A DNA stretch of 48,518 nt from Geminocystis sp. GBBB08 (GTDB taxonomy: Bacteria; Cyanobacteriota; Cyanobacteriia; Cyanobacteriales; Cyanobacteriaceae), in NCBI RefSeq assembly GCF_016743215.1, contig NZ_VRZC01000008.1:1-48518 (forward strand). Reading direction: 5' to 3'. The notes under the pieces are model-generated. The model had not been told where the DNA came from, searched no databases, and worked only from the letters and a program-made list of their open reading frames with translations. Shown here piece after piece: positions 1-48,518 of the stretch. The translations under genes were made by a program, and so were the position numbers. Numbering within the stretch: position 1 is the first letter of the stretch; each line of letters opens with the position of its first letter.

Positions 1-1
1 T

Positions 2-853
2 TATGCTTTGGATTTTGGATTAACTTATTTAGCAAAAAATCCCCCTGATATTGTTATTTTTATTGATGCTGATTGTGATGTTTCCCCTGAGAGTATTAAA
101 AATTTAACCCAAAAGGCGATCGCTTTTCAAAAGCCAATACAAGGATTATACTTGATGAAACAACCTTCCGAATCATCAGTAAAACAACAAATTTCAAGTT
201 TTGCTTTTAAAGTCAAAAATTTAGTACGTCCCTTGGGCTTATATAATATTAAACAACCCTGTTTATTAATGGGTACAGGAATGGCTTTTCCTTGGCAAGT
301 AATTCAAAAAGCGAATTTAGCTAGTAGTCATATTGTCGAAGATATGAAATTAGGGTTAGATTTAGCTATCGCTGGTTACTCTCCTTTGTTTTGCCTTGAT
401 GCTAAAGTCACGGGATATTTGCCTGAAAAAAAAGAAGCCGCTACCTCTCAACGCACTCGCTGGGAACATGGACATTTACAAACAGCATTATCATATATTC
501 CTTTATTAATAAAAGAAAGTATCAGACAAAAAAAATTTAATTTATTGATTATTGCCTTAGATTTATCAATCCCCCCCTTATCCCTTTTCGTTTTTATTTG
601 GTTAACTTTCACCTTAATTTCTTTAGGAATATTACTTTTAAATCTTAGTTATCTTCCTTTTTTACTCTCATTCATTGCCGGATTAATGATTTTTAGTGCA
701 ATTTTTCTAGCATGGGCTAAATTTGGCAAAGAAGATTTATCTCTTATAACTTTAATCAAAGTGCCTTTATATATCCTTTGGAAAATACCTTTATATATTA
801 AATTCTTGTTTAAACGAGAAAAACAATGGATACGCACCCAAAGGGATAGTTAA
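2..853 (+). CDS. Family 2 glycosyltransferase, membrane-anchored (5' end outside window)
   Basis: The reading frame is open to the left edge (codons for Y-A-L-D-F-G precede the first possible TTG start at 8), so the N-terminus is missing. The visible part has the acidic metal-binding stretch IDADCDV and, about 130 residues on, QRTRWEHG, matching the QxxRW motif of processive-type GT2 enzymes. The C-terminal third is strongly hydrophobic, with two or three membrane spans followed by a basic tail. Such enzymes move a sugar from a nucleotide donor to a polysaccharide or lipid acceptor at the inner face of the plasma membrane. It lies 12 bases before another glycosyltransferase on the same strand, so they were probably co-transcribed. 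Substrate unknown; the family is clear, the specificity is not. Confidence 0.85.
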   Translation, partial: YALDFGLTYLAKNPPDIVIFIDADCDVSPESIKNLTQKAIAFQKPIQGLYLMKQPSESSVKQQISSFAFKVKNLVRPLGLYNIKQPCLLMGTGMAFPWQVIQKANLASSHIVEDMKLGLDLAIAGYSPLFCLDAKVTGYLPEKKEAATSQRTRWEHGHLQTALSYIPLLIKESIRQKKFNLLIIALDLSIPPLSLFVFIWLTFTLISLGILLLNLSYLPFLLSFIAGLMIFSAIFLAWAKFGKEDLSLITLIKVPLYILWKIPLYIKFLFKREKQWIRTQRDS

Positions 854-865
854 ACCTCAAAAACA

Positions 866-2068
866 ATGAAAATAGCCTATTTAATTAATCAATATCCCAA
901 AGTAAGTCATAGTTTTATTCGTCGAGAAATACAACAACTAGAAAAACAAGGTTTACAAATTCAAAGATATTCTATCCGTTATAGTGAAGATGAATTAGTC
1001 GATAGGGAAGATAAACAGGAGTTAGAAAAAACTCAATTTATTCTTAAGGTTGGTATTGCAGGATTATTAATAAATGTTTTCAAAATGTTTATTGTTAACC
1101 CTGTTAACTTTATTCAGGCTTTCATTTTAACCCTTAAAATTGGCTACGGCTCAGATCGAGGTATTGTGCGTAATTTAGCTTATTTAGCTGAGGCTTGTGT
1201 TTTATTATTTTTGTTATAAATAGAGCAAATAAAGCATATTCACGCTCATTTTGGGACTAATTCAACTACCGTTGCTATGCTAATAAGTATATTGGATAAT
1301 TTCACTTATAGTTTTACTATCCATGGCCCCGAAGAATTTGATAAACCAATGGGGATCGCACTACCAGAGAAAATAAAAAGAGCGACATTTGTGGTGACAA
1401 TTAGTAGTTATGGAAAAAGTCAAGTTTATCGTTGGTGTGACTATCGAGAATGGAGTAAAATTCACATTATTCATTGTGGTTTAGATGAAAAATTTATTCA
1501 AGCCGAAATTTCATCGATACCTAAAGAAAATCGTTTAGTGTGTGTAGGCAGACTTTGCCCTGAAAAAGCACAACTATTATTATTACAAGCAATAGGTATA
1601 TTAAAAGCAAAAGGAATAGATTGTCAGTTAGTTTTAGTAGGAGATGGAGAATTAAGACAAGAAATCAAGAAATTAGCTGAAAAATTAGACATAAAAAACC
1701 AAATTGAGATTACTGGTTGGGCGAGTAGCGATGAAGTTATACAACAAATTTCTCAAGCCAAATTAATGGTAATGCCTAGTTTTGCTGAAGGTTTACCAGT
1801 AGTTATTATGGAATCTTTAGCATTAGGCACACCAGTTATTAGTACTTATGTTGCAGGAATACCTGAATTAGTAGTAAATGGTGAATCTGGCAGGTTAATT
1901 CCGGCCGGAGATATAGAGGCTTTAACAGAAGCCATAGAATCTGCCTTAAATTTACCCATAGAAAAATTAGTACAAATGGGAAAAAAAGGCAAGGAAAAAG
2001 TCCAAAAAAATCATGATATAGAAAAAGAAGCCAAAAAATTAGTTAATTTATACCTAGCAATTCTCTAA
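866..2068 (+). pseudogene. GT4-type glycosyltransferase interrupted by an in-frame TAA
   Basis: One reading frame of about 400 codons runs from ATG 866 to 2068 but is broken by TAA at 1217-1219. Before the stop, the N-terminal Rossmann half starts MKIAYLINQYPKVSHSFIRR, as in WcaL-like GT4 enzymes. After the stop the same frame continues IEQIKHIHAHFGTNSTTVAM, a conserved segment of that family, then HGPEEFDKP and a C-terminal donor-binding half with GRLCPEKA, VGDGELR and the EX7E-type stretch FAEGLPVVIMESLALGTPV. The total length fits the intact family (about 400 residues), so a single nonsense change or a small indel is the only lesion seen. A restart at ATG 1277 would lack most of the N-terminal domain and is unlikely to give an active enzyme. 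A sequencing error is the alternative explanation. Confidence 0.85.
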
Positions 2069-2372
2069 TTTAGTACTTTTGTAAAAACATTATAAAATAT
2101 AGTAATTTGACGTAAGATAAAAAAATTCATCTAATTAACATCTAACTTAATCTTAAACTCTTATTTTTATATAGTTTTTAATCTGTAATATATTATTATG
2201 TTAATTTATACTACATAAATTTTAAGAAAGTTAGATGTCTTCTTACTTATTTTTTTAAATTTGACTTAAAGAACGGCAAAATGTCTTAAAATTCAGCAAA
2301 ATTTGAGCAAAGATTAACTTGTAAGAAGAGTGAAAGTTGGTGAAACAAATATGATGTAAAGGATTTAGAAAA

Positions 2373-2446
2373 CGAGTACGAAGGGACTTGAACCCCCGAC
2401 ACCCAGAACCGGAATCTGGTGCTCTATCCAACTGAGCTACGCACCC
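2373..2446 (-). tRNA. tRNA-Arg (anticodon CCG)
   Basis: Read on the minus strand, the 74 bases fold as a full cloverleaf: acceptor GGGTGCG with CGTACTC (two G-T pairs), D stem GCTC/GAGC, anticodon stem CCAGA/TCTGG around loop TTCCGGT, and T arm GGGGG-TTCAAGT-CCCTT. Anticodon CCG reads CGG (Arg). No CCA is encoded. It stands alone, between a glycosyltransferase relic and the ribosomal cluster that runs in the opposite direction. Confidence 0.95.
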
Positions 2447-2933
2447 ATCATCTTTCACCATAACATAATTTTATGATCTAAGCAAATTTTCCATCAAGTT
2501 AATTACTCTTATTACCAAATTACAAATGATGATGATGGATGATGATCACAGAATTATTACTTATGACTTACTCAATTTTGGTTACATCCATCGGTAAATA
2601 ATTAATTGCCTGTTGCTTTATGCACCATTGATGATCTATAATGGGTGTTGGTGACTAAAAGTACAAAAATTAGCCTCCCAAAGATACTGAAATAATCTGA
2701 CCACCAGTCGATATTTTAAGTCTGTTCAGGAAAATAAGGCTATTACTAATCTTTAAGTCTAGGTTAGTAGTTATAGTAACTGTCTGCTTAATTAACCAAA
2801 AATGACGGAGTTAGTAAATAAGTCTAACTTAAAAACATAACTCCATATTATTGTGCAGACTATTTTCAGTCAGAAAGAACTACCTTTCTCTGAATACAAT
2901 CGTGTTGTTTAGCAATTTAGAGGGACAGATCCC
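2447..2933. other. Intergenic region upstream of the ribosomal cluster
   Basis: No coding frame is convincing here. It must hold the promoter and leader of the rplC-led operon, but I see no strong consensus promoter. A GAT-rich microsatellite occupies about 2526-2547. The only structured element I can support is the small hairpin at the rplC ribosome binding site, listed separately. Confidence 0.5.
2919..2933 (+). promoter_or_regulatory. rplC ribosome binding site inside a small hairpin
   Basis: The Shine-Dalgarno-like AGAGGGA ends 8 bases before the GTG start. GGGA (2922-2925) can pair with TCCC (2930-2933) across a CAGA tetraloop, leaving the stem directly against the start codon. The stem is only 4 bp, so the structure is weak by itself. 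It could modulate initiation at the first gene of the operon. This is inference. Confidence 0.35.
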
Positions 2934-3617
2934 GTGAGCTTAGGCGTACTCGGTACAAAACTAGGCATGACCACTATTTTTGATCCAGCCACAGGTAACG
3001 CAATTCCTGTTACTGTAGTTCAAGCAGGTCCATGTCGAGTAACTCAAATCAAAACCAAAGAAATTGACGGTTATATAGCCGTTCAACTCGGATACGGTGA
3101 AATTCCAGATCGCAAACGTACTTTAAATACTAAAGAGCCTAAAGAAGTTAATAAATACTTATCTAGTCCTGAATATGGACATTTAAGTACGAAAGGACTT
3201 CCAGCTTTACGCCACTTAAAAGAATATCGTCTCGAAGATGTTAGTTCCTTTGAAATTGGACAAACCATCGGGGCAGATTTATTTGAAGAAGGTGCATTAG
3301 TGGATGTAGGTGGGAAAACCATCGGAAGAGGCTTTGCTGGTTATCAAAAACGTCATAACTTCAAAAGAGGTAATATGACTCACGGTTCTAAAAACCATCG
3401 TTTACCTGGTTCTACAGGTGCTGGGACAACTCCCGGACGTGTTTACCCAGGAAAAAGAATGGCAGGACGTTATGGTAACAGTAATGTTAAAATCCGTAAA
3501 CTAACTATCGTTAAAGTTGATGCTGAACGTAATTTGTTACTTATTAAAGGAGCAATTCCGGGTAAATCTGGTAATTTAGTTAGTATTACTCCCGCCTTAA
3601 TCGTAGGTCAAAAGTAA
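2934..3617 (+). CDS. rplC: 50S ribosomal protein L3
   Basis: Binds 23S rRNA early in large-subunit assembly and reaches toward the peptidyl-transferase centre. The sequence opens [14 protein letters not shown], typical of bacterial L3. It also has the conserved segment around [20 protein letters not shown], in the long loop that approaches the catalytic centre. At 227 residues it is close to or slightly longer than other L3 proteins. The start is GTG at 2934, supported by AGAGGGA just upstream and by the alignment of the N-terminus. It is first in the cluster; cyanobacteria keep rpsJ elsewhere, so its absence here is not a deletion. Confidence 0.97.
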
Positions 3618-3661
3618 GTTAGCTAACAGTTAGGAAAAACGAAATTTCATTTTTTAAAATT

Positions 3662-4300
3662 ATGGTTAATTGTGTAGTCAAAAATTGGCAAGGGGAACAA
3701 ATCGGAGAAACTACTTTAGAACTACCTGTTGCTAAAGAAGAAAATGCCGAACATATTGTTCATCGTGCCTTAGTTCGTCAACTACATAATCAGCGTCAAG
3801 GTACAGCGTCCACAAAAACCAGAGCCGAGGTTCGTGGTGGAGGTCGTAAACCTTGGAGGCAAAAAGGTACAGGTAGAGCTAGAGCCGGTTCTATTCGTTC
3901 TCCTTTATGGCGTGGCGGTGGTGTTATTTTTGGACCAAAACCCAAGGATTACAACATCAAAATGAATCGTAAAGAGAGAAGATTAGCTTTAAGAACCGCT
4001 TTTATTAGTCGTGTTGAAGATCTTATTGTCGTCGAAAACTTTGGAGATCAACTTACTACCCCTAAAACAAAGGAAGTGGTAAGCGCATTAACTCGTTGGG
4101 GTGTAACTCCTGAGCAAAAAGTTCTCTTAATTGTAACTGATCCCATTGCTGAAAATCTCTATTTATCTGTTCGTAATTTGCCTTATGTCAAACTTCTTAA
4201 ACATGATTGTTTAAATATTTATGACATTTTAAACGCTGATCAAATTGTAGCTACCTCTGAAGCTATTACCAAAATACAGGAGGTTTATTGTGGCGAATAG
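3662..4300 (+). CDS. rplD: 50S ribosomal protein L4
   Basis: L4 binds 23S rRNA domain I and lines the peptide exit tunnel. The signature is the basic loop with [20 protein letters not shown] near residues 59-78, which is the tunnel-reaching extension, followed by a conserved [13 protein letters not shown]. Length 212 fits the family. It follows rplC by 44 bases and its last 11 bases overlap the rplW start, which suggests translational coupling. In enterobacteria L4 autoregulates this operon; nothing here shows whether that holds in this organism. Confidence 0.97.
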
Positions 4301-4628
4301 TAGATACGGAAAAACAACTAAAGTCAGAAAAACTACAGCAGAATTAGCAGATCTTGTTATTCGTCCTATTGTTACCGAAAAGGCAACTTATTTAATGGAA
4401 GATAACAAATATACTTTTGAAGTAGTAAAACCTGCGACTAAGCCCGAAATTAGAGCGGCCATAGAAAGTTTATTTGAAGTAAAAGTGGTTAAAGTAAATA
4501 CTATGAATCAACCCCGTAAAAAACGTCGTGTTGGTCAAAGTATCGGTTATAAACCTCAATACAAAAAAGCAATCGTAACCCTAGCTCCAGGAGATTCTCT
4601 CCAAAGTACATTTTTCCCTGATTTATAA
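4290..4628 (+). CDS. rplW: 50S ribosomal protein L23
   Basis: L23 sits at the tunnel exit and is a docking site for trigger factor and SRP. The sequence contains [20 protein letters not shown] and [14 protein letters not shown], both characteristic, and ends with [10 protein letters not shown]. The predicted 112 residues include about 17 extra N-terminal residues before the conserved core. The start is GTG at 4290, preceded by CAGGAGG at 4277-4283 inside the end of rplD, with an 11-base overlap. A GTG start with a strong ribosome binding site and overlap points to coupled translation with rplD. Confidence 0.95.
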
Positions 4629-4684
4629 TCTTTCAAGATTCACAGGAAATTACTCACAGAAAACTGATAGTTATTAACTAAATT

Positions 4685-5527
4685 ATGGGTGTTCGTACAT
4701 ATAGACCATATACACCAGGCAGAAGACAAGCGGTAAGTGCAGATTTTGCAGAAATCACAAAAAGCACTCCAGAAAAGTCTCTGACAAAATACGTTCATCG
4801 TAAAAAAGGACGTAATAACAGAGGTGTAATTACCAGTCGTCACCGTGGCGGCGGACACAAAAAACTTTATCGGATTATCGACTTCAAAAGAGATAAAAGA
4901 GATATTAAAGCTGAAGTAATTGCCATCGAATACGATCCTAACCGTAACGCTCGTATTGCCCTCGTGCAGTATGAAGACGGCGAAAAAAGGTATATTCTAG
5001 CCCCAGCCGGTCTTCAAGTAGGTGCTACTATTATTGCAAGTGCGGAAGCTCCTTACGAAATTGGGAATGCTTTACCTTTAGAAAAAATCCCTCTTGGTAC
5101 TGAAATTCATAATATCGAACTCACGAAAGGAAAAGGCGGTCAAATTGTTCGTGCTGCTGGTGGTTTTGCTCAATTAATGGCAAAAGACGGTAATTATGTA
5201 ACTCTGAAGCTACCTTCAAAAGAGGTACGGATGATTCGTAAAGAATGTTATGCTACCATCGGTCGAGTAGGAAATATCGAAGCCAGAAATCTCAAACTCG
5301 GAAAAGCTGGTAAGACTCGCCATTTAGGTATCAGACCTCATGTTAGAGGAAGTGCTATGAACCCTGTAGATCACCCCCATGGTGGTGGTGAAGGTCGCGC
5401 TCCTATAGGTCGTTCTGGACCTGTTTCTCCTTGGGGTCAACCAGCTCTAGGTAAGAAAACTCGTAAGAAGAAAAAACTCAGTAGCAAATACATCGTTCGT
5501 CGTCGTAATGCCAATAAAGGTAAATAA
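4685..5527 (+). CDS. rplB: 50S ribosomal protein L2
   Basis: L2 is a primary 23S rRNA-binding protein needed for subunit joining and peptidyl transfer. The start [15 protein letters not shown] and the C-terminal segment [18 protein letters not shown] are diagnostic; the latter contains the histidine thought to be near the catalytic centre. It closes with a strongly basic tail ([18 protein letters not shown]). Length 280 is within the normal 270-285 range. It follows rplW by 56 bases. Confidence 0.98.
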
Positions 5528-5564
5528 GGCAACGAGATTTTAACCGCATTAATAAGGAAAATTT

Positions 5565-5843
5565 ATGAGTCGTTCACTGAAAAAAGGACCATTTATAGCG
5601 GATAGCCTTCTCACCAAAATTGAAAAATTAAACAATAAAGGTGAGAAACAAGTGGTTAAAACTTGGTCTCGTGCTTCCACTATCATCCCCCAAATGATCG
5701 GTCATACTATCGCCGTTCATAATGGTCGTCAACACGTTCCTATCTTTGTCACTGAGCAAATGGTAGGTCATAAGTTAGGGGAATTTGCTCCCACTCGTAC
5801 CTTCCGAGGTCATGCTAAAAGTGATAAAAAGGCAAGAAGGTAA
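5565..5843 (+). CDS. rpsS: 30S ribosomal protein S19
   Basis: S19 forms the small-subunit head with S13 and contacts the A-site tRNA side. The sequence [20 protein letters not shown] and the core [20 protein letters not shown] are textbook S19. Length 92 is normal. AAGGAAA lies 6-7 bases before the ATG. A 121-base gap separates it from rplV, with CGCAAAGA-type filler. Confidence 0.98.
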
Positions 5844-5879
5844 CTTCTGGTAGTCGAAATTTTCGGTTTTATTTCTCGC

Positions 5880-5915
5880 CTCGCTGTGCAAAGACGCAAA
5901 GAGAACGCAAAAAAA
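5880..5915. repeat. CGCAAAGA-type short repeat
   Basis: GCAAAGACGCAAAGAGAACGC contains two to three imperfect copies of the unit CGCAAAGA. A related stretch (CGCAAAGGCGCCAAGACGCAAAG) occurs near 30143-30166. Filler of this kind recurs between cyanobacterial genes. No function is visible. Confidence 0.5.
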
Positions 5916-5964
5916 CCAAATACTATATTTTCTCTACCCGTTATTAATTATCCAATAACATATC

Positions 5965-6339
5965 ATGCCTAAAACAAAAGAAAAACCAGAGGTTGATACC
6001 TCTCAAGAAGTAAAAGCGATCGCTCGTTATATCAGAATGTCACCCTCAAAAGTGAGACGGGTTTTAGATCAAATTCGGGGGCGTAGTTACAGAGAAGCAT
6101 TAATTATTCTCGAATTTATGCCCTATCGTGCTTGTGAACCCATCATCAAGGTTCTCCGTTCTGCTGTCGCTAATGCTGAACATAACCAAGGTTTAGCTCC
6201 CTCTAGTTTAGTGATTAGTACAGCCTTTGCTGATGGTGGACCTACTTTAAAGCGCTTCCGCCCCAGAGCTCAAGGTCGTGCTTATCAAATTCGTAAACGC
6301 ACTTGTCATATTACAGTGGCAGTCGCTCCCACGGTATAG
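5965..6339 (+). CDS. rplV: 50S ribosomal protein L22
   Basis: L22 binds 23S rRNA and extends a beta-hairpin into the exit tunnel near the macrolide site. Key segments are [20 protein letters not shown] near the N-terminus and [20 protein letters not shown] at the C-terminus. The latter contains the tunnel hairpin. At 124 residues it carries a short charged N-terminal extension ([15 protein letters not shown]). It precedes rpsC by 31 bases. Confidence 0.97.
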
Positions 6340-6370
6340 TTAACCATGAAAAAGGAACAACAAAAATAAC

Positions 6371-7090
6371 ATGGGACAAAAAGTACATCCAATTGGTTTT
6401 CGTTTAGGTATCACTAAGGAACACTCTTCTTGTTGGTATGCTGATCCAAAATTTTATCCCCAACTTCTTCAAGAAGATCGCAAGATTCGTCAATACATTG
6501 AGAAAAATCTCGGTAATGCTAGTATTGCTGAAATTAAAATTGATCGTAAAGCAGATCAAATTGACCTCTCTATCCATACCGCTAGACCAGGTGTAGTGGT
6601 GGGTAAAGGTGGTCAAGGTATTGAAAAATTACGCACCGATTTACAAGCTCTGCTCAAAAATCAACGTCAATTTAGAGTCAATGTTATTGAAGTAGCTAAT
6701 GTTGATGCTAATGCCGCTCTGATGGCTGAATTTATTACCTCTCAATTAGAAAGACGAGTATCTTTTCGTAGAGTTGTTAGACAAGCCATTCAAAGAGCAC
6801 AAAAAGCTGAAGTGTTAGGCATCAAAATTCAAGTTAGTGGTCGCCTCAATGGTGCAGAAATTGCCCGTACTGAGTGGATTCGTGAAGGTCGTGTACCTCT
6901 CCATACTCTTAGAGCCGATATTGATTATTCCTACAAAACCGCTAGTACTATTTACGGTATTTTAGGTATTAAAGTTTGGATCTTCAAGGGTGAAATTATC
7001 CCCGGAGAAGAAGATTTGAGAGCCAATACTAAGGCTAAACAAGGACGTAAAAAACCTCGTCGTCAAAAATTTGAAGATCGCTCTGAGTAG
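6371..7090 (+). CDS. rpsC: 30S ribosomal protein S3
   Basis: S3 lies at the mRNA entry channel and contributes to helicase activity there. It starts [20 protein letters not shown], has a KH-type RNA-binding segment with [14 protein letters not shown] near residues 75-88, and the C-terminal domain motif [13 protein letters not shown]. The end is a basic tail rich in K/R. Length 239 is normal for cyanobacteria. ATG at 6371 follows AAAGGAAC about 12 bases upstream. Confidence 0.98.
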
Positions 7091-7171
7091 TGAACAAAGG
7101 ATTAAATGAAGAGGTAAACAAAGGAATAGACACAAGATAATCTTATTTCTAACAAGGAATTTAAACCTCTT

Positions 7172-7227
7172 GCTAATTCCCAATTCCTAATTCCTAATTC
7201 CTAATTCACTATTAACTATTAACTATT
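7172..7227. repeat. Heptamer tandem repeats between rpsC and rplP
   Basis: TTCCTAA is repeated about three times, followed by CTATTAA repeated about twice, giving a 7-base period. This resembles the short tandemly repeated repetitive (STRR) heptamers described in cyanobacteria. It fills most of the 147-base rpsC-rplP gap. Similar patches occur before secY, adk, and around the nitroreductase and truB genes. Confidence 0.75.
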
Positions 7228-7237
7228 ACTAGAAACT

Positions 7238-7654
7238 ATGTTAAGTCCAAGAAGAACGAAATTCCGCAAACAACATCGGGGAAGAATGACTGGTAACGCC
7301 TACCGAGGTAACTCTATTAATTTCGGAGATTTTGGTCTTCAAGCCATTGAACCTTGTTGGATTACCGCTCGTCAAATTGAAGCGGCTAGACGGGCAATCA
7401 CTCGTTATGTCCGTAGAGGTGGAAAAATCTGGATTCGCATTTTCCCTGATAAACCCGTTACCCAGCGTCCAGCTGAAACCCGTATGGGATCTGGTAAAGG
7501 TAATCCTGAATTTTGGGTAGCAGTAGTTAAACCTGGCAGAATTATGTTTGAAATTGCCGGGATTCCTGAAGCTACCGCCCGAGAGGCTATGCGTTTAGCG
7601 GCTCAAAAACTCCCCATCAAAACCAAATTTATCACTAGATCGGAGGAATATTAA
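7238..7654 (+). CDS. rplP: 50S ribosomal protein L16
   Basis: L16 binds near the A site and the 5S rRNA region and is needed for late large-subunit maturation. [19 protein letters not shown] is the typical start; [20 protein letters not shown] and [20 protein letters not shown] are the core motifs. Length 138 fits. It is followed by rpmC after 6 bases, and the end of rplP carries CGGAGGA as the likely rpmC ribosome binding site. Confidence 0.98.
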
Positions 7655-7660
7655 GTCTCT

Positions 7661-7879
7661 ATGGCACTCACGAAAGTTGCAGAAGCAAGAAAATTAAACG
7701 ATGAAGAATTAGCTGCAGAAATTGTCACTGCAAAACAAAAGCTATTTCAACTTAGATTGCAAAAAACTACTGGACGTTTAGAAAAACCCCACCAGTTTAA
7801 GCACACAAAACACTGGATCGCTCAATTATTAACCGTACAAGGCGAAAGAGCAAGATCCGCTACCACTACTCAACCATAA
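7661..7879 (+). CDS. rpmC: 50S ribosomal protein L29
   Basis: A small two-helix protein at the exit tunnel next to L23. The sequence contains LNDEELAAEIVTAKQKLFQL and LRLQKTTGRLEKPHQ, fitting the L29 pattern of helix, basic turn, helix. Length 72 is typical. It is tightly packed between rplP (6 bases) and rpsQ (13 bases), as in other bacteria. Confidence 0.95.
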   Translation: MALTKVAEARKLNDEELAAEIVTAKQKLFQLRLQKTTGRLEKPHQFKHTKHWIAQLLTVQGERARSATTTQP

Positions 7880-7892
7880 GGAGTATTAATTC

Positions 7893-8147
7893 ATGGCAGT
7901 TAAAGAAAGAGTAGGCGTAGTCGTTAGCAATAAAATGGATAAAACCGCCGTTGTTGCTGTCGAAAATCGCTCTCCTCACCCCAAATACGGCAAAATTGTC
8001 GTTAAAACCAAAAAATATAAAGCACACGATCCCGAAAATCAATGTAAAGAAGGCGATCGCGTCAGAATCAGAGAAACTCGCCCTTTAAGCAAAACTAAAC
8101 GTTGGGAATTAGCAGAAATTCTGATTACCAAAGTAGTTGCTATTTAA
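7893..8147 (+). CDS. rpsQ: 30S ribosomal protein S17
   Basis: S17 is an early-binding OB-fold protein on 16S rRNA. The motifs [25 protein letters not shown] and [18 protein letters not shown] are the family core. Length 84 is normal. AAGGAG lies about 9 bases before the ATG. Confidence 0.97.
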
Positions 8148-8204
8148 GAAGGAACTCGATGTATGGTTTCCTTTATACCACAATCAACTAATTAATTAAC
8201 TAGA

Positions 8205-8573
8205 ATGATTCAACAACAAAGTTACCTAAATGTAGCCGATAACAGTGGTGCTCGTAAAATTATGTGCCTACGGGTTTTATCTACTGGTAACTGTACTTAC
8301 GGAGGCATCGGAGACGTAATTATTGCTGTAGTTAAAGATGCAATTCCTAACATGACAGTAAAAAAATCCGACATCGTAAGAGCAGTAATCGTACGCACGA
8401 AGCAATCTTTACGCCGAGATAGTGGCATGACAATTCGTTTTGATGATAACGCCGCCGTCATTATCAATAAAGATAACAACCCCAGAGGCACTCGTGTTTT
8501 TGGTCCTGTGGCTCGTGAATTACGAGATAGAAACTTTACTAAAATTATCTCTCTCGCACCGGAGGTACTCTAA
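8205..8573 (+). CDS. rplN: 50S ribosomal protein L14
   Basis: L14 forms an inter-subunit bridge with 16S rRNA helix 14. [20 protein letters not shown] is the diagnostic start, and the C-terminal part has [20 protein letters not shown]. Length 122 is standard. The end of the gene carries CGGAGG, which acts as the ribosome binding site for rplX three bases beyond the stop. Confidence 0.98.
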
Positions 8574-8576
8574 ACC

Positions 8577-8933
8577 ATGAGATCATTAAAAAAGAAAAAG
8601 CCTATTATTGGAAGATCTAAAATGCACGTCAAAAAAGGTGACACTGTGCAAATTATTTCTGGCAAAGATAAGGGTAAAGTCGGAGAAATTCTCCAAGCTA
8701 TTCCTAAAGACAGCACCGTGATTGTCAAAGGTGTTAACATCAGAACTAAACACATTAAGCCTAGGCAAGAAGGTGAAAGTGGCCAGATTAGTACCTTTGA
8801 AGCTCCTATTCATAGCTGTAAAGTTATGCTCTACTCAGAAAAAGAAAAAGTAGCTAGTCGTATTAACTATGTACTAACTGAGGAAGGCAAAAAGGTTAGA
8901 AAACTCAAAAAAACTGGCGAGATTATTGATTAA
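8577..8933 (+). CDS. rplX: 50S ribosomal protein L24
   Basis: L24 initiates large-subunit assembly. The KOW motif is visible at [20 protein letters not shown] (residues 16-35). The chosen ATG at 8577 gives 118 residues including a basic 15-residue N-terminal extension, matching cyanobacterial and chloroplast L24. The inner Met16 would give a shorter product with no clear ribosome binding site. GGAGG in the end of rplN supports the upstream start. Confidence 0.95.
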
Positions 8934-8994
8934 CTGACGGTGGTAATTTTCACTGTACAACGGTTAATTTCATACCCATTAGTAAACACTTCCT

Positions 8995-9537
8995 ATGTCA
9001 AGACTAAAAACTTATTACCAAGAAACTATTACGGCTAAACTTAAAGAGCAATTTGGTTACACTAACGTTCATCAGATACCCAAAGTAGTCAAAATTGTAA
9101 TTAATAGAGGTTTAGGAGAAGCATCACAGAATGCTAAAGCACTGGAGTCATCTCTGAGTGAACTAGCTGTGATTACCGGACAAAAACCTGTTGTTACCCG
9201 TGCAAAAAAAGCCATCGCTGGTTTTAAAATTCGTCAAGGAATGCCTGTCGGAGCAATGGTGACTTTGAGATCTGATAAAATGTATTCCTTTTTAGAGCGT
9301 CTCATTAGCCTTGCTTTGCCCCGCATTCGTGACTTTCGTGGCGTTAGCCCTAAAAGTTTTGATGGCAGAGGCAACTATAGCTTGGGAGTACGGGAACAGT
9401 TAATTTTCCCTGAAATCAGCTATGAAAGTATCGATCAACTTCGTGGCTTTGATATTTCTATCATTACCAGTGCTAACACTGACGAAGAAGGACGAGCTTT
9501 GCTCAAAGAAATGGGAATGCCCTTTCGTGACAAATAA
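8995..9537 (+). CDS. rplE: 50S ribosomal protein L5
   Basis: L5 binds 5S rRNA and bridges to the small subunit via S13. The sequence contains [40 protein letters not shown] and [19 protein letters not shown], all L5 signatures. Length 180 is normal. In many bacteria rpsN follows; here rpsH follows directly, which is the usual cyanobacterial arrangement. Confidence 0.98.
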
Positions 9538-9566
9538 ATTAAGGTAACAGAGGAAAAGAAGAAAGA

Positions 9567-9968
9567 ATGCCAGCACACGACACTATTTCAGATATGCTGA
9601 CTCGTATTCGCAACGCTTGTGCAGTACGTCACTCCACAGTGAATATTCCTAGCACTCGGATGACTCGCAGTATTGCTGAGGTACTCAAAAGCGAAGGTTT
9701 TATCACTGGTTATGAAGAAATCGGCGAAGGAGTTAAAAAAAATATCGTAGTTTCCCTTAAGTATAAAGGTAGAAACCGTCAACCTATTATCCAAAATATC
9801 CGCCGAGTTAGTACCCCCGGTTTGAGGGTATATAGTAAGAAAAAAGACTTACCTAGAGTATTAGGTGGCATCGGCGTTGCTATTGTTTCTACTTCCCACG
9901 GCATTATGACTGATCGAGAAGCCCGAAAACAAAACATCGGTGGTGAAGTTCTTTGTTACATCTGGTAA
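9567..9968 (+). CDS. rpsH: 30S ribosomal protein S8
   Basis: S8 organises the 16S rRNA central domain. It shows [18 protein letters not shown] at the N-terminus and [20 protein letters not shown] plus [14 protein letters not shown] at the C-terminus. Length 133 is standard. The ATG follows an AGAGGAAAAGAAGAAAG purine stretch. The 94-base gap to rplF holds AT-rich filler. Confidence 0.98.
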
Positions 9969-10062
9969 GAATTGAGAATTGAGAGTTTCAGAAGTATTAA
10001 TAATTCTACATTCTAAATTTCCTACCTCCTTCACTATTAATTATCCATTATCAATTAAAATC

Positions 10063-10602
10063 ATGTCTCGTATTGGAAAACTTCCTATAACTATACCTGC
10101 AAAGGTAGATATAAAAATTGATGGACAACAAGTAATTGTTACAGGTCCAAAAGGTAACTTATCTCGAGACTTGCCTTCTTTAATTACCATAGTTCAAGAA
10201 GGACAAGAACTTCTCGTCACCCGGGAGAATGATTCTCGTAAAGCCAAAGAAAGACACGGCTTATGTCGTACTTTAGTCGCCAATATGGTTAATGGTGTTA
10301 ATCAAGGCTTTGAGAAAAAATTAGAAATTCAAGGAGTTGGTTATCGAGCCCAAGCTCAAGGTTCAAAATTAACTCTTAACGTTGGTTATAGTAAACCAGT
10401 AGAAATAGAAATGCCCCAAGGAATTAACGTAGTAACTAATACTAATACCGAAGTGATAATTTCTGGTATAGACAAAGAATTAGTCGGTAACGTTGCTGCA
10501 AAAATTCGTGCTGTTCGTCCTCCTGAAGTCTATAAAGGAAAAGGTATTCGCTATGCTGGGGAATTTGTCAGACGTAAAGTAGGTAAATCAGGGAAGAAAT
10601 AA
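10063..10602 (+). CDS. rplF: 50S ribosomal protein L6
   Basis: L6 sits near the sarcin-ricin loop and the factor-binding site. The start [19 protein letters not shown] is the conserved N-terminus, so ATG 10063 is chosen; the frame is open back to 9979, but those 28 codons resemble nothing. The C-terminal signature [20 protein letters not shown] is present. Length 179 is right for the family. It is followed by rplR after two bases. Confidence 0.97.
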
Positions 10603-10604
10603 TT

Positions 10605-10967
10605 ATGACCATTAATCGTAAAGATCTCGTACAACGTCGTCATTTGCGCATTCGGAAAAAAGTAGCTGGAACGGCTGATCGCCCTCGTTTAGCCGTGTTT
10701 CGCTCTAATTTTCATATCTACGCTCAAATCATTGATGATGTAGCTCAACATACTTTAGTATCTGCCTCCACTGTGGATAAAGAACTAAAACAAAAATTGA
10801 CTACTACTTCTAATTGTGATGCTTCTGCGGAAGTTGGCAAATTAGTGGCTCAAAGAGCATTGTCTAAAGGTATTGAAAAAGTAGTATTCGATCGTGGTGG
10901 CAATCTCTATCACGGACGAGTTAAAGCTTTAGCTGATGCCGCTCGTGAAACTGGTCTTAACTTCTAA
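10605..10967 (+). CDS. rplR: 50S ribosomal protein L18
   Basis: L18 delivers 5S rRNA to the large subunit with L5. The segment [20 protein letters not shown] and the C-terminal [20 protein letters not shown] are diagnostic. Length 120 is normal. Spacing of 2 bases to rplF and 12 to rpsE indicates one transcript. Confidence 0.98.
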
Positions 10968-10979
10968 GAGGAACATATT

Positions 10980-11531
10980 ATGGCAAAAGAACGAGAACAA
11001 CAAGAACGCAAAGGCGGGAAACAAAGAAAGCAACGTAAAGAGAAAAAAGATAACACTTGGCAAGAAAGAGTTGTCCAAATCCGCCGAGTTAGCAAAGTAG
11101 TTAAAGGTGGTAAAAAACTTAGTTTCAGAGCTATCGTTGTGGTAGGGAATGAAAAAGGACAGGTTGGTGTTGGAGTAGGTAAAGCAGGGGATGTTATTAA
11201 CGCTGTGCGTAAAGCTGTTACAGACGCTAAAAAACATCTCATTTCTATCAACATTAACAAAGCTAATTCTATTACCCATGTCAGTAGTGGTACAGCAGGT
11301 GGTGCAAAAGTATTTATGCGTCCTGCTGCTCAAGGTACTGGGGTAATTGCTGGGGGTGCAGTGCGTACCGTCTTAGAATTAGCCGGAATTAAAAATATCT
11401 TAGCGAAGCAACAAGGCTCTAATAATCCTTTAAATAACGCCAGAGCAGCCGTTAATGCCCTAGGGCAGATTCGTAGTTTCTCTCAAGTTGCAAAAGACAG
11501 AGATATTCCTTTAGAACAAATTTATTCATAA
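10980..11531 (+). CDS. rpsE: 30S ribosomal protein S5
   Basis: S5 affects decoding accuracy and lines the mRNA entry channel. The double-stranded-RNA-binding-like N domain contains [20 protein letters not shown] and [17 protein letters not shown], and the C domain has [20 protein letters not shown]. At 183 residues it has a roughly 20-residue charged N-terminal extension, common in cyanobacteria. An AGAGGAA ribosome binding site precedes ATG 10980. Confidence 0.98.
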
Positions 11532-11557
11532 GAGATCAAATTAATTCCATCATCACT

Positions 11558-12001
11558 ATGAAACTTCATCAATTAGCCCCTAAACCTACATCTAAAAAAC
11601 GTCGTCGCCGTATCGGTAGAGGTATTTCTGCCGGTCAAGGTGCTAGTGGCGGTTTTGGGATGAGAGGACAGAAATCTCGTTCCGGTACTGGTACAAAACC
11701 GGGTTTTGAAGGTGGACAAATGCCCCTTTACCGACGTGTCCCGAAGTTAAAACACTTTACACTCATCAATCACAAAGAATTTACAATCATCAATGTTGAG
11801 AAACTAGCTACTTTAGCTCCTAATACTGAAGTAACTTTAGAATCTTTGATGGCGGTAGGTATTGTTACTGCTAATGATGGCCCTTTAAAAATTCTTGGTA
11901 ACGGTGAGTTAGGTGTTCCTCTTCACATTAAAGCCGCTGGTTGGAGTAAATCTGCCCAAGGCAAAATTGAAGCAGTTGGCGGTACGATCGTCAGTACTTA
12001 A
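11558..12001 (+). CDS. rplO: 50S ribosomal protein L15
   Basis: L15 is a late-assembly protein spanning 23S rRNA domains. The glycine/arginine-rich N-terminus ([20 protein letters not shown]) followed by [11 protein letters not shown] is characteristic, as is [15 protein letters not shown]. Length 147 is standard. After it comes a 234-base gap before secY with heptamer repeats. There is no rpmD in front of it; cyanobacteria lack L30. Confidence 0.97.
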
Positions 12002-12130
12002 CGACAAAATGATCAAGACAATAACGGTTAATTAGTGTCAAGATATTACTAATTAGAGTTTTTGTTAGAGATAGGATTCAGGAAAGATGAGGAAATGAAC
12101 AGATAAAAAACTAAGGAAATGATCAATCTT

Positions 12131-12208
12131 ATTTTCATTCCTAATTCTTAATTTCTCATTCCTAATTCTTAATTCCTAATTCCTAATTTCTCATTCCTCA
12201 TTATTTAT
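12131..12208. repeat. Heptamer tandem repeats before secY
   Basis: Degenerate TTCCTAA/TTCTTAA/TTTCTCA heptamers repeat about ten times in the rplO-secY gap. The unit matches the one seen at 7172-7227. No open reading frame or hairpin is evident. The patch may move between intergenic sites by slippage or recombination, which is inference. Confidence 0.7.
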
Positions 12209-12235
12209 TCACCATTTATATAAATAAATTAGATC

Positions 12236-13549
12236 ATGGTTGTTAGTAAAGAAAAAACTCCAACCGCTCAAGAAACCTTTATGCAAATGGCTCAGGCCGC
12301 TGGGCTTCGTAGTCGTTTGCTTATAACCCTCGGACTTTTAATCTTGATCCGTTTGGGGATTTATATACCGGTACCCGGAATTGATCGTCAAGCCTTTGAA
12401 GCAGCTGTACAAAATCTACCCTTTTTAGGATTTTTGAACATATTTACAGGAGGTGGTTTAACCACTGTCGGTATTTTTGCGTTGGGGATCTTGCCTTATA
12501 TCAATGCTTCTATTATCTTACAGTTACTAACTTCTGCTGTACCAGCTTTGGAAGACTTACAAAAAAATGAAGGGGAAATAGGACGACGCAAAATAGCTCA
12601 AATTACCCGATATGTTGCTCTGGGGTGGGCAATTATTCAAAGTACCGGCATTACCGTTGGCTTACTTCGTCCTTATGCGATTAATGATACTCCTTGGTTT
12701 ATTGTACAAACTGTATTGGCAATTACTGCAGGATCAATGTTCGTTATGTGGGTATCGGAGTTAATCACTGAAAGAGGTTTAGGAAATGGTGCTTCTTTAT
12801 TGATTTTTGCCAATATCGTCGCTGTTTTACCAAAAACCCTCGGTGATACCATTGATTATGCCCAAACCGGAGGCAGACAGGCTATCGCCCAAGTAGTCAT
12901 CTTGATCTTAGTATTCTTAGTGATGATCGTGGGTATCGTATTTGTCCAAGAAGGCACTCGCCGAATTCCGATTATTTCTGCTCGTCGTCAAGTAGGGCGC
13001 AGATTATACAGGGAAAGAACCAGTTACTTACCTTTACGACTAAATCAAGGGGGGGTAATGCCTATCATTTTTGCGTCAGCAGTGTTAGTTTTACCTTCAT
13101 CTGTAGCCGGTTTTGCGGAAAAAAGTCCTTTTAATGCCATCTTAAATCAAGTGGCTTTAGCATTACGTCCGGGTACAGTCTGGTATGTAGTCACCTATTC
13201 TTTACTCATCATCTTCTTTAGTTATTTTTATGCTTCTTTGGTTTCTAATCCTGAAGATATAGCTCAAAACTTGAAGAAAATGGGAACAAGTATTCCGGGT
13301 ATTCGTCCGGGTAAAGCGACGATCGCCTATTTAGAAGGAGTTTTAAACCGTCTTACCCTTTTAGGGGCGATATTTTTAACCATTGTAGCCACGGTACCAA
13401 CTTTTGTGGAGAGTGCCACTGGGGTAACAACCTTTCAAGGTTTTGGTGCAACATCTTTATTAATTCTTGTAGGGGTTGCCATTGATACCGCAAAACAGGT
13501 TCAAACCTACGTCATCTCTCAACGTTATGAGGGCATGGTGAAACAATAA
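12236..13549 (+). CDS. secY: Preprotein translocase subunit SecY
   Basis: SecY forms the protein-conducting channel with SecE and SecG in plasma and thylakoid membranes. The protein has about ten hydrophobic spans; conserved pieces include LGIYIPVPGIDRQAF, LGILPYINASIILQLLTS, TERGLGNGASLLIFANI and QRRIP-type loop EGTRRIPIISARRQVGR before a long cytosolic loop. The C-terminal loop has NPEDIAQNLKKMGTSIPGIR. Length 437 is standard. Its place after rplO and before adk is the common arrangement. Confidence 0.98.
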   Translation: MVVSKEKTPTAQETFMQMAQAAGLRSRLLITLGLLILIRLGIYIPVPGIDRQAFEAAVQNLPFLGFLNIFTGGGLTTVGIFALGILPYINASIILQLLTSAVPALEDLQKNEGEIGRRKIAQITRYVALGWAIIQSTGITVGLLRPYAINDTPWFIVQTVLAITAGSMFVMWVSELITERGLGNGASLLIFANIVAVLPKTLGDTIDYAQTGGRQAIAQVVILILVFLVMIVGIVFVQEGTRRIPIISARRQVGRRLYRERTSYLPLRLNQGGVMPIIFASAVLVLPSSVAGFAEKSPFNAILNQVALALRPGTVWYVVTYSLLIIFFSYFYASLVSNPEDIAQNLKKMGTSIPGIRPGKATIAYLEGVLNRLTLLGAIFLTIVATVPTFVESATGVTTFQGFGATSLLILVGVAIDTAKQVQTYVISQRYEGMVKQ

Positions 13550-13552
13550 TTT

Positions 13553-13643
13553 CAGAAGGCAGAGGGCAGAAGGCAGAGGGCAGGAGCTATAAATAATGAA
13601 TAATTAGCTGTCAACTGTCAACTGTCAACTATTAAATGTCAAC
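13553..13643. repeat. Two tandem repeat patches between secY and adk
   Basis: A 14-base unit (CAGAAGGCAGAGGG) is repeated twice perfectly at 13553-13580. The 7-base unit TGTCAAC is repeated three times at 13609-13629, with a fourth copy at 13637-13643. Both patches have a period that is a multiple of seven. They occupy most of the 114-base gap upstream of adk. Confidence 0.8.
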
Positions 13644-13663
13644 TGTTTATCGTCAATAAAAAA

Positions 13664-14218
13664 ATGACAAAACTGATCTTTTTAGGTGCACCGGGTGCGG
13701 GTAAAGGTACTCAAGCTCAAATTCTTTCAGAAAATCTGGGTATTCCTCATATTTCTACTGGAGAAATTCTTAGAAATGCCATCGCCGTTGAAACTCCTTT
13801 AGGAATCAAGGCCAAAAGTTATGTTGATAACGGTGATTTAGTCCCAGATGAGCTAATTTTAGACTTAATCAAAGAAAGATTAGGACAAGAAGATGCTCTA
13901 GGGGGATGGATTCTCGACGGTTTTCCCCGGAATGTTCCTCAAGCAGATTTTTTAAGTAATCTTCTTCAGGAATTAAATCAAGTCTGTAACGGTGTTATTA
14001 ATTTTGATGTACCTGATCATGTCTTATTAGAACGTCTCTTAAGTAGAGGCAGAAAAGACGATAACGAAGCGACTATTAGTAATCGTTTACAAGTTTATCA
14101 TCAACAAACTGCACCCTTAATAGATTATTATGAAAAACATCAGTTATTAATCAATGTTAATGGCGATCGGGAACTTTCCCAAATCAGTGAAGAATTAGAA
14201 ACCATAGTTAAATCCTAA
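13664..14218 (+). CDS. adk: Adenylate kinase
   Basis: Catalyses ATP + AMP to 2 ADP in the cytosol. The P-loop GAPGAGKGTQ lies at residues 8-17, the AMP-binding STGEILR follows, and WILDGFPRNVPQA is the conserved nucleoside-kinase motif. The lid segment (GRKDDNEATISNRL) is short, as in the short-lid bacterial form, and carries no zinc cysteines. Length 184 fits. It is placed between secY and infA as in many bacteria. Confidence 0.97.
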   Translation: MTKLIFLGAPGAGKGTQAQILSENLGIPHISTGEILRNAIAVETPLGIKAKSYVDNGDLVPDELILDLIKERLGQEDALGGWILDGFPRNVPQADFLSNLLQELNQVCNGVINFDVPDHVLLERLLSRGRKDDNEATISNRLQVYHQQTAPLIDYYEKHQLLINVNGDRELSQISEELETIVKS

Positions 14219-14301
14219 AATGATCTACTTTGATTTTGAAGGGAAAATAGATTTGATAAAATCAACAAGGATTACATCAAACCAATAAAAGGATTATTAC
14301 T

Positions 14302-14532
14302 ATGTCCAAAAAAGATCTCATTGAAATGGAAGGAACTGTAACTGAATCACTACCAAACGCAATGTTTAGAGTAGATTTAGATAACGGTTTTAATGTATTG
14401 GCTCACATCGCTGGAAAAATTAGACGCAATTACATCAAAATTTTACCCGGTGATCGAGTAAAAGTCGAGTTAACTCCTTATGACTTAAGCAAAGGAAGAA
14501 TCACTTATCGACTTAAAGGCAAAAAAGGATAA
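14302..14532 (+). CDS. infA: Translation initiation factor IF-1
   Basis: IF-1 occupies the ribosomal A site during initiation. The single OB/S1-like domain is complete: [20 protein letters not shown], then [10 protein letters not shown]-like [20 protein letters not shown], then [18 protein letters not shown]. Length 76 is close to the usual 72-74. It is followed by 185 bases with a strong promoter before rpmJ. Confidence 0.97.
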
Positions 14533-14661
14533 TTTCATTGTAATGACTGAAAATATTTTTGAGCCCAAGTAATAATTCAATTCAATCACAATTAAGAGAC
14601 AAAAAATCTCGAAAAATGAAAAAAAAAGAAAAATTACTTGACTTATATAACCAACCTATGT

Positions 14662-14690
14662 TTGACACAGGTGTCGAATCCTGTTATAAT
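14662..14690 (+). promoter_or_regulatory. Perfect-consensus sigma70-type promoter upstream of rpmJ
   Basis: TTGACA at 14662-14667 and TATAAT at 14685-14690 are separated by exactly 17 bases, the full consensus for group-1 sigma factors. Transcription would start near 14697, some 20 bases before the rpmJ ATG. The palindrome GACACAGGTGTC (14664-14675) overlaps the -35 box and could be an operator. It would drive rpmJ-rpsM-rpsK-rpoA independently of the upstream ribosomal genes. Confidence 0.8.
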
Positions 14691-14717
14691 TAAAAGCTTG
14701 CAGTGTAAACTACTACT

Positions 14718-14831
14718 ATGAAAGTAAGAGCATCAGTCAAAAAGATTTGCGACAAATGTCGAGTTATTCGTCGAAAAGGACGAGTGATGGTGATCTGTTC
14801 CAACCCCAAACATAAACAACGTCAGGGATAA
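14718..14831 (+). CDS. rpmJ: 50S ribosomal protein L36
   Basis: A 37-residue zinc-ribbon protein of the large subunit, starting [20 protein letters not shown] and ending HKQRQG. Zinc ligands are Cys11, Cys14, Cys27 and His32, so this is the zinc-binding form. There is no clear Shine-Dalgarno. It lies between infA and rpsM, as expected, and directly behind the consensus promoter. Confidence 0.98.
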
Positions 14832-14919
14832 ATTATTAACCATCAGTGTAACTCATAAACACTGAAAATTGACTAAATTTATTGGCAATAATAGTGAGAT
14901 AAACAAAGGAAACTAAAAC

Positions 14920-15300
14920 ATGGCAAGGATATCCGGTATTGACTTACCTCGTGATAAACGAGTAGAAATAGGACTTACCTACTTGTACGGCATTGGTTTA
15001 ACAACATCTCAGAAAATTCTGGCAGCAACAGGGGTTAACCCAGATACGAGAGTCAGAGATTTAAACGATGAAGATATTGCTAAATTAAGAGCCTACATTG
15101 ATGAAAATTTCCAAATTGAAGGGGATTTACGTCGTTTAGAAGCGATGAATATTAAGCGCTTAGGAGACATCGGTACTTATAGAGGTCGTCGTCACCGTCA
15201 GGGACTACCCTTGAGAGGACAAAGAACTCGTACTAACGCTAGAACTCGCAGAGGTCGTAAAGCTACCATCGCCGGGAAGAAAAAAGCGCCTAAGAAATAA
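14920..15300 (+). CDS. rpsM: 30S ribosomal protein S13
   Basis: S13 is in the small-subunit head and contacts P-site tRNA and L5. It starts [20 protein letters not shown], contains a helix-turn region with [16 protein letters not shown], and ends with the basic tail [20 protein letters not shown]. Length 126 is standard. AAAGGAAA precedes the ATG. Confidence 0.98.
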
Positions 15301-15473
15301 ATAAAAAGATAGTATTTTAGTATAAGTCATCTTGAATAAGGTTTTTGTTCAGGTTACTCAAAACCTAAGATCACCTTTTTATATATAGTTCGGTGATAAC
15401 CCATCACCACTAAAAAAATTATTAATTCATCAAAAACTCCATAAACATAATCAGTTAAAGAGGTAAATTCGGC

Positions 15474-15866
15474 ATGGCAAGACCCACCAAAAGGGGAGGA
15501 CCAAAAAAACAAAAGAAAAACATTCCCAGTGGAGTAGCTTACATAAAATCTACTTTTAACAACACTATTGTTACCATTACAGATGCTACCGGTAATGTAA
15601 TTTCATGGGCAACAGCGGGTTCAAGCGGTTTTAAAGGAGCAAAAAAAGGAACACCTTTTGCGGCTCAAACTGCGGCGGATAGTGCTGCTCGTGTGGCAAT
15701 GGATAACGGAATGAAACAAGTAGATGTTATGGTGAGCGGTCCGGGTGCAGGTAGAGAAACCGCTATCAGAGCCTTACAAGGAGCAGGGTTAGAAATAACA
15801 TTAATTCGGGATATTACCCCCATTCCTCATAACGGCTGTCGCCCCCCAAAAAGACGCAGAGTCTAA
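15474..15866 (+). CDS. rpsK: 30S ribosomal protein S11
   Basis: S11 forms the platform with S6/S18 and touches E-site mRNA. Signatures are [38 protein letters not shown] and the C-terminal [17 protein letters not shown]. Length 130 is normal. It lies 173 bases after rpsM and 99 before rpoA. AGAGGT precedes the ATG. Confidence 0.98.
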
Positions 15867-15965
15867 AATTATTCCATAGTCATGAATTCAAATTATCACT
15901 TGAGTTATTGATTATTAAAACCTTTGTATCTAAAACTGACATCATAAATCGAGGAAATAACCACT

Positions 15966-16955
15966 GTGGCTGTGTTTAAAATAGACTGCTTAGTAAATAA
16001 AACTCAAAAAAATCAAGGGCAATATGGCAAGTTTGTACTAGATCCTCTTGAAAGAGGTCAGGGTATCACTCTTGGTAACTCCTTGAGAAGAGTTCTGTTA
16101 TCTAACTTAGAAGGAGCAGCAGTAACTGCCGTCAGAATTGCGGGGGTAAACCACGAGTTTGCGGTTGTCGAAGGGGTAAGAGAAGATGTGTTAGAAATAA
16201 TGCTAAACATGAAAGGAGTGATTTTCAAAAGCTATACTCATACGCCCCAAATAGGTCGTTTAGTAGCTATTGGTCCTTGTACTGTTACCGCCGCACAGTT
16301 TGATCTGCCTTCAGAAATAGAAATAGTCGAACCTAGTCAGTATATTTGTACCTTGGGGAAAGGGGCAAAATTGGAAATGGAATTTCGAGTTGAGAAGGGT
16401 AAAGGTTATCGTGCTATTCAAAAGGGCAAGGATGAAACCAGTTCTCTCGACTTTTTGCAGATCGATTCTGTGTTTATGCCTGTCAATAAAGTTAACTTCA
16501 CTGTTGATGAAATTCGCTCTGAAGGAGATTTAGCCGATCGCCTAATTTTGGAGATCTGGACTAATGGCAGTATTAAACCGGAAGAAGCTCTTTCTAATGC
16601 TTCAAGAATTTTAGTGGATCTATTTTCACCTTTAACTGATACAACCGGTATCACTGGTAAACTAGAAGAACCTGAAGAGCCTGAAGATCCAGCAAGTCAA
16701 ATTCCTATCGAAGAATTAAATCTCTCAGTTCGAGCTTATAACTGTCTCAAACGAGCTCAAATTAATACCGTAGCTGATTTATTAGAGTATTCTCAGGATG
16801 ATCTCTTAGAAATTAAGAATTTTGGTCAAAAATCGGCGGAAGAAGTAATAGAAGCTCTCCAACAGCGTTTAGGCATTACTTTAGCGGAGGGGAAAATCAA
16901 AGATCCACCTTCAGGAGATTTAATTGAAAGTGCTGATCCCGTTGCAACACCTTAG
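15966..16955 (+). CDS. rpoA: RNA polymerase alpha subunit
   Basis: Alpha dimerises to nucleate the core enzyme and binds UP elements through its C-terminal domain. The N-terminal domain has YGKFVLDPLERGQGITLGNS and LRRVLLSNLEGAAVTAVRI. The CTD contains IEELNLSVRAYNCLKRAQIN and LLEIKNFGQKSAEEVIEAL with its helix-hairpin-helix. At 329 residues it is slightly longer than enterobacterial alpha, because of a short C-terminal tail. The start is GTG at 15966, with GAGGAAA about 10 bases upstream, and agrees with cyanobacterial N-termini. Confidence 0.97.
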   Translation: MAVFKIDCLVNKTQKNQGQYGKFVLDPLERGQGITLGNSLRRVLLSNLEGAAVTAVRIAGVNHEFAVVEGVREDVLEIMLNMKGVIFKSYTHTPQIGRLVAIGPCTVTAAQFDLPSEIEIVEPSQYICTLGKGAKLEMEFRVEKGKGYRAIQKGKDETSSLDFLQIDSVFMPVNKVNFTVDEIRSEGDLADRLILEIWTNGSIKPEEALSNASRILVDLFSPLTDTTGITGKLEEPEEPEDPASQIPIEELNLSVRAYNCLKRAQINTVADLLEYSQDDLLEIKNFGQKSAEEVIEALQQRLGITLAEGKIKDPPSGDLIESADPVATP

Positions 16956-16967
16956 TATTCATGGCTA

Positions 16968-17047
16968 AGAGACTGGGAGACTGGGAGATTAGGAGACTAG
17001 GAGACTAGAAAGCTAGGAGACTAGAAGATTAAAAAACTAAAAAATTA
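16968..17047. repeat. Octamer tandem repeats between rpoA and rplQ
   Basis: About eight degenerate copies of an 8-base unit close to GGAGACTA (variants GGAGACTG, GGAGATTA, GAAAGCTA) fill the gap. The period here is eight rather than the seven seen in other patches. The pattern decays into AAAAACTA-type units toward rplQ. No coding potential. Confidence 0.75.
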
Positions 17048-17079
17048 GTGAATTAATTAATGATTTAAGGAGGAAATTA

Positions 17080-17430
17080 ATGCGTCACCGTTGTAAAGTG
17101 CCTTTATTAGGCTTACCAGCAGATCAAAGAAAAGCCCTTCTTCGTGCGTTGACAACTCAACTATTGCGTGAAGGGGAAATTACAACTACTAAAGCTCGTG
17201 CTAAAGCGGTTCGTAGTACTACCGATAAAATGATCACTTTGGCTAAAGATGGTTCTCTATCTGCTAGACGTAGAGCATTGGGTTATGTCTATGATAAAGA
17301 TTTAGTTAATGATATTTTTGCTAAAGCTCAAGAGCGTTATGCTAGTCGCAATGGTGGTTATACTCGTTTAGTCCGCACCAAAAATCGTCGTGGGGATAAC
17401 TCTGAAATGGCTATTTTACAGTTAATCTAA
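17080..17430 (+). CDS. rplQ: 50S ribosomal protein L17
   Basis: L17 lies near the tunnel exit. [20 protein letters not shown] and [19 protein letters not shown] are diagnostic, and it ends [13 protein letters not shown]. Length 116 is typical. AAGGAGG lies 6 bases upstream of the ATG, one of the strongest ribosome binding sites in the cluster. Confidence 0.98.
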
Positions 17431-17451
17431 ATTTTGGTTAAGTCTTCTTTC

Positions 17452-18270
17452 ATGAATAATAGCACCCTAGAAAAAACCAGAATTGCTCTTGTAATTCAAT
17501 ATTTAGGAGCTAATTATCATGGTTGGCAAAGACAGCCAAAATATAATAGTGTTCAGGCAGAAATAGAAAAAGCGATCGCCTCAGTGGTAGATCACCCCGT
17601 AATAATTCACGGTGCAGGTAGAACGGATAGCGGAGTCCATGCAGCGGCACAAGTAGCTCATTTTGATGTGAAATCTCGTGTACCACCTGATCGTTGGTCA
17701 AAAATCCTCAATGGATGTTTACCTGATGATATTGTTATTAGGGCATCGGCACAGGTAGCTTATAACTGGCACGCTTGTTTTGGAGCTTCCTATCGACGTT
17801 ATCGTTATACTATATATACTGGTAAAATTCCTAATCTCTTTTTACAACCTTTTACTTGGCACTACTATCATCACTCTTTAGATGAATCTTTGATTCAAGA
17901 AGCTCTCAATCCTTTGCTAGGGGTTCATGATTTAAGTGCTTTTCGTCGGGCAGGTTCTAAACGTTTACACTCTATTTTAGAAGTGCAAGAAGTTAGTTGT
18001 CAGCGAAAAGAAGACTTGATACATATAGAAATACAAGCTAGTGGTTTTTTGTATGGCATGGTAAGACTATTAGTGGGGATGTTAGTAGAAGTGGGTGCAA
18101 AAACAAGGTCTTTGTCAGAGTTTCATGATATTTGGCGAAATCATCGCCGAGACTTAGTGAAATATTCTGCTCCTGCAAAAGGATTATGTTTATTAAGAGT
18201 AGGTTATCCGAATTTTCCGATATCTGAACCGATTTGGTTTAATACTCAACCTATTTTTACTTTTAGTTAA
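17452..18270 (+). CDS. truA: tRNA pseudouridine(38-40) synthase TruA
   Basis: Isomerises uridines 38-40 in the anticodon arm of many tRNAs. The catalytic Asp59 lies in GAGRTDSGVHA, and the N-terminal LVIQYLGANYHGWQRQP and C-terminal FLYGMVRLLVGMLVEVG motifs are present. ATG 17452 gives 272 residues; an in-frame TTG at 17434 would add six residues and overlap nothing, but ATG fits the family better. It sits 21 bases after rplQ and 15 before rplM, the usual cyanobacterial order. Confidence 0.95.
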   Translation: MNNSTLEKTRIALVIQYLGANYHGWQRQPKYNSVQAEIEKAIASVVDHPVIIHGAGRTDSGVHAAAQVAHFDVKSRVPPDRWSKILNGCLPDDIVIRASAQVAYNWHACFGASYRRYRYTIYTGKIPNLFLQPFTWHYYHHSLDESLIQEALNPLLGVHDLSAFRRAGSKRLHSILEVQEVSCQRKEDLIHIEIQASGFLYGMVRLLVGMLVEVGAKTRSLSEFHDIWRNHRRDLVKYSAPAKGLCLLRVGYPNFPISEPIWFNTQPIFTFS

Positions 18271-18285
18271 AAAGTTTTTATTAAA

Positions 18286-18741
18286 ATGAATAAAACACCA
18301 GTTCCTAAATTAGAAGATTTAGAAAAAAAATGGTTTATTGTTGATGCCCAAGATCAACGCCTCGGTAGATTAGCTACGGAAATTGCTAACGTTTTAAGAG
18401 GTAAAAATAAACCTACTTTCACCCCTCACTTAGATACAGGGGATTTTGTCATCGTAGTTAATGCTGAAAAAGTTGTTGTTACAGGTAAAAAAGGAGAACA
18501 AAAACTCTATCGTCGTCATTCAGGGCGACCAGGTGGTATGAAAATCGAAACTTTCGATAAATTACAAAAACGTATTCCTGAAAGAATTATTGAAACTGCC
18601 GTTAAAGGTATGTTACCGAAAAATAGCTTAGGTAGAACTTTGTTCACCAAACTTAAAGTTTATAGTGGCTCTGCTCATCCTCATACTGCACAACAACCCG
18701 AAGTATTAACCATTAACACTATTCCAGGGGGCGATAAATAA
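18286..18741 (+). CDS. rplM: 50S ribosomal protein L13
   Basis: L13 is an early-assembly protein of the large subunit. The sequence contains [20 protein letters not shown] and [11 protein letters not shown]-like [20 protein letters not shown]. Length 151 is normal. Its stop (TAA 18739-18741) overlaps the rpsI ATG by one base, indicating coupled translation of this classic L13-S9 pair. Confidence 0.98.
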
Positions 18742-19139
18742 TGTCAGACAAAGTAGTTTATCTTGGTACAGGTCGTCGTAAATCTTCTGTTGCTAGAGTT
18801 CGCCTCGTACCGGGTACAGGTGCTGTTAAAGTTAATAACAGAGAAGGTTCTGAATATTTCCAACAAATTCAAGATTATATTCAAGCCTTAAAAGCTCCTT
18901 TAGAAACTTTAGGGTTAGAAAACGAGTATGATATTTTGGTTAATTCCCATGGGGGAGGCTTAACCGGTCAATCTGATGCCGTTAAATTAGGGGTTGCCCG
19001 AGCATTATGTCAACTTGATCCTGAAAATCGTCAACCTCTGAAAGTCGAAGGTTACTTAACTCGTGATCCTCGTGCTAAAGAACGGAAGAAATACGGTTTA
19101 CATAAAGCTCGTAAAGCTCCTCAATACTCGAAACGTTAA
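18741..19139 (+). CDS. rpsI: 30S ribosomal protein S9
   Basis: The C-terminal tail of S9 reaches the P-site tRNA anticodon loop. The family segments are [40 protein letters not shown] and the end [18 protein letters not shown]. Length 132 is standard. It overlaps rplM by one base. Confidence 0.98.
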
Positions 19140-19477
19140 TTTTTTCGGGTATCTCGCCCTACTGACAGAGATAAGTTTTTTACACTTTGGTGTTGGTGAA
19201 GACTTGGGTAGAACTGGGATAGAAAAATGAACAAGGGAGAAAAACCTACAAAACAAGTTGGGTTAAGTATATTACAAAAATCCCTAAAAAGACTATTTTT
19301 TGTGTATAACATCTTCCTTGTTTCCTTGTATTGCCCTAACCCAATTATTAAAAACCTGCCCTTTGTGAGATCTCCCTTTAACTTCCTTGAGTAAGGGGGA
19401 ATTATCCGTTAACCCTTGTTCGTAAGGGTAGAAATTATTTTTTTGTAGATTATTTATATTAGAAGGAAATTAAAATT
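19140..19477. other. 338-base gap between rpsI and rpmE with inverted repeats
   Basis: No gene is seen. TTGGGTTAAG near 19258 and CCTAACCCAA near 19336 form an imperfect inverted pair that could bring the ends of an 80-base insert together. Closer to rpmE, ACCCTT (19412-19417) and AAGGGT (19424-19429) form a perfect 6-bp stem with a 6-base loop. A T-run follows about nine bases later. It could be a weak terminator or an rpmE leader hairpin. Confidence 0.4.
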
Positions 19478-19720
19478 ATGCCAAAAGAAGGAATTCACCC
19501 CCAATGGTATCCCGATGCCAGAGTTATTTGTAATGGGGAAGAAATTATGCGTGTTGGTTCAACTCAACCGGAAATCAATGTAGAGGTTTGGTCTGGTAAT
19601 CATCCTTTTTACACAGGCACTCAAAAAATTATTGATACTGAAGGTAGAGTCGATCGTTTCTTGCGTAAATACGGTATGCTCAGTGGTAAACAACAAAATA
19701 CTGAAGCAGAAACAAAATAA
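19478..19720 (+). CDS. rpmE: 50S ribosomal protein L31, zinc-free type
   Basis: L31 bridges the subunits near 5S rRNA. The core HPFYTGTQKIIDTEGRVDRF is diagnostic. Only one cysteine (in VICNGEEI) remains. The second zinc-binding pair of classical L31 (CSKC-HPF) is replaced by VWSGN-HPF, so the protein cannot bind zinc like the E. coli form; cyanobacterial and plastid L31 often lack these cysteines. Length 80. AGAAGGAAA precedes the ATG. It is the last gene of the ribosomal series before mobile-element debris. Confidence 0.95.
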   Translation: MPKEGIHPQWYPDARVICNGEEIMRVGSTQPEINVEVWSGNHPFYTGTQKIIDTEGRVDRFLRKYGMLSGKQQNTEAETK

Positions 19721-19751
19721 AAATCAATCTTGTTTAATTAAGATAAAAACC

Positions 19752-19800
19752 CTAGCAGTTGACAACTCCCCGCCTATCACGGCTAGGATTCTTCCTTCAC
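19752..19800 (-). ncRNA. Possible omega-RNA/right-end scaffold of the TnpB remnant
   Basis: Just beyond the TnpB stop, the minus strand reads CCTAGCCGTGATAGGCGGGG followed by AGTTGTCAACTGCTAGG. CCTAGC pairs with GCTAGG at the ends, and GTTGTCAAC forms an inner hairpin. Structured right ends directly after tnpB are typical of IS200/IS605 elements, where they also supply the scaffold of the TnpB guide RNA. With TnpB truncated, any RNA here would be a relic unless a partner elsewhere uses it. Confidence 0.4.
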
Positions 19801-20070
19801 TGAGTGATGCCTTGTAAAAGCAGTACCTTTACTCGGTCTTACTCTCTCTCCAGAAGCTATAGCGATGTGTCCCACCATTTTTAAAATACGCAAACCTTCA
19901 TCCCTGATATTGATAGCGGCATTAATATCCCTGTCATGTATCGTTCCACAGTTCGGACATTGCCACACTCTAATATCTAAACTTAAATTATCTATTTGAT
20001 GTAAGCAGTTATTACAGATTTTAGAACTAGGGTAAAATCTATCTACTTCAAGGTAAATTTTACCTGTATT
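19783..20070 (-). pseudogene. TnpB (IS200/IS605) C-terminal remnant
   Basis: On the minus strand the readable frame runs GKIYLEVDRFYPSSKICNNC, then a WQCPNCGTIHDRDINAAINI segment. These are the zinc ribbon (CxxC...CxxC) and the last RuvC aspartate (in DRDIN) of TnpB. Nothing homologous continues past about 20060, where the frame runs into unrelated DNA. About 95 codons survive of a protein usually near 400 residues. A GTG at 19968 could start translation, but the product would be only the C-terminal tail. Confidence 0.85.
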
Positions 20071-21204
20071 AAACGTGCTGGAGGTTGGCTTAAAACAGCA
20101 ATAGAGCTGGGATGGAAGCCAAATGGCTCTATAACCAACACCACAAAAGCCGAGAAAGATACTTTTAAGGAATGGTTTACCGAAGCTCGTAAAAAAGGAT
20201 TAGTTACAGCAAGTCAGAATAGTAAGAATGGTATCTTAGTTTACACAAAGGATATTGATAAATTATATAAACCATTAAAAGGAAAACGAGAAAAAAAACC
20301 AAGAACAGACAGAAAAAAAGCAAGAAAATTATATTTAGCAGTGGCGAAAAAGAAAAAAACGACGAGAAAAGAAAGATGAAAGATAATCAAACAACAATTA
20401 AAATATGTCGAGAAAAACTTGGGGTACATAGAAGACTTACAACAGAAAGTAAATGAAGAAGAAATATTAAGTAAAAAAGAAAGAGAAAAAAAAGAAATAA
20501 TCAAGGAATTATATCGACAGCAAAAGGAAATGTACGAAGAAAATAAACAAAAAATAGAAAATAGAATAGTTAGTATAGAACAACCTCAAATCAGACCAAT
20601 AGTAAGGGGTAAAACAAGAATGCCAGTGGAATTTGGAGCAAAAATATCCAGATCTTATGTAGGATTTGTATTTTTAGACTATTTAGAATGGTCAAATTTT
20701 GCGGAATCAAAATATTTAAAAGAACAGGGAGAAAAATATTATCAAATGTGGGGATATTATCCAGAATCGATACATGTAGATAAAATATATAGAACGAGAG
20801 AAAATCGAAAATATTGCCAAGAAAAAGGAATAAGAATGAGTGGACCAAAATTAGGAAGACCAAGTAAAAATATAAGTCCAGAGGAGAAAAAACAAAGCCA
20901 AATAGATGAAAGAATCAGAAATAGAGTAGAAGGAAAATTTGGAGAAGGAAAAAGAAGATATGGACTGAATTTAATCAAAACAAAATTAAAAGAAACATCA
21001 GAAACAAAGATAGCAATGGGAATATTTGTAATGAATTTAATGACCCTTGTAAGAAGGGTATTAAGGGAATTTTTGTGTCCTTTTTTGCAAAAACAATTAA
21101 AAATGAGGCTAAATAATCAGAATAAATTATGTATATGGAATATAGAGCCAAGATCAAATTATGTTTTAGCGAAGTTATATGTATATAATGTTGAGATGGT
21201 GTGA
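20071..21204 (+). pseudogene. IS5-type transposase remnant with premature stop and unrelated 5' fusion
   Basis: A single frame is open from about 20050 to TGA 20377-20379 and again to 21204. From about 20275 the protein resembles IS5-type transposases: KPRTDRKKARKLYLAVAKKK, then after the stop KIIKQQLKYVEKNLGYIEDL, RPIVRGKTRMPVEFGAK, GYYPESIHVDKIYRTRENR, KGIRMSGPKLGRPSKN and EGKFGEGKRRYGLN (catalytic E region). The N-terminal part of the transposase is missing. The preceding 65 codons (GGWLKTAIELGWKPNG..., FKEWFTEARKKGLVTAS...) read coherently, but I do not recognise them. The stop and truncation make it non-functional by itself. Confidence 0.8.
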
Positions 21205-21271
21205 TTTTTTCGACTTTTTCAGCAGACTCTAGTTAAACGTTATATACATTGTAAACGAGATAATAGAAGGA

Positions 21272-21288
21272 CAGGGTTTTAAACCCAA
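21272..21288. repeat. GGGTTT(T)AAACCC palindrome copy
   Basis: GGGTTTTAAACCC at 21274-21286 is a near-perfect palindrome (6-bp arms, one central base). Related palindromes stand at 28650-28662, 45295-45306 and 45690-45707, always between genes. There is no T-run, so they are not classical terminators. They look like a dispersed short palindromic repeat. Confidence 0.5.
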
Positions 21289-21392
21289 AATTTTGATAAA
21301 TTTGGGGGAAATCTGACTATTACCGCAGTATTACCCGAAGCCAAAATTTGAATGATTGTTCTAACCATGATGAACTTTAGTAAGATTGCCTA

Positions 21393-21464
21393 AGCCATCT
21401 ATCGGATTTGAACCGATGACCTACTGATTACAAATCAGTTGCTCTACCACTGAGCCAAGATGGC
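21393..21464 (-). tRNA. tRNA-Thr (anticodon TGT)
   Basis: The minus strand gives a 72-base cloverleaf: acceptor GCCATCT/AGATGGC (perfect), D arm GCTC/GAGC, anticodon stem ACTGA/TCAGT with loop TTTGTAA, T arm ATCGG-TTCAAAT-CCGAT. Anticodon TGT reads ACA/ACN. Discriminator T (U), no encoded CCA. It sits 160 bases from the IS5-type end and just beyond the stop of the kinase gene. Confidence 0.95.
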
Positions 21465-21580
21465 AATAATCTTTACAGTAACTTAAAAAATCAATTTGAT
21501 CTCATTTTTGACTGCCTTTATTATTATAACAAATCATCTTGGGTAATTGTCAAGGTAATATTGTTTAATTTTTTCTTTCT

Positions 21581-23335
21581 TTAGATTTTTATTTGATAAA
21601 TTTCTTTTTTTTGTTGATTATTCTCTTGAGTAATTACAATTATTTTATCTTTATTTAAAGGGGCGATCGCTTTGATAGTTTTTTTGATATTTGTTTCTCC
21701 TAAATAATTACCATTAAAGTCTAATAAAGCAATATTACCTGATAAATTAGCACAGAGAAAACCCCAGGGACTAGGTAGCCAAAAACTAGCCTTAAAACCT
21801 AGGGGAATACGATGAACGGCAAAAGGCTCAAATTTAATGAAAACTAAATTATCTGTCTGTTTTTCTTTGGTTAAAAATGTTTTTAATTGCCCTTGATGAT
21901 GGACTATCTTATCTAAAGATAAAGAGACGTTATAACTATCTTGCCAACTACCACGACGATTAAAAAAACGAAAAAATGTCTGGTTTTTATTTATTTCTCT
22001 TTGATGGTAAATAACTAAACCATGACGAGAATCAATAGCAATAATTTGTTGAGGAAAAAAGTCTTTAATTAAAGGTGTAATAGGAATTAATGTTTTGGTT
22101 TTAATGACTTGAAAACTTTGTTCATCTTTCCACCGTTTACTAATGGCAAACCAATTATTATTATGAGCTACTCCATAGGTTAAATATTCACTTTCAATAT
22201 TGATTAAAATTTTGAGATCACCATTAAAGACATTACAATACAATAAAGAATATTTATTATAATCTGATAAATTACGAGTATTAACGATACAGCCTGAGTC
22301 AATAGTTTGTATATCAATAAGTTTATTATTTAATTGATGTTTAACAATAGATTTTAAACTAATTTTATCATGATTATCTTCTTGATAATTTTCGATCATT
22401 AAGGTTTGTGAGTTGCTCTGGTAAATAAAGTTATCTTTAACGGTTAAAAAATTAATATATTCTTCTAGAAATTCTTGATAAACTAAATCGAAACTAATAA
22501 TTTTTTGAGGTATTTGATCATATAAAGATAAATTTTGACTCTGTAATTCTAAGGTGGCGTTAAGAATTGTTGTTTTCATTTCTTGGGCTGTACGAAAACG
22601 ATGTTGCGGTAATTTTTGCAACGCTTTTTTTAAAATTAATTCTAAAGAGGATGGTAAATTTTCAGGAAATTGAGGAGTATGATTAAGATGTCCTACCATA
22701 ATTTCATGAGGACTACCGCTAAAAGGGCGATTACCAATGAGTAATTCATATAACATAATCCCCATACTATAAATATCTGAACTATAAGAGTATTTACCAT
22801 AAAATTGTTCTGGTGCCATATAAGCTGGTGAGCCAGTGTCACCCATTGTACTTATATTAAGTTCTTTATCTTCTAATTCAATTTTAGCCACACCAAAATC
22901 GGATATTTTCGCTCTCCAACCTTGAGGAATTACAGATAATAAGATATTTTCGGGCTTTAAATCTCGATGAATAATGCCTTGGGTATGGGCATAATTTAAC
23001 CCGTCTAAAATATCGGTAATCAATTTTAACTTTTGCTCAATAGTAAGATTTACTTCAGTTTCTAATAAGTCTCTTAAAGTGCCACCTTCACAGTATTCTA
23101 TTACTAAATGTCTTCCACGAGAATTGTGTTCAATTCCTTGACAACAAACTATGTTAGGATGTTCTAAACTCAAAAGAATGCGCATTTCTCGTAAAAATTT
23201 TTTGGTGGAGAATTTCTCTGGATTAAATTCTTTTAGGGCAACTAATTCCCCCGTTTGACGATGAATGGCAGTATATACTTTTCCAAATTGCCCTTCACCC
23301 ACTAAGTTTAATGATCTATAGTGAGAATTTTTCAC
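21581..23335 (-). CDS. Eukaryotic-type serine/threonine protein kinase with C-terminal beta-rich domain
   Basis: The N-terminal 265 residues form a complete kinase domain: glycine loop GEGQFGKV at 13-20, VALK with Lys35, Glu50 of helix C, HRDLKPEN at 123-130 with catalytic Asp125, DFG at 146-148, then SPAYMAPEQ and DIYSMGIMLYELL. It phosphorylates Ser/Thr of unknown targets in the cytosol. Residues about 280-584 have no motif I recognise. They are rich in short beta-like hydrophobic segments and could form a propeller-like sensor or partner-binding domain. No transmembrane segment is evident. The start is GTG at 23335, without a clear Shine-Dalgarno. It is transcribed away from the YbjN-like gene. 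Confidence 0.93.
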   Translation of the reverse strand: MKNSHYRSLNLVGEGQFGKVYTAIHRQTGELVALKEFNPEKFSTKKFLREMRILLSLEHPNIVCCQGIEHNSRGRHLVIEYCEGGTLRDLLETEVNLTIEQKLKLITDILDGLNYAHTQGIIHRDLKPENILLSVIPQGWRAKISDFGVAKIELEDKELNISTMGDTGSPAYMAPEQFYGKYSYSSDIYSMGIMLYELLIGNRPFSGSPHEIMVGHLNHTPQFPENLPSSLELILKKALQKLPQHRFRTAQEMKTTILNATLELQSQNLSLYDQIPQKIISFDLVYQEFLEEYINFLTVKDNFIYQSNSQTLMIENYQEDNHDKISLKSIVKHQLNNKLIDIQTIDSGCIVNTRNLSDYNKYSLLYCNVFNGDLKILINIESEYLTYGVAHNNNWFAISKRWKDEQSFQVIKTKTLIPITPLIKDFFPQQIIAIDSRHGLVIYHQREINKNQTFFRFFNRRGSWQDSYNVSLSLDKIVHHQGQLKTFLTKEKQTDNLVFIKFEPFAVHRIPLGFKASFWLPSPWGFLCANLSGNIALLDFNGNYLGETNIKKTIKAIAPLNKDKIIVITQENNQQKKEIYQIKI

Positions 23336-23469
23336 AATCTTTATCTTTATATAAATGATAATAATTTGCTAGATCATATCATTACTATAAGTAAGCCTAT
23401 ATCCGTGAAAATTCGGAAATTATTTCAGTGACATTTAGTATATGATTGTATTGATAACATCAAAAATTA

Positions 23470-23946
23470 ATGATTATTATGGCTACTCCTGAATTAACCT
23501 CTGAAGATTTACAAACAGATTTTGATAGTTTAAATTTACCCCAAAATACTTATAAGGATCAAATTGAAACTGTTATCTATAGCTTAGAAGAAAATGATAG
23601 TGCTATGGTACAAGCCACAGAAGATGGTTATATTTGGAAGTTTCAATATGGTACGATAGAGGTTTTTGTACAGTTAACGGGTGAAACTGATGAAGATTTA
23701 TTCACGGTATGGGCGAAGGTTTTATCTTTACCTGCTAAAAATGAGCTTCAATTATTCCGTAAGTTAATGGAATTGAATTGGAGTGGTACTTTTGAAACTT
23801 GTTTCTCCCTATTTAATGATCAAATTGTAGTTTCTACTCAACGCACTGTAGATGATCTTTCTCCGGCAGAAATTTCCCGTGCTATAACTTTAGTGGCTAC
23901 TATTGCTGATGAATATGATGAACCATTACAGGCAGAATATTTATAA
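23470..23946 (+). CDS. YbjN-domain protein
   Basis: A soluble acidic 158-residue protein resembling the cyanobacterial YbjN/type-III-secretion-chaperone-like family. The central stretch YIWKFQYGTIEVFVQLTGET, then LQLFRKLMELNWSGTFETCF and VVSTQRTVDDLSPAEISRAI, follow the family's alpha/beta pattern. Its molecular role is unknown. ATG 23470 or ATG 23479 (MATPELTSED) could be the start; neither has a clear ribosome binding site, and 23479 may match relatives better. It ends 8 bases before rfbB, so the two are probably co-transcribed. Confidence 0.75.
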   Translation: MIIMATPELTSEDLQTDFDSLNLPQNTYKDQIETVIYSLEENDSAMVQATEDGYIWKFQYGTIEVFVQLTGETDEDLFTVWAKVLSLPAKNELQLFRKLMELNWSGTFETCFSLFNDQIVVSTQRTVDDLSPAEISRAITLVATIADEYDEPLQAEYL

Positions 23947-23954
23947 TCTTCAAT

Positions 23955-25025
23955 ATGCACAAACATCTTTTAGTTACGGGCGGTGCTGGGTTTATCGGCT
24001 CTAATTTTGTTAATTATTGGCACGAAAAACATCCTCAAGATAAAATTATTGTCTTGGATGCCCTAACTTATGCGGGAAATCGTCAAAATTTAATTAACCT
24101 TGAAAATAGCCCCAATTTTTTCTTTATTCACGGTGATATTTGCGATCGCCCATTAGTTGATAATTTATTGGAAGCAGAAAAAATCACGACTATCGCCCAT
24201 TTTGCGGCAGAATCTCATGTTGATCGTTCAATTTTAACTCCTTCTACCTTTATTCAAACTAATATTATCGGCACTTTTACTTTACTAGAGAGTTTCCGTC
24301 ATTATTGGCAAAAACAAAATCAACCCTCAGCATATCGTTTTCTTCACGTCTCTACTGATGAAGTTTATGGTAGTTTAAAAGCCCATGAATCAGCTTTTAA
24401 GGAAAATACACCCTATGCCCCTAATAGCCCTTATTCTGCTTCAAAAGCCGGAAGTGATCACTTAGTACGAGCTTATTATCATACCTATAATTTACCGACA
24501 ATAATCACCAATTGCTCCAATAATTATGGTGCTTATCATTTTCCTGAAAAACTTATTCCTTTAATGTGTATTAACATTTTATTAGGTAAATCTTTACCTG
24601 TCTATGGTGATGGGCAAAATATCCGTGATTGGTTATACGTTAAAGATCATTGTAGTGCATTAGATGTAGTCTTAAATAAAGGAAAAGAGGGAGAAACCTA
24701 TAATATTGGTGGTAATAACGAAGTAAAAAATATTGATTTGGTGGAGTTAATCTGTCAAATTATGGATGAGATTGCTCCGAATTTACCCGTAAAACCTGCT
24801 AATCAATTAATAACTTATGTGAAAGATAGAGCAGGACACGATCGCCGTTATGCCATTGATAGTAGTAAGTTACAAAAAGAATTAGGTTGGAAACCTAAAG
24901 CAACCTTAGAATCAGGTTTAAGAAGTACTTTACAATGGTATATCAATAATCAACAATGGTGGCAACCGCTTTTATCCACTGATTATCAAAAATATTATCA
25001 ACAGGTTTATGGAACTTTTAAATAA
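23955..25025 (+). CDS. rfbB: dTDP-glucose 4,6-dehydratase
   Basis: Converts dTDP-glucose to dTDP-4-keto-6-deoxyglucose, the entry to dTDP-rhamnose for surface polysaccharide. The NAD-binding GGAGFIG is at residues 9-15, catalytic Thr134-Asp135-Glu136 in HVSTDEVYG, and the YxxxK pair Tyr160/Lys164 in SPYSASKAGSDH. Length 356 is normal. No rfbA, rfbC or rfbD is nearby, so the rest of the pathway must be elsewhere. Related epimerases/dehydratases share the fold, but the TDE triad favours this function. Confidence 0.93.
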   Translation: MHKHLLVTGGAGFIGSNFVNYWHEKHPQDKIIVLDALTYAGNRQNLINLENSPNFFFIHGDICDRPLVDNLLEAEKITTIAHFAAESHVDRSILTPSTFIQTNIIGTFTLLESFRHYWQKQNQPSAYRFLHVSTDEVYGSLKAHESAFKENTPYAPNSPYSASKAGSDHLVRAYYHTYNLPTIITNCSNNYGAYHFPEKLIPLMCINILLGKSLPVYGDGQNIRDWLYVKDHCSALDVVLNKGKEGETYNIGGNNEVKNIDLVELICQIMDEIAPNLPVKPANQLITYVKDRAGHDRRYAIDSSKLQKELGWKPKATLESGLRSTLQWYINNQQWWQPLLSTDYQKYYQQVYGTFK

Positions 25026-25040
25026 AATAAAAAGGAATTA

Positions 25041-25499
25041 TTAAAATTTTTTGTCAAGATGACTATAGCGAATTAAAGCATAACTGATAGCCAGACAAAG
25101 AATAGCAAATCCAAGAGCAATTAAGTCAAATTTATCGTATTTACTAGGATCAAAAATTATAATTTTTCTGGCAACGGCAATCAAAGCGGTGGTTAAAACT
25201 AATTCTAATTGAACAATATGTTTTCTTAGATAAACTGTTATATTTTCTAATAATTCAAGGGCTATTAATATGTTTAAAAAAAAGCCAAAAAGTTCTATTA
25301 AGGTTCTGTTAAAAAAGCCGATGGGCTCTATAAATAAATCTGTTATTAAGATGATGACTAAATCATATAAAGAAACAAGAATAACAATTATAAGAGCAAG
25401 AGAAAGAACTTTAGAAACTACATTTTCTGTGACATGAATTAATTTTAAAAAATTTCTGTCTTTAAAAAAATCCTGAAACCAAGACCAAAATTTAGCCAT
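25041..25499 (-). CDS. PsiE-like four-helix membrane protein
   Basis: 152 residues with four hydrophobic spans (about 31-53, 63-85, 103-118, 126-144) and charged ends. The combination of an N-terminal helix, NRTLIELFGFFLNILIALEL and HIVQLELVLTTALIAVARKI matches the phosphate-starvation-inducible PsiE family, whose function is unknown. It is convergent with rfbB, 15 bases apart. No Pho-box was searched for computationally, and none was obvious upstream. Confidence 0.7.
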   Translation of the reverse strand: MAKFWSWFQDFFKDRNFLKLIHVTENVVSKVLSLALIIVILVSLYDLVIILITDLFIEPIGFFNRTLIELFGFFLNILIALELLENITVYLRKHIVQLELVLTTALIAVARKIIIFDPSKYDKFDLIALGFAILCLAISYALIRYSHLDKKF

Positions 25500-25590
25500 A
25501 CTTTATATAAATAATAAGTAATAAATAATAAGTAATAAGTAATAGGTAATAGGTAATGAACAATCAGGAATGAAAAATTAAAAATTAAAA
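25500..25590. repeat. AT-rich heptamer tandem repeats
   Basis: TAATAAG/TAATAGG heptamers repeat about seven times, giving the AATAATAAGTAATAA texture between the PsiE-like gene and the nitroreductase. The seven-base period matches other patches in this window. No coding or hairpin signal. Confidence 0.65.
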
Positions 25591-26187
25591 ATGATCAAAA
25601 AATACTACTTCTGATATATCTAATTGCCCTGCCCTATCTCTAGCTGGTTTAAGAGCTTTACCGACAACAATCATAAAACCAAGTACATAATCATCTGGCA
25701 AATTAATGATTTGTGCTACTTTTGTGCTATCAAAACCAATCATTGGACAAGTATCATAACCCATAGCCTTTGCTGTTAACATAATAGTTTGTCCTGCAAT
25801 ACCTGCCGATCGCATAGCTTCATCTCGCTGTAATTGAGGATTATTTTGATAAAATCCGCCAATCATTGGCACAATTTGGGCTTGTACTTGCTCAGGAGCA
25901 TTTTTCCAGTATCTTTGAGGCTCTTTTGCCCAAGCATTCAAATCACCACAAACTAAGATGACAATAGAAGCATCAGAAACTTGAGCTTGATTAAAGGAAG
26001 CTGCTTTTAATTCTTCTTTAACAGCTGGATCTTTTACTACGACAAAACGCCAATTTTGAATATTAAAAGAAGTAGGAGAGAGTAAAGTATATTCCAATAA
26101 AGTATTAATTTCTTCTGTCGTCATCTCATGATGGGGGTCATAATGTTTAACAGATCTTCTTTCTTTGATAGCATCTAAGGTATTCAT
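25585..26187 (-). CDS. Nitroreductase-family FMN oxidoreductase
   Basis: A dimeric FMN-dependent NAD(P)H oxidoreductase of broad family; substrate unknown. It starts MNTLDAIKERRSVKHYDPHH, the typical RRS(x)RxY-type FMN phosphate-binding N-terminus, with SPTSFNIQNWRFVVVKDP and a C-terminal GYDTCPMIGFD and LGFMIVVGKA. ATG 26187 is chosen over an in-frame upstream ATG at 26217 because GGAG lies 8 bases before it and the family begins here. Length 200 fits. Confidence 0.88.
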   Translation of the reverse strand: MNTLDAIKERRSVKHYDPHHEMTTEEINTLLEYTLLSPTSFNIQNWRFVVVKDPAVKEELKAASFNQAQVSDASIVILVCGDLNAWAKEPQRYWKNAPEQVQAQIVPMIGGFYQNNPQLQRDEAMRSAGIAGQTIMLTAKAMGYDTCPMIGFDSTKVAQIINLPDDYVLGFMIVVGKALKPARDRAGQLDISEVVFFDHF

Positions 26188-26243
26188 GAATAATTCTCCG
26201 ATTAAAATTATTGACATTCTACCTTTTTCTGTTCTATTTTGTA

Positions 26244-26381
26244 TATAGCAATCCTAAATTATTGGTGAAGAATTAAAGATTAAAAAATAAATCTGTAAAT
26301 CTTACTATACTTTAAAGCTGACCACTGAAATCTGATAGCTAACACCTCTTTAAATCTCACAACTCCCATAGGATTGCTATA
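26244..26381. mobile_element. MITE-like element with 13-bp perfect inverted ends
   Basis: TATAGCAATCCTA at 26244-26256 is mirrored exactly by TAGGATTGCTATA at 26369-26381. The 138-bp insert has no coding potential. The outermost TA on each side would fit insertion at a TA dinucleotide, as for IS630/Tc1-type elements. A related left arm (24 of 27 bases) occurs at 29984-30010. A non-autonomous element moved by a transposase elsewhere is the likely explanation. Confidence 0.7.
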
Positions 26382-26499
26382 GAAACTTTACCATATTACT
26401 TTTGTGCAACATTTAATCAAAATTTTTAGGTACAATTTCCTGAAAATTGATCTAACTATCATTAATTCTATTAGGAAAAATATATATTACAAATAAAAT

Positions 26500-26513
26500 G
26501 TAATGACTTTTAC
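26500..26513 (+). promoter_or_regulatory. NtcA-type box upstream of glnB
   Basis: GTAATGACTTTTAC has the GTA-N8-TAC consensus of the cyanobacterial nitrogen regulator NtcA and lies 88 bases before the glnB start. A weak -10-like TTAGAAAAT lies about 22 bases downstream, the spacing of NtcA-activated promoters. glnB is a known NtcA target in cyanobacteria; use of this site here is inference. Confidence 0.6.
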
Positions 26514-26571
26514 AAAAATTGATTGAGTAACAGTGTTAGAAAATAACAGGAAAATTGTATAAGCTATATAG

Positions 26572-26940
<369 letters not shown>

Positions 26941-27053
26941 TTGTAATCAATTTTTAGTACGGTGGGGTAGATTTGGCACAAAAATTGTTGCTGATTCTAC
27001 CCTCAATTTTAAGAGTATTATTTTTATCAACTGCTATCGCCATTAATCATTGA

Positions 27054-27719
27054 ATGAATCTGAGAATCAGTAAAAAAAAAAGAGCCTTTGAAATATTAAC
27101 TATCCTAAAACAACTTTATCCGGATGCTACTTGTAGTCTTGATTATCAAACCCCATTACAACTTTTAGTCGCTACAATTTTATCGGCTCAATGTACTGAT
27201 GAAAGAGTAAACAAAGTTACTCCTGCTTTATTTTCAAGATTTCCTGATGCCCAAAGTTTTGCAAAAGCTGATAGAAAAGAAATTGAGATATTAATTCATT
27301 CCACAGGTTTTTATCGTAACAAAGCCAAAAATATTCAAAATGCTTGTATTAAAATAGTTAATGATTTTAACGGTAATGTACCTCAAACTATGACAGAATT
27401 GTTAACTTTAGCTGGAGTTGCCCGAAAAACCGCTAATGTGGTCTTGGCTCACGCTTTTGGTATCATTGAAGGGGTGACGGTGGATACTCACGTTAAAAGA
27501 CTCAGTAACCGTCTAGGATTGACGAAAAAACAGAATCCTGTACAAATTGAGCAAGATTTAATCAAGTTATTACCACAACCTGAGTGGGAAAATTTTTCTA
27601 TAAGTATTATTTATCATGGTAGGGCGATATGTAACGCTCGGAAACCTTTATGTCATCAATGTTCGTTAGCCCATTTATGCACATTTTTTCAAACAGAACA
27701 AAACAAAATTAAAGAATAA
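27054..27719 (+). CDS. nth: Endonuclease III (DNA glycosylase/AP lyase)
   Basis: Excises oxidised pyrimidines and nicks the abasic site. The helix-hairpin-helix LAGVARKTANVVLAHAFG carries catalytic Lys125; Asp144 lies in VTVDTHVKRLSNRLG. The C-terminal 4Fe-4S loop has Cys193, Cys200, Cys203 and Cys209 in the C-x6-C-x2-C-x5-C pattern. Length 221 fits. Its 3' end overlaps the 3' end of truB by 11 bases on the opposite strand. Confidence 0.97.
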   Translation: MNLRISKKKRAFEILTILKQLYPDATCSLDYQTPLQLLVATILSAQCTDERVNKVTPALFSRFPDAQSFAKADRKEIEILIHSTGFYRNKAKNIQNACIKIVNDFNGNVPQTMTELLTLAGVARKTANVVLAHAFGIIEGVTVDTHVKRLSNRLGLTKKQNPVQIEQDLIKLLPQPEWENFSISIIYHGRAICNARKPLCHQCSLAHLCTFFQTEQNKIKE

Positions 27720-28593
27720 CTACTTTTGGTTTAATTAATTTTACATCTTCATTTATTCTTAATTCACTGATACCGATAAATTCAGAAATATAATTATAAG
27801 TACGATAAAATTGCTCATTATTTTTTTCATTGCTCATTATTTTTTGTCCTTGACACCATCGTTGACTCTCATCTTCATTGAGGTTAATTATGGGTAAATT
27901 CTGTAGGGGATAATCAAGATTAATTAAGGATAACTTATTCTCTTCTTGTTGTTTAATTATTTCCTCAAAATTTAAGCTATTTTCTATGTCCATTCCACAG
28001 CTAAGAGTTCTATTTAAAGATGATAAAGTCGCCCCTGTTCCTAATTTTTCTCCCAAATCACGAGCTAGAGATCTAATATAAGTTCCACTACCACAAAACA
28101 CCTGTAAATCTAACTCTGGAAATTCGCCACTGTGCCAATGTAAAATATCAATTTTAGTTATTTCTACTTCTCGTTTTGGTATATCTATTATTTGTCCTTT
28201 TCTGGCTAATTCATATAATTTTTTCCCCCCTTGTTTTATGGCACTATAAGCGGGAGGAATCTGCTCAATTTTACCGATAAAATCTTTTAAATAAGGAGTA
28301 ATTTTTTCTAAAGTTAAATCAAAAGCTGAAGTTTTTTTGATAATATCTCCTTCTAAATCATCAGTAGTGGTAACAATTCCAAATCTAATTTTAGCTTGAT
28401 AAGCCTTCGCTGTTGGTAAAAATTGTAATAATCTAGTCGCTTTACCAATGGCTATAGGTAAAACACCGGTAGCTAAAGGATCTAAAGTACCACCATGACC
28501 GATTTTTTTCGTTTTTAAGATCTTTCTCAATTTAGCAACACAATCATGAGAAGTGAAATTTTGGGGTTTATTTAAGTTTAGAAAACCATCCAT
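27709..28593 (-). CDS. truB: tRNA pseudouridine(55) synthase TruB
   Basis: Makes pseudouridine 55 in the T loop of tRNAs. It starts MDGFLNLNKPQNFTSHDCV and contains GHGGTLDPLATGVLPIAIG, with catalytic Asp38. Further motifs are YQAKIRFGIVTTTDDLEGD and GTYIRSLARDLGEKLG. Length 294 is normal, with a small extra C-terminal domain. Convergent with nth, overlapping its end by 11 bases. Confidence 0.97.
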   Translation of the reverse strand: MDGFLNLNKPQNFTSHDCVAKLRKILKTKKIGHGGTLDPLATGVLPIAIGKATRLLQFLPTAKAYQAKIRFGIVTTTDDLEGDIIKKTSAFDLTLEKITPYLKDFIGKIEQIPPAYSAIKQGGKKLYELARKGQIIDIPKREVEITKIDILHWHSGEFPELDLQVFCGSGTYIRSLARDLGEKLGTGATLSSLNRTLSCGMDIENSLNFEEIIKQQEENKLSLINLDYPLQNLPIINLNEDESQRWCQGQKIMSNEKNNEQFYRTYNYISEFIGISELRINEDVKLIKPKVVIL

Positions 28594-28595
28594 TG

Positions 28596-28754
28596 ATTAA
28601 TTGGAAATGAGGAATGAGGAATGAGGAATAAAGAATGAAGAATCAGCAAGGGGTTTAAACCCTTTGTTAAGAATCAAGAATGAGTAATAATTGTGGAATA
28701 GACAAGATGTGCTAATTGTTAATTTTTAATTGCTAATTGCTAATTGCTAATTTT
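28596..28754. repeat. Heptamer repeats and a palindrome upstream of truB
   Basis: ATGAGGA is repeated about three times (28596-28620), and GCTAATT/GTTAATT heptamers cluster at 28711-28752. Between them lies the palindrome GGGGTTTAAACCC (28650-28662). This is the truB-chlI gap; both genes point left, so it also contains the truB promoter region. No RNA gene seen. Confidence 0.65.
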
Positions 28755-29822
28755 TTATTCAGTTAATCCAAAAACACGATTAATGGATTTTTCGACTTTG
28801 TAGCCCGAATCAATGGATTCTAAAGGATCTTTTCTTAAACGATGACGCAAACACAAAGGCATCACACGACGAATATCATCTGCTGTAACTTCTGTACGAG
28901 ATTCAAAGGCAGCTAAGGCTTTAGCGGCACGATTAGTAACAATATCTCCTCTTAAACCGTCAATATCTAATTCTGAACAAATTTCCGATACTTTCACTCG
29001 AATATCATAATCCATCGTTACTTTTGGTAATAATTCTTGAGCTTGTACTAATTTTTTTTGTAATTCTTGTTGTTGTGATTCATATTGAGTCAAGAAACCT
29101 TGAGGATCACGATCAAATTCTCCTCTTTGTTCAACTATTTGGACTCTTAAATCAGGCTCTTTGACTGTGCGTATCTCTGCGTGCATTCCAAAACGATCGA
29201 GTAATTGAGGGCGTAATTCACCTTCTTCAGGATTGCCTGAACCTACCAAGACAAAACGGGCAGGGTGACGAATAGAAATTCCTTCTCTTTCTACCGTATT
29301 CCACCCACTAGCGGCGGAGTCTAGTAGTACATCAACTAAGTGATCATCAAGTAAGTTAACTTCGTCAACATAGAGAATACCACGATTAGCTTTAGCTAGT
29401 AATCCGGGTTCAAAGGCTTTTACTCCTTCAGAAAGTGCTTTTTCAATGTCTATCGTACCACATACTCGATCTTCCGTTGCACCTAAAGGTAAATCAACCA
29501 TTGGCACTTTTTTTTGAATAATTGTTAATTCTTCTTGACGATCAATTTTGTCTCGAATATCATCAGCCATCATTTCGACATCGATAGGAGAGGAGTTAAA
29601 AGGATCACCTGCTACTACGTCAATCTCTGGTAATAAGTCCGCTAAAGCCCTAATAGTTGTAGATTTTCCCGTACCTCGATCGCCCATAATCATCACTCCG
29701 CCAATTTTAGGATCAATGACGTTAAGTAATAAAGCAAGTTTCATTTGTTCTTGTCCGACAATAGCGGTAAAAGGAAAAACGACACGACGATTTTTAGGAG
29801 GGGCTTGTAAAGTTGCGGTCAT
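28755..29822 (-). CDS. chlI: Magnesium chelatase ATPase subunit I
   Basis: The AAA+ motor that, with ChlD and ChlH, inserts Mg2+ into protoporphyrin IX, the first committed step to chlorophyll. Walker [10 protein letters not shown] is at residues 47-55, the Walker B region reads [16 protein letters not shown], and sensor motifs follow in [20 protein letters not shown]. Length 355 is typical. It starts [20 protein letters not shown] after a short leader. It marks the organism as a chlorophyll-making phototroph. Confidence 0.98.
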
Positions 29823-30140
29823 AATTTTTTATAAAAAGATTTACTTAGAATTAAATTTAATCAGTGCATTATAAGCATAACCTTTTTATCATATTCGTTT
29901 GTTCAAAACCCGTCAACTAAGCTGAAAATTTAATTTACTGATTTTATTCTTAGAATGTTACAAGCATACATTTATTTTCGTAATATAGCATTCCTAAATC
30001 ATTGGTGAGAATATAATTTTCATAACAGCTTGATAGTATTTCTGTAACTCATGCTCAGTGGGAACTTTTGGCAATTTCTTTTCCGAATGAGTTAGCTCAA
30101 TATTTAATATCAGGTTCGATTAAATAGTTATAGTAAAATT
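29823..30140. other. Intergenic debris between chlI and the glycan region
   Basis: TATAGCATTCCTAAATCATT at 29984 matches the left arm of the MITE at 26244, but I find no matching right arm. A 33-codon plus-strand frame (30026-30127) ending EWFPNELAQYL-like sequence reads smoothly but has no start and no family I know. CGCAAAGG/CGCAAAGA filler follows at 30143. Confidence 0.4.
29984..30010. repeat. Solo arm of the MITE-like repeat
   Basis: The 27 bases match 26244-26270 at 24 positions, including TATAGCA and CCTAAAT and ATTGGTGA. It lacks a detectable partner arm within 200 bases. It is probably a decayed or truncated copy of the same element. Confidence 0.6.
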
Positions 30141-30341
30141 TCACGCAAAGGCGCCAAGACGCAAAGAAGTTCGCAAATTTTTATTATAAGTAATCATCCG
30201 AACTTGATATAACTTAGTACGCAGATGCTGAAAAACACTTTTAAGATAATTGTAATCAGGATGTTCATCCCTTAATAACTTAGCGATCGCCCTAGCTTCT
30301 AGCTTTACGCCGATATGACTAACTAGAAAAAAATTTGCCAT
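30141..30341 (-). pseudogene. Possible fragment of a phage-type integrase/recombinase
   Basis: A 66-residue frame starts MANFFLVSHIGVKLEARAIA and continues LLRDEHPDYNYLKSVFQHLR. This opening resembles the N-terminal helical part of tyrosine-recombinase-like proteins from cyanobacteria, but I am not certain. There is no catalytic domain, and its last third runs into CGCAAAGA-type filler, so it looks truncated. Its first 23 bases overlap the 3' end of the upstream glycosyltransferase gene. It could also be a small hypothetical protein. Confidence 0.35.
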
Positions 30342-31653
30342 ATTTTATCCATAATCGATGTCTAAATGATTTTGGTAAAACTTTCCTACCAATCTCAAAG
30401 CAAGTGCTTATTATAGTTGGTCTTAGATTTGCCATAAATAATCTAAATATATGCGGTTTTCGTCCCTGAGTGCGTCCTACTAAGTCTGGGAGTATTGGTG
30501 GTAAGGAAATTTTTCTGGGAATTTTAATAGGATAAGTAATTGTAGAGCGATCGCTAAGTTCAGAAATGACATTCAGCCAACGTTGGTAACAAATTTCTTC
30601 ACTATAATTCTCAGCTACTAATAATTTAGAAGCATTAGAATATTCTAACCAAGTTTCAGGATGATTGACTAGGTGAACAATAGCTGTGGCTGCTTGTTCA
30701 GGCGTATCATCTACCAATAGTCCAGATTCATTGTGTTTAACCAGTTCAGGAATACCACTGGAAATTGAGCGGACGATAGGAACAACCCCTATCGCCATTG
30801 CCTCAAGTAATGCAATTGGTAAACCTTCGTAATCGGACATTAATAATATCACCTGACATAGAGCCAGCTTGGCTGGAACTTGAGATGATTCTACTCTACC
30901 TAAAAAAATAATGCGATCGGCTAAACCACGATCATTGATAAAATCACGAGATATCGTCATTTCATCGCCATCACCAATTATCCAACATTCAATCCGTGGA
31001 TCAAGGCGACAAGCTTGACACATTACCTCTAAAACTAAAGAAATTCTTTTTTGTTCTTCGACAACTCTCCCACTAAAGACAACTCGAAATGGAGAATCAG
31101 AAAATGAAGCAGTATTTTCAAAAATAGATACTCCGTAGGGAATGGTTATAGGTTGATGAGCTAACTCTTTCTGTACAGCCTTTTTGCTTATGTAATCTGA
31201 TACGCCTATCATCAAACCATTATTGGCTTCTGGTGCAACTGTTTCGGCAAATGCCCAGTAAACTGGATCGTCAGAATGAATGGCCATTGACCAAGGCAAT
31301 CCGTAGGAATCTGCAATACCTGCTGTATGATATGTTGACTCAAGACATTGAGGCAAGAATACTCGGGGTTGATAACGGTTAATAAAAGCTAACATACTGG
31401 ATATATCATCTTCTATATAAGGTGATTGGATAGCAATTTCAACAGATATTCCGGCTTCTCTTAAAATAGGCAACAGAGAGGATTCCTCGACATCTGAACC
31501 ACTATGTATTAAAAATACTACAATTGGGATACTGTCACTATGCATACGTAATAATAATCTTTGCAACCAAGTTGTAACTCCACCAATATCGTCCTTTTTA
31601 CTATAGTGGGCAAATGCAATGAGGGGGGGCTTATGGTAACTTGCAATAGTCAT
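30319..31653 (-). CDS. GT4-type glycosyltransferase (region edge)
   Basis: 444 residues with a GT-B fold. The N-terminal half contains DIGGVTTWLQRLLLRM; the C-terminal half has VVFSGRVVEEQKRISLVLEV, CWIIGDGDE and DYEGLPIALLEAMAIGVVPI with the EX7E nucleotide-sugar-binding pair, then SSGIPELVKHNESGLLVDD. It probably transfers a hexose to a cell-surface glycan at the cytosolic membrane face. Donor and acceptor are unknown. It is divergent from the oxygenase gene, with 84 bases between the starts. Confidence 0.88.
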   Translation of the reverse strand: MTIASYHKPPLIAFAHYSKKDDIGGVTTWLQRLLLRMHSDSIPIVVFLIHSGSDVEESSLLPILREAGISVEIAIQSPYIEDDISSMLAFINRYQPRVFLPQCLESTYHTAGIADSYGLPWSMAIHSDDPVYWAFAETVAPEANNGLMIGVSDYISKKAVQKELAHQPITIPYGVSIFENTASFSDSPFRVVFSGRVVEEQKRISLVLEVMCQACRLDPRIECWIIGDGDEMTISRDFINDRGLADRIIFLGRVESSQVPAKLALCQVILLMSDYEGLPIALLEAMAIGVVPIVRSISSGIPELVKHNESGLLVDDTPEQAATAIVHLVNHPETWLEYSNASKLLVAENYSEEICYQRWLNVISELSDRSTITYPIKIPRKISLPPILPDLVGRTQGRKPHIFRLFMANLRPTIISTCFEIGRKVLPKSFRHRLWIKYGKFFSS

Positions 31654-31737
31654 CTTTCAAAGATTGTAAAAAAACAAAGTTTATTGTACTATAATTATCT
31701 GTAATATTTTTATAGTTTAATACTATTTTATAGGACA

Positions 31738-32583
31738 ATGGCTGAATTTATAAATAAAGGCTTATATAATTTTTTGGAACTTTCTCTCGATCAGTTTCCC
31801 CGCCTTGAAAATTTTTTGAAAGATATGCAGCAAGGAAGGCTTGATGGAGTAATCATTTCAGGGATATTCAATCAACAAGAACTAAAAACATTCCAGACTC
31901 AGTTTCAAAAATTTTCAGAACAAATCAAGGGAACTGACCTATTCGCAGAAACAGATTTTGGCTCAGTAATTGGTTCTTCATTGATGGAAAATAATCTAGA
32001 AGCCTATTTAGATAGATCATGTCGTTCATTAGATTTTTTTGAGTCGGTTTTTCAAGGCAATTTTTGTTCCTTTGTCACAGGACTGCTTTCTAAATTAGCT
32101 GGGAAACAAATGATTTTGAAAGCTCGATTTTCAAACACTGATAAGTCTGCTAGTCCAGCTTCAATTAGAATTTGTAAGCCCGAACATCAAGCTTTAAATG
32201 CACATATTCATCGTGAATTCGAGCTGTACTTTCCTTTGTATCAAAAAATTGCTTCCATCAGTCGTTTAGAGACCGAGTTAAGTTACTATCTAATGTTGCA
32301 AAAGCCTAATAGCGGGGGAGCTCTTACATTGTACGATTTACAATGGCACAACACACCCCAAGAATATATCCGTCCAGAACTATTTATGGCTGAACAACGT
32401 AATGACTTTTTGGACAACCTTGATAAAATGCATATAAGGTTATCAGAGGGTGAGATAATTATCTTTGCTGCCAATAGCATATGGCATAAAATTGATGCAG
32501 TTCAGGGGAATACTAACAGGATAACCATTGGTGGTTTTATAACTGAATCCTTCGATTCTCGGTATCAATATTATTGGATATGA
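31738..32583 (+). CDS. Fe(II)/2-oxoglutarate oxygenase-like protein
   Basis: 281 residues. NAHIHREFE near 154-162 supplies a proximal histidine (His156 or His158) with Glu160. GGALTLYDLQWHN at 193-204 is the GGxLxLYDxxW-type strand seen in prolyl-hydroxylase-like oxygenases. SIWHKIDAVQGNTNRITIGG gives distal His250 and Arg261, the likely 2-oxoglutarate contact. A carboxylate Glu rather than Asp in the facial triad is unusual but tolerated in some families. It is the only plus-strand gene in the glycan region and lies between two glycosyltransferases. Substrate unknown. Confidence 0.65.
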   Translation: MAEFINKGLYNFLELSLDQFPRLENFLKDMQQGRLDGVIISGIFNQQELKTFQTQFQKFSEQIKGTDLFAETDFGSVIGSSLMENNLEAYLDRSCRSLDFFESVFQGNFCSFVTGLLSKLAGKQMILKARFSNTDKSASPASIRICKPEHQALNAHIHREFELYFPLYQKIASISRLETELSYYLMLQKPNSGGALTLYDLQWHNTPQEYIRPELFMAEQRNDFLDNLDKMHIRLSEGEIIIFAANSIWHKIDAVQGNTNRITIGGFITESFDSRYQYYWI

Positions 32584-32649
32584 TAATCTTTTCCCGGAAA
32601 ATAAGTGCTAATTTGTCTTGCACCACTTGTTTTTTGCAAAGAGCAAAAC

Positions 32650-33918
32650 CTATCTTTTTGTATGAAAATCATTGATCGTTTGTCTATAAAAGTCAACAAG
32701 TTGATTAATAACTTTTTCTGGTTGTAATTGCTGTGTTCTCTGATATGCTTTTTTGCCTATTTCCAATCTTTTCTCTTCGGTTAAACTCAGCACTTCTTTA
32801 ATTATCCTTAGCAGATCTTGAGAGTTATCTTTTTCGCACAAAAAACCACTTACTCCATGTTCAATTAGTTGTTCAAAACTTGTGCTATTTGTACCAATAA
32901 CAATTCGCTTATGTCCCATCGCTTCTATACAGGTATTTGGAAAATTATCTATTATAGATGGTAAAACCACAGCATAAGCATTAGAAACAATTGGATAAAG
33001 ATAGTCGTGAGTTAATCTATCAAAATGAATTACTCTCTCCTTGTTTTCTACGGCATTTTCTCTGATTTTATCCATCATACTTTTTCCCTGAAATCCCAGA
33101 TAGTCTTTATCCCTACCGACAAAAACAAAGAATAAATTTTTCCTAAAAGTCAACAAGGAATAAATTATTTCTGCAATTAATCCACATCCTTTCATTAATC
33201 CAATTGTTCCAAAAAATAGTAGATACTCTTTACCTTTCAAATTCTTTTCGTAAATACTATTATTTAGTGTTTCAGTCTCAATCATAAAGGGTGATTCGAT
33301 AACTTTAACATCTTTTTTAACAATTTTTTCTATTGTTTTTGCATTGAGTTCGCTAGGACAAAATAGAGCATCTGATAGTTTATTGGCCCAATCTTCTTGC
33401 TTTTCCATTAACCAAACATCTAGTGTTCTTTTTACTTTATAGGCATCATTCCATTGAGGTAAATATCCAGAAATACGAGTTACTTTAGGTATATTGTTCA
33501 GAGGAAACAACCCAAGTGCTGCACAATTTGGATATTGAACAACAGATATGGGATGTTCAATTTGTTTGAGTTTTTCTCTCAATTGCCAACTCATTAAAAC
33601 CTGTATGGTAGAGTGATACATTTTCCCGAAAGTTATCCAATTCCAAAACCTAAATAGCCAATCATTATACTTGTTGGTCTGAAATATTTTTAAATACGTC
33701 CCAGTGTAAACTCTAAATCTATGCACTTCAATGCCTTTATGGATAAATACATCCTCATTTTCGTGAGAAAGGACAAAAACAATCGGTCTATGTCCAAGCT
33801 CTTTCAAACCTAAGCCAACTCTATGAACATAGTTAGATAATCCAGCGTCAAAAAAATCTTCAGTAACATACTCAGTTGTTACTAGAATAATCGTTAAATG
33901 CGATCGTGTCTCTTCCAT
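32650..33918 (-). CDS. GT4-type glycosyltransferase
   Basis: 422 residues from ATG 33918, chosen because GAGG lies just upstream and because it begins EETRSHLTIILVTTEYV directly at the Rossmann fold. The in-frame ATG at 33960 would overlap asnB by 26 bases. The C-terminal half has KEYLLFFGTIGLMKGCGLIA, VVLPSIIDNFPNTCIEAMGH in the EX7E position (N-T-C-I-E-A) and GVSGFLCEKDNSQDLLRII. It lies 16 bases after the asnB stop, suggesting one transcript. Sugar specificity cannot be told. Confidence 0.87.
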   Translation of the reverse strand: MEETRSHLTIILVTTEYVTEDFFDAGLSNYVHRVGLGLKELGHRPIVFVLSHENEDVFIHKGIEVHRFRVYTGTYLKIFQTNKYNDWLFRFWNWITFGKMYHSTIQVLMSWQLREKLKQIEHPISVVQYPNCAALGLFPLNNIPKVTRISGYLPQWNDAYKVKRTLDVWLMEKQEDWANKLSDALFCPSELNAKTIEKIVKKDVKVIESPFMIETETLNNSIYEKNLKGKEYLLFFGTIGLMKGCGLIAEIIYSLLTFRKNLFFVFVGRDKDYLGFQGKSMMDKIRENAVENKERVIHFDRLTHDYLYPIVSNAYAVVLPSIIDNFPNTCIEAMGHKRIVIGTNSTSFEQLIEHGVSGFLCEKDNSQDLLRIIKEVLSLTEEKRLEIGKKAYQRTQQLQPEKVINQLVDFYRQTINDFHTKR

Positions 33919-33934
33919 AACTACCTCATAAATA

Positions 33935-35773
33935 TCAGATATTTTGATTAAGCCATTCATCTAAAACAAGAAGTAACCAAAGGGAATTAGTTTGTTCTTG
34001 TTTAATCATTTTTTGAACTATTTCTGGGCGAAAGTATTGATATAGTTTACACCCAGAATCGAGGAAACGCTCCTCCAATATTTTTCTATAATTGCCTTGA
34101 GCAGACAAACATTTTTCAATGGGAGGACTAAATCCCATCTTCCGACGATGTAAAAAATCATGAGGATAATAACGACTCAGTAATTTTTTAAAAAGTAGCT
34201 TTCCTTCCCAAATTCCTTGATAGTTTCTGCCAATGTTAAAGGACTCAGGAATACTTACCGCAAATTCAAATACCTTGGTATCAACAATTGGTGTTCTTAC
34301 TTCTAGTCCATTCATCATACTCGCTATATCTACTTTTGTCAAAATACAAGAAGGCATATAGGTTTTGATGTCTAAATATTGAGCTTTTTGATTCCAATTA
34401 TAATTACTAACTTTCTTGTATTCTTCTTCAAAAATATTTATCGGTTGATTAACTATAGAATCATATTCCCTCCTCCATAATTCAAGGCGATCGCCAGAGG
34501 ATATTTGAGTGATATGCCTAAACCAAGTTTGTAAATCAGGAATACGATACGGACAGTGATCTCGTTTCCAAAAACGACTAAAAGGATCGGTTATTCTTTC
34601 CCATCTAGGCTTTTCTTCTTGATATTTATGTAACCAATACATCCAATCAAGATAATTATTATAGCCAGCAAACAATTCATCGCCCCCATCACCAGATAAC
34701 ACCATTGTCACTTGTTCGCGTGCCATTTTACTGAGGTAATAGGTTGGGATTGCTGAACTATCTCCAAAGGGTTCGCCATAATGTTTAACTAACTTAGGTA
34801 AAAGATTCTCTATGGACTCTAGTTTAACAGTTTCTGTATGGTGATCTGTTTTCCATCTCTTGGCTGCAATTTCTGCATATCCGGGTTCATTAAAGTCAGC
34901 TTCATCAAAACCAATACTGAAAGTTTTAACTGGTTCTTCGAGCAATTGACTCATATAGGCAACTATTGCGCTTGAATCAACACCCCCTGAGAGAAATGCT
35001 CCGAAGGAAACATCAGATACCAAATGGGTTTTGACTGATTCCTTGAAAACAAAGTCAAATTCTTCTAACCAATGTGCTTCGTTTTTAGTTTTATTAGGCT
35101 TGAAATTCAAATGCCAATATTGTTTGCTTTCAAAAATAGTACCGCCAAAGGTGACACTAATATAATGAGCAGGAAGTAACTTTTTTATCTGTTGGAAAAT
35201 GGTTTTTGGAGCAGGAATATACTTTAACCAAAGATATTGATCAATTGCTTGTAAATCTATATCTAAGTTAATTGAAAGTTGACGTAAAGCTTGAATTTCT
35301 GAAGCGAAGGCAAAAAAAGTATCGGTAAAAATATAGTATAAAGGCTTAATTCCTAACTGATCACGAGCAATAAAAACCTTTTGACGATTCAAGTCAACAA
35401 TGCCAAAAGCAAACATTCCGCGAAATTTTTGGACACAAGAATCTCCCCATTCTTCATAACCATGTACAATTACTTCTGTATCAGAGTTGGTTTTAAATCT
35501 ATGACCTTTACTAATTAATTGCTGTCTTAGTTCTCGATAGTTATAAATTTCTCCATTAAATGTTATCCATATAGTTTCATCTTTATTGCAAAGGGGTTGC
35601 TGTCCTGTCTCTAAATCAATAATAACTAATCGCCGATGACCAATAGCCACTTGTCCATTGATCCAGATCCCATCGCCATCTGGTCCACGATGACTAAGAG
35701 AATTTGTCATTAATTGAATGTCTTGGCGATTAGCTTTTTCTTGGAATTGAAGAATGCCAGTGATACCACACAT
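33935..35773 (-). CDS. asnB: Glutamine-hydrolysing asparagine synthetase-like amidotransferase
   Basis: 612 residues. The N-terminal Ntn hydrolase domain starts MCGITGIL with catalytic Cys2 and has SHRGPDGDG and RLVIIDLETGQQPL. The synthetase domain has the PP-loop SGGVDSS at 262-268 and SGDGGDELFAGYN. Catalysis is ATP- and glutamine-dependent amide formation. In surface-glycan loci, AsnB relatives such as the WbpS type are associated with amidation of sugar acids. Here, placed among glycosyltransferases and exporters, that role is as likely as making free asparagine. It is the standard 600-residue length. Confidence 0.92.
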   Translation of the reverse strand: MCGITGILQFQEKANRQDIQLMTNSLSHRGPDGDGIWINGQVAIGHRRLVIIDLETGQQPLCNKDETIWITFNGEIYNYRELRQQLISKGHRFKTNSDTEVIVHGYEEWGDSCVQKFRGMFAFGIVDLNRQKVFIARDQLGIKPLYYIFTDTFFAFASEIQALRQLSINLDIDLQAIDQYLWLKYIPAPKTIFQQIKKLLPAHYISVTFGGTIFESKQYWHLNFKPNKTKNEAHWLEEFDFVFKESVKTHLVSDVSFGAFLSGGVDSSAIVAYMSQLLEEPVKTFSIGFDEADFNEPGYAEIAAKRWKTDHHTETVKLESIENLLPKLVKHYGEPFGDSSAIPTYYLSKMAREQVTMVLSGDGGDELFAGYNNYLDWMYWLHKYQEEKPRWERITDPFSRFWKRDHCPYRIPDLQTWFRHITQISSGDRLELWRREYDSIVNQPINIFEEEYKKVSNYNWNQKAQYLDIKTYMPSCILTKVDIASMMNGLEVRTPIVDTKVFEFAVSIPESFNIGRNYQGIWEGKLLFKKLLSRYYPHDFLHRRKMGFSPPIEKCLSAQGNYRKILEERFLDSGCKLYQYFRPEIVQKMIKQEQTNSLWLLLVLDEWLNQNI

Positions 35774-35818
35774 AAGGCTGATTATTTTCTCTCAAAATAA
35801 ATATTGACCATATCAAAA

Positions 35819-36670
35819 CTAGATTTTACTTCTAATTTCATCACCATTCTTGAGAAGTTCCGCAAACTCTTCTTCTGTAATCATACGATTTTGATTTTCG
35901 ACAAAACCTTCACTTTTCCATTCAGGTTTGCGACTACCATATAATTCACTGACATGAGTGGTGAGAAAAAATTCACTGTCCGCATGAATCAACTCAAATC
36001 TTTCGTCATTTTCTTTAAAAAAGAAGGTTGGGGTAGCATCACTTGGAATACAGAGTATTTGAATCGCAATGCGAGACTGATCAGAGTCATTTTTTCGAGA
36101 CCAGTGAATGAGTGCATCATCAAAAATGATTGCTTCTCCGGCTTTCATTGGGAATGGTTTGAGATATTTCTCAATAAGAGCTTTTTGGAAGTTGGCAAAA
36201 TAGGGGGGACTATTTGGTGCTTCAATATGGGGCAGAATTTTGTGACTGCCCTCAACAATCTGAATAGCGCCGTTAGACTCAATAACATCCACTAGTGGAC
36301 ACCAAATAGTCACTGTAGTGTCACTAATATCAGCGATCGCTGGCCAGTTTTGATGAATTTGAAACTCTCCTGTATGAGGTGGTTTAACATAAAAATTACA
36401 GTTAAGAATTTCGTATCCTACAAGGTATTCATTTACAAAAGGAGTAAATACCCCTTTAATTAGATTGTAAGTTTGGCATTTATATTCAAGATTTGGATCT
36501 AGAAATGAACAATGGTAAGAGTTTTTCGGAGCAAAGTTGTCGTCTGGACGCAATTTACCTATTTCCTGTAGAAGATACATAACTTGCTTCGAAGACAACA
36601 TAGGAACTTGTGCATAGCCTTTTTTCAAAAAGCTTTTCTGTAAATTATCGTCTTGAAATACTTGTCGCAT
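35819..36670 (-). CDS. Phytanoyl-CoA dioxygenase (PhyH)-family protein with altered metal motif
   Basis: 283 residues. The family pattern is clear: TIWCPLVDVIESNGAIQIV and GSHKILPH, distal His189 in DDALIHWSRKND, and Arg200 in QSRIAIQ for 2-oxoglutarate. The proximal motif expected to be H-x-D reads His106-Gln-Asn108-Trp, so the aspartate ligand is replaced by asparagine (codon AAC). It may therefore bind iron weakly, use another ligand, or be inactive. It lies 45 bases upstream of asnB in the same direction. Confidence 0.8.
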   Translation of the reverse strand: MRQVFQDDNLQKSFLKKGYAQVPMLSSKQVMYLLQEIGKLRPDDNFAPKNSYHCSFLDPNLEYKCQTYNLIKGVFTPFVNEYLVGYEILNCNFYVKPPHTGEFQIHQNWPAIADISDTTVTIWCPLVDVIESNGAIQIVEGSHKILPHIEAPNSPPYFANFQKALIEKYLKPFPMKAGEAIIFDDALIHWSRKNDSDQSRIAIQILCIPSDATPTFFFKENDERFELIHADSEFFLTTHVSELYGSRKPEWKSEGFVENQNRMITEEEFAELLKNGDEIRSKI

Positions 36671-36711
36671 AGTATTATTTCAGGCTCAAAGAATTTAGTT
36701 CAGAGACATTA

Positions 36712-37587
36712 TCAATTAGAAACTTTAGTCGCATGAACTATCATATAGTGTCTGACATCATTAATCAAGGTAGGTAAGGAATCTTTCCATTTTTGCCATT
36801 CTTGATATTCTACCTTACCGAGGGAATATTCTGCATCAACCCATGTCTCTAAATTATTGCAAAAACTTTTCCAGCACAAATCTGTGGCATCCTCTAAATA
36901 TCTATTTTCAAACCCTGCTTCAGTAAGGAGTATTTCATAATCTCTGATGTTGTCTATCTGATTACATTGTGGGACTAACCATGATTCTGATAAATTAGTG
37001 GGATTAAATATCATATCAGTAAGTATAAGATTCCCATTAGGTTTCAAAATGCGAGAAGCTTCTAAGATAAAATCTTGACGACTGTTAAAATGAAAAACGG
37101 CTTCGATGCTCATTAACAAATCAAATTGTGAATCTGGAAAGGCTAGTTCTGTCGCATCCATTACTTTGAAAGAACATAAAGGAGCATTCTGGCGACAACG
37201 CTGAATTTGCTTTTCAGAGAAATTTATACCAATTACTTGTGCTTCTATCCACCTATTTTTTGCTTTTTGGGTAGTTGCTCCTAAACCGCAGGCAACATCT
37301 AAAATAGTGCTTGGTTTTTTGATAACAAATGAGAATAATTTGTCCACTAGATTATGGCAAGCAAGATTCTGTGTATGTATGTGTTTCTCCCAATATCCAA
37401 CGTTATAGAATTCACTATCAAAATACTTACGAATTAGTGGATCAAAAATTAACTTATCATAGCTTTGTAAAGATTGATCAGTAGATTTATCCTCCGTTTC
37501 AACAGTAGAAATAGCTGTTGTTGAAGAATATAAAAATTTTTCAATTCTTTTATTTATGCTTGAAAAGATTTGTTTAAGTAAAGGCAT
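36712..37587 (-). CDS. SAM-dependent class I methyltransferase
   Basis: 291 residues. Motif I ILDVACGLGATT at 95-106 and the acidic end of strand 2 define a Rossmann methyltransferase. MDATELAFPDSQFDLLMSIE is the post-II region, and EASRILKPNGNLILTD is the motif-III-like end. Resemblance is closest to small-molecule and sugar O-methyltransferases, but the substrate is unknown. It sits between the PhyH-like and ABC ATPase genes, consistent with tailoring of the exported product. Confidence 0.85.
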   Translation of the reverse strand: MPLLKQIFSSINKRIEKFLYSSTTAISTVETEDKSTDQSLQSYDKLIFDPLIRKYFDSEFYNVGYWEKHIHTQNLACHNLVDKLFSFVIKKPSTILDVACGLGATTQKAKNRWIEAQVIGINFSEKQIQRCRQNAPLCSFKVMDATELAFPDSQFDLLMSIEAVFHFNSRQDFILEASRILKPNGNLILTDMIFNPTNLSESWLVPQCNQIDNIRDYEILLTEAGFENRYLEDATDLCWKSFCNNLETWVDAEYSLGKVEYQEWQKWKDSLPTLINDVRHYMIVHATKVSN

Positions 37588-37675
37588 AATGTGTTTGGTA
37601 AATTAAGTATTTAAGTAATAAATCAGGATCATAATTCACTATACAGGAGTCTATAGAGATTCATTTTTCGGAGGA

Positions 37676-39040
37676 CTAAGAAGAAGTAACGCTCATTTGA
37701 CAATTACCAAGTAAATTACAAATTCCAAAATGCGAATATTCATCACAACTGTAACGAGGAAGAACTTTAAATGCCCCTAGCTTATCATAAATATCACAGA
37801 CCTGTAAGTGACTAATAAATTCATCTTTTGAAACTAAGTCTAAGGAGGCATAATGATCACTGTGCATATTACCAAATGAAATATTAAAAACATAATCGTT
37901 TGGCTCTACACTTAAAGTAATATTGCGACAGAAGCGCAAGCGATCGCCTTGATTAACTCGACTAGGAACATTAACTTTATGCTGAAATGAAATTTTGCTA
38001 TGAATTATTACATTGTATTTATTTGTTATAATTAGACCGACAATTGGCACAGCTATATTTTGCTTAATCTGAAATTCGCAATATATATAGGATTCTTCGC
38101 CTTGCAAAAAATTTAAGGTGGGCTCACCTTTAGAATTACAAATAGCATAGCGGGTTAGTTGGGCATAATTAGCATCGGGAAAATCAACAGGAATGAAAAC
38201 TTCATCACTTGGCCAAGAGAAATCATCTGAAGTATCTGATGATAGTAGAGATGATTTTTGACTGGAAATATCTGTTTCTATGTCCATGTACTTGTTCTGA
38301 ATAAACCCATGCTTAAGCTGATGAAACTGCCAAATACCTTCTTTGGGAGGACCTTGATAGATTTTTTTACCCTGATGTAATAACAATACTTCTTGACAAT
38401 ATTGCTGCACAGCACCTAACTCGTGGGTAACTAAAATAATCGTTGTTTTTTTAGCAATAAGCTCTTCGAGAAGCTTATAACATTTCTGTTTGAAAAAAAT
38501 ATCGCCGACGGCTAAAACCTCATCTAATATTAAGATATCGCTCTCCAAGAAAGCGAAGAGGGAGAAAGCTAGTCTTATTTTCATTCCTGAAGAATATAAT
38601 TTTATCGGTCGATCGAAAAATTCTCCTAACTCAGAAAATTGAGCAATTTGTTCCAATCGTTCCTGAACATAACCCTCTGGAAAGCCTAATAATTCACTAC
38701 TATAAATAGCATTGGCTCTACCACTAAGTTCTGGGTTGAAATCAGTGCCTAATTCCAATAGTGAAAGAACTTTACCATTTAATTCATATTTTCCTTCCGT
38801 TGGTTGCAATACTCCTGTAATAACTTTAAGGAGTGTACTTTTACCTGCACCATTTTCGCCAATAATACCAATAAAATCACCTCGATGCACTTCAAAGGAA
38901 ATATCTTTAATTGACCAATAAGGTTGATGATAGCTACGCTGCCTAACACTCAGCCATTCTCTAGCCCTATGCCAAGGATTGTCATAAATCTTAAAACATT
39001 TGCCTAGGTTTTCTACGCGCAAAATAATGTCATCATTCAT
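37676..39040 (-). CDS. ABC transporter ATPase with Wzt-type C-terminal domain
   Basis: 454 residues. Walker A GENGAGKST is at 61-69, signature LYSSGMKIRL near 148-157, Walker B SDILILDEV near 167-175, and His206 in VTHELGA. Residues about 300-430 form a beta-rich extension (IVGLIITNKYNVIIHSKISF, VEPNDYVFNISFGN), as in Wzt, where it binds the glycan's terminal residue. It pairs with the permease, whose stop overlaps its start by four bases. Together they would export a lipid-linked polysaccharide or teichoic-acid-like glycan. Confidence 0.93.
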   Translation of the reverse strand: MNDDIILRVENLGKCFKIYDNPWHRAREWLSVRQRSYHQPYWSIKDISFEVHRGDFIGIIGENGAGKSTLLKVITGVLQPTEGKYELNGKVLSLLELGTDFNPELSGRANAIYSSELLGFPEGYVQERLEQIAQFSELGEFFDRPIKLYSSGMKIRLAFSLFAFLESDILILDEVLAVGDIFFKQKCYKLLEELIAKKTTIILVTHELGAVQQYCQEVLLLHQGKKIYQGPPKEGIWQFHQLKHGFIQNKYMDIETDISSQKSSLLSSDTSDDFSWPSDEVFIPVDFPDANYAQLTRYAICNSKGEPTLNFLQGEESYIYCEFQIKQNIAVPIVGLIITNKYNVIIHSKISFQHKVNVPSRVNQGDRLRFCRNITLSVEPNDYVFNISFGNMHSDHYASLDLVSKDEFISHLQVCDIYDKLGAFKVLPRYSCDEYSHFGICNLLGNCQMSVTSS

Positions 39041-39852
39041 ATTTTATCTCTAACCTCACTCTGGAGTTTTTCATTTATGGTGGCCCCAAACCATACAAAA
39101 AAAGCAATCCAGCCTATAATTATCAACCAAATATTTAGCTCTGGAATTTTATCTTCCAAAACTAAATCACGAAATGATTTAAGGAAAGCATAAGGAGGAT
39201 TAGCATACAGCCAAGGCAAGAAGCGATCGGGAATGATTGAGGATGGATAATAAATAGGCATTGTCCAAGACCATAGAGGGATAATAAATTGTAAAATTTG
39301 TTTAATGTCAGGAAAGAGGATTTGCAAATTTGCTAAAGCTAAACTCATACCAAAAGACAATCCTTGAAAAAGTAGCCCTATAACGGGTAAAAGCAAAATA
39401 TTCCAGCCTAATCCTTTCCCAAATAGAGGAGTGATCAGTATTATCAAGCCCAAATAAATATAGACAAGAAATAATGAAGCTAATGTAACTTTACCGACAA
39501 AAATTTCTGAAGGTATGGCTAAACGTCTTAAATAGATCGCATTTTTTGAAAAAGCATCACTGCCCTGCACAATAGTTTCAGTAAAACCCCGCCATGGTAA
39601 TAAAGCAATCACAAGATATAACGGATAATAATTACCCTCCATTTTGTTAGGAATCAAAAGTGAAAAAACAACAGTGTAAATGATAATTTCTAATAGGGGA
39701 CTAATCACATTCCAAAATATGCCAATTCCTGTACCAGCATAGCGATAACGCAATTCGTACCAAGCGTTGTAAAACATATACCGCCTGTACTTATAAAAAT
39801 TCATAAAAAGGCTATTTTTTTTATTATTGCTAATATATTTCATTAATCTCAC
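39037..39852 (-). CDS. ABC-2 type polysaccharide exporter permease (Wzm-like)
   Basis: 271 residues with six hydrophobic spans. The cytosolic N-terminal segment FYKYRRYMFYNAWYELRYRY is followed by GTGIGIFWNVISPLLEIIIY, typical of Wzm/TagG permeases; the C-terminal end has YANPPYAFLKSFRDLVLEDK. It forms the membrane channel with the neighbouring ATPase. Start and stop overlap both neighbours by four bases (ATGA type), so the sulfotransferase, permease and ATPase genes are translationally coupled. Confidence 0.92.
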   Translation of the reverse strand: MRLMKYISNNKKNSLFMNFYKYRRYMFYNAWYELRYRYAGTGIGIFWNVISPLLEIIIYTVVFSLLIPNKMEGNYYPLYLVIALLPWRGFTETIVQGSDAFSKNAIYLRRLAIPSEIFVGKVTLASLFLVYIYLGLIILITPLFGKGLGWNILLLPVIGLLFQGLSFGMSLALANLQILFPDIKQILQFIIPLWSWTMPIYYPSSIIPDRFLPWLYANPPYAFLKSFRDLVLEDKIPELNIWLIIIGWIAFFVWFGATINEKLQSEVRDKI

Positions 39853-41087
39853 TCCCAGTTAAATTTCATGCCTAAATATTCTTCTAGCTGCTGATTATAA
39901 GGACGATAAAATTCTTTAAGCTGGGAGCGTAAATTATCAGAAATAGGCGAGTAAGAACCAACGTTGCTATTTCTATAAAAACTAAGTTGATGATGAGGTA
40001 AACCCAAGAAGTCGTAAACTTGTTTCATTGTAGCTGGCGGATTGCTGAATAAATCTTCACTCTTAAGGATGAGAAACTGATCTCTAGGAAAAACAGATAA
40101 CCATTCTTTAAGGTAAAAGACATATAGACCAAAAAAAAGATGATGTAGTGACAAACAAGGATTATACATATAACCATCGATTGAAGTTGATGCTTCAAGT
40201 GGAAATAACAAATCTAACGGGTTATCTACTATCCGGTTTTTGATTGTCTCTATTGCTGTCGGAATCATTAATTTTAGTTCATCATTAATTAATTCTAATT
40301 TTTGATATTTATGTTCGTGATGATAGCTAGAAATTGCACGTTCTATGGGGTTTCTTAATAGAATTATTAATTTTATATTTGGGAAAAAATTAAATACCTT
40401 CTTAGCTATATCAGTAAAATTAATATAACAAGGAGTAGCTTCACCAGTGAGATAGTTTGTTTTTTCAGAAATAGCAGGAAAATGTGCCAGATAGAAATCA
40501 AGACCATGATCAAAAAATTGTGGCGTGAAGAACCAAAGTTCTTTGTCAACAGCAGACAGAATGTGAGGATCTTTAACTAGATAGGAATAAAGTGAACTAG
40601 TGCCACATTTCATAAAACCAGTTATTATAAAGTCTGGCGGACGTTTTTGATTAATGCTCCAACAACTTTCAACCAGTTGAGGATGGGACAAAAATGTTTG
40701 TTTATAGCTGGCAGTCTGGAAGCAATCTATCGCTTCTTGTCTTTTATTTTGCTCAGTTAATAAAATACCTAAAACCACATGAGAAAAATAGAAATCTGGG
40801 TGATTTTCAATCACCTGAAGTAAAATACTGACCCCTTGCTCTAACAGATCGGGATCAATTTTTTCTGACACCCAATGTAGACTTAGGATTGAAAATTTCA
40901 AATTCCAATAATTTTTGGAATCCCTGGGATTAAATTTAATAGCATTTATCAAATCGTATATTTTCTTTTGTGATTCTGATTTACAAACATACGATTGCTC
41001 TACTCGCGTCTGAACAGTCTTATTCTCAGACTTAATCTTCACGGTATTTTTATAATAAGCGATTATCTTTGCTAACAAGTTTGACAT
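39849..41087 (-). CDS. Sulfotransferase with N-terminal TPR-like region
   Basis: 412 residues. The PAPS 5'-phosphosulfate loop GFMKCGTSSL is at 157-166, and the 3'-phosphate motif RNPIERAISSYHHEH at 245-259. Residues about 50-140 look like two or three TPR-like helices (VIENHPDFYFSHVVLGILL, QEAIDCFQTASYKQ). The C-terminal catalytic domain resembles heparan-sulfate-type sulfotransferases and would add sulfate to a carbohydrate hydroxyl. Its stop overlaps the permease start by four bases, tying sulfation to export. Confidence 0.88.
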   Translation of the reverse strand: MSNLLAKIIAYYKNTVKIKSENKTVQTRVEQSYVCKSESQKKIYDLINAIKFNPRDSKNYWNLKFSILSLHWVSEKIDPDLLEQGVSILLQVIENHPDFYFSHVVLGILLTEQNKRQEAIDCFQTASYKQTFLSHPQLVESCWSINQKRPPDFIITGFMKCGTSSLYSYLVKDPHILSAVDKELWFFTPQFFDHGLDFYLAHFPAISEKTNYLTGEATPCYINFTDIAKKVFNFFPNIKLIILLRNPIERAISSYHHEHKYQKLELINDELKLMIPTAIETIKNRIVDNPLDLLFPLEASTSIDGYMYNPCLSLHHLFFGLYVFYLKEWLSVFPRDQFLILKSEDLFSNPPATMKQVYDFLGLPHHQLSFYRNSNVGSYSPISDNLRSQLKEFYRPYNQQLEEYLGMKFNWE

Positions 41088-41390
41088 AGTTAAATTCTAA
41101 GTGGGGGAAAAGATTATTTGAAAACTTGATTTTAAGATATCCAAGTCCTGAGCAACAAAGTTGGATTACTATTTTGGCTCTCTTAGAAAGGGGATACTGG
41201 TTAAGGTGACAACTTGAGTTTTTAAACTGATTAAATTTAGATTCTGTAGTAAAAAAAAACTAAAATAATACATTAAAAATGTAACATAAAAAAGAGCAAT
41301 TTATGCCCTTGCTAAATAGATGATAATTTAATGAGAAATAGTGCTTGTCATCAATTGCAATTTATATTGTTTAATTCTTGTTGGGAATGA
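41088..41390. other. 303-base gap before the radical SAM gene
   Basis: AT-rich, with no convincing gene. It separates the sulfotransferase operon from the radical SAM, cyclase-like and UbiA group. It should contain the sulfotransferase promoter on the minus strand, but no consensus stands out. The only TATAAT (41392-41397, plus strand) lies inside the radical SAM stop region and faces no gene. Confidence 0.45.
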
Positions 41391-42980
41391 CTATAATAGT
41401 TGCTTGAAAAACTTGCCAAAGTTAGCTAGAACTTTAGAGAAAGAAACGCTTTTAGTTAATGGTTCTGCCGAAATTACGGTGGATTTACTACTTAAATTCC
41501 ACAATCGCCTTTGCCAGTCGGCAACCTCCTCATAGCTAAGGTGAAGCGTGTCAGAAGAAGACATTATTACATTTCCAAAAATAGCTGGATCTTCAAAGCG
41601 CAAAAGATTTTTCTCACGTATCGAATAGTCTTGAGGGGTACCAGGTAAAGGTGCTATGCACATTACTCCACAGCCAAGAATAAGTTTAGGATTGATAGTT
41701 TTTAATTCTTGAAATAGCTCCGATACAGCCTCTTCTAAATACAATAGACTTTCATTATTATCATCTGGAAAACCAATAATTACACCGTAATCAATATTGG
41801 GAACACCAGACCTGACGATCGCTTTCATCATCTCACAGTGGTGATTCCAGGGTAAAAGCTTTTTGTAGGATTCTCGCCCCACGATAGGCCGTTCGGCAGG
41901 AATATAAGCATGAATACATCCAACCTTACCATCCCATCCCCAGACAGCTTCCACAATCTCTTCATCAGGAGTAAGATCGGCATCATATTTATTATTTCCA
42001 CCACCTCGTGTTGCTTTTCTTAACTCTATACCATTGAGCCAGCTAATAGGCATCTCCAATTCTCTCAATCCATTTAGTATGTCCAAAACCTCCTGTTTTC
42101 CCTCAGGAAAAAGCACTCGACCGAGAAATTGATCGGAACCAGAAATAATTGAACGTGCTCCTGCTTCTTTAAGGGCTGCTGCCCACACAAGTGCAGTTTT
42201 AGGCGTCATTCTCTTGTATCCGGTTCCATAGGTCGGCGTTTGACAAAAATCGCAAGTGCGATCGCACCCAATATCAAATAAAATTGAACCAACTGGGGAA
42301 AAATCTTCATTATTAATTGGTACAGTCCAGCAATGATATTGACCAAAGCACTGTTTAATTACTTCCAAAGAGGGAATCGGCCAATCTTCTGGACTTAAAA
42401 CATTGGTGCTTTTTGGATATTTGGTTCCATCGGCTTTAATAACACCGGTCAGTTTTTCTCTGGGTTCTCGTCCTAAGACATGATCAAAAATAGCCCAATT
42501 AGCTGCTCCGGATTTGTCTTGGACAACCGCAGTTGCACCTGCTTCTAAATAAAGACTGGGTACTGCTAAAGCATCAGATCCCCCGACTACAATCGGTGAA
42601 TTTCCCCTAGCAAGATGTGCGATCGCTAGTAGAGCTAACTCACGATATTCTGAAAAATTATTAGTCACGCCCCAAGCATCATAAGAGTTAGGATCGAGAG
42701 TTGATATTTTTGTTCCTACATATCCCTTAGATAGATTCATTCCCCTCCATTCAACTACTCCAAACTCTTCAGAGTCATTTCCAAGTTTCAGATTAACCAG
42801 TTGGGGATCAAAACCTCCAGATTGAAGTTGAGAAAGTAAAATCTGCTTACTAATGAGGGGAAGACCAATCTGACTAATATTCAAGCGGTTGCCAGTCGAG
42901 TCAAGCAACCGAAAATCAGGTAATTCTAACAGTCCTAACATTTCTTTTCTCCTTTGTGAAATTCTTTGACTAGATGACAT
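41391..42980 (-). CDS. Radical SAM protein with B12-domain-like N-terminus
   Basis: 529 residues. The 4Fe-4S motif CDRTCDFC gives C239-x3-C243-x2-C246. The N-terminal ~200 residues resemble a cobalamin-binding Rossmann domain (VVGGSDALAVPSLYLEAGAT), but no DxHxxG is seen, so bound cobalamin is not certain. The SPASM or methyltransferase tails I know are absent. It may modify the product of the adjacent cyclase-like and prenyltransferase genes. It ends 8 bases before the cyclase-like gene starts, in the same operon. Confidence 0.8.
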   Translation of the reverse strand: MSSSQRISQRRKEMLGLLELPDFRLLDSTGNRLNISQIGLPLISKQILLSQLQSGGFDPQLVNLKLGNDSEEFGVVEWRGMNLSKGYVGTKISTLDPNSYDAWGVTNNFSEYRELALLAIAHLARGNSPIVVGGSDALAVPSLYLEAGATAVVQDKSGAANWAIFDHVLGREPREKLTGVIKADGTKYPKSTNVLSPEDWPIPSLEVIKQCFGQYHCWTVPINNEDFSPVGSILFDIGCDRTCDFCQTPTYGTGYKRMTPKTALVWAAALKEAGARSIISGSDQFLGRVLFPEGKQEVLDILNGLRELEMPISWLNGIELRKATRGGGNNKYDADLTPDEEIVEAVWGWDGKVGCIHAYIPAERPIVGRESYKKLLPWNHHCEMMKAIVRSGVPNIDYGVIIGFPDDNNESLLYLEEAVSELFQELKTINPKLILGCGVMCIAPLPGTPQDYSIREKNLLRFEDPAIFGNVIMSSSDTLHLSYEEVADWQRRLWNLSSKSTVISAEPLTKSVSFSKVLANFGKFFKQLL

Positions 42981-42988
42981 ATCTTTAG

Positions 42989-44047
42989 CTAAATTTGAAT
43001 CTTCTGTGACAGAAAATATCTAGTTAAAGCCTCTATCGCAAAAGCAGTGCTTAAGGCTGCTGATCCAAAGATTGCTTTATAGTATCCTCCATAGAAAGGG
43101 ATAAACTGCCACGAACCATCTACTTGCTGAGTTTTTAATAAATAGTCAACTGCTGTATCTAAACGTGGAGATTGGTAGTTAAAATTTAGCAATGTAGATA
43201 TTGCTAAACCAGTCAGTAATTCATCACCAAAAGAGCCGTCGGATTTTTGTAAATTCAAAACTTTATTAACCAAAGAAACTTTTACAAATCTTAAGGATGT
43301 TACGCCATTGAAATATGCTCTTGAAAGCATATAGTAGAAGCCTAGCTTGTGATTGTAAAAGGAGATATCTTTATCCTCGGTATCGTTAATAACAATACCC
43401 GTCAGATAAGTAATTAACTTCTGAGTTTGTGGAATTTCGCCAAGATATAAGGCGACATTGGCATTAACGGCACAACAAATATCGTCTTTATTTGTTAAGT
43501 TCCAGATTTTATCGACATGAGCAAAAGATTTACCCCATGTTAAAATTGATGAAATTAGTCTTCTCGGAGAGTTGTTGAGTAGCCATGTATAGAATAAGCC
43601 TCGATCATTTCTATTTTCAAGAATTATTTTAGTGTTATTTGGAAACGCAATGTTGTTCATTTTTACAACATAGGAGATGCAACAGATGTCATCTAGATCT
43701 GGTGGGATGGTCATGTGTAATTTATTCTTCGATGACCAATATCGCCATAAACCACCTTTTTCCATTTGACTTAAAAGAAAACTCAGCCCCTTATTTATTA
43801 AATCTTTTACTTTATCTTCATGTCTTAAAAAACTTAATGAATACAAAATTAATGAAGTGACAAATGGGGAGCTATCAAAAACTAGATTTTCGGTTAGCTC
43901 ATCATTAATGCCAAAATTTTGATAAGTTAGCTTCAACATTTCTTTAGGCAAGACAGTTGGAAATTCACCATCATCCAGTTGGTTTTGTTCTAAGAAATTT
44001 ATAGCTTTGGATATACTAATTTCTAATTCAGTTGGTGGTGATTGCAT
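42989..44047 (-). CDS. Terpene-cyclase-like alpha-barrel protein (DxDD and QW motifs)
   Basis: 352 residues of (alpha/alpha)-barrel repeats. QW-like motifs are QNQLDDGEF (21-29), LQKSDGSF (266-273) and TQQVDGSW (306-313). A DxDD sequence, Asp117-Leu-Asp119-Asp120 in TIPPDLDDICCISYVV, matches the protonating motif of class II terpene and squalene cyclases. It is much shorter than squalene-hopene cyclase (about 630), so it may be a single-barrel form. It lies 60 bases after the UbiA-family gene and 8 before the radical SAM gene. Other possibilities are a prenyltransferase beta-subunit relative without cyclase activity. Confidence 0.75.
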   Translation of the reverse strand: MQSPPTELEISISKAINFLEQNQLDDGEFPTVLPKEMLKLTYQNFGINDELTENLVFDSSPFVTSLILYSLSFLRHEDKVKDLINKGLSFLLSQMEKGGLWRYWSSKNKLHMTIPPDLDDICCISYVVKMNNIAFPNNTKIILENRNDRGLFYTWLLNNSPRRLISSILTWGKSFAHVDKIWNLTNKDDICCAVNANVALYLGEIPQTQKLITYLTGIVINDTEDKDISFYNHKLGFYYMLSRAYFNGVTSLRFVKVSLVNKVLNLQKSDGSFGDELLTGLAISTLLNFNYQSPRLDTAVDYLLKTQQVDGSWQFIPFYGGYYKAIFGSAALSTAFAIEALTRYFLSQKIQI

Positions 44048-44107
44048 AAATGATTCTCTATCTATAGTTTGTAATTCATTGCTCGTATTTGTAGTTAGGG
44101 GATAATT

Positions 44108-45205
44108 TCACCTCCAGAAATTTTTGTTTCTTTGAATATAACTTATGGCGGAAACAAAAATTGGACTTAACGAACTCCATCTACCGATTATTCCGGGATA
44201 AAACAACAGTATATGTAGTGCTAACAAGACAACAAAGGTAGGTTCTTGTAATGACAAAAAACACAGTAAAGATAAAGGCAACCATGCTTCATATAAATCG
44301 TGAGGAAATATATAATAACCTTCAAGATAAGTTAAATTGATTGTATTAAAAAACCACCATTTAAAGTTGATAATACTCAAAATTGCATAAAAGATAAAGA
44401 AAACTATCAGCAAAGGTTGAAATTGAGAAATAATGCTTAACATTGCCACCAGAAAAATGATTTCGGCAGGTAAGACGAAGCGAGTAACCCAGAGTCTAAT
44501 TTGATTAACCCCCGCTAATTCCAAATTTGTTATTAATGTTTTAACCCCAGATTTTAAATCGTTTTCTTGATCTGAAATTTGATGGGATATAATTCCCCGA
44601 ATCCCCATCAAAAAGAAGCAAGCGCTTGATACAACAGCGAAGATATTACTTTCTAGTCTAGTAGTATCGTTTAGGTGTGAAAATATAGTAGCCACTAATA
44701 GAGTTGGTACTAGATGTACAGAGAAAGAATCGCTAAATACACCCCAAGCAGCCCTTTCTTTAAGTCTTAAAGGCGGTACAGCATAAATGGTTAAGGATAG
44801 ATATAAAGTAGTAAGTAAAAATACTGAAAATGGCATAAATCCAATCCATATCCAAGGAATTATCCCAGCAGTTGCCAATCCTATGATTAGGAAAGTACGT
44901 TTTAATTTAGAGAGGTAAGCTATTCTATTGGGCTTGTTTGCTCGTAGATCAGATTCTATGTCAAAAGTATCATTAACTACATGTCCATAAGCAGCCACAA
45001 AGAACATAGAAGTTATAAGGGGAATAACTGTAGTAATTGATTTTTGTGGCGATATTCCTTCCAGTAAAATTTCAGCATACCCAACAGCAAGTAATTTTGG
45101 AGTTTGGCATAACCACCAATCACTACCACGAAATAAATTAAAAACAGATAGCAATTTTTCTTTGATAAAAGTTAATTTATTAGTTTTTATCTGTGAATAA
45201 ATCAT
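44108..45205 (-). CDS. UbiA-family integral-membrane prenyltransferase
   Basis: 365 residues with about eight to nine hydrophobic spans. Both aspartate-rich prenyl-diphosphate motifs are present: NDTFDIESD (NDxxDxxxD type, near residue 78-86) and DQENDLKSG (DxxxD type). It should attach a polyprenyl chain to a small aromatic or other acceptor in the membrane. It is first of three tightly spaced genes with the cyclase-like and radical SAM proteins. ChlG, UbiA/plastoquinone and heme prenyltransferases are housekeeping relatives; the length and context argue for a dedicated enzyme. Confidence 0.88.
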   Translation of the reverse strand: MIYSQIKTNKLTFIKEKLLSVFNLFRGSDWWLCQTPKLLAVGYAEILLEGISPQKSITTVIPLITSMFFVAAYGHVVNDTFDIESDLRANKPNRIAYLSKLKRTFLIIGLATAGIIPWIWIGFMPFSVFLLTTLYLSLTIYAVPPLRLKERAAWGVFSDSFSVHLVPTLLVATIFSHLNDTTRLESNIFAVVSSACFFLMGIRGIISHQISDQENDLKSGVKTLITNLELAGVNQIRLWVTRFVLPAEIIFLVAMLSIISQFQPLLIVFFIFYAILSIINFKWWFFNTINLTYLEGYYIFPHDLYEAWLPLSLLCFLSLQEPTFVVLLALHILLFYPGIIGRWSSLSPIFVSAISYIQRNKNFWR

Positions 45206-45351
45206 AAAATATTGATTAATGAAGTAACTTTTATTCCTTCAAATGTAACTAAGATCTTCAATAAGGAAAATAACTAAAGAAAAAAATAGAATCAGGGTTA
45301 AAACCCTTACTACGAACAGATACGCTATCACTCGGAATGATATTTTTTTCG

Positions 45352-45669
45352 TTAAGTGTTTTCACATAATTTAATTAAACGCTCTGCTAAATCTTTTTCA
45401 GGATGGGGTGAAATAAAATTTCTGGCGGCAATGGAAGCCATTTTTCCCATATATGCCCACTCATAACGACGTTGCCATGCTCTTTCTAAGGCAGAGTCAA
45501 CCGCTTCGATGGAACTCCTTGGGCAATAAAACCCGTAATCTCATCTTCTAAAAGTTCAGGAATCCCTCCGACGGAAGTTGCGATCGCAACTCTACCACAC
45601 ATCATTGCTTCCACAAGTGCTAAAGGGCTTGATTCAATATTTTTCTTTTTAAAAGAACCACACCCAAAT
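45352..45669 (-). pseudogene. C-terminal relic of a GT4 glycosyltransferase with a frameshift
   Basis: On the minus strand the frame reads ESSPLALVEAMMCGRVAIAT, SVGGIPELLEDEITGF, then shifts frame near 45520-45530 and continues RSSIEAVDSALERAWQRRYE, WAYMGKMASIAARNF and SPHPEKDLAERLIKLCEN to a stop at 45352. These are the EX7E region and C-terminus of a GT4 enzyme. Only about 100 codons remain, with no N-terminal domain and one frameshift. It is probably the residue of a former glycan gene at the edge of the biosynthetic region. Confidence 0.85.
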
Positions 45670-45689
45670 TAATTGTATATAGGCAAGGC

Positions 45690-45707
45690 AAGGGGTTTAA
45701 ACCCCTT
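45690..45707. repeat. 18-base perfect palindrome AAGGGGTTTAAACCCCTT
   Basis: The sequence is its own reverse complement over all 18 bases. It lies 12 bases beyond the sufB stop. The lack of a loop and of a T-run argues against a simple rho-independent terminator. It belongs with the related GGGTTTAAACCC sites at 21274, 28650 and 45295. Confidence 0.6.
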
Positions 45708-45718
45708 ATTACTCCTTG

Positions 45719-47158
45719 TTACCCAACACTACCTTCTAACTTGAGACTCAAAAGTTTATCAGCTTCGGCGGCAAATTCCATAGGTAACTCGTTTAACACA
45801 TCTTTACAGAAGCCACTTACTAACATTGATACTGCGTCTTCTTCGGATATACCCCGTTGAGCAAAATAGAACAATTGATCCTCACCGATTTTAGAAGTAG
45901 AGGCTTCATGTTCAACCTTAGCACCATTATTATCCACTTGAATATAAGGAAAAGTGTTCGCTTCGGCGTTGTCACCAATTAACATGGAATCGCATTGAGA
46001 GTAATTTCTGGCACCGGTGGCTTTATTTCCTATTTTCACTAACCCACGATAGCTATTTTTCGAGTTTCCTGCCGAAATTCCCTTAGAAATAATTGTACTG
46101 CGGGTATTTTTGCCAATATGCACCATCTTAGTACCTGTATCGGCTTGTTGCATATTATTAGTCAAAGCGATGGAATAAAATTCACCGATGGAGTTATCAC
46201 CCACTAAGACACAACTAGGATATTTCCATGTTATAGCAGATCCAGTTTCAACTTGAGTCCAAGAAATTTTCGAGTTAACACCCTTACATAAACCGCGCTT
46301 GGTAACAAAATTATAAATACCGCCTTTACCTTTTTCGTCCCCTGCATACCAGTTTTGCACTGTAGAATATTTTATATCTGCGTTATCTAAAGCCACTAAT
46401 TCTACTACTGCCGCATGAAGTTGGTTACTATCGTACATAGGAGCAGTACAACCTTCAAGATAACTCACAGATGCCCCTTCTTCAGCTACGATTAAAGTTC
46501 GTTCAAATTGTCCAGTATCACCGTTATTAATCCGAAAATAAGTAGATAATTCCATCGGACATTTTACCCCTTTGGGAATAAATACAAATGAACCATCACT
46601 AAAGACAGCACCGTTAAGGGCGGCAAAATAGTTATCAGCAACTGGCACAACACTGCCTAGATATTTTTGTACTAAGTCAGGATGTTCTTGTAAGGCTTCG
46701 GAAATTGAGCAGAAAATAACGCCATCTTTCGCTAATTTTTCTTTAAAAGTTGTACCGATAGAAACACTATCAAAAATGGCATCAACGGCAACATTACTTA
46801 ATCTTTTTTGTTCAGATAATGAGATACCTAATTTTTCAAAGGTTTCTAGTAAAGTGGGATCAACTTCATCTAAACTATCAAGTTTCTTTTTTTGTTGTTT
46901 AGGAGCAGAATAATAGATAATATCTTGATAATTAATTTGAGGATAACCGACGTGCGCCCATTGTGGTTCAATCATTTTGAGCCATTGACGATAAGCCTTG
47001 AGGCGAAATTCTAACATAAATTCAGGCTCATTTTTTTTTGCAGAAATCAATCTAACCACATCTTCACTTAACCCTTTAGGAATGGTATCTGATTCAATAT
47101 CTGTAATAAATCCGTATTTATAAGGCTGATTAACTAACGTTTTAACGGAAGCGCTCAT
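45719..47158 (-). CDS. sufB: Fe-S cluster assembly protein SufB
   Basis: SufB is the scaffold of the SufBCD complex, the main Fe-S assembly route in cyanobacteria. Length 479 and the beta-helix-type core with [60 protein letters not shown] and the C-terminal [20 protein letters not shown] are diagnostic. The usual downstream genes sufC, sufD and sufS are missing: to the left come a palindrome and a glycosyltransferase relic. A SufR-like operator sits 38 bases upstream. The remaining suf genes are presumably elsewhere in the genome. Confidence 0.97.
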
Positions 47159-47188
47159 ATTAATTTTTAAATATAGTAGTTATTCAAT

Positions 47189-47219
47189 AGTTTAACAACA
47201 TTTTTGTTGCTAAAGTCAA
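47189..47219 (-). promoter_or_regulatory. sufB promoter with SufR-like operator
   Basis: CAAC-N6-GTTG (47196-47209, CAACATTTTTGTTG) is the perfect inverted repeat reported for SufR, the cyanobacterial repressor of sufBCDS. On the minus strand it lies between a -35-like TTGACT (47214-47219) and a -10-like TAAACT (47189-47194) with a 19-base spacer, where a repressor would block RNA polymerase. It is 38 bases from the sufB ATG. No sufR gene is next to it. Confidence 0.7.
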
Positions 47220-47340
47220 TTTTATAATGAAGAATGAATAATTAACATTAGATTTTTTGCAGAATTGAGAGAAGCGGTAGTAAAAATAAATAGTACAAGG
47301 TAAACTATTGATTAGAGATAATCAAGTAGAAAAATAATAA

Positions 47341-47685
47341 ATAAGTACAATTATTGAAACGGATTTAAAAGAAATTTTAACCCAAGTAAATAACAAACTA
47401 GATAAAATTACCGATAACATTACGGAAATCAAAATAAAAGTAGCAAAATTAGAACAAAATCAAGAAAATTTCAATATACGTCTTGATGCTGTAGATAAAC
47501 GTTTTGATGCTGTAGATAAGCGTTTTGATAATGTAGATAAACGTTTTGATGCTGTAGATAAGCGTTTTGAGGAAGTGAATAGTCGTCTCAACACCTTAAC
47601 ATTAAGTTTTTTAAGCATTGTGGGAGTATTAGTAGCCGGTTTATTAACTATTGTGAGTAAAGCAAGTTTTTTTCCTAATCCTTAA
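47341..47685 (+). pseudogene. Small coiled-coil protein with heptad repeats and C-terminal membrane span, no canonical start
   Basis: One open frame from ATA 47341 to TAA 47685 encodes about 114 residues: ETDLKEILTQVNNKLDKITD, then a coiled coil with DAVDKRF repeats, then a hydrophobic segment LTLSFLSIVGVLVAGLLTIV and a short tail. Homologous small proteins usually begin M-S-T-x-I-E-T-D-L-K; here the first position is ATA instead of ATG, and no in-frame ATG, GTG or TTG precedes the repeat. It may be inactivated by a start-codon mutation, or use ATA/ATT. Function unknown. Confidence 0.6.
47479..47582 (+). repeat. 21-base tandem repeat encoding DAVDKRF units
   Basis: Almost five copies of a 21-base unit (CGTTTTGATGCTGTAGATAAA with third-position variants) run in frame with the coiled-coil gene, each coding seven residues, RFDAVDK. 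The first copy starts CGTCTT and the last is degenerate. Seven residues per unit equals two helix turns, so copy number changes lengthen the coiled coil without shifting the frame. Confidence 0.85.
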
Positions 47686-47802
47686 CTCTAAAAAATCTTT
47701 GCGCACCAAAAAATCATCACCAAGAAAACCCGATATTATCCTTCTCTTTTTATGGTTAAATATTAACCGTCTTTGTAAATTTAAGTTAAGGAAGTATTAA
47801 AA

Positions 47803-48312
47803 ATGGATTTATCAAAAATTCCCGCTCAACCTAAAGCTGGTATTATTAACGTTTTAATCGAAATACCCGGCGGTGGCAAAAATAAATATGAGTTTGATAA
47901 AGAGATGAATGCTTTTATTTTGGATAGAGTATTGTTTTCTTCTGTTAAATATCCCTATGATTACGGTTTTGTGCCTAATACTTTAGCCGATGATGGTGAT
48001 CCTCTTGATGGTATGGTGATGATGGATGAGCCTACTTTCCCCGGTTGTGTTATTGCTTCTCGTCCTATTTGTATGTTAGAAATGATTGATGGGGGCGATC
48101 GAGATGAGAAAATATTATGTGTACCGGCAGAAGATCCACGTTATGATCATGTTAAGTCTATGAAAGATGTTGCTCCTCATATTTTAGGGGAGATTGCCGA
48201 ATTTTTCCGTAGCTATAAAAATTTAGAAAAAAAAGAAACTAATATTTTAGGTTGGAAAGATATTGATCAAGTTGCACCTTTAGTGGAACAATGCGTCAAA
48301 GCATATAAATAA
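47803..48312 (+). CDS. ppa: Soluble inorganic pyrophosphatase (family I)
   Basis: Hydrolyses pyrophosphate to drive biosynthetic reactions. The family-I signature [18 protein letters not shown] gives the metal-binding aspartates, with [17 protein letters not shown] and KYEFDKE preceding and [18 protein letters not shown] following. Length 169 is the normal bacterial size. AAGGAAG lies about 9 bases before the ATG. Monocistronic as far as visible. Confidence 0.97.
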
Positions 48313-48391
48313 ATTATTTCGATTTTGAAAATACCCTGCTTAATAAAGTGGGGAATTAAATCAAAAAATTTTGACAATTTAGATAAGATTA

Positions 48392-48518
48392 CTATAGAAC
48401 CCATTTGGTATCTTTTTTAGAATGGTTACATAATAATGATTTCAGAAGAAATACTTTAATCTCGTCAAAGCCTTTTGTTATTTGGGTTACAGGCGTAAAT
48501 ATCAAATAGGTTCTATAG
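48392..48518. mobile_element. MITE-like element at the window edge
   Basis: CTATAGAACCCATTTG at 48392-48407 is mirrored by CAAATAGGTTCTATAG at 48503-48518, 15 of 16 bases complementary. The 127 bases between and including the arms have no gene. The ends contain TATA, compatible with TA-target insertion. This family is different from the 26244 element. The right arm coincides with the last base of the window, so the true end might extend further. Confidence 0.65.

Follow-up and report, generated by a model that had tools for sequence, protein, structure and literature searches.

A UbiA-family prenyltransferase and a protein that in all likelihood is a class II terpene cyclase (TC) built from a single barrel are encoded together as a real conserved unit, which we find in several bacterial phyla. 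In Geminocystis sp. GBBB08, the pair sits beside genes for glycan sulfation and export, and we consider it reasonably probable that the two proteins catalyze two steps of one pathway, leading to the cyclic prenyl group of an exported sulfated glycoside or glycan. The locus lies in a window of 48,518 nucleotides, by which we mean the whole stretch of DNA that was analyzed, and comprises the following genes:

44108..45205, minus strand: UbiA-family prenyltransferase, 365 aa, PF01040 at 50.6 bits, two Asp motifs
42989..44047, minus strand: most likely a monodomain class II TC of the TC-beta type, 352 aa, assigned from profile, fold, and conservation
41391..42980, minus strand: radical SAM protein with C239-C243-C246, 529 aa, 8 bases downstream of the TC gene
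39849..41087, minus strand: sulfotransferase with an N-terminal extension, PF00685 at 71 bits
39037..39852, minus strand: Wzm-like ABC permease (ABC2-type), PF01061
37676..39040, minus strand: Wzt-like ABC ATPase with a Wzt_C domain
36712..37587, minus strand: SAM-dependent methyltransferase
35819..36670, minus strand: PhyH-family oxygenase, with relatives fused to UbiA-TC in other cyanobacteria
33935..35773, minus strand: glutamine-hydrolyzing asparagine synthase of the AsnB type; asnB also adjoins UbiA in Methylomagnum
32650..33960, minus strand: group-1 glycosyltransferase
31738..32583, plus strand: WelO5-like non-heme iron oxygenase, a possible member of the pathway
30319..31653, minus strand: group-1 glycosyltransferase

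The original prediction had singled out the first three of these as a tightly packed trio next to a sulfating glycan exporter. The layout is as described, with three ORFs on the minus strand separated by gaps of 60 and 8 bases, and the exporter is recognizable from the ABC2-type permease, the Wzt_C ATPase, the sulfotransferase, and the two group-1 glycosyltransferases. The Wzm-like permease is 64–65% identical to its partners in NIES-2108, G646, and Nostoc C052.

The assignment of the DxDD protein as a cyclase draws on profile searches, a structural model, and residue conservation. In a profile search of PDB sequences, the drimenol synthase AsDMS is the best TC match (5.6e-15), with squalene-hopene cyclase (SHC) at 5.5e-12 as a sum of stretches that are each weak, AstC at 4.7e-8, and a weak match to MstE (best E 0.015). 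In Pfam, the SQHop_cyclase_C match falls below its cut-off (21.1 vs 26.1 bits), and a Pec_lyase match exceeds its own (28.4 vs 22 bits) over 30 residues only. The AF2 model (pLDDT 83, pTM 0.86) consists of the barrel alone, aligned over residues 5–345 of 352 and lacking the N-terminal HAD domain. Its best PDB fold match is again AsDMS, at Z 30.8 over 285 residues, with SsDMS, SHC, and MstE at Z 28–29 (28.9 for both SHC and MstE) and sugar-active barrels at Z 21 or less (GH105 and related folds at ∼20–21). A search of BFVD with this model returned nothing at E ≤ 0.001. As predicted, the sequence contains DLDD at positions 117–120 and three QW-like motifs, in stretches that by eye end near 101, 273, and 313; an additional stretch of this kind lies near 29. 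The DLDD motif aligns with the catalytic DLDTT of AsDMS, in a stretch that is weak when taken alone (i-E 0.17), and the surrounding block of the model, residues 111–120, is of middling confidence (pLDDT 72). D117, D119, and Y231 are invariant in 20/20 aligned rows, the window included, as are G328-S329, and D120 is kept in 16 of the 20. By our own reading of the profile alignment, Y231 falls on Y427 of AsDMS. Excerpts of the published work describe D331, D333, and Y427 as essential in AsDMS (PMC12365925) and D271, D273, and Y361 as essential in AstC (PMC13244436); D117, D119, and Y231 are our candidates for the catalytic residues of the Geminocystis protein. With AsDMS ranked first in both sequence and fold and DLDD aligned to the acid motif of this structurally solved enzyme, the predicted class II assignment is supported. 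The protein is indeed about half the usual cyclase size, and one-barrel cyclases are already known from MstE and from the TC domains of AsDMS and AstC.

The neighboring prenyltransferase was recognized by PF01040 above its cut-off of 34.2 bits in a six-frame search of the genome, and an hmmscan of the protein against Pfam listed no UbiA family at E ≤ 1. Both of the Asp-rich motifs claimed for it, NDTFDIESD and DQENDLKSG, align with those of the housekeeping UbiA proteins of the same genome and fit the superfamily pair NDxxDxxxD and DxxxDxxxG, and HQ precedes the second motif in 13 of 15 locus rows. The Asp-rich motifs are shared with digeranylgeranylglyceryl phosphate synthase and ChlG, and the PPLxLK loop is ChlG-like. 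The protein nevertheless scores far under the cut-offs of the curated NCBIfam families (best 37 vs 269 bits; ChlG 21.5 vs 313), and the 4-hydroxybenzoate family gives no match at E ≤ 1. In contrast, the other four UbiA genes of the genome, used as a control, meet their own NCBIfam cut-offs. The original prediction itself named placement within a housekeeping clade as an outcome that would speak against it; the ChlG, MenA, 4-hydroxybenzoate, and heme O cut-offs are all missed, and the tree agrees. In this tree, whose sequences did not include characterized UbiA-type terpene cyclases, the UbiA of the Mst pathway, or the proteins of Novosphingobium and Methylomagnum, the UbiA group of glycan-export loci is only moderately supported (88/88) and its branches are long. 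The UbiA proteins of Patescibacteria attach to it loosely, and one of them, from G875, does not reach the Pfam cut-off (26.7 vs 34.2 bits). Among PDB sequences, the best match of the window protein is digeranylgeranylglyceryl phosphate synthase, an O-prenylating enzyme (5.3e-5 over 74 residues).

The linkage between the two proteins extends well outside Geminocystis. A scan of genome contigs with the single sequence found no relative, and a scan with an alignment found seven loci. Among the 23 TC loci found in all, 17 have a UbiA that is fused to, adjoins, or lies one gene from the TC, and these pairs are distributed over Cyanobacteria, Verrucomicrobia, Patescibacteria, and Pseudomonadota. Fusions occur in both domain orders (six UbiA-TC and two TC-UbiA), with UbiA-TC joined naturally in, e.g., Nostoc punctiforme NIES-2108 and ESFC-1, and PhyH-UbiA-TC is a single chain in several cyanobacteria; the TC-UbiA gene of G646 is split and was treated as two pieces. 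The stretches read at the remaining six loci (G145, G406, G419, G936, G837, and G831) hold no recognized UbiA; in G145 and G406 nothing but gene remnants is left. Conversely, related UbiA proteins occur without a recognized TC in G338 (two copies), G213, G051, Oscillatoria, and Methylomagnum; loci with either protein alone indicate that neither strictly needs its partner. The Patescibacterial relative taken alone gave weak PDB matches only (best 0.07), and the AF2 model of a natural UbiA-TC fusion was unusable (pLDDT 52).

The genes around the pair are often those of sulfated-sugar assembly. In the 12 cyanobacterial pair loci, a sulfotransferase is present in 11, a PhyH oxygenase in 10, and an ABC exporter pair in 8. 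This last count includes C300 by BLAST likeness (its permease is 27% identical to that of G646, and its ATPase is ABC_tran); the C300 permease-like protein matches no Pfam family at E ≤ 0.01, and the ATPase has no Wzt_C. In Novosphingobium RL4, genes for a Wzt-like ATPase, a TC, a sulfotransferase, and a UbiA protein lie together, and in Methylomagnum a related UbiA is accompanied by its own polyprenyl synthetase and by ABC exporter, PhyH, AsnB, and sulfotransferase genes. The stretches read of the Verrucomicrobial and Patescibacterial pair loci contain no Wzm/Wzt-like genes. That the two genes so often sit within clusters for the synthesis and export of sulfated sugars suggests that these sugars have a lipid part with rings that has not been described before.

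From the fold of the cyclase model, the conserved catalytic residues, and the linkage of the two genes across phyla, we infer what the enzymes do, with which acceptor and chain length, in what sequence, and that the product is exported, in a scheme that would fit together as follows. Most likely, the membrane-bound UbiA protein would use a polyprenyl diphosphate and attach its chain to an acceptor, either a hydroxyl or a ring. The one-barrel cyclase, which in several relatives is kept next to UbiA by fusion, would then fold the transferred chain into rings. In this step D119 would protonate the distal double bond, Y231 would polarize D119, and D117 may serve as a base or helper. PhyH oxygenases could add hydroxyls open to sulfation and glycosylation, and the neighboring glycosyltransferases, sulfotransferase, and Wzm/Wzt transporter would build and export a sulfated glycoside or glycan. 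Prenylation before cyclization is suggested by our own alignment reading, in which the pyrophosphate residues Y373, Y426, and R378 of AsDMS correspond to W155, F230, and a variable K187, with neither tyrosine kept, and by the precedent of MstE, which cyclizes a benzoate that is already prenylated (excerpt of PMC9401909). The argument from the tyrosines is a weak one because AstC binds FPP with a Phe at one of the two positions.

The steps could also run in reverse, although we think this unlikely. The TC would then act on a free prenyl diphosphate, in the manner of drimenyl- or labdadienyl-diphosphate formation, and UbiA would transfer the cyclic group or, as a UbiA-type cyclase, ionize it to a terpene, standing in for the HAD domain of AsDMS and AstC by taking over the diphosphate. 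Both of these nearest solved relatives use FPP, the G328-S329 pair is invariant, and excerpts of the literature propose a capping partner domain placed for diphosphate hand-over in AstC (PMC13244436), report a likely UbiA cyclase in 14% of 342 type II diterpene synthase clusters (PMC9814783), and describe UbiA-superfamily terpene cyclases (PMC11610947). The replaced AsDMS residues argue for the opposite order, as does motif I of UbiA, which looks canonical in a comparison set without a characterized UbiA-type cyclase. We regard as very improbable a third arrangement, with a toroid protein that is either non-catalytic or an alpha/alpha barrel acting on sugars, and with a UbiA whose only product is a linear prenyl lipid that carries the glycan. 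UbiA relatives do occur in such loci without a toroid, the window UbiA is nearest in the PDB to digeranylgeranylglyceryl phosphate synthase, and GH105 and related barrels do match the cyclase model; however, the Z scores of AsDMS, SsDMS, SHC, and MstE exceed those of the sugar enzymes by seven to ten, and no aligned TC row departs from the acid/base/Tyr set.

The remaining alternative concerns the third gene, since the full trio might constitute one pathway in the window strain, with the radical SAM protein modifying (e.g., methylating) the cyclic product instead of PhyH; this, too, we doubt. Its gene shares a strand with the TC gene across the 8-base gap, occupies the position held by PhyH in the sister species, and finds a loose parallel in dissimilar CxxxCxxC or radical SAM genes, one case being a second locus and the other Methylomagnum, where such a gene lies two genes away from UbiA. 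Against this, it was found in the TC locus of the window only. The gene is absent from 4/4 congeners, with its own genome as the positive control, and was not found in seven further TC genomes (a search without a positive control). Searches of the remaining TC loci at E ≤ 1e-3, and for two loci on plasmids at E ≤ 1e-30 only, did not find it either. UbiA or TC appears in none of 15 neighborhoods of radical SAM relatives, where EgtB- and EgtD-like genes (5–6 of 15) and an OpuAC-type transporter cluster (4 of 15) were seen, with families named from one locus. Given its restriction to the window among the TC loci, the PhyH of the sister species, and these 15 neighborhoods without the pair, the trio is not conserved and the duo is: the co-occurrence envisaged in the original prediction held for UbiA and TC and failed for the radical SAM gene. 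We therefore rejected the trio as a conserved unit, and the gene is a local arrival outside it. The protein does contain the cysteines C239, C243, and C246 as CxxxCxxC; its Radical_SAM Pfam match is below the cut-off (23.8 vs 29.5 bits), its similarities to HpnR (15.8 vs 650 bits, thus short of the HpnR cut-off) and TIGR04013 (15.3 vs 251) are weak, and nothing in the PDB matches at E ≤ 0.01. The B12-domain-like start ascribed to it was not borne out, as no B12 Pfam family matches at E ≤ 1.

A UbiA enzyme working with a monodomain TC is already known from cyanobacterial merosterols. As described in excerpts of the reports on the Scytonema pathway, a UbiA-like enzyme and the one-barrel class II cyclase MstE act on one molecule (PMC5618424, PMC9401909), and MstE matches the fold of the window cyclase. 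The merosterol pathway (excerpt of PMC5618424) and the putative tolypodiol cluster use MEP-pathway and aromatic-precursor genes, whereas by eye we recognized neither these nor a prenyl synthase gene among the window ORFs; the window UbiA also differs in its lack of a 4-hydroxybenzoate family match and in its context of glycan sulfation and export. The HAD-TC drimenol/drimenyl synthases (AsDMS, AstC, and AacA) share the position of the acid motif and the Tyr, but there the TC is fused to a phosphatase-like domain, and in relatives of the window protein it is fused to UbiA, with or without PhyH. SHC has in common the DxDD acid motif, the QW-like repeats, and the barrel, but the window TC lacks the second (gamma) domain, and squalene is not implied as its substrate. 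ABC-transporter-dependent Wzm/Wzt glycan loci likewise contain a permease, a Wzt_C ATPase, glycosyltransferases, and a methyltransferase, to which the window adds UbiA, the TC, and PhyH. To the best of our knowledge, no Wzm/Wzt locus with a terpenoid module is known. Searches of open-licence PMC papers turned up no report of UbiA-TC fusions, of this UbiA group, or of terpenoid modules in Wzm/Wzt or sulfated-glycan loci.

Terpenoid parts of exported bacterial glycans, the undecaprenyl carrier aside, are to our knowledge hardly known. It is conceivable, and we put it forward tentatively, that a covalently coupled PhyH-UbiA-TC system installs a cyclic, oxidized terpenoid on a sulfated glycan as a lipid anchor, primer, or cap. 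This would be a new type of glycan modification, one that Wzm/Wzt recognizes and exports and that occurs across Cyanobacteria, Verrucomicrobia, and Pseudomonadota. The natural fusions of UbiA and class II cyclase in both orders offer one protein whose product would reveal what this UbiA group prenylates, and the related UbiA with its polyprenyl synthetase on a methanotroph plasmid suggests that the chemistry may reach beyond cyanobacteria.

The three genes lie at the coordinates, on the minus strand and with the gaps of 60 and 8 bases that the original prediction gave, as the open reading frames of the window confirm. The sulfating glycan exporter placed beside them is likewise present, with a sulfotransferase, Wzm/Wzt-like ABC genes, and glycosyltransferases. 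The trio and its surroundings, the latter assigned by Pfam, are as follows.

44108-45205, minus strand, UbiA prenyltransferase (365 aa)
42989-44047, minus strand, DxDD protein, the one-barrel class II terpene cyclase candidate (TC, 352 aa)
41391-42980, minus strand, radical SAM protein (529 aa)
after the trio, minus strand, sulfotransferase
same run as the trio, minus strand, Wzm-like and Wzt-like ABC genes
same run, minus strand, methyltransferase
same run, minus strand, PhyH oxygenase
same run, minus strand, AsnB-type amidotransferase
same run, minus strand, two glycosyltransferases
31738-32583, plus strand (opposite to the trio), WelO5-like oxygenase (PF22814, E 8e-48)

The WelO5-like oxygenase, which has a counterpart in the sister species G391 (82%), carries His-Ile-His in place of the His-Val-Gly of the solved WelO5-type enzyme, and so may differ from typical halogenases and typical hydroxylases alike. 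At ∼45360-45600 (minus strand), visual inspection shows what looks like a frameshifted remnant of the C-terminal part of a glycosyltransferase; its intact version in G391 (L058 12884-14134) is directly upstream of UbiA.

A UbiA gene is fused to, adjacent to, or one gene from TC in 17 of 23 TC loci. Because each genome holds only one to eight UbiA genes, we estimate the chance of such closeness at well under 1% per locus. Fusions in the UbiA-TC order occur in Phorm 6, Nostoc NMS8, N. punctiforme NIES-2108, Spirulina CS-785/01, ESFC-1, and a Nostoc C052 plasmid, as proteins of ∼1220-1560 residues that also contain a PhyH domain, and the TC-UbiA order is found in G495 and G646 (gene broken in the latter). 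The two genes are adjacent or separated by one gene in Verrucomicrobia (HKST-UBA29, G759), Patescibacteria (RA.bin9, and G875, whose UbiA is under the Pfam cut-off), and Novosphingobium RL4. A second locus of the window genome, on contig C300, has UbiA flanked by two TC paralogs, with another ABC pair and a sulfotransferase adjoining; both loci are present in G391. The six TC loci without such a UbiA are those of G145 and G406 (TC remnants), G419, G936, G837, and G831, and UbiA relatives are also found without a recognized TC. The TC family is rare: a single-sequence search found relatives in 3 of 386 genomes, and profile searches in 3/15, 11/388, 2/141, 5/188, and 1/62 genomes of partly overlapping samples. 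Patescibacterial relatives (L049, L102-L105) come from genomes of ∼0.6-1 Mb, and three (L049, L102, L103) show, by eye, an N-terminal membrane-anchor-like stretch.

When PDB sequences were searched with a ten-row profile of TC and its relatives (A4), the top match was the HAD-type drimenol synthase AsDMS (5.6e-15), with the other hits including squalene-hopene cyclase (SHC; 5.5e-12, each single stretch not significant alone) and the drimenyl-type cyclase AstC (4.7e-8). The C-terminal stretch of the AsDMS match is strong (3.4e-10); the N-terminal stretch, weak alone (0.17), sets PPDLDD on the catalytic DLDTT. An AF2 model built from eight sequences (pLDDT 83, pTM 0.86) matches AsDMS with Z 30.8 over 285 residues (rmsd 2.8) and SsDMS, SHC, and the merosterol cyclase MstE with Z 28-29; sugar-active barrels reach at most 20.9. 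D331, D333, and Y427 are reported to be essential in AsDMS (PMC12365925), as are D271, D273, and Y361 in AstC (PMC13244436). All 20 aligned TC rows keep the equivalents D117, D119, and Y231, as well as G328-S329, and 16 keep D120; the rows (window plus 19), among them paralogs and sister-species copies, are not independent, and exclude the broken or remnant copies of G646, G145, and G406 and the two plasmid copies. The second C300 paralog (L014 1073-2119) has DIDT rather than DxDD, resembling the DxDT of AstC and AsDMS.

Both Asp motifs described in the original prediction are intact in the aligned window UbiA, as is a PPLRLK loop, and HQ precedes motif II in 13 of 15 locus UbiA rows. The protein also falls outside the housekeeping families: four of the six UbiA genes in the window genome exceed curated cut-offs (heme O synthase, 4-hydroxybenzoate prenyltransferase, ChlG, MenA), while the two locus genes are below every one. 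In a 26-row tree, for which the program warned of long branches, the housekeeping rows stand apart from a single, moderately supported group (88/88) of 18 locus proteins from Cyanobacteria and Verrucomicrobia; two Patescibacterial proteins are placed with uncertainty. The best PDB match, digeranylgeranylglyceryl phosphate synthase (5.3e-5), gives a weak hint that the acceptor may be a sugar or glycerol hydroxyl.

We favor an order in which UbiA would prenylate the acceptor and TC would then cyclize the attached chain, because, by our reading of the profile alignment, TC has Trp and Phe where AsDMS has the two tyrosines that it needs for pyrophosphate, and because the reported substrate of MstE is an already prenylated benzoate (PMC9401909). 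The merosterol pathway is described as combining a UbiA-like enzyme with an SHC-like cyclase (PMC5618424), likewise the pairing in the window. Since AstC too has Phe at one of the two tyrosine places, we still give some weight to the less likely order, cyclization before the UbiA step.

The expected co-occurrence of all three genes held for the UbiA-TC duo and failed for the radical SAM gene, which had been cast as the third pathway member. It is missing from four of four congeners and was not found in seven TC-bearing genomes (searched without a positive control) or in other TC loci (two plasmid loci searched only at E ≤ 1e-30). Its relatives occur in 22 of 386 genomes, the window genome counted, and BLAST found no UbiA or TC in the 15 neighborhoods examined from 23 matches outside the window genome. 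Those neighborhoods hold EgtB-like (6), EgtD-like (5), and OpuAC-type transporter (4) genes, family names resting on Pfam at the single locus L035; across L028-L042, the relatives recur beside EgtB/EgtD-like, DUF427, and glycine-betaine-type transporter genes. As G391 has PhyH at the position of the radical SAM gene, and two fusions (L046, L047) have PhyH downstream of TC, the gene is probably a newcomer; it may nonetheless have been recruited to the pathway. Dissimilar CxxxCxxC genes occur at C300 (no Pfam family) and in a Methylomagnum locus (Radical_SAM by Pfam).

By BLAST to window and C300 proteins, with some labels checked by Pfam, the 12 cyanobacterial pair loci contain a sulfotransferase in 11 (exception, G391 locus a), PhyH in 10 (exceptions, C300 and G495), and an ABC exporter pair in 8 (exceptions, Phorm 6, NMS8, CS-785/01, and G495, the Phorm 6 and NMS8 stretches being only 15 and 17 kb). 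In Novosphingobium, a Wzt-like ATPase, TC, a sulfotransferase, and UbiA are contiguous, with UbiA on the opposite strand. The plasmid of the methanotroph Methylomagnum (L108) carries a related UbiA with its own polyprenyl synthetase. In common with the window cluster it has AsnB, UbiA, PhyH, an ABC exporter, a methyltransferase, and a sulfotransferase, the last belonging to a different Pfam family; no TC was found there at E ≤ 1. A Verrucomicrobial protein (L048 483-6862) joins glycosyltransferase, TC, and cytochrome P450 in one chain, with TC in the middle, and its gene adjoins one for a UbiA that bears a fused acyltransferase-like domain; a sulfotransferase-like neighbor scores slightly under the cut-off (21.5 vs 22). 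At L067 15937-20001 (G338), acyl-CoA dehydrogenase, Trp-halogenase-like, and, by eye, carrier-protein-like genes near a methyltransferase-UbiA fusion suggest a wider natural-product cluster. The TC relative without UbiA in G419 (L099 9471-10484) is near Nif11, YcaO, and ThcOx genes, and the G406 remnant (L100 9870-10172) has a similar-looking setting by eye; a terpene-cyclase-like step within a peptide (RiPP) cluster would be unusual.

The pairing of UbiA with a monodomain class II cyclase has precedent. Searches of the open-licence literature found no description of the separate UbiA group, the UbiA-TC fusions in both orders, or the association with sulfated-glycan export, and on that basis these appear undescribed.
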